Source of the DNA: Erysipelotrichaceae bacterium
GTDB taxonomy: Bacteria; Bacillota_I; Bacilli_A; Erysipelotrichales; Erysipelotrichaceae
Length of the DNA stretch: 21,870 nt
Assembly: GCA_024681275.1 (NCBI GenBank)
Contig: JAILBD010000153.1
Span: 1 to 21,870 of the forward strand
Reading direction: 5' to 3'
Below are positions 1 to 21,870 of the stretch, in pieces. A program made the position numbers and the translations under genes. Numbering within the stretch: position 1 is the stretch's first letter; every line of letters starts with the position of its first letter. The notes beneath the pieces are model-generated. The model worked only from the letters and a program-made list of their open reading frames with translations. It was not told where the DNA came from and searched no databases.

Positions 1-588
1 CTCATCCTTGCTGAGCCAGTCGGACCTGGTCCTTGCCGGTTCAAAACGCTTGTTGTAAGCTCCGAAAGCCATGTTGTTGACAAACTGGGAACGATGACGC
101 CATCCTTTGAACAGAGCGATCATCTTGCATATCATCATGCCGCCCTTCACCTTGAAAGCAGGCTCGTGCCCTGTGCCCATGATGATCGCGCCTTTCAGTT
201 CGTTTCCATACAGAGCCAGATACTGTCTTGCATAGAAAGAACCCATCGAATGGCCCAGAAGGAAGTAAGGCTTGTTAGGATAAGCTTCTTTCGTGATCCT
301 GGTCAGTTCATGCATGTCCTTCAGAAGCACATTGTTGCCATCATCACCAAAATAGCCCCAGTCATCTTCAGAGTTTACAGAAGCTCCGTGACCGATGTGG
401 TCATTTCCCGTCACCAGGATCCCCTTGGAACAGAGGAATTGCGCAAAATTCTCATAACGGTCGATGAATTCGACCATCCCATGCGCGATCTGCAGGATCG
501 CCCTGACCTCCGTTTCCGGAACATAGCGCATCGCTCTCACATCGACCGCATTGTTTGCCGATCTGAATCTGAATTCTTCCTTTTTCAT
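1..588 (-). CDS. Alpha/beta hydrolase, monoacylglycerol lipase / serine aminopeptidase S33-like (C-terminus beyond window)
   Basis: The first 196 codons are visible; the reading frame is still open at base 1, so the C-terminal part with the expected catalytic Asp and His is outside. The start is the ATG at 588-586, preceded by AGGAAGG. An early HGM motif at residues 36-38 fits the oxyanion-hole loop, and GHSMGS at 112-117 is the nucleophile elbow with Ser114. The D-H-I-G-H-G segment at 63-68 is typical of the Hydrolase_4 (lysophospholipase/monoglyceride lipase) group. No signal peptide is seen, so a cytosolic esterase or lipase is likely; the substrate cannot be told. It lies 3 nt downstream of the preceding gene on the same strand and is probably cotranscribed and translationally coupled with it. 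Family call is firm, exact function is not. Confidence 0.85.
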   Translation of the reverse strand, partial: MKKEEFRFRSANNAVDVRAMRYVPETEVRAILQIAHGMVEFIDRYENFAQFLCSKGILVTGNDHIGHGASVNSEDDWGYFGDDGNNVLLKDMHELTRITKEAYPNKPYFLLGHSMGSFYARQYLALYGNELKGAIIMGTGHEPAFKVKGGMMICKMIALFKGWRHRSQFVNNMAFGAYNKRFEPARTRSDWLSKDE

Positions 589-591
589 CTT

Positions 592-1005
592 TCAATCCTT
601 CCTGTCTATCTGTGCCAAAGCAAAAAGCACTTCCGCAGCTTTGAGCACTTCGTTTTCATCTTCCACGAACAGTGTTCCATTCTCCACTTTCATCAAGGAA
701 GGGATCCCGCCTTCCCTGATGTTTCCTGCATATTCCTTTCCCTCCGGCTGCAGCAGATAAGAGCCCTCCTCTTTCAGGAGTTCTCCCTTCTTTCTGTCTG
801 CCGGATCATAGATCCCCACCGTTTCCAGGCCGCTTTCAAGGTCCTTCTGAACGAAGGAGACTTCATCGTCATTTCCATCAAAGATCCTGGTCCGATATTT
901 GAACGCAAAATCGTAGATCCCCCAATATAAAACAGACCCCTGTTCATCCCTGAGTTCGCATCTTTCCCTGTTTACCAGAGCATCATAATCATATACAAGT
1001 TCCAT
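592..1005 (-). CDS. LURP-one-related (tubby C-like) small protein
   Basis: A 137-residue soluble protein without signal peptide or membrane segment. It has repeated beta-hairpin-like units of the type 'charged strand, D-x-x-G turn, strand' (for example around residues 17-25 and 41-52), which resembles LURP-one-related/YxjI proteins with a tubby-like beta barrel. These are widespread in Firmicutes and have no settled function; lipid or membrane association has been suggested for the fold. An in-frame TAA lies 12 nt before the ATG at 1005-1003, so this is the only possible ATG start. No Shine-Dalgarno sequence precedes it, and a -10-like TAAAAT sits 6 nt upstream, so the mRNA may be leaderless. 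It heads a two-gene unit with the hydrolase gene. The family assignment is by texture and is tentative. Confidence 0.6.
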   Translation of the reverse strand: MELVYDYDALVNRERCELRDEQGSVLYWGIYDFAFKYRTRIFDGNDDEVSFVQKDLESGLETVGIYDPADRKKGELLKEEGSYLLQPEGKEYAGNIREGGIPSLMKVENGTLFVEDENEVLKAAEVLFALAQIDRKD

Positions 1006-1011
1006 AATTTC

Positions 1012-1020
1012 ATTTTATCA
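1012..1020 (-). promoter_or_regulatory. Extended -10 promoter for the LURP-like gene, predicted leaderless
   Basis: On the minus strand TGA-TAAAAT is an extended -10 box whose last base is 6 nt before the ATG at 1005. Transcription would then begin at or next to the A of the start codon. No convincing -35 is visible, as expected for an extended -10 element. Confidence 0.5.
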
Positions 1021-1029
1021 TCCAAATAG

Positions 1030-1035
1030 TATAAT
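1030..1035 (+). promoter_or_regulatory. -10 box for the aldo/keto reductase gene, predicted leaderless
   Basis: A perfect TATAAT ends 6 nt before the ATG at 1042, so the expected transcription start is the ATG itself. No purine-rich ribosome binding site lies in the 36-nt intergenic region. It is back to back with the minus-strand promoter at 1012-1020. Confidence 0.55.
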
Positions 1036-1041
1036 GATTTT

Positions 1042-2001
1042 ATGAAATACATCAGACTGGGAAACAGTGATCTGAATGTCTCAAGATTGTGCCTTGGCTG
1101 CATGTCCTTCGGTGAAGCGGGTGAAGGTCAATACCAGTGGACGCTTGGATACGAAGACTCTTCCGCCATCATCCGCAAAGCCTACGAAGCAGGCATCAAT
1201 TTTTTCGATACTTCCAACAATTATTCAAACGGCACATCAGAGATCTTCCTTGGCAAAGCGATCAAAGACTTTGACAGGGATCGGATCGTCATCGCCACAA
1301 AGTGTTACTTCAACGAAGGAAAACTGTCACCAGAAGCCATTCACAGAGAAGTGGCGGGATCATTAAAAAGGCTCGATACGCCTTATATCGACATTCTCGT
1401 CCTGCACAGATTCGATTATGACACGCCGGTCGAAGACACCCTGAAAGCACTCGATGAAGAGGTGAAGATGGGACACATCCGCTATTATGGTGCCAGTTCC
1501 ATGTTCGGCTATCAGTTTGCGAAGTATTGCTATACGGCAAAAGAAAAAGGCTATCAGCCTTTCGTCACTCTGCAAAACCACTATAATCCGATCTACCGGG
1601 AAGATGAGCGGGATCTGATCCCCGTTGCCGAACAGTTCCTGGTTTCCCGTACGAGCTTTGCTCCGTATGCCTCCGGCCGTCTTGCCCGGGCAAACTGGGA
1701 CTCCGATTCCCTGCGCTACAAGCTGGACAGTGAAGAGGGCACCAGATATGATGCAAACGAAGGATACGACAGGAAGATCGCGCAGCGCATCTTTGAACTG
1801 TCACAGAAGTACGGCGCATCGATGTCCAATATCTGTCTGGCCTGGCATTTCGCCAAAGGCGTCGCCTCACCCATCATCGGCATCACCAAAGAGAAGTATC
1901 TGCAGGACGCCGTAAACTGTTTCGACATCGAACTCACAAAAGAAGATGTCGCATACATCGACGAACTGTACATCCCGCATCCGATCACCTGCAACCGGTA
2001 G
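1042..2001 (+). CDS. Aldo/keto reductase, NADPH-dependent
   Basis: A 319-residue cytosolic TIM-barrel oxidoreductase of the aldo/keto reductase superfamily, which reduces aldehydes or ketones with NADPH. The catalytic tetrad can be read: Asp56 (in FFDTS), Tyr61, Lys87 (in ATKCY) and His122 (in VLHRFD). The N-terminal LG..LNVSRLCLGCMSFG segment and the C-terminal cofactor region (SPIIGITK, near residues 274-281) are family-typical; length is normal. The usual A..YG.GxSE motif after the first Asp is here NNYSNGTSE. The substrate is not predictable; relatives include YajO/IolS-like general stress or sugar enzymes. It is a single-gene unit, divergent from the LURP-like gene, with a predicted leaderless start and a terminator directly after the stop codon. 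Confidence 0.92.
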   Translation: MKYIRLGNSDLNVSRLCLGCMSFGEAGEGQYQWTLGYEDSSAIIRKAYEAGINFFDTSNNYSNGTSEIFLGKAIKDFDRDRIVIATKCYFNEGKLSPEAIHREVAGSLKRLDTPYIDILVLHRFDYDTPVEDTLKALDEEVKMGHIRYYGASSMFGYQFAKYCYTAKEKGYQPFVTLQNHYNPIYREDERDLIPVAEQFLVSRTSFAPYASGRLARANWDSDSLRYKLDSEEGTRYDANEGYDRKIAQRIFELSQKYGASMSNICLAWHFAKGVASPIIGITKEKYLQDAVNCFDIELTKEDVAYIDELYIPHPITCNR

Positions 2002-2025
2002 AAACAGCTTCACAGCTGTTTTTTT
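2002..2025 (+). terminator. Intrinsic terminator of the aldo/keto reductase gene
   Basis: AAACAGCT and AGCTGTTT (2002-2009 and 2014-2021) form an 8-bp stem with a 4-nt loop, followed by a T run. It begins one base after the reductase stop codon and contains the stop codon and last codons of the convergent PAP2 gene. Confidence 0.85.
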
Positions 2026-2936
2026 CTGATCTTCGCCATCCAGGCAAATGAATACGGATAGACCCCGAATGCCATGAACGTCGATATACCATAGCGGAAC
2101 GTCCGATACAGAAGATAAGGCCGGCTGCCATAGGTCAAAAATCCGGATGCCACTTTCAGCAGTTCTGTGAAACCCAGGAAAACTGCAGCTGCCCCAAGCA
2201 GACGCATCCCGATCTGCGCAAGATCATCCGTATCTTCAAAACGCACATATCTCTCCTGATAGAGATCTCCGCACATGAAACCCATCAGCAGGCCGCAGAC
2301 CGCAAAATAATCTTCGCTGATGCAGAAAGCCATGCCCGGAACGCACAGAGCCGCCAGCAGAAGATAGGCTCTCTTTCGCTCAGCCTTCCTGTACAGGAGA
2401 TCAAAAAGGAAGACGCCCGCAAGACCGATCAAAGCACCGGCGATGACATCGCCGGGATAGTGAACGCCCAGAGAAAAACGGGAGATGGCGACCAGAATGA
2501 CCAACGGAAGAAGAAACAGAGAATATTTCGGCTTTCCGCTCTTCAGGCCAATGCCTGTTGCCAGAGAGGAAGCAAAAGTCACGTGCGCACTGGGAAAAGA
2601 AAAGCCCTGTTTGATCGGATCGTAGATGTCCTCATTGGGTTCGACCGGCTTGAGACATTCGATCGATTCATTCACGATATAGGGACGGATACGGAAGACC
2701 AGATTCTTGATCATGTCCGTCACGACCTGACAGGTCAGCGCGCTCAGGATCACATACCTGCCCCACTCTTTTTTATTGCTGAAATAGAGAACGGCAACGA
2801 TCAGCGCTCCAAAGACCGGTTCCCCGAAATACGTGAAAAGGACAAAAACATGCTTTAAAAAAGGGAACTGAGAGATCAGTTCCTGCAGCGATATGATGAG
2901 ATCGACTTCCCAATCAAATTGAAAAACGCTGCCCAT
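2010..2936 (-). CDS. PAP2-family membrane phosphatase (undecaprenyl-pyrophosphate / lipid phosphatase type)
   Basis: A 308-residue polytopic membrane protein with the three-part PAP2 signature: K77...R84-P85, PSAH at 115-118 (a variant of PSGH) and SR at 152-153 with His159 and Asp163. These residues form the acid phosphatase active site that dephosphorylates lipid pyrophosphates on the outer membrane face. Several hydrophobic helices flank the motifs, and an extra C-terminal block (roughly 180-308) adds more, making it longer than minimal PgpB-like enzymes. It is last in a unit with murT-like and gatD-like genes: its ATG starts one base after the gatD-like stop, so translation is coupled. 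That context favours recycling of undecaprenyl pyrophosphate, or another cell-wall lipid carrier step, over general phospholipid metabolism (inference). Confidence 0.88.
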   Translation of the reverse strand: MGSVFQFDWEVDLIISLQELISQFPFLKHVFVLFTYFGEPVFGALIVAVLYFSNKKEWGRYVILSALTCQVVTDMIKNLVFRIRPYIVNESIECLKPVEPNEDIYDPIKQGFSFPSAHVTFASSLATGIGLKSGKPKYSLFLLPLVILVAISRFSLGVHYPGDVIAGALIGLAGVFLFDLLYRKAERKRAYLLLAALCVPGMAFCISEDYFAVCGLLMGFMCGDLYQERYVRFEDTDDLAQIGMRLLGAAAVFLGFTELLKVASGFLTYGSRPYLLYRTFRYGISTFMAFGVYPYSFAWMAKIRKKQL

Positions 2937-2937
2937 C

Positions 2938-3624
2938 CTATTTTCTCTTTTTCAGTTCCCTCAGAGTCGTCTGATATGCATCCTCCTCGTAAGGGTAAGC
3001 GATCTTATGATACTTTCCCTTCATCAGGATCGAAACGATAAAGCTCATGAAACAGGGATTCTTCACCAGGACCGGACCGATGATATGCGTTCCGAACAGA
3101 TTGCGGTAGCGGTATCCTTCGTATTCGTTATCCTTAAGACCCTCATAGCGGAAATCATAATCAAAAAGCTTATGTTCAAGACCGCCTTCGATCAGCGTTG
3201 AACGATTGATGAAACCAACGACCTCGCCGATCTCGCTGTTCTTCACGATGACATCTCCTGTGTAACGTTTTTCAGTCGTCACGACATCGAAACCGACCAG
3301 ATCAAGAGCTTTCCTGCCATCTATCCTTGAAGCAGCGACTTCCATGGCGTTCCCGGTCAGAAACAGGACCTTGCCTTCTTCCACATACTTCTTCAGATAA
3401 TACTTGTATTTGTTCAGCTCATCCAGAGCGACCATCAGATTCTTCTCAGTCCCGGAACCCATATAGATGAGATCGTAGGAATCCGGATCAAAACTCTCAT
3501 AGACTTCCCTTCGATCGACGATGACCTCAACGCCCTGATCTTCCAGGTGCTTTTTCAAAAGGGTGACATTGGCATGATCACCATAGAGATTCATCAGATT
3601 CGGATACAGATGCAAGATCCTCAT
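2938..3624 (-). CDS. GatD-like subunit of a MurT/GatD complex, glutaminase Cys and His missing
   Basis: A 228-residue class I glutamine amidotransferase-fold protein matching GatD, the partner of MurT that normally supplies ammonia for amidation of D-Glu in lipid II. Matching features are the N-terminal Y.N.MNLYGD segment, the TTEKRYTGD block (Arg120, counterpart of the GatD substrate arginine) and the LFGT..IGPVL.KNP block. The nucleophile position reads LFLTGNAM instead of L.ICGGYQ, putting Thr90 where Cys94 of Staphylococcus aureus GatD stands. The histidine position reads GTHIIGP instead of GTYLHGP, putting Ile182 in place of His189. The glutaminase should therefore be dead, though a shifted His180 is nearby. 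Its ATG overlaps the murT stop by 4 nt and an AAGGAGG site lies in the murT end. Names are from homology; function is probably altered. Confidence 0.85.
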   Translation of the reverse strand: MRILHLYPNLMNLYGDHANVTLLKKHLEDQGVEVIVDRREVYESFDPDSYDLIYMGSGTEKNLMVALDELNKYKYYLKKYVEEGKVLFLTGNAMEVAASRIDGRKALDLVGFDVVTTEKRYTGDVIVKNSEIGEVVGFINRSTLIEGGLEHKLFDYDFRYEGLKDNEYEGYRYRNLFGTHIIGPVLVKNPCFMSFIVSILMKGKYHKIAYPYEEDAYQTTLRELKKRK

Positions 3625-4946
3625 TGTACGGTGACCTCCTTAAGCAGTTTTCCCTCGTCAGAGAAACAGGTCAGGGCAAAGAGCTGCCCCTCCGTATGAT
3701 CTTTCAGATATTCGACAGCATCATGTGTCTGTCTGAAAGAGACGACTTTATCCATGTCGATGCCCGCGTATTCAAGTCTGATCGCCACATCGGCAATATA
3801 TTTTCCGGCGATGACGATCTTTTTGACATGTTCGTTATTCAGATACTCGAATCGGATATCCCACAACCAGGAGGTATCGGAAGTGAAATACTTGCGGCTG
3901 ATATCATCGATGATCAGCAGAAGAGTCACTTCTTCTCTGGAAGAGACATATTCCAGATTGCGGTCATAGGAAACGGTATTCTCATGTTTTGAGATCAGCA
4001 GAGTCCCTTCCTGTTCACCGGCTTTAAAGGTCTTGATACGACCATTCCTGATCAGGTAATCATTCAGCACTTCACAGATCAGGCTCGGTCTGATGCCCAG
4101 CAGGGATGTGGCCGCAAAAGAAGCCAGCACATTGTACGCATTGAAGATCGTATTGAACGCCAGATCGAGCGTGTATTCATCGTTGATCGTGATCGTACCC
4201 TTGTTCAGATCCAGATCGCTGATCACATAAGCGGGATCCTGCCTTCTGAATCCGCAGTTTGGACACTCGTACTTGCCCACATGGGCGAACTGCCTGTACT
4301 CATAGACCATCTTCTTCTTGCATACAGGGCAATAGAAGCCATCATCATAAATGCTCTGACAGTTCTCGGAAACATACTGGTTGTCCTCAATGCCGAAATA
4401 GATGGTCTCGTTATTGAACTGCGTTCCCAGCGAACTGACCAAAGGATCATCGGCATTCAGGATCAGGATGGATCCTTCGTGGATCGACTTCCTGATATCC
4501 GACAGGACATATTCCGGATGACCGTTCCTGGTCATCTGATCACGATAGAGATTGTTGATGACATAGTATTTCGGGGTGATATAGCTGAAGATGTGCTTCG
4601 CATACCTCTCATCAGCCTCGATCAGCAGGACATCTTTGTTGAATCTGCCGCTCAGGCTGCTGTTTGAAAGGACCAGAGTCGTCACACCCTCGATCTGATT
4701 GGAACCTTCATAGTTGTACGCCAGACTCATACCGGCTGCTTCGATGATCCCGTGTATCATCTCCACGGTCGAAGTCTTGCCATTGGAACCGGTGACGGCA
4801 ATGATGTTCTCGGGCAGTTCGATCTGAGACAGGATATCAGGACAGATCTTCAAAGCCAGCTGACCCGGGAAACTTGAACCGCGTCCGAAATACTTGCATA
4901 TCTTTTTTGCCAGTTTACAGATTATGATCGCTATGTACTTTCGCAT
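3621..4946 (-). CDS. MurT-like Mur ligase (lipid II isoglutaminyl synthase type), divergent C-terminal domain
   Basis: A 441-residue Mur ligase relative. The ATP loop is TGSNGKTS (52-59), followed by the MurT-type EGSNQIEG segment (80-87) and NNLYRDQMTR (131-140). The MurT-specific zinc ribbon is intact with Cys206, Cys209, Cys228 and Cys231. Canonical MurT activates the D-Glu alpha-carboxyl of lipid II with ATP so that ammonia from GatD can attack. In the C-terminal DUF1727 domain DTSW (357-360) is kept, but the strongly conserved NPAG after a lysine is replaced (Lys320, then HENTVS), NDN.ADG is changed to DDISRKYFTS, and the usual C-terminal PTYT motif is not recognisable. The first gene of murT-gatD-PAP2; predicted leaderless, with TATAAT 6 nt before the ATG. 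The acceptor amine may differ from ammonia (inference). Confidence 0.88.
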   Translation of the reverse strand: MRKYIAIIICKLAKKICKYFGRGSSFPGQLALKICPDILSQIELPENIIAVTGSNGKTSTVEMIHGIIEAAGMSLAYNYEGSNQIEGVTTLVLSNSSLSGRFNKDVLLIEADERYAKHIFSYITPKYYVINNLYRDQMTRNGHPEYVLSDIRKSIHEGSILILNADDPLVSSLGTQFNNETIYFGIEDNQYVSENCQSIYDDGFYCPVCKKKMVYEYRQFAHVGKYECPNCGFRRQDPAYVISDLDLNKGTITINDEYTLDLAFNTIFNAYNVLASFAATSLLGIRPSLICEVLNDYLIRNGRIKTFKAGEQEGTLLISKHENTVSYDRNLEYVSSREEVTLLLIIDDISRKYFTSDTSWLWDIRFEYLNNEHVKKIVIAGKYIADVAIRLEYAGIDMDKVVSFRQTHDAVEYLKDHTEGQLFALTCFSDEGKLLKEVTVQ

Positions 4947-4952
4947 ACCCTA

Positions 4953-4958
4953 ATTATA
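4953..4958 (-). promoter_or_regulatory. -10 box of the murT-gatD-PAP2 unit, predicted leaderless
   Basis: A perfect TATAAT on the minus strand ends 6 nt before the murT ATG (4946). The intervening TAGGGT is too close to the ATG to serve as a ribosome binding site. The -35 region falls inside the metG terminator hairpin. Confidence 0.6.
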
Positions 4959-4960
4959 CC

Positions 4961-4990
4961 TAAAGAAAAAGAGTTATTCACTCTTTTTCT
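4961..4990 (-). terminator. Intrinsic terminator of metG
   Basis: An 11-bp perfect inverted repeat, AGAAAAAGAGT (4964-4974) and ACTCTTTTTCT (4980-4990), with a 5-nt loop and T-rich 3' side on the minus strand. The metG stop codon (4989-4991) lies in its 5' arm. The stem is A/T rich, so strength is uncertain. Confidence 0.7.
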
Positions 4991-6917
4991 AACATACGAT
5001 CGAACCCGGTTCCATGTCGGAACTGAGCAGTTCGAGCTTCTCCTTGCCGTCGACTTCTCTGACTGCCGACAGCAGCATACCGTTGGAATCCAGTCCTCTG
5101 ATCTTGCGAGGCTTCAGGTTCATGACGGCGATGACGTTCCTTCCGACCAACTCCTCCGGCTTGTAGTATGCCGCAACGCCGGAAAGGATCTGACGCTGCT
5201 CATAGCCGAAGTCGACATTGAAGACCAGGATCTTGTCGGCATTCGGATGTTTCTCACAGCTGAGTACCTTGCCCACGACCATTTCGACCTTTTCGAAATC
5301 GCTGAATTCGATCTCCGCCTTATGCTCGACCTTCTGGGCAGGCTTATCCAGATAGGCATGGACTTCCTCCATCGTCTTATCGGCATCCAGTCTCTGGAAA
5401 AGTGCTTCCGGTCTCTCTGTGACCTTGCTGCACTCGTAATTGCCGAAGCTGCTCAGTGAATCATAGGATGTCACAGCTGTACCGAGCTGTTCGAATACTT
5501 TCCTGCTTGTTTCAGGCATGAACGGTTCCATCAGAACGGCACCGAAACGGATGCCTTCCAGCAGATTATATAGAACGGTGTTGAGGCGTGCCTTCTGGTT
5601 CTCGTCTTTTGCCAGAGTCCAAGGCGCAGTCTCATCGATATACTTGTTGCATCTTCTGAAGATCTCCATGATCGCTTCGATCGAATCGCCGACTCTCAAG
5701 CCATCCATCTTCTCTTCGACAGTCTTCACGCCGTTGAGGATCGTCTCTTTGAATTCTTTGTCCAGTTCCTCTTCAACGAAGTCCCTGTTCAGCTGACCGC
5801 CAAAATACTTGTTGGTCATAGCCACGGTCCTGTTGACCAGGTTTCCATAGACGTTGGCCAGATCGGAATTGATCCTCTCGATGACCAGCTCCCAGGTGAT
5901 CGTGCCATCCTGGGCAAAAGGCATCTCATGCAGGACGTAGTATCTGACGGCATCGACGCCGAAGAACTTCACAAGATCGTCCGCATAGATCGCATTGCCT
6001 CTAGACTTGGAGATCTTGTCCTCTCCCACCAGCATCCACGGATGACCGAAGACCTGCTTCGGAAGCGGAACATTCAGCGCCAGCAGCATGATCGGCCAGT
6101 AGAGGGTGTGGAAACGGATGATGTCCTTGCCAATCAGATGCAGATCCGCCGGCCAATACTTTTTGTAGAGATCTCCATGATCGCCATCCACATCATAGCC
6201 AAGTCCGGTGATATAGTTGCTCAAAGCATCGATCCAGACATAGACGACATGCTTTGGATCGAAATCGACCGGAATGCCCCACTTGAAAGAAGTGCGGGAG
6301 ACACAGAGGTCCTGAAGGCCCGGCTTCAGGAAGTTGTTGATCATCTCGTTCTTCCTGGACTCAGGCTGTATGAACTCCTCATGGTCATTGATGTACTGTT
6401 CCAGCGTCTTCTGATACTTGCTCAGTTTAAAGAAGTAGGATTCTTCCTTCTCCTTATGGACCTCTCTGCCGCAGTCCGGACACTTGCCGTCGACGAGCTG
6501 TGAATCCGTCCAGAAAGACTCGCAAGGTGTACAGTACCAGCCCTCATATTCGCTCTTGTAGATGTCGCCCTGATCGTAAAGCTTCTTGAAGATCTTTTTG
6601 ACCTGTCTTTCATGATCATCATCCGTCGTACGGATAAAGCGATCATATGAGGTATTCATCAGATCAAAGATACGCTTGATCTCAGCGGCCTGTACATCGA
6701 CGAATTCTTTCGGGGTCATGCCGGCTGCCTTGGCCTTCTCCTCTATCTTCTGACCGTGCTCATCTGTGCCGGTCTGGAAATAGACATCGTAACCCAGCAT
6801 CCTCTTATACCTTGCGATCGCATCCGCCATGATGATCTCATAGGTGTTGCCGATATGCGGTTTGCCGCTGGCATAAGCGATCGCAGTAGTGATGTAATAC
6901 TTTCCTTTGTTCTCCAT
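4989..6917 (-). CDS. metG: Methionyl-tRNA synthetase with C-terminal tRNA-binding domain
   Basis: A class I aminoacyl-tRNA synthetase that charges tRNA-Met. The start is the ATG at 6917 (MENKGKYYITT...), 642 residues, with GGGAGG 5 nt upstream; the longer frame would run into the T-box leader and is rejected. The HIGH-equivalent is HIGN (21-24) and the KMSKS-equivalent KISKS (301-305). A zinc knuckle with Cys129, Cys132, Cys146 and Cys149 marks the zinc-containing MetG form common in Firmicutes. The last about 100 residues (from FSDFEKVEMVVGKV) are an OB-fold EMAPII/Trbp111-like tRNA-binding domain that usually mediates dimerisation. Expression is controlled by the T-box directly upstream. 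A terminator overlaps its stop codon. Confidence 0.97.
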   Translation of the reverse strand: MENKGKYYITTAIAYASGKPHIGNTYEIIMADAIARYKRMLGYDVYFQTGTDEHGQKIEEKAKAAGMTPKEFVDVQAAEIKRIFDLMNTSYDRFIRTTDDDHERQVKKIFKKLYDQGDIYKSEYEGWYCTPCESFWTDSQLVDGKCPDCGREVHKEKEESYFFKLSKYQKTLEQYINDHEEFIQPESRKNEMINNFLKPGLQDLCVSRTSFKWGIPVDFDPKHVVYVWIDALSNYITGLGYDVDGDHGDLYKKYWPADLHLIGKDIIRFHTLYWPIMLLALNVPLPKQVFGHPWMLVGEDKISKSRGNAIYADDLVKFFGVDAVRYYVLHEMPFAQDGTITWELVIERINSDLANVYGNLVNRTVAMTNKYFGGQLNRDFVEEELDKEFKETILNGVKTVEEKMDGLRVGDSIEAIMEIFRRCNKYIDETAPWTLAKDENQKARLNTVLYNLLEGIRFGAVLMEPFMPETSRKVFEQLGTAVTSYDSLSSFGNYECSKVTERPEALFQRLDADKTMEEVHAYLDKPAQKVEHKAEIEFSDFEKVEMVVGKVLSCEKHPNADKILVFNVDFGYEQRQILSGVAAYYKPEELVGRNVIAVMNLKPRKIRGLDSNGMLLSAVREVDGKEKLELLSSDMEPGSIVC

Positions 6918-6934
6918 AAATACCTCCCTAAAAC

Positions 6935-6979
6935 AAAAAAGGTGATCACAAGGGCGCTCAAGGCGCGGTACCACCTTTA
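6935..6979 (-). terminator. T-box leader terminator hairpin before metG
   Basis: On the minus strand AAAGGTG (6973-6979) pairs with CACCTTT (its other arm near 6938-6944), followed by a run of T residues; an inner GCGC/GCGC helix lies between. The 5' arm shares bases with the T-box sequence, so the antiterminator and this terminator exclude each other. Confidence 0.85.
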
Positions 6980-7128
6980 TTTCTAACTTCACACTCTTAA
7001 CGCGAGCACACGTCACTGCCTACCTATCGACAGCGATGTTCAGGATCCATCTTCATCCGATCTCCCTGCTATCTTCCACCAACCGATAACTCTCTGTAAG
7101 ATCCTTCGGATGATCTATCCATCAAAAC
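6935..7128 (-). promoter_or_regulatory. T-box riboswitch controlling metG
   Basis: An untranslated leader of about 190-210 nt. The T-box sequence AGGTGGTACCGCG lies at 6964-6976 (minus strand) and is unmistakable. Upstream are the Stem I landmark AGAGAGTTATCGGTTGG and a specifier region in which GAAG is followed by ATG (7048-7050), then GATCCTGA. ATG is the expected methionine specifier; placing it by position in the conserved pattern is from memory. Uncharged tRNA-Met should stabilise the antiterminator and allow metG transcription. The specifier identification is less certain than the T-box itself. Confidence 0.9.
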
Positions 7129-7134
7129 ATCTTT

Positions 7135-7143
7135 ATTCTAACA
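7135..7143 (-). promoter_or_regulatory. Extended -10 promoter of the metG T-box transcript
   Basis: TGT-TAGAAT on the minus strand, placing the start near 7128 just before the T-box leader. No good -35. There is no clear terminator after the transporter gene, so read-through from the upstream unit into the T-box is possible. Confidence 0.55.
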
Positions 7144-7164
7144 TATTTATATCATCGCAAAGAA

Positions 7165-8334
7165 TTATTTTTGGATCTTATTGATGATGACGTTGGCCGT
7201 GATGTTTCCCGTCACATTGAGCGTCGTATACAGCATATCCAGGATCTTGTAGAGACCTGAATAGAAACCAATGAAATCAAGCGGGATGCCCAGAAGCTGC
7301 AGATAAGTCGCACCGATCACCACGCCGCCGTTGGGGATTCCCGGAGCTGACATGTTGATCAGCAAGGCGGAAACAGCCATCAGGATGTAAGTCGGCAAAG
7401 TGATCCCGATGCCATACATCCTGGAACAGAAGAACCCCAGCAGAGCGAAAGACACAGCTCCGCCGCACATGTGGATCGTGCAGCCCAAAGGACTGACGAC
7501 ATCCACGACCTGCGAAGAGACACCGAATTCCTCTTTGCACACCTTCATCGTCGTAGGCAGTGTCGCCGCGGAAGAACAGGTCGTCAAAGAAACGATCCAT
7601 ACCTTGTAGACCTTTCTGATATACTCGATCGGCGAGATCTTCGCAATGATCCACACCGGCAGGATCATGATCACAAGGATCGTGGCCAGGCCGCCCAGAT
7701 AGGCCATCGCAATGTATCTCAGACCCACACCGATGATGACCGTGCCGTAAACGGCGACCGTATTGCCGATCAGGGCAAAGACAGCCAAAGGCGTCAGATA
7801 CATGATGTACTCCAAAATCCTGAAGAAGACATCCCTGATGATCTGAATATCCTCCGCGATCCTTTCACCCTTCTTGACCTTGGAAAGGCTGAGTCCCAGT
7901 ATGTAGGCAAAAAGGATGATCGCAAAGAGTTTCGTCTCGGCAAAGATCGTCACCAGATTGCTCGGGAAAAGATTGATGATGATATCCTGAACACTCAGAG
8001 CCTGCGTGGTCCCGTTCCAGTCGGTAGCCGGAAAACTGAAACCCTCGGCAGGATCGATGAGCACTGTCAGGGCAGACATCAGCAGATATGTCGCCATAAA
8101 CATCGCCATATAGATGGCGACAGCTCTGGATAAAGTCCTGTCCTTCTTCCTGGAAGAATGATAGATCGTCGGAACGATGCTTGTAAAGACGACAGGCCCG
8201 ATCAGGAACTTAAGCAGATTGATATAGATCGTGCCGATAAAAGCCACCGAAGTGACCAAAGGCTTGGCATAGAGCCCTGCCACGATGCCCAGCACCAGAC
8301 ACAGCAGAGTCAGCATACTGATATTTTTCTTCAT
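7165..8334 (-). CDS. DAACS-family (glutamate/neutral amino acid:cation symporter-like) transporter with altered ion and substrate sites
   Basis: A 389-residue polytopic membrane protein with the two re-entrant hairpins of the GltPh/SLC1 fold: HP1 TCSSAATLP (252-260) and HP2 APGIPNGG (330-337). The segment PLGCTIHMCG (282-291) corresponds to PLGATINMDG, and DMLYTTLNVTGN (366-377) to DMxRTxVNVTGD. Relative to GltPh numbering as I recall it, N310 is His288, D312 is Cys290, R397 is Tyr369 and D405 is Asn377, whereas D394, T398 and N401 are kept. Loss of the arginine argues against acidic amino acids; loss of the two Asp argues against standard sodium coupling. It starts 4 nt after the prfB stop with no ribosome binding site, suggesting reinitiation coupling. 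Substrate unknown. Confidence 0.85.
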   Translation of the reverse strand: MKKNISMLTLLCLVLGIVAGLYAKPLVTSVAFIGTIYINLLKFLIGPVVFTSIVPTIYHSSRKKDRTLSRAVAIYMAMFMATYLLMSALTVLIDPAEGFSFPATDWNGTTQALSVQDIIINLFPSNLVTIFAETKLFAIILFAYILGLSLSKVKKGERIAEDIQIIRDVFFRILEYIMYLTPLAVFALIGNTVAVYGTVIIGVGLRYIAMAYLGGLATILVIMILPVWIIAKISPIEYIRKVYKVWIVSLTTCSSAATLPTTMKVCKEEFGVSSQVVDVVSPLGCTIHMCGGAVSFALLGFFCSRMYGIGITLPTYILMAVSALLINMSAPGIPNGGVVIGATYLQLLGIPLDFIGFYSGLYKILDMLYTTLNVTGNITANVIINKIQK

Positions 8335-8338
8335 GTTT

Positions 8339-9437
8339 TTATATCTGCGATTTCAGGTAAGCAAAGAGGAAATTACCGATCTCCCCGTTCATCACCTTAT
8401 CGACATTCCCTTCTTCATAATTGGTCCTGTGATCCTTGACCATCGTATACGGACAGAAAACATAGGAACGGATCTGTGAACCCCATTCGATCTTGCGCTG
8501 CTCACCCTTGAGAGCGCGCTTCTCGTTTTCCCTGTCTTCAATGGCCTTCTGATACAGTTTGGCTTTCAGGATGGCAAGACACTTCTCACGGTTCAGGATC
8601 TGAGAACGCTCCGACTGTGAGAAAGCCATCAGTCCTGTCGGGATGTGCTTCATCCTGACGGCGCTGTCTGTCTTGTTGATGTGCTGACCGCCGGCACCGG
8701 AAGAACGCATCGTATCGACTTCAAGGTCTTCATCCCTGATCTCGATCTCGATCTCATTGTTGAACTCTGGCAGGACTTCGACCGAAGCGAAAGAAGTGTG
8801 CCTGCGGCTCGATGCATCGAACGGTGATATCCTCACCAGCCTGTGCACACCGCTCTCACCCTTCAGATAGCCGTAAGCCATATCGCCCTTGATCGCCACC
8901 AGACAGGATTTGATCCCGGCTTCATCCGCTTCCTCATAGCTGATGACCTCGAAACCATAGCCGTTGTTCTGGGCATAGCGCTGATACATCCTGAACAGCA
9001 TCTCCGCCCAGTCCTGCGACTCGGTGCCACCGGCACCTGGATGGATCTCCAGCAAGGCGTTGGAATGATCATAATCGTTGGACAGAAGGACCTTGATCTC
9101 AAAATCCTCAAATTCCTTGTTCACATCCTTGTATTCATCTTCCAGCAATTCAAAAAGTTCAGCATCGTAATCTCTGTTGAGCTCATCCAGTTCAGCGAGT
9201 ATCCCCTCGATGTCAGACTCATTCTTAAAATATCTGGTCTTCAGATCCTTCAGCTTATTGTATTCTTTGATGACATTCTGAGCCTTCTTCTGGTCCGACC
9301 AGAAAGTCTCGGAATTCTGCAGCTCTTCCAGCTCTTCTAATTTCTTATCGATAGACGCGAGGTCAAAGAGAGTCGCCTAAATCTTTTAACTTCTTTAAGG
9401 AAGTGTTTAGGCTCTGTTTCATTTCATAAATTTCCAT
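8339..9437 (-). CDS. prfB: Peptide chain release factor 2, expressed by programmed +1 frameshift
   Basis: Release factor 2 recognises UGA and UAA stops. Twenty-four codons from the ATG at 9437 lead to an in-frame TGA at 9365-9363; a +1 slip on CTT-TGA-C continues as DLASIDKK and gives 365 residues, exactly the length of Escherichia coli RF2. The stop-recognition SPF is at about 204-206 and the catalytic GGQ at 249-251, matching the known positions. The frameshift is the classic autoregulation by RF2 level. The internal Shine-Dalgarno-like element upstream (TTAGGCGA) is weaker than the usual AGGGGG. The gene starts 3 nt after the secA stop, the common Firmicute secA-prfB order. Reading only the downstream frame would wrongly annotate a shortened protein. 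Confidence 0.97.
9362..9368 (-). promoter_or_regulatory. RF2 +1 programmed frameshift site
   Basis: CTTTGAC on the minus strand: codon 24 is CTT, codon 25 the TGA stop; skipping the T yields GAC and opens the 341-codon main frame. This is the universal RF2 slip motif. Confidence 0.95.
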
Positions 9438-9440
9438 ATT

Positions 9441-11777
9441 CTATTTTTCCTTTATTACGATCTTGAGATTATTGCAGAATGTGACGACATCGGAAGATAT
9501 CGTATTCATCATGCTTTCAAATAGTTCATAACCCTCTTCAACATAAGCCTGCAGAGGATTGTTCTGGGCATAGGAACGCAGATGGATGCCCTCTCTCAGT
9601 TTGGACATGACATCGATGTGATTCTGCCAGGCTCTGTCCATCAGCCTCAGGACCATCGTCCTCTCGACCGGCATGATCTGTTCCTTGACCGGCTTGATCT
9701 TCTTTTCATAGGCATTGAAAGCCGCATCCTTGCATCTGGCGATGACATCCTCCCGGTTCAGACCGGCAATGTCTTCTTCCTTGAATGCGGTCTGCCCCAT
9801 CGTATTCAGACGCTTCACGATCGAAGCGTAATCGATGACTTCCTTCTTGCCGTCGACAGAGATATTGGAATCCACGATGTTTTCCATGACTCTCTCAAAC
9901 ATGTTCTCAACGACGGAATGGATGTCCTCGTTCTCAAGGATGTAGTTCCTCTGCGCATACATCGTCTCACGCTGCTGGCGCATGACATCATCATAATCCA
10001 GCAGTGCCTTACGGACATCGAAGTTGAGTCCTTCGACCCTCTTCTGGGCACTGGAGATCGCCTTGGTGACCGTCTTGTTCTCGATCGGGATATCTCCCAT
10101 CTGCTCAAAGAGGGATGAGATCCTGTCCGAACCGAACCTGACCATCAGCTCATCTTCCAGAGAGACATAGAAACGGGAATAACCCGGATCGCCCTGTCTG
10201 CCTGAACGGCCGCGCAGCTGATTGTCGATGCGGCGTGACTCGTGTCTTTCCGAACCCAGAACGACCAGACCGCCCAGTTCCCTGGAACGATCGGTCAGCT
10301 TGATATCGGTACCACGACCGGCCATGTTGGTCGCGATCGTGACCGAACCCTCGCGGCCCGCTTTCGCGATGATCTCCGCTTCACGGGCATGGTTCTTGGC
10401 ATTGAGGACCTCATGTCTGATCCTGGCCTGCTTGAACATCCTGGAGATCAGCTCAGAAGTCTCGACCGAGATCGTACCGACCAGTACCGGCTGGCCCTTG
10501 GCATAGAGCTCTTTCACCTCTTCCAGCAGAGCATTGTACTTTGCCCTCTTGGTGCCAAATACGAGGTCCGGATAATCCACTCTTGCAACAGGCTTGTTGG
10601 TCGGGATCTCCACGACTCTCATATTATATATGGAAAGGAATTCTTCCTCTTCGGTCTTGGCAGTACCGGTCATACCGGCCAGTTTCTTGTATAGCCTGAA
10701 GAAATTCTGATAGGTGATCGTCGCCCAGGTCGTCGTCTCCTGTTTAATCGGAACGCCTTCCTTGGCCTGTATCGCCTGATGCAAGCCATCCGAATACTCA
10801 CGACCCGGCATCTTACGGCCGGTGTTCTGATCGACGATGATGACTTCATTGTCTTCAACGACATATTCGACATCCCTGGTCATGATGTAATTGGCCTTCA
10901 GAGCCTGAGCGATATAGTGGACCAGGGAAGTATTATCGATATCATAGAGGTTCTCGACGCCGAAAGCCTTCTCGCCTTTGTGCACGCCTTCCTCTGTCAG
11001 CTGGACATTCTTATCCTTGACATCGATGACATAGTCTTCATCCCTCTTCAGACGCTTGACGAAACGATCGGCGTTGATATAGAGATTGGCGGTCTTCTTC
11101 TCACCGCCCGAAATGATCAGCGGAGTCCTCGATTCATCGATCAGGATCGAGTCGACCTCGTCGACCAGCGCAAAGTTGAGCTCACGCAGGACCCTGTCTT
11201 CCACGCGCGTTACCATGTTGTCACGCAGATAGTCGAAACCGACTTCCGAGTTGGTCGTATAGGTGATGTCGCATTCATAAGCCTGGCGCTTCTGGGCAGG
11301 AGTCAGAGCTCTTAGATTCAGACCGACGGTCAGACCCAGGAAACGGTGTATCGCACCCATCCACTCGCTGTCACGTTCAGCCAGATATTCATTGACCGTG
11401 ACCACATGAACGCCCTTTCCTTCCAGAGCATTCAGATAGACCGCCATGACGGAAGTCAGCGTCTTTCCTTCACCGGTCTTCATCTCGGCGATATCGCCTC
11501 TGTGCAAGACATAGGCACCTTCCAGCTGGCAGAAGAAAGGATATTCGCCGATCACTCTCTTCGCGGCCTCTCTTGCCACGGCAAAAGCCTCGACCTGGAT
11601 GTCATCCAGCGTCTGTCCCTGCGCAAGTCTTTCCTTGAATTCCGCAGTCTTGGCCTTGAGCTCTTCATCGCTCAAAGCACTCATTTTATCTGCCAGAGCA
11701 TCGACCGGACGGACGGCTCTTTCCACCTCATCCAGGATCCTCTTGTCATTATTGAATAATTTGTCAAATAAACCCAT
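9441..11777 (-). CDS. secA: Preprotein translocase ATPase SecA
   Basis: The ATP-driven motor that pushes unfolded preproteins through SecYEG. The start is ATG 11777 (MGLFDKLFNND...), with GGAGAG upstream; an earlier in-frame ATG would overlap the promoter. The 778 residues carry the Walker A GEGKT (102-106), the DEVD Walker B (206-209), the DYLRDNM helicase segment, the Q-L-R-G-R-S-G-R-Q-G-D-P-G motif and the C-terminal helical scaffold with MDRAWQNHIDVM. The protein stops right after the scaffold (…KIVIKEK), so the C-terminal linker and zinc-binding SEC-C tail that bind SecB or ribosomes elsewhere are absent. First gene of secA-prfB-transporter. Confidence 0.97.
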   Translation of the reverse strand: MGLFDKLFNNDKRILDEVERAVRPVDALADKMSALSDEELKAKTAEFKERLAQGQTLDDIQVEAFAVAREAAKRVIGEYPFFCQLEGAYVLHRGDIAEMKTGEGKTLTSVMAVYLNALEGKGVHVVTVNEYLAERDSEWMGAIHRFLGLTVGLNLRALTPAQKRQAYECDITYTTNSEVGFDYLRDNMVTRVEDRVLRELNFALVDEVDSILIDESRTPLIISGGEKKTANLYINADRFVKRLKRDEDYVIDVKDKNVQLTEEGVHKGEKAFGVENLYDIDNTSLVHYIAQALKANYIMTRDVEYVVEDNEVIIVDQNTGRKMPGREYSDGLHQAIQAKEGVPIKQETTTWATITYQNFFRLYKKLAGMTGTAKTEEEEFLSIYNMRVVEIPTNKPVARVDYPDLVFGTKRAKYNALLEEVKELYAKGQPVLVGTISVETSELISRMFKQARIRHEVLNAKNHAREAEIIAKAGREGSVTIATNMAGRGTDIKLTDRSRELGGLVVLGSERHESRRIDNQLRGRSGRQGDPGYSRFYVSLEDELMVRFGSDRISSLFEQMGDIPIENKTVTKAISSAQKRVEGLNFDVRKALLDYDDVMRQQRETMYAQRNYILENEDIHSVVENMFERVMENIVDSNISVDGKKEVIDYASIVKRLNTMGQTAFKEEDIAGLNREDVIARCKDAAFNAYEKKIKPVKEQIMPVERTMVLRLMDRAWQNHIDVMSKLREGIHLRSYAQNNPLQAYVEEGYELFESMMNTISSDVVTFCNNLKIVIKEK

Positions 11778-11799
11778 CTTGTCTCTCCAATTCCATACT

Positions 11800-11808
11800 A
11801 TTATAACA
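11800..11808 (-). promoter_or_regulatory. Extended -10 promoter of secA-prfB unit
   Basis: TGT-TATAAT on the minus strand, 22 nt before the secA ATG. The matching -35 position falls in the hairpin of the preceding cold-shock gene terminator and has no good consensus. Confidence 0.65.
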
Positions 11809-11812
11809 TAAC

Positions 11813-11840
11813 AAAAAAAGCTGACTTTTTGAGCCAACTT
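11813..11840 (-). terminator. Intrinsic terminator of the cold-shock gene
   Basis: On the minus strand AAGTTGGCT pairs over 9 bp (two G-T pairs) with AGTCAGCTT across a 6-nt loop, followed by seven T. It lies between the csp stop and the secA promoter. Confidence 0.8.
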
Positions 11841-11856
11841 TCTTTGTGTTTCTCGA

Positions 11857-12060
11857 TTATTCTTGAATCTCTTTTATATTGTGAGCTTGAAGACCTCGAT
11901 CACCTTCGACTAGATCAAATTCAACCGGTGCTCCTTCATTAATAGTTTTGTAACCATCCATGAGCAATTGAGAATAATGGAAAAAGACATCACGACCGTC
12001 ATCTGCTGTAATGAAGCCAAATCCCTTAACCTTGTTGAATCTTTTTACTTTGCCTAACAT
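11857..12060 (-). CDS. Cold-shock protein, CspA family
   Basis: A 67-residue single OB-fold nucleic acid chaperone. RNP1 is KGFGFI (12-17) and RNP2 VFFHYS (25-30). The start at 12060 (MLGKVKRFN...) is chosen because AAGGAG lies at the right distance; an ATG 24 nt further upstream directly follows the -10 box and would not be transcribed. The usual KWFN is KRFN here. The gene has its own promoter and terminator and sits between comFC and secA, a slot usually held by hpf in Firmicutes. Confidence 0.95.
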   Translation of the reverse strand: MLGKVKRFNKVKGFGFITADDGRDVFFHYSQLLMDGYKTINEGAPVEFDLVEGDRGLQAHNIKEIQE

Positions 12061-12085
12061 TTCCTTATTCTCCTTTATAGGCATT

Positions 12086-12094
12086 ATTTTACCA
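12086..12094 (-). promoter_or_regulatory. Extended -10 promoter of the cold-shock gene
   Basis: TGG-TAAAAT on the minus strand, 25 nt before the ATG at 12060. A TTTACA lies 19 nt upstream as a possible loose -35. The promoter is in the short gap after the comFC stop, so the gene can be transcribed apart from comF. Confidence 0.55.
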
Positions 12095-12106
12095 CACTTT
12101 ATTTTA

Positions 12107-12706
12107 TTAATGTAAAGTAGAACTTTTGTAAGCTAGAGATAACACTTTGACAGTTTTTGCATGCTCAAAAATACTGCGATATACGCCTCTCAAGGTCGAA
12201 CCGGTCGTGACCACGTCATCGACAATGAGCACTTTATCCAGTTTTTCGCCCTCATAAACGTAATTATCGGCCATTTTTAGCCTTTCAAAGAACGATTTGC
12301 CCTCCTGAGAGAGCTCTTCCACCATTTTCAGACCACCTGCCCTCTCCAGCCTCAGACCTTCGAAAATGCCGGCCAGATGATCGAAACCCCTGCTTTCCAG
12401 CTTCCTTCTGCTGCTGGGAACGAGGATCATTTTGTAACCAAAGTAACGTATATTCAGGTGATCTTTCAGTCCGTAAAGGAAGACTTTCTTCAGTGCCTCA
12501 TCCCCGCATTCCTTATACTGCAGGAGCAGACTGCGGAAAATGCCCTCATATTCATAGAAAGATTCGACTCTGAATGCGCCAAGGTCCAGATATCGGTGCC
12601 TCACCTTCAGCTGGGCCCGGCAACTGATGCAGAGCTCATCTTTCTCCAGAAAAAGGCTGCGCAGATCATACTTGTCGATCTGTTTGTCACAGAAGAGGCA
12701 CCTCAC
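12107..12706 (-). CDS. comFC: ComFC-like phosphoribosyltransferase-fold competence protein
   Basis: A 199-residue protein with an N-terminal zinc finger (Cys3, Cys6, Cys26, Cys29) and a C-terminal phosphoribosyltransferase signature VLIVDDVVTTGST (159-171), the ComFC/GntX architecture. ComFC works with the ComFA ATPase in uptake of single-stranded transforming DNA. The start is a GTG overlapping the comFA TGA stop (GTGA), so translation is coupled. AAGGAGG lies 13 nt before the GTG, and a small AGGCG/CGCCT hairpin between them would bring it closer. The start codon and coupling are read from the sequence; a role in competence is from the family. Confidence 0.92.
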   Translation of the reverse strand: MRCLFCDKQIDKYDLRSLFLEKDELCISCRAQLKVRHRYLDLGAFRVESFYEYEGIFRSLLLQYKECGDEALKKVFLYGLKDHLNIRYFGYKMILVPSSRRKLESRGFDHLAGIFEGLRLERAGGLKMVEELSQEGKSFFERLKMADNYVYEGEKLDKVLIVDDVVTTGSTLRGVYRSIFEHAKTVKVLSLAYKSSTLH

Positions 12707-13836
12707 AGGCGGCTGTTCGCCTCCTTCAGATAAAGCAGGGTCTTTCTGACCTGCCTGTCAGCAGGACTGCAGAAAAGATAAGATCGGCCATCCTCATCAT
12801 GAACGCTCCTTCCGACCCTGCCCAGCATCTGGATCAGAGCGCCTTCATCAAAAGAAGCTCCCGTGTCCATGATGATCACATCGATGCCCGCGATCGTGAT
12901 CCCCCTTTCCAGGACGGTCGTCGCAAAGATGAAACGAAACTTCCCTTTCCGGAAATCATCGATGTTCTTCCTTCTGTTTTCCAGATCCGAATAGACATAG
13001 GTACAGGAGAAAAAGATCGAGCAGATGCGATATAAGGATCTGCAGTCTCTGCGGTTTTCCGTGAAGATGATGCACTGTCTGCTGCTTCTCCACAAAAGAA
13101 TGATCAGAAGGACGTACGACAGGATGCGGTCGGACACGATCAGTCTGGGAACACTCAAAGGCCTGCCCGTCGGTCTCACGAACAGTTCAACGGTCTCTGC
13201 ATGTCTGAGACTTACGGCTTTCTGAAGCTGCGCATCGATCGTCGCTGTGGAGAAGATGATACGCCCCTTGCAGGAATTGAGTGCGATCTGAAAGAGGGTC
13301 TCATCTCCTTTCAGCGGAAAGGCATCCGCTTCATCCAGGATCAGCAGGTCGAAAGTCCGATAATAGCGGTAGAGCTGATGGCAGGTGCAGACGATCAGGT
13401 CGCCGCTCAGTTCCTCGTGATGAGAGCCATAGACCGACGTGATCTTTGCCTTGGGGAATATCGCTTTGAATCTTTCGCTCAATTCGATGACGACTTCTTT
13501 GCGTGGGATCGCATAAGCCACCTTCAGGCCTTTTCCAAGATAGGCGGCGATACTGGCAACGACGATCTCCGTCTTTCCCGCCCCGCAGACGCAGTGCAGC
13601 AGTACATCCCCCTTCTCCAGAACTTTCAGGCAACGGCCGGAAGCTTCCTTTTGCTGATCTGTCAGATCATATGCGAACCGATACTCATCCGCATCGTATC
13701 CGATCTCATAATCAAAACTCTTCAGTTCCTCCTCCAGCAGGACTCTGGAATACTTCACGCACTTACGGCAGTAATAGCCCCTCGAACCTTTATAGAAATA
13801 AGCCGGATCCTCATTTCCGCATCTTGAACATTTCAT
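12703..13836 (-). CDS. comFA: ComFA DNA-uptake helicase
   Basis: A 377-residue superfamily 2 ATPase that drives import of transforming DNA through the ComEC channel. Four cysteines, Cys3, Cys6, Cys23 and Cys26, form the N-terminal zinc finger required in ComFA. The helicase motifs are GAGKTE (85-90), DEAD (168-171), FSTATI for motif III, and QMLGRVGR for motif VI. It is somewhat shorter than the Bacillus subtilis protein. GGGAGG precedes the ATG at 13836. Transcription starts in a divergent region shared with the rRNA methyltransferase gene, where two AAAA-N5-TTTT dyads occur. Presence of comFA-comFC suggests a DNA-uptake system, although other competence genes are not in the window. Confidence 0.95.
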   Translation of the reverse strand: MKCSRCGNEDPAYFYKGSRGYYCRKCVKYSRVLLEEELKSFDYEIGYDADEYRFAYDLTDQQKEASGRCLKVLEKGDVLLHCVCGAGKTEIVVASIAAYLGKGLKVAYAIPRKEVVIELSERFKAIFPKAKITSVYGSHHEELSGDLIVCTCHQLYRYYRTFDLLILDEADAFPLKGDETLFQIALNSCKGRIIFSTATIDAQLQKAVSLRHAETVELFVRPTGRPLSVPRLIVSDRILSYVLLIILLWRSSRQCIIFTENRRDCRSLYRICSIFFSCTYVYSDLENRRKNIDDFRKGKFRFIFATTVLERGITIAGIDVIIMDTGASFDEGALIQMLGRVGRSVHDEDGRSYLFCSPADRQVRKTLLYLKEANSRL

Positions 13837-13851
13837 CGAAACCTCCCATAC

Positions 13852-13857
13852 ATAATA
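13852..13857 (-). promoter_or_regulatory. Candidate -10 box of comFA
   Basis: TATTAT on the minus strand, 15 nt before the comFA ATG. The -35 position reads GAGGAA, which is poor, and the inverted repeat 13861-13879 fills the spacer. Either an activator or a repressor could act here. Confidence 0.4.
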
Positions 13858-13860
13858 GGC

Positions 13861-13906
13861 AGGAAAAAGCGATTTTCCTCACTGTTTTGCGAAAAAACCG
13901 TTTTTT
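13861..13906. promoter_or_regulatory. Two inverted repeats with AAAA-N5-TTTT cores between divergent comFA and rRNA methyltransferase genes
   Basis: Repeat 1 is AGGAAAA-AGCGA-TTTTCCT (13861-13879), a perfect 7-bp dyad. Repeat 2 is GAAAAAACCGTTTTTTC (13891-13907) with an AAAA-N5-TTTT core at 13892-13904. The two cores are 15 bp apart. Repeat 1 lies in the spacer of the comFA promoter, repeat 2 in that of the plus-strand gene. They look like operator sites; the regulator is unknown. Confidence 0.5.
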
Positions 13907-13907
13907 C

Positions 13908-13913
13908 TATACA
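13908..13913 (+). promoter_or_regulatory. Candidate -10 box of the RsmF-type gene
   Basis: TATACA, with its last base 8 nt before the ATG at 13922. The expected start leaves a leader of 0-2 nt, so the GGAG just before the ATG would be barely transcribed and is also too close to the ATG to act as a ribosome binding site. Confidence 0.4.
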
Positions 13914-13921
13914 CTGGAGAT

Positions 13922-15244
13922 ATGCTGAAACTTCCTGAAGAATATCTGGCACAGATGAAAGAACTGCTCAAAGGCGAATATGATGCCTATCTGAACAGTT
14001 TTGAAGAGAAGAGGGTCTATGGCCTGCGGATCAACACACTGAAGATCTCCGTCAAAGACTTTCTGAAGATCAATCCTTTTCATCTGACTCCCATACCGTG
14101 GACCGATGACGGTTTCTACTACGAAGAGGAAGACAGGCCGGCCAAACATCCCTATTACTTCGCCGGTCTCTACTACCTTCAGGAACCGAGCGCCATGTAT
14201 CCGGCTCAGGCTCTCGAGATCGAAGAAGGCGATCTCGTCCTGGACTGCTGCGCCGCACCTGGCGGCAAATCGTCCAAGCTCGCCTGCAAACTGAAAGAAA
14301 GCGGCACGCTGTTCGCCAATGATATTTCCATCAGCCGGGCACAGGTCCTTCTCAAAACGCTTGAAAACCAGGGTGTCAAGAACGCGGTCGTCATGGCTGA
14401 AGACATCGGCAGGATCGACCGCTTTCATGAATGCTTCGACAAGATCCTCATCGATGCCCCATGCTCAGGTGAAGGGATGTTCCGCAAGGAAAACGACCTG
14501 ATCAGATCCTGGCTGGAAAAAGGAAACAGCTTCTACGCGCCGATACAGAAACAGATCATCACCTCCGCCATCGATATGTGCAGACCTGGCGGCATGATCC
14601 TGTATTCCACCTGCACCTTCTCACCGAAAGAAGATGAAGAAGTCATCGAATACGCCCTCAGCATCTGCCCTGAACTGAAAGTCCTCCCCTTAAAAAAGTA
14701 CGAAGGATTCAAAGAAGGTCTCAGCGAAAACACAAGAAACTGCGTCCGGCTCTACCCTCACAGGATCGCCGGTGAAGGTCACTTCGTCGCCCTCCTTCAG
14801 AAAGGCGACAGGGTCGAAAAGAAAAAGAAAACTCCTCCTGGTACAAGCGGAGTCTCTCTGGAACATATCTCGATGGGACTTCCTTCCGGCCGATGTCTCA
14901 GGCGGGAAGACAAGCTCTATTTTGAAACAGGACATGGGCTCGATCTCAAAGGACTGCGCGTCTTACGTTCAGGTCTCTATCTGGGTCTTTACCATCACGA
15001 CAGGTTCGACCCTTCCCAGGCGCTGGCCATGGCCCTCCAAGCAAAAGAATACGATAATGTCCTGGATCTGGATCTCGACGATCAAAGGGTCATCAAATAT
15101 CTGAAATGCGAAACACTGGATGTCAAAGACAAGTATGCCAAAGATACCGTCCTGGTATGCGTCGACGGATTCCCGCTTGGCTTTGGCAAAGTGAACAAAG
15201 GGATACTGAAGAACCTCTATCCAGCCAATTACCGATATAAATGA
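13922..15244 (+). CDS. 16S rRNA m5C methyltransferase, RsmF/NOP2/Sun family
   Basis: A 440-residue SAM-dependent RNA cytosine-C5 methyltransferase. The SAM site is DCCAAPGGKSS (108-118), motif IV is DAPCSGEGMFR (178-188) with Cys181, and the catalytic Cys231 is in STCTFSPKEDEE. After residue about 300 a Lys-rich linker leads to a C-terminal RsmF-type RNA-binding region ending in a PUA-like part with GFPLGFGKVNKG. The whole matches the longer RsmF group and not RsmB. It modifies rRNA (possibly tRNA) in the cytosol. It is a single-gene unit, divergent from comFA, closed by a bidirectional terminator. Family certain, exact target base not shown. Confidence 0.93.
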   Translation: MLKLPEEYLAQMKELLKGEYDAYLNSFEEKRVYGLRINTLKISVKDFLKINPFHLTPIPWTDDGFYYEEEDRPAKHPYYFAGLYYLQEPSAMYPAQALEIEEGDLVLDCCAAPGGKSSKLACKLKESGTLFANDISISRAQVLLKTLENQGVKNAVVMAEDIGRIDRFHECFDKILIDAPCSGEGMFRKENDLIRSWLEKGNSFYAPIQKQIITSAIDMCRPGGMILYSTCTFSPKEDEEVIEYALSICPELKVLPLKKYEGFKEGLSENTRNCVRLYPHRIAGEGHFVALLQKGDRVEKKKKTPPGTSGVSLEHISMGLPSGRCLRREDKLYFETGHGLDLKGLRVLRSGLYLGLYHHDRFDPSQALAMALQAKEYDNVLDLDLDDQRVIKYLKCETLDVKDKYAKDTVLVCVDGFPLGFGKVNKGILKNLYPANYRYK

Positions 15245-15275
15245 AAAGAAGCCGTTCAAGACGGCTTCTTTATTC
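15245..15275. terminator. Bidirectional terminator between convergent rRNA methyltransferase and pyrophosphatase genes
   Basis: AAGAAGCCGT (15246-15255) pairs over 10 bp with ACGGCTTCTT (15261-15270) across a 5-nt loop, with T-rich tails on both sides. It starts right after the methyltransferase stop and lies 10 nt beyond the stop codon of the convergent gene. Confidence 0.9.
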
Positions 15276-15283
15276 GTTCTGTA

Positions 15284-17374
15284 CTATTTGAACAGTGACA
15301 TCGTCAAAAACAGAGTGGACAGCAGCGATGCGATCAAAGAGACGACGGTGATCTGCGTATTGATGCTCGGACCGGCCGTATCCTTGAATGGATCGCCTAC
15401 GGTATCCCCTACGACAGCAGCCTTATGCGCTTCCGAACCTTTTCCGCCTTCGTTTCCGGCTTCAACGAATTTCTTCGCATTGTCCCAGAGACCGCCGGAG
15501 TTGGACATGAACAGCGACAGCAGCAGACCGCTGAGGATATTGCCTACCAGGAAGCCACCGATCGCCTTGACACCGCCGACAAGACCGACCACGATCGTCG
15601 ACAGGATCGCACTGGCTCCGGCCGGGATCAGTTCCCTGATCGCACCTGAAGTCGCGATATCGATGCAGCGGTTGTATTCCGGATCGCACTTTCCTTCCCT
15701 GAGACCTTCGATGGTGTTGAACTGCCTGTGGATCTCCTCGACCATCCTCTGGGCATTCCTGTTGACACCCAGTATCAGCATCGCCGAGAAGACGGCCGGG
15801 ATCGCTGCCCCCACCAGCATGCCGAAGAAGACCAGAGGATCCATGACATCGAAACCGCTCAGTTTCTCCATTCCCAGCAAAGCTGCGGCATCATTGACCT
15901 CGGACATAAAGGTGCCTAGGAGGGCAATGACTGTCAGACCGGCAGCCGCGATCGAGAAGCCTTTGGTGATGGCTTTGACGGTATTGCCGGCTGAATCGAG
16001 TTCATCCGTGATCTCCAGGACCTCATCGCCCAGACCACCCATCTCCGCCAGACCTCTGGCATTGTCCACGATCGGACCATAGGCATCATTGGAAACGATC
16101 ATGCCCACGATCGACAACATGCCGACTGCCGCGATCGAAATGCCGAAAAGCGCATATTCGGAAGAAAGAGCCGGATCGATGCCCTCACAGAGCTTATAGG
16201 AGATCATCGTAGAAACACCTGTGCCCACCAGAGCCGGCAAAGCGCTCAGGAATCCATAAGAGATACCGGAAAGGATCGTGAAAGCAGGTCCCGTTTTTGA
16301 CGCATGTGCCACATTGTGGACAGGCTTCCTGCTGTCATCCGTAAAGTAATCGGTCGTGATGCCAATGACGACGCCCACAAGCAGGCCAAGTATGCAGGCT
16401 GTCCAGATCCGCCACGAGAAGTGGAAGAGCGCCGTTGCCACTGCGGTCATGATCGCATAGATACCGGTCGTCACGTAGGTACTGGAGTTCAGCGCTCCCG
16501 TCGGATTGCCGTTCTTGCCGATCTTAGCCGTCACGACGCCGATCAAAGAAGCCAGCAGGCCCAGACCGGCATAGCAGAAGACCGTGATGACATTGTTGTT
16601 AAAGGAAGAAATGGAATCCAGTTTTTGGGCAATGACCAGAGCAGCCGCCAAAGAAGCGACATTGGAGTCGAAAAGGTCCGCACCCATTCCCGCAACATCG
16701 CCCACGTTGTCACCGACGTTATCGGCGATGACAGCCGGGTTGCGTGGGTCATCTTCAGGAATGCCCAATTCGACTTTGCCCGTCAGGTCAGCTGCGATAT
16801 CGGCAGTCTTGGTGAAAATGCCACCACCGACCTTGGCAAACAAAGCCAGGGAACTCGCGCCGAGCGAGAAACACAGAACAGTCTGTGTATTGCCCGTCAG
16901 CAGATAGACTAAAGATACGCCCAGGACACAGGCACCGACGACAGCCATGCCCATGACCGCTCCGCCCCTGAAACCGACCATGAAAGAAGACTTCAGATCC
17001 GTCTTTGCCGCATAAGCGCTCCTTCCGTTAGCGATCGTTGCAACTTCGATCCCGATCTTCCCGCTCAAAGCGGAGAGCAGCGTTCCGCCGATATAGGCGA
17101 TCGCATTGACCAGGTTCTCACTGAACGAACCCTTCCAGAATGGTTTAGGAAGGAACAACAGGATCGCAAATGCGACGATGCCCGCAAAACCGATGAGGAT
17201 CCGGTTCTGCTTGTTCAGGAAAGTCCTCGCACCCATCTGGATCAGTCCGCAGACTTTCCGGATCGCCGCATTCTCCTGCGGCTGAGATCTGACCCACCTG
17301 TAAAGATAGACGGCATAGGCAAAAGCCAAAACGCCCGTCATGATACACAGTACCAACATGAACATGATATTCAT
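15284..17374 (-). CDS. hppA: Membrane-bound proton-pumping pyrophosphatase, predicted K+-independent
   Basis: A 696-residue integral membrane protein that couples pyrophosphate hydrolysis to ion pumping. Substrate motifs are all present: FTKTADIAADLTGKVE (187-202), GIPEDDPRNPAVIADNVGDN (204-223) and GDTVGDPFKDTAGPS near the C-terminus. The subtype site reads GNTVKAITKG: Lys467 and Thr470 stand where K+-dependent enzymes have Ala and Gly. By the known Ala/Lys rule this is a K+-independent H+ pump and not a Na+ pump, which are all K+-dependent. AGGGGG precedes the ATG. The gene stands alone with its own promoter and shares a bidirectional terminator. It can recover energy from biosynthetic pyrophosphate. 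Confidence 0.96.
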   Translation of the reverse strand: MNIMFMLVLCIMTGVLAFAYAVYLYRWVRSQPQENAAIRKVCGLIQMGARTFLNKQNRILIGFAGIVAFAILLFLPKPFWKGSFSENLVNAIAYIGGTLLSALSGKIGIEVATIANGRSAYAAKTDLKSSFMVGFRGGAVMGMAVVGACVLGVSLVYLLTGNTQTVLCFSLGASSLALFAKVGGGIFTKTADIAADLTGKVELGIPEDDPRNPAVIADNVGDNVGDVAGMGADLFDSNVASLAAALVIAQKLDSISSFNNNVITVFCYAGLGLLASLIGVVTAKIGKNGNPTGALNSSTYVTTGIYAIMTAVATALFHFSWRIWTACILGLLVGVVIGITTDYFTDDSRKPVHNVAHASKTGPAFTILSGISYGFLSALPALVGTGVSTMISYKLCEGIDPALSSEYALFGISIAAVGMLSIVGMIVSNDAYGPIVDNARGLAEMGGLGDEVLEITDELDSAGNTVKAITKGFSIAAAGLTVIALLGTFMSEVNDAAALLGMEKLSGFDVMDPLVFFGMLVGAAIPAVFSAMLILGVNRNAQRMVEEIHRQFNTIEGLREGKCDPEYNRCIDIATSGAIRELIPAGASAILSTIVVGLVGGVKAIGGFLVGNILSGLLLSLFMSNSGGLWDNAKKFVEAGNEGGKGSEAHKAAVVGDTVGDPFKDTAGPSINTQITVVSLIASLLSTLFLTMSLFK

Positions 17375-17406
17375 ATGTTATACCCCCTGAAACAAAAATC
17401 CATTTC

Positions 17407-17436
17407 ATTTTAGCACCGGCATATATCCTTCCACAA
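17407..17436 (-). promoter_or_regulatory. Promoter of the pyrophosphatase gene
   Basis: TGC-TAAAAT (17415-17407, minus strand) is an extended -10, with TTGTGG (17436-17431) 18 bp upstream as -35. The leader is about 25 nt and carries AGGGGG. Confidence 0.65.
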
Positions 17437-17439
17437 TTT

Positions 17440-17476
17440 AAAAAAGTGATATTTATTTGAAAAAATATCACTTTTT
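17440..17476 (-). terminator. Intrinsic terminator of the nitroreductase gene
   Basis: AAAAAGTGATATTT and AATATCACTTTTTT form a long stem on the minus strand, with T runs on both sides. It separates the nitroreductase and pyrophosphatase units. Confidence 0.85.
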
Positions 17477-17513
17477 GTTATAAAAATCATTATTATGAAA
17501 ATCTTTTCAATTC

Positions 17514-18341
17514 CTATAGATCCTGTTCCTTCACAAAAGCATAGAAATCCTGTTCCTTATCCTTGTCCTGATCGCATACCATACCGACAGGCTGCGCATA
17601 GACGATGCTTTCTTCCTCGCCATCAAGACCGAAGACCTCATCGCAAAGCTTTCCGTCAACAGCGCCGATCGCACAGCCTCCAATGCCAAGCGCTGTGCAG
17701 GCCAGATAGAGATTCTCCGTGATGTGGCCGGCATCTGTCATCAGACCTCTGTGGGCATGAATGCCGTAACGCCATTCCGACCTGTAGAAGATGATCGAAA
17801 AATAGAAGATGATGTTGGCTTTGGCTGCCCATACCTGTCCCATCAGGGAAGCACCCATGAAGCCTTTGAGATCTTCAAGCCAGCCAAGGAACTCGATCTT
17901 ATGGCCCATCGGCAGATAATGATAGAGACCATCCTGGAGACCCTCTACCTTTCTGAGCGCCATATAGGTCTCAAAAGGATGTCTGGCACCCCCGCAAGGC
18001 ACCGTGCGCAAAGTCGCATAAGCTCTGCCTCTGATCTCCTTGACGCCCTGCATGCACCAAAGCAGATAGGACAGCTGTTTCAAGGAGATCTCTTCCTCTG
18101 TATAAACGCGATGCGAACTGCGCCTGTTGACGATCGTCAGAAAATCGGTCTCGATCTCAATGCCCTCAAAATCCATCGGCAGATCGATCGCTTCCTGCCT
18201 CATCGGTGCCTTGACCAGAGGAGGCTGAGGCCTCTTCAGCTGCTGATCCGTCTGATAATCCGGGTAGCTGTTTTCGGAATAGCCGGTCCTGAGATGGGCC
18301 CTTCCTTCTTCGATCAACTGTCTGATTTCTTTTTCATCCAT
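17514..18341 (-). CDS. SagB-type nitroreductase / FMN oxidoreductase
   Basis: A 275-residue flavoprotein of the SagB/ThcOx branch of the nitroreductase superfamily. The start at 18341 (MDEKEIRQL...) is used because GGCGG lies upstream; an earlier ATG overlaps the -10 box. Signature blocks are RRSSHRVYTEEEISLKQLSY (73-92, FMN-phosphate arm), RTVPCGGARHPFETYMAL (112-129), GLYHYLP (138-144) and a C-terminal ALGIGGCAIGAVD stretch. SagB enzymes oxidise azolines in thiazole/oxazole-modified peptides when beside a YcaO cyclodehydratase. No YcaO or precursor peptide is near, so a stand-alone reductase is more likely. Single-gene unit with its own promoter and terminator. Substrate unknown. Confidence 0.88.
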   Translation of the reverse strand: MDEKEIRQLIEEGRAHLRTGYSENSYPDYQTDQQLKRPQPPLVKAPMRQEAIDLPMDFEGIEIETDFLTIVNRRSSHRVYTEEEISLKQLSYLLWCMQGVKEIRGRAYATLRTVPCGGARHPFETYMALRKVEGLQDGLYHYLPMGHKIEFLGWLEDLKGFMGASLMGQVWAAKANIIFYFSIIFYRSEWRYGIHAHRGLMTDAGHITENLYLACTALGIGGCAIGAVDGKLCDEVFGLDGEEESIVYAQPVGMVCDQDKDKEQDFYAFVKEQDL

Positions 18342-18363
18342 GATATTTACCGCCTTTATGACC

Positions 18364-18372
18364 ATTCTAACA
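18364..18372 (-). promoter_or_regulatory. Extended -10 promoter of the nitroreductase gene
   Basis: TGT-TAGAAT on the minus strand, 22 nt before the ATG at 18341. The first T of the element is the last T of the tatD terminator tail. Confidence 0.6.
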
Positions 18373-18399
18373 AAAAAGTGACGGCATACCCGCCGTCAC
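18372..18399 (-). terminator. Intrinsic terminator of tatD
   Basis: GTGACGGC and GCCGTCAC (8 bp, 6-nt loop) followed by six T on the minus strand. The tatD stop codon (18398-18396) is inside the 5' arm. Confidence 0.92.
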
Positions 18400-19154
18400 G
18401 CTTTCACGAAGATCCGATCGAAATTACCCGCTGCGATCTTCTGCAGCTCCTCCACAGAGATCTGCTTCACCTGAGCGATCGCCTCGTAGATCCTGATCAC
18501 GTCCGCCGGTTCATGCCGATGGTCGATCACCGGGCTCTGATAAGGCGCATCCGTCTCGATCAGCAGACGATCCAAAGGCATATCGGCAATGACCTGCGCC
18601 GGTCTTCTGGCTCCCTTGAAAAGGATGCTGGCTCCAAAGGAGACATAAAATCCCTCCTTCAGAAAAAGTCTCGCCATCTCAACGGAACCGCTGAAACTGT
18701 GGATGATGCCCCGGACCGGATACTTTTTCAGGATCTGCAGCGTATCGTTGCTGGCCTTGCGCATGTGAATATCGACCGGAAGATCATATTTCACCGCCAT
18801 TTCCAGCTGCTTTTCAAAGAAACGGATCTGGGATCCCTTTGTATGAGGATGGGAATAATAATCCAGACCGATCTCACCGATCATATCCGCCTGTGCTTCG
18901 AGCAGGTCTTTCTCAAAACGAACGAGCCTGTCATCATCATGTTCATCCTCAAGGTCCTGCGGGTGGATGCCCCAGGCCAGCTTAAAACCGGGAAACCCTT
19001 CCCTGAGTTTCAGGCAGTGATCAAGGTCATGCCTGCTGCAGCAGATCATGATCGCCCTATCCACGCCAGACTCTTGCATGCGTCCTATCATTTCGCTCCG
19101 ATCGTCATCAAAGTGCCTTGAACCCAGATGACAATGCGCATCCACATATCCCAT
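18396..19154 (-). CDS. TatD-family metal-dependent DNase
   Basis: A 252-residue cytosolic TIM-barrel hydrolase with 3'-5' exonuclease or related activity on nucleic acids. Metal ligands can be read: His7 and His9 (DAHCH), Glu94 (GEIGLDYY), His130 (DIHMR), His152 (IHSFSG) and Asp202 (ETDAPY). The start is ATG 19154 (MGYVDAHCH...), preceded by AAGGA; an upstream ATG lies ahead of the -10 box and is rejected. The product is one of several TatD paralogues that many Firmicutes have. Single-gene unit between two terminators. Confidence 0.94.
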   Translation of the reverse strand: MGYVDAHCHLGSRHFDDDRSEMIGRMQESGVDRAIMICCSRHDLDHCLKLREGFPGFKLAWGIHPQDLEDEHDDDRLVRFEKDLLEAQADMIGEIGLDYYSHPHTKGSQIRFFEKQLEMAVKYDLPVDIHMRKASNDTLQILKKYPVRGIIHSFSGSVEMARLFLKEGFYVSFGASILFKGARRPAQVIADMPLDRLLIETDAPYQSPVIDHRHEPADVIRIYEAIAQVKQISVEELQKIAAGNFDRIFVKA

Positions 19155-19167
19155 ATTGTTTTCCTTA

Positions 19168-19176
19168 TTTATATCA
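19168..19176 (-). promoter_or_regulatory. Extended -10 promoter of tatD
   Basis: TGA-TATAAA on the minus strand, ending 13 nt before the ATG; the leader would be only about 7 nt and would lose part of the AAGGA. It starts 3 nt after the U-tract of the preceding terminator. Confidence 0.5.
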
Positions 19177-19179
19177 TAC

Positions 19180-19207
19180 AAAAAAGCCTTCGCAGACCGA
19201 AGGCTTC
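19180..19207 (-). terminator. Intrinsic terminator of the peroxiredoxin-like gene
   Basis: GAAGCCTTCG and CGAAGGCTTT pair over about 10 bp with a 5-nt loop, then six T on the minus strand. Confidence 0.92.
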
Positions 19208-19220
19208 ATGTAATAAAATC

Positions 19221-19769
19221 CTACAAGAGGTTCAGGACCTCATCGACAGTCGGCATGTCCATGATGTTCTTTGCATAATTGGCATATTCTACGATACCGT
19301 CCTCGTTGACGATGAACATGGCCGGCAACTGCTGCTCATTTCCTTCGTAATCACCATGCGAGAAACCGGCTTCCCTTGCCTTGGCTCCTTTTTCCTTGAG
19401 CCGGTCAAGGACACCCTCGATCATCTCCTCCCTGCTGCTGGCAGGCCTGATCTCCAGAAGCTGATAGATCTTCTGTTCAGGATCGGTCACGATCGGGAAT
19501 GGAAGCTTCGTATCCGTGGACTCCAGATCCTTGCGGACATGCTGCTGATCGCTCTGCATCACCACGAAGACCTGTGCCTCTTTTTCCTTGAACTCATCGT
19601 AACGCTGAGCGATGAGGTGGACATCGTAGCGGCACACGGTACAGCCGATGTAACGCAAGACCCAGAATACGGTCTTGCCATTCAGAGCTTCCAGGCTGTT
19701 GAACTCGCCTTCGTAAGCGGTCTGGAACGTGAATTCCGGAAATCTGTCTCCTGCTTTGATCTTTGGCAT
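19221..19769 (-). CDS. Peroxiredoxin-like (AhpC/TSA, thioredoxin-fold) protein with CxxC
   Basis: A 182-residue thioredoxin-fold protein. The start is ATG 19769 (MPKIKAGDRFPEF...), with AAGGAG 8 nt upstream. The N-terminal GDRFPEFTF block is typical of AhpC/TSA proteins. The redox site is YIGCTVCRYD with Cys43 and Cys46, a CxxC as in the peroxiredoxin-like group, instead of the classic PxxxTxxC peroxidatic site. It may reduce peroxides or act as a thiol-disulfide reductase. No signal peptide, so cytosolic. Single-gene unit between its own promoter and terminator. Confidence 0.88.
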   Translation of the reverse strand: MPKIKAGDRFPEFTFQTAYEGEFNSLEALNGKTVFWVLRYIGCTVCRYDVHLIAQRYDEFKEKEAQVFVVMQSDQQHVRKDLESTDTKLPFPIVTDPEQKIYQLLEIRPASSREEMIEGVLDRLKEKGAKAREAGFSHGDYEGNEQQLPAMFIVNEDGIVEYANYAKNIMDMPTVDEVLNLL

Positions 19770-19795
19770 ATCATTATCTCCTTTTTTCCAATTCA

Positions 19796-19801
19796 ATTAT
19801 A
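19796..19801 (-). promoter_or_regulatory. -10 box of the peroxiredoxin-like gene
   Basis: TATAAT on the minus strand, 26 nt before the ATG at 19769. No strong -35 is visible. Confidence 0.5.
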
Positions 19802-19845
19802 GGTTAGCAGGATCCTTACAAAGGCCATGACGAATTAAAATGTAC

Positions 19846-19877
19846 CAAAAAGAAAAGCATCCCAGAAGGATGCTTTT
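19846..19877 (-). terminator. Terminator of rplM-rpsI
   Basis: AAAAGCATCC (19853-19862) and GGATGCTTTT (19868-19877) form a 10-bp stem with a 5-nt loop; the minus-strand 3' side continues CTTTTTGG. Confidence 0.88.
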
Positions 19878-19895
19878 GACGTAATTCTTTGAAAA

Positions 19896-20300
19896 TTAAC
19901 GCTTTGAGTACTGAGGCCTTCTACGAGCTCCTCTTAAACCATACTTCTTACGTTCTTTAGCACGAGAATCACGAGTTAAGAAGCCTGCTTTCTTCAAGAC
20001 AGGTCTGAAGTCTTCCCCGACTTCCAGCAGTGCACGGGAGATACCATGTCTCATTGCACCGGCCTGGCCTGTCATACCGCCGCCGTAAACGTTGATAAAG
20101 ATGTCATACTGACCATCTGTACCCGTCTCGACCAACGGAGATTTTACTACCATTCTTAAGATTTCCTGCGGAAGATATTCTTCAAGAGTTTTTTCACCGA
20201 CCATGATCTTGCCGGTACCCGGTGTCATATAGACACGGGCAACGGAAGATTTACGTCTTCCTGTACCAAGGTAACTTACGTTCGTTTTCTTTTTAGGCAT
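19896..20300 (-). CDS. rpsI: 30S ribosomal protein S9
   Basis: A 134-residue ribosomal protein with the conserved [12 protein letters not shown] near the N-terminus, the [21 protein letters not shown] core (about residues 71-91) and the highly basic C-terminal [17 protein letters not shown] tail that reaches the P-site tRNA. AAGGAG overlaps the end of the preceding gene, whose stop is 11 nt before the ATG. Full length. Confidence 0.98.
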
Positions 20301-20311
20301 TGATTTTCTCC

Positions 20312-20740
20312 TTATTTGAGCTCAATTGGCTTTTGAGCGGCGTGAGGATGCTCAGCGCCTGCGTAGACATACAAATGAGTTCTCATACGATCACCCAGTT
20401 TGTTGTGTGGAAGCATACCCTGGACTGCTTTTTCCACTAACTCTACAGGATAGTCTCTCTTCATCTGTCCGATCGTTCTTGCTTTTAACCCTCCCGGGTA
20501 CATTGAATGGTGGTAGTAAGTCTTCTTATTTTCCTGATCGCCTGTATAGACGACCTTTGCAGCGTTGACGATGATCACGTAATCGCCGCAGTCGACATTC
20601 GGTGTGTAAGATGGCTTGTGTTTGCCTCTGATGATCGCTGCACACTGTGTAGCAAGTCTGCCGAGAGTCTTTCCACTCGCATCAACTACATACCAGTCTT
20701 TTTTAACTTCTGCTGGTTTCAGCATAGTTGTCTGACGCAT
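20312..20740 (-). CDS. rplM: 50S ribosomal protein L13
   Basis: A 142-residue ribosomal protein with the [16 protein letters not shown] block, [12 protein letters not shown] and the HNKLGDRM segment expected of L13. AAAAGGAG precedes the ATG. It is first in the usual rplM-rpsI operon. The short leader contains a hairpin whose 3' arm touches the ribosome binding site, which may be the site of autoregulation. Confidence 0.98.
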
Positions 20741-20751
20741 ATTTTTTCTCC

Positions 20752-20774
20752 TTTTAAGTTTCCGGGGCTTAAAA
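20752..20774 (-). promoter_or_regulatory. Hairpin in rplM leader beside the ribosome binding site
   Basis: On the minus strand TTTTAAG and CTTAAAA form a 7-bp stem with a 9-nt loop CCCCGGAAA; the 3' arm provides the first bases of AAAAGGAG. An L13 leader RNA is known in Firmicutes and this may be its core, which would need a covariance search. Confidence 0.5.
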
Positions 20775-20795
20775 TGTAAAAATAAGGCAGTTATT

Positions 20796-20824
20796 ATTAT
20801 AGGTTATTTGAACGGATAATTCAA
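20796..20824 (-). promoter_or_regulatory. Promoter of rplM-rpsI
   Basis: TTGAAT (20824-20819), a 17-bp spacer and TATAAT (20801-20796) on the minus strand, the best -35/-10 pair in the window. The leader is about 50 nt. Confidence 0.8.
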
Positions 20825-20899
20825 CAAAAAAATGACTGAATGAAGACTCTTTTTTTCCTCTTTTTTGTTCCGATTTTTACTATTTTCAAGTAATCTGTA

Positions 20900-20908
20900 T
20901 GGTATCAT
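20900..20908 (+). promoter_or_regulatory. Extended -10 promoter of the mgtA-like gene
   Basis: TGG-TATCAT, predicting a start near 20915 and a leader of about 125 nt. No convincing -35. The stretch 20825-20899 between the divergent rplM and mgtA promoters is T-rich and holds nothing else I can identify. Confidence 0.45.
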
Positions 20909-20931
20909 AAAAATGAAGAAAGGTTTTTCGT

Positions 20932-20973
20932 ATGGAAGTTGCTGAAGTTCCTATATCGAGAATGAAGAATTAG
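20932..20973 (+). CDS. Candidate 13-residue leader peptide upstream of mgtA
   Basis: An ATG-to-TAG frame encoding MEVAEVPISRMKN, with AGAAAGG 8 nt before the ATG. It lies wholly inside the mgtA leader and ends one base before the first arm of the attenuator, so a ribosome at its stop codon would cover that arm. The peptide begins with an acidic and proline-bearing stretch, loosely like the Salmonella MgtL leader peptide (MEPDPTPL...), in which such residues destabilise translating ribosomes in low Mg2+. Short frames occur by chance, so expression is unproven; the placement relative to the hairpins is the main argument. Confidence 0.5.
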   Translation: MEVAEVPISRMKN

Positions 20974-20974
20974 A

Positions 20975-21037
20975 GGCGGCTCAAGCGGACTATCTTTTCA
21001 ATCATGCCCCGAAAGCCGCCCATTAGGGAGGCTTTTT
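20975..21037 (+). promoter_or_regulatory. Two mutually exclusive hairpins in the mgtA leader (attenuator / RBS sequestering)
   Basis: Arm 1 is GGCGGCT (20975-20981), arm 2 AGCCGCC (21014-21020), arm 3 GGGAGGCTTT (21026-21035). Arms 1 and 2 pair perfectly over 7 bp. Alternatively AAAGCC plus CCC in arm 2 pairs with GGG and GGCTTT in arm 3 (ATTA loop, one G-A mismatch), followed by TTTTT: a terminator-like hairpin holding the GGGAGG of mgtA. Both cannot form at once. The first leaves the ribosome binding site free; the second shuts it off. Confidence 0.65.
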
Positions 21038-21039
21038 AT

Positions 21040-21870
21040 ATGACCAATATCAGAAAAACGAATAACGTAAGAAAAGTCGACGATATCCTGACATCTTTTT
21101 CTTTGATGTCCCAGGCAGAAGTCTTCGATCATTTTTCATTGAATAACGACGGTCTGAACGCGACACAGATCGAAGCTGGTCAGGAGAAGTACGGTCCCAA
21201 CAAGATACAGACCGACAATCACGATTCTCTCTTCTACCATCTGAAAGAATCCATCATCAATCCATTCAACATCGTCCTGCTGGTCGTCATCGGTGTCAGC
21301 TATTTTACCGATGTCGTCCTTCCGGAAACGCCGTCATATGCCACGATCATCATGCTCATCGTGATCGTCGCCATTTCCTCCGCCGTTTCCTTCGTTCAAT
21401 CACAGAAATCCGACGCTGCCGCCAAAGCCCTGCAGCAAATGATCATCACCAAAGTCAACGTCATCAGGCAAGGCCTGAAGATGCAGATCGGCATCGAAGA
21501 ATGCGTGCCGGGCGACCTGGTCATACTGGGCTCGGGAGACCTGATCCCGGGAGACGTCAGATTCATCGAAACAAAGGACCTCTTCGTCGATCAGGCACAG
21601 CTGACCGGAGAATCCCAGCCGGTCGAGAAGTACTCCGATCATCGCGAAGGCGACAATATCACCGACCTCAGCAACATCGGTTTCATGGGCTGCGATATCG
21701 TATCCGGTTCCGCCCGCGCTGTCGTCATTCTGACGGGCAATGACACCTACTTCGGAAACATGTCCAAGACGTTGCAGAGCGTTGAAGAAAAATCCGTCTT
21801 CGATAAGAACATGGAATCCATCACCAGCCTGCTGATCAGATTCATGCTGGTGATGATCCCGGTCATCTTT
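21040..21870 (+). CDS. mgtA: MgtA-type Mg2+-importing P-type ATPase (C-terminus beyond window)
   Basis: The first 277 codons of a P-type ATPase; the frame is open at the window end. The N-terminal cytosolic part has GLNATQIEAGQEKYGPNKI, followed by two membrane helices from about residue 77, then the actuator domain with QLTGES and PGDV. The segments IGFMGCDIVSGSARAVV and SLLIRFMLVMIPVIF closely resemble MgtA/MgtB Mg2+ importers more than SERCA-type Ca2+ pumps. The phosphorylation DKTG motif and nucleotide domain are outside the window. GGGAGG lies 8 nt before the ATG inside a hairpin. It is divergent from rplM and is probably regulated by Mg2+ through its leader. Confidence 0.88.
   Translation, partial: MTNIRKTNNVRKVDDILTSFSLMSQAEVFDHFSLNNDGLNATQIEAGQEKYGPNKIQTDNHDSLFYHLKESIINPFNIVLLVVIGVSYFTDVVLPETPSYATIIMLIVIVAISSAVSFVQSQKSDAAAKALQQMIITKVNVIRQGLKMQIGIEECVPGDLVILGSGDLIPGDVRFIETKDLFVDQAQLTGESQPVEKYSDHREGDNITDLSNIGFMGCDIVSGSARAVVILTGNDTYFGNMSKTLQSVEEKSVFDKNMESITSLLIRFMLVMIPVIF

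Follow-up and report, generated by a model that had tools for sequence, protein, structure and literature searches.

A divergent MurT/GatD pair with a GatD-like subunit lacking the catalytic Cys and His: a candidate ammonia-only D-Glu amidase

The analysed window, 21,870 nucleotides of DNA from an Erysipelotrichaceae bacterium, encodes a divergent MurT/GatD pair whose GatD-like subunit carries neither the catalytic Cys nor the catalytic His of the glutaminase. Both residues are absent throughout a large natural clade of such pairs. We tentatively favor the reading that the pair is an ammonia-only D-Glu amidase with a dead, retained glutaminase subunit, whose reaction, substrate and product we infer. 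MurT would use ATP to phosphorylate the D-Glu α-carboxyl of the lipid-linked stem peptide, and free ammonia instead of glutamine-derived ammonia would be the attacking nitrogen. The GatD-like subunit would still be structurally indispensable to MurT and may also be where ammonia enters, like the inactive glutaminase domain of CPS1. Stem-peptide charge is set by MurT/GatD, which has been described as essential in Staphylococcus aureus and Streptococcus pneumoniae. A natural clade whose GatD has Gly where the catalytic Cys is expected implies that ammonia or another amine is used, and that annotation as glutamine amidotransferase is misleading for many gut bacteria. Should this amine be an amino acid, the pair becomes a candidate enzyme for D-Glu substitution.

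Gene pair and loss of the glutaminase residues

Three consecutive genes on the minus strand encode a PAP2-family membrane phosphatase of 308 aa (2010..2936; PF01569, 1.1e-21), the GatD-like subunit of 228 aa (2938..3624; PF07685, 3.3e-07) and the MurT-like ligase of 441 aa (3621..4946; PF08353, 7.2e-21; PF08245, 2.4e-12), exactly as placed in a preliminary description of this DNA. The GatD-like and MurT-like genes, both intact, overlap by 4 bp, and a single base separates the GatD-like from the PAP2 gene. Upstream on the same strand lies metG (4989..6917, with the start at 6917 chosen by eye; PF09334, 4.9e-117 for 4989-6935), which also adjoins the pair in related loci. Both proteins score far below the NCBIfam equivalog cut-offs, with 87 versus 400 and 75 versus 450 bits for the GatD-like subunit and 206 versus 800 and 224 versus 800 bits for the MurT-like ligase.

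The GatD fold is present in the window protein, which adjoins MurT, and the glutaminase residue loss implied earlier is real. Alignment of distinct GatDs places Gly91 (codon 3352..3354, minus strand) at the position of S. aureus Cys94 and Ile182 (3079..3081, minus strand) at that of His189; TICGGYQ of S. aureus reads LTGNAME, and GTYLHGP reads GTHIIGP. Among the best 120 of 1551 proteins, the window protein included, both catalytic residues are missing in 120/120, which argues strongly against decay and against chance, and the Cys position is Gly in all of them. The motif that replaces the Cys motif is itself nearly invariant in this set (T90 in 119, G91 in 120, N92 in 118, A93 in 120, M94 in 117 and E95 in 119), and Arg120 (3265..3267, minus strand), equivalent to the glutamine-capturing Arg128, is kept in all 120. 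In the alignment of the Cys-less clade, Gly stands at the Cys94 position in 120 of 121 sequences, the capturing Arg is kept in 115/121 and the capping Tyr in 110/121. Compared with canonical GatDs, the changes are Cys94 to Gly, His189 to Ile, Thr or Leu, and Gln98 to Glu. From these residues, the GatD-like subunit is predicted to be one that cannot hydrolyze glutamine through the known Cys-His mechanism.

Thr90 as a nucleophile was considered and is weakened. HMMER pairs Cys94 with T90, but in the larger alignment its partner is G91, ungapped; the AF2 model has residue 90 as the last of the strand and 91 as the first of the helix. With either pairing there is no Cys at the Cys94 place in the window protein.

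Distribution of the Cys-less clade

Loci with Cys-less pairs occur in Erysipelotrichaceae and in Clostridia, including Oscillospiraceae. Among 196 distinct aligned GatDs, the Cys is present in 74 and missing from 122, and a single branch with support 0.955 splits the two groups with one exception, L268, which has D in the Cys column, groups with the canonical GatDs and was taken out of the residue table. A filter removed L224-L256 from this alignment; one of these loci, L226, has the motifs CGGYQ and HGP. Across the 148 genomes of the order to which G002 belongs, the MurT_C score falls in the canonical range in 52 genomes, in the low range in 24 and in both in none. The Cys is present in 30/30 canonical-range GatDs read there (30 of 53 matches) and absent in 27/27 low-range ones. 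The family of G008 has exactly one match in each of 36/61 genomes, and both forms of the pair occur with a DNPR-type MurE. No sampled genome was found to hold a canonical and a Cys-less pair together, a pattern that ignores shared ancestry and takes most of its classes from score ranges, not from reading the sequence.

The loci read define the scope of these counts. No GatD was found in L264 and L272 among 16 canonical-range Oscillospiraceae loci, in L274 and L280 among the low-range Oscillospiraceae matches (14 loci read for 20 matches), or in L143 and L151 among 30 canonical-range Bacillota_A loci; L021 was unreadable in frame. Of 13 weaker Bacillota_A matches, L221-L223 and L226 are canonical, L218-L220 have Gly with His, L213 has Ala with His, L215 and L217 have Gly without His, and no GatD could be read in L212, L214 and L216. 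A viral scan found no relative. Among the literature matches listed, no title or abstract concerns a Cys-less GatD and the phrase "group B peptidoglycan" is absent; no description of the clade was found among them.

MurT and the attacking amine

The window MurT-like ligase contains both the Mur ligase middle domain and the MurT_C domain. It carries the P-loop GSNGKTS, the GSN acceptor loop, E110/D112/E113, the RDQMTR loop and the Cys4 zinc ribbon, so that P-loop Lys, GAN Asn, E110, D112/E113 and R140 are all found. MurTs beside Cys-less GatDs (n=117) keep K57 (117), E110 (117), N83 (114), D112 (114), E113 (114) and R140 (115). The pair thus shares with MurT/GatD of S. aureus, S. pneumoniae and S. 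pyogenes the gene pair, both folds, the MurT catalytic residues and the zinc ribbon, as well as the capturing Arg and capping Tyr of GatD; it differs in lacking Cys94 and His189 and in rebuilt DNAAD and KNP motifs of MurT. The earlier proposal of a MurT that still activates the carboxyl fits these kept residues. We infer the activation step from them and by analogy with MurT/GatD of S. aureus and S. pneumoniae.

The ammonia-only reading leads because of the S. aureus GatD C94G variant, as described in PMC3266927: its glutamine-dependent activity is lost, while lipid II is amidated with NH3 at pH 8.5 as before, again only with GatD present. "Non-amidating", as the pair had been called, is therefore overstated. 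C94G and the window pair have in common Gly at the nucleophile position and an intact MurT; C94G is engineered, whereas the window clade is natural, clade-wide and has lost the His too. Three features of the clade are consistent with ammonia use, namely the kept MurT machinery in partners of Cys-less GatDs, the either/or pattern across genomes and the acidic MurT opening that faces GatD. At this opening, termed the negative gate (PMC6085368), D202 is D/E in 114/117, D363 in 116/117 and D357 in 93/117. CPS1 offers a precedent by analogy, since it keeps an inactive glutaminase domain, with Ser for the Cys, and uses free ammonia (PMC4655335). In both systems an inactive glutaminase domain sits beside an active ATP-dependent synthase, although the CPS1 synthase is unrelated. 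Against an ammonia-only amidase, neither S. aureus MurT/GatD nor C94G is reported to use NH3 or NH4Cl at pH 7.5 (PMC3266927), so the clade would need further adaptation. The pocket residues of a mere scaffold should drift; instead they are strongly kept. Two substitutions in MurT also change the charge in the wrong direction for ammonium: D139, found in 72/72 canonical MurTs, is T in 81/117, and the second D of DNAAD is K or R.

This last site is an argument for the possible, though less probable, alternative that the MurT-like ligase joins an amino acid or another carboxylate-bearing amine to the D-Glu α-carboxyl, in any wall type, with the GatD-like subunit as scaffold or ligand sensor. The window MurT has a new ISRKYF loop ahead of SDTSW, and residues 350-354 (SRKYF, codons 3885..3899, minus strand, by alignment) form an altered, lengthened DNAAD site. 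In the column of residue 352, all 72 canonical MurTs have D, while K (89) or R (8) is found in 97 of the 117 MurTs beside Cys-less GatDs. These also have a two-residue insertion, often YF (Y 87/117, F 79/117), and K-H-E-N for the canonical K-N (H 81/117, E 87/117). The loop is thus longer and basic at the site where MurE binds its amino acid. Münch et al. compare MurT DNAADD with the L-Lys-binding motif DNPAND of MurE, whose amino-acid motif falls in the region matched by DNAAD, and state, with data not shown there, that S. aureus MurT replaced MurE in vitro and ligated L-Lys (PMC3266927). ATP activation of a carboxyl is common to MurT, MurE and the other Mur ligases; MurT is described as lacking the UDP-binding N-terminal domain (PMC6113224) and is paired with GatD. 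The third stem residue fails to explain the K/R, because within genomes with a DNPR MurE canonical MurTs have D in 9/9 and Cys-less partners K in 4/4 read. On the other hand, that canonical and Cys-less pairs exclude each other points to a shared role, the kept gate residues and capping Tyr fit ammonia, and residues 351-360 are modelled at low confidence (mean pLDDT 58). A broader proposal, which we regard as rather doubtful, is that a large gut-Bacillota MurT/GatD clade has turned from a glutamine-dependent amidase into a ligase that adds an amino acid to the D-Glu α-carboxyl of lipid-linked precursors, with the dead glutaminase pocket as ligand sensor and some lineages, perhaps that of the window, starting group B-like cross-bridges.

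Wall type, remaining readings and the PAP2 neighbor

By definition, group B cross-bridge synthesis would be confined to organisms whose stem lacks DAP. The preliminary description saw the pair as a ligase for group B cross-bridges; for the lineage of the window itself we consider this unlikely. PMC4062643 gives B1δ for Holdemania filiformis and Erysipelothrix rhusiopathiae. The window-like lineage (G002, G004, G124, G127, G145) has an unusual MurE motif, DDPS, no DapF match and no full FemAB, and group B chemistry could explain this combination. Weak FemAB matches of 22-39 bits occur in four of these genomes and none in G004; putative divergent FemAB ORFs of 303-330 aa, called from a weak match and reading by eye, occur in four of the five (G002, G124, G127, G145) and in G003, which counts against the proposal. 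The clade also extends beyond this lineage. The Cys-less GatD occurs with the meso-DAP motif DNPR in MurE, judged by motif, in 5/5 Oscillospiraceae genomes with both genes read, Flavonifractor sp. An112 among them, and Oscillospiraceae with DNPR MurE hold either a Cys-less or a canonical pair. Sister genomes of the Erysipelotrichales order (G001, G016, G108, G110, G146) combine the clade with an EDPR MurE and two FemABs. Because the clade occurs with DNPR MurE and with FemAB ligases, group B is rejected as a general explanation. FemAB does not split the two forms in Oscillospiraceae (matches in 3/20 low-range versus 5/15 canonical-range genomes). G011, with no MurT_C, DapF or FemAB match, resembled a possible Erysipelothrix, but it has his genes and was set aside.

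It is very unlikely that the GatD-like subunit still hydrolyzes glutamine through other or relocated residues. T90, N92, E95 and R120 are conserved as a group, and H180, two residues before the lost His, is H in 119/120 of the best 120 of 1551 proteins, but in just 77/121 clade members of the alignment. Cys never exceeds 14.2% in any column of those best 120. A second kind of GatD (n=48, found with the G122 protein) has 31 Gly, 14 Ser, 3 other residues and 0 Cys at the Cys position, which is thus not always free of a side chain outside the window's kind; S. aureus C94S, however, is reported as inactive (PMC6113224). That the pair is a non-functional remnant, as loss of both catalytic residues might suggest, is hardly credible and already contradicted by the intact window genes and by the strong conservation of the pocket across Erysipelotrichaceae and Clostridia loci.

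The window PAP2 protein has intact catalytic motifs, which we take to be KX6RP, PSXH and SRX5HX3D, at residues 77, 115 and 152. PAP2 adjoins the pair in 20/28 loci of the Erysipelotrichaceae group (looser motifs plus adjacency) versus 0/52 other loci (stricter motifs, sought across the whole locus). It was therefore rejected as a defining part of the system, and the lipid II-linked role suggested earlier gives way to that of a local, lineage-specific neighbor. The protein probably acts as a lipid-phosphate phosphatase and is only co-located.

Loss of the glutaminase residues across a GatD clade

The three genes of the preliminary description were recovered at the coordinates given, all on the minus strand: a MurT-like gene (3621-4946), a GatD-like gene (2938-3624) that overlaps it by 4 bp and, after a gap of 1 base, a PAP2 gene (2010-2936). 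The loss of glutaminase residues implied there is borne out, as C94 and H189 of S. aureus GatD correspond to Gly91 and Ile182 in the window protein, with R128 retained as Arg120. In excerpts of the S. aureus work, Ala mutants of C94, H189 and R128 are each reported inactive in glutamine deamidation (PMC5871853), and C94S abolished lipid II amidation in vitro (PMC6113224). A protein search with the window GatD gave 1551 proteins at E <= 1e-5. Among the best 120, the window's own included, the Cys position is G in 120/120 and the residue at the His position is I (110), S (8) or L (2); the TGNAME motif and Arg120 are almost invariant, and no column carries Cys in more than 14.2%.

A genome scan yielded 163 confirmed loci, of which the best 80 were kept; none of the 79 readable in frame has the elbow Cys. 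They include Flavonifractor sp. An112 (L079), Pseudoflavonifractor phocaeensis (L074), Ruminococcus sp. zg-924 (L046) and Pseudoruminococcus massiliensis (L057). We aligned 196 distinct GatDs, 74 with the Cys, all of which also have the His, and 122 without. One FastTree branch (support 0.955) sets apart all 74 Cys-bearing proteins together with the GatD of locus L268, the lone exception, which has D at the Cys column. With L268 left out, the 121 Cys-less GatDs show G (120) or A (1) at the Cys94 position, I (55), T (42), L (14), H (4) and others at His189, R (115) at Arg128, and E (103) or D (8) at Gln98. Judged by sequence, the Cys-less GatD is thus a clade and no local oddity. We found no description of it among the papers listed in searches of an open-access library that omits most subscription journals.

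The MurT partner and its second substrate

We compared 117 MurT partners of Cys-less GatDs with 72 canonical MurTs. All 117 partners retain the P-loop Lys and E110; R140 is conserved in 115, N83, D112 and E113 in 114 each, and the zinc Cys residues in 111-117. D139, invariant in the 72 canonical MurTs, is T in 81 of the partners. The second D of DNAAD, likewise D in 72/72 canonical MurTs, has given way to K in 89 partners and to R in 8; a two-residue insertion accompanies this change, and most partners read K-H-E-N where canonical MurTs read K-N (H 81/117, E 87/117). Munch et al. likened the MurT DNAADD to the L-Lys site of MurE (PMC3266927, in part). In genomes with the DNPR motif of meso-DAP-type MurE, the position of the second D of DNAAD is D in 9/9 canonical MurTs and K in 4/4 Cys-less partners read, so the K is not due to stem mDAP. 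These residues indicate a partner that stays competent, with its second-substrate region rebuilt.

The leading reading, which we hold tentatively at a little short of balanced confidence, is that MurT with Cys-less GatD would amidate using ammonia only. The closest published experiment, in the portion of PMC3266927 consulted, is the engineered S. aureus GatD C94G: glutamine use was lost, NH3-dependent amidation at pH 8.5 was unaffected, and GatD was still needed. Ammonia is also supported by the MurT acidic gate (PMC6085368, in part), which the partners keep, and by the mutual exclusion of the two forms in sampled genomes. In the order of G002, a genome of the window-like lineage, 76 of 148 sampled genomes have MurT_C, with scores in the canonical range in 52, in the low range in 24 and in both in 0, against about 8 expected under independence, uncorrected for shared ancestry. 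The Cys is present in 30/30 canonical-range GatDs fetched (from 53 matches) and absent in 27/27 low-range matches. In the family of G008 (Oscillospiraceae), 36 of 61 genomes have MurT_C, with one match each, and in its phylum 62/199.

Against ammonia, PMC3266927 reports that the S. aureus enzyme did not use NH3 at pH 7.5; moreover, the dead GatD pocket is almost invariant and MurT residues changed from acidic to basic. The latter two points favour an amino acid in general as nucleophile, as does ligation of L-Lys by S. aureus MurT in vitro, reported there as data not shown. With the gate retained and the forms mutually exclusive, we prefer ammonia and consider an amino acid rather unlikely.

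Wall type

The preliminary description proposed a non-amidating group B peptidoglycan ligase, which we regard as improbable even in the window's own lineage, since by its sequence distribution the variant does not follow any single wall type. Within the G008 family, DNPR MurE occurs in 11/11 canonical-range genomes with MurE read (Cys verified in nine) and in 5/5 with verified Cys-less GatD. In its favour, the wall of the window's lineage could be unusual, because relatives' genomes, which provide the wall-type evidence, combine MurE motif DDPS (G002, G004, G124, G127, G145) with no DapF match and weak FemAB matches alone (four of five genomes, 22-39 bits). MurE motif EDPR occurs in G001, G016, G108, G110 and G146, with two FemABs each; DapF had no match in any of the ten DDPS or EDPR genomes. 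The ORFs of 303-330 aa behind the weak matches and one in G003 (together L312-L316) suggest divergent FemAB-like proteins in window-like lineages without full FemAB.

Genomes with the window-type pair also encode a second MurE-like protein with a broken P-loop, e.g. GNYGRC or GCDGQS (L287, L289, L290, L292, L295, L297, L299, L301, L302, L304). Its gene adjoins one that is MiaB-like and, in most cases, deoC/phoH-like genes as well; at this position G011 has an intact-looking MurE (GTSGKT).

Gene neighbourhood and other Cys-less pairs

PAP2, for which a lipid II-linked role was proposed, has intact catalytic motifs. Among 28 loci whose titles name Erysipelotrichaceae or Solobacterium (Firmicutes in one), it is adjacent in 20, with no PAP2-motif ORF seen in the other 52 loci. 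The linkage may be plain synteny, because metG and further neighbours are shared by related loci as well. In the window, metG lies upstream of the MurT-like gene, with a T-box leader at 6947-7134 on the minus strand (RF00230, 100.2 bits). The metG stop lies 42 bases before the MurT start, and co-control of murT-gatD-PAP2 with metG could occur. A TATAAT hexamer seen by eye just ahead of the MurT start is absent from the promoter scan output.

Two Cys-less pairs of differing kind, by motif, occur in G002, G004, G006 and G120, and stand in tandem at locus L059. The second-kind pair adjoins an ATP-grasp gene in five loci (L091, L092, L093, L195, L206; PF14397 in L091, the one scanned), and a MurJ/polysaccharide-flippase-like gene lies nearby in L091 and L092, possibly forming a separate cell-envelope ligase system. 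In L190 a third flippase-like gene accompanies a pair of the window's kind instead. At the Cys94 position, second-kind GatDs have G (31), S (14) or other residues (3) in 48 proteins first listed and G (115) or S (1) in 116 further proteins (best 120 of 1025), with Cys in none and Ser in 15 of the 164 (P0121-P0284). In most of those listed, a Cys occurs around residue 11 (95% in one column), close to the tyrosine capping the old active site. Clostridial loci L218, L219 and L220, with GatD elbow TGSSLS and HGP retained, represent a third, intermediate kind; their neighbours are an amidohydrolase (scanned in L218) and, by eye, a DegV-like gene.
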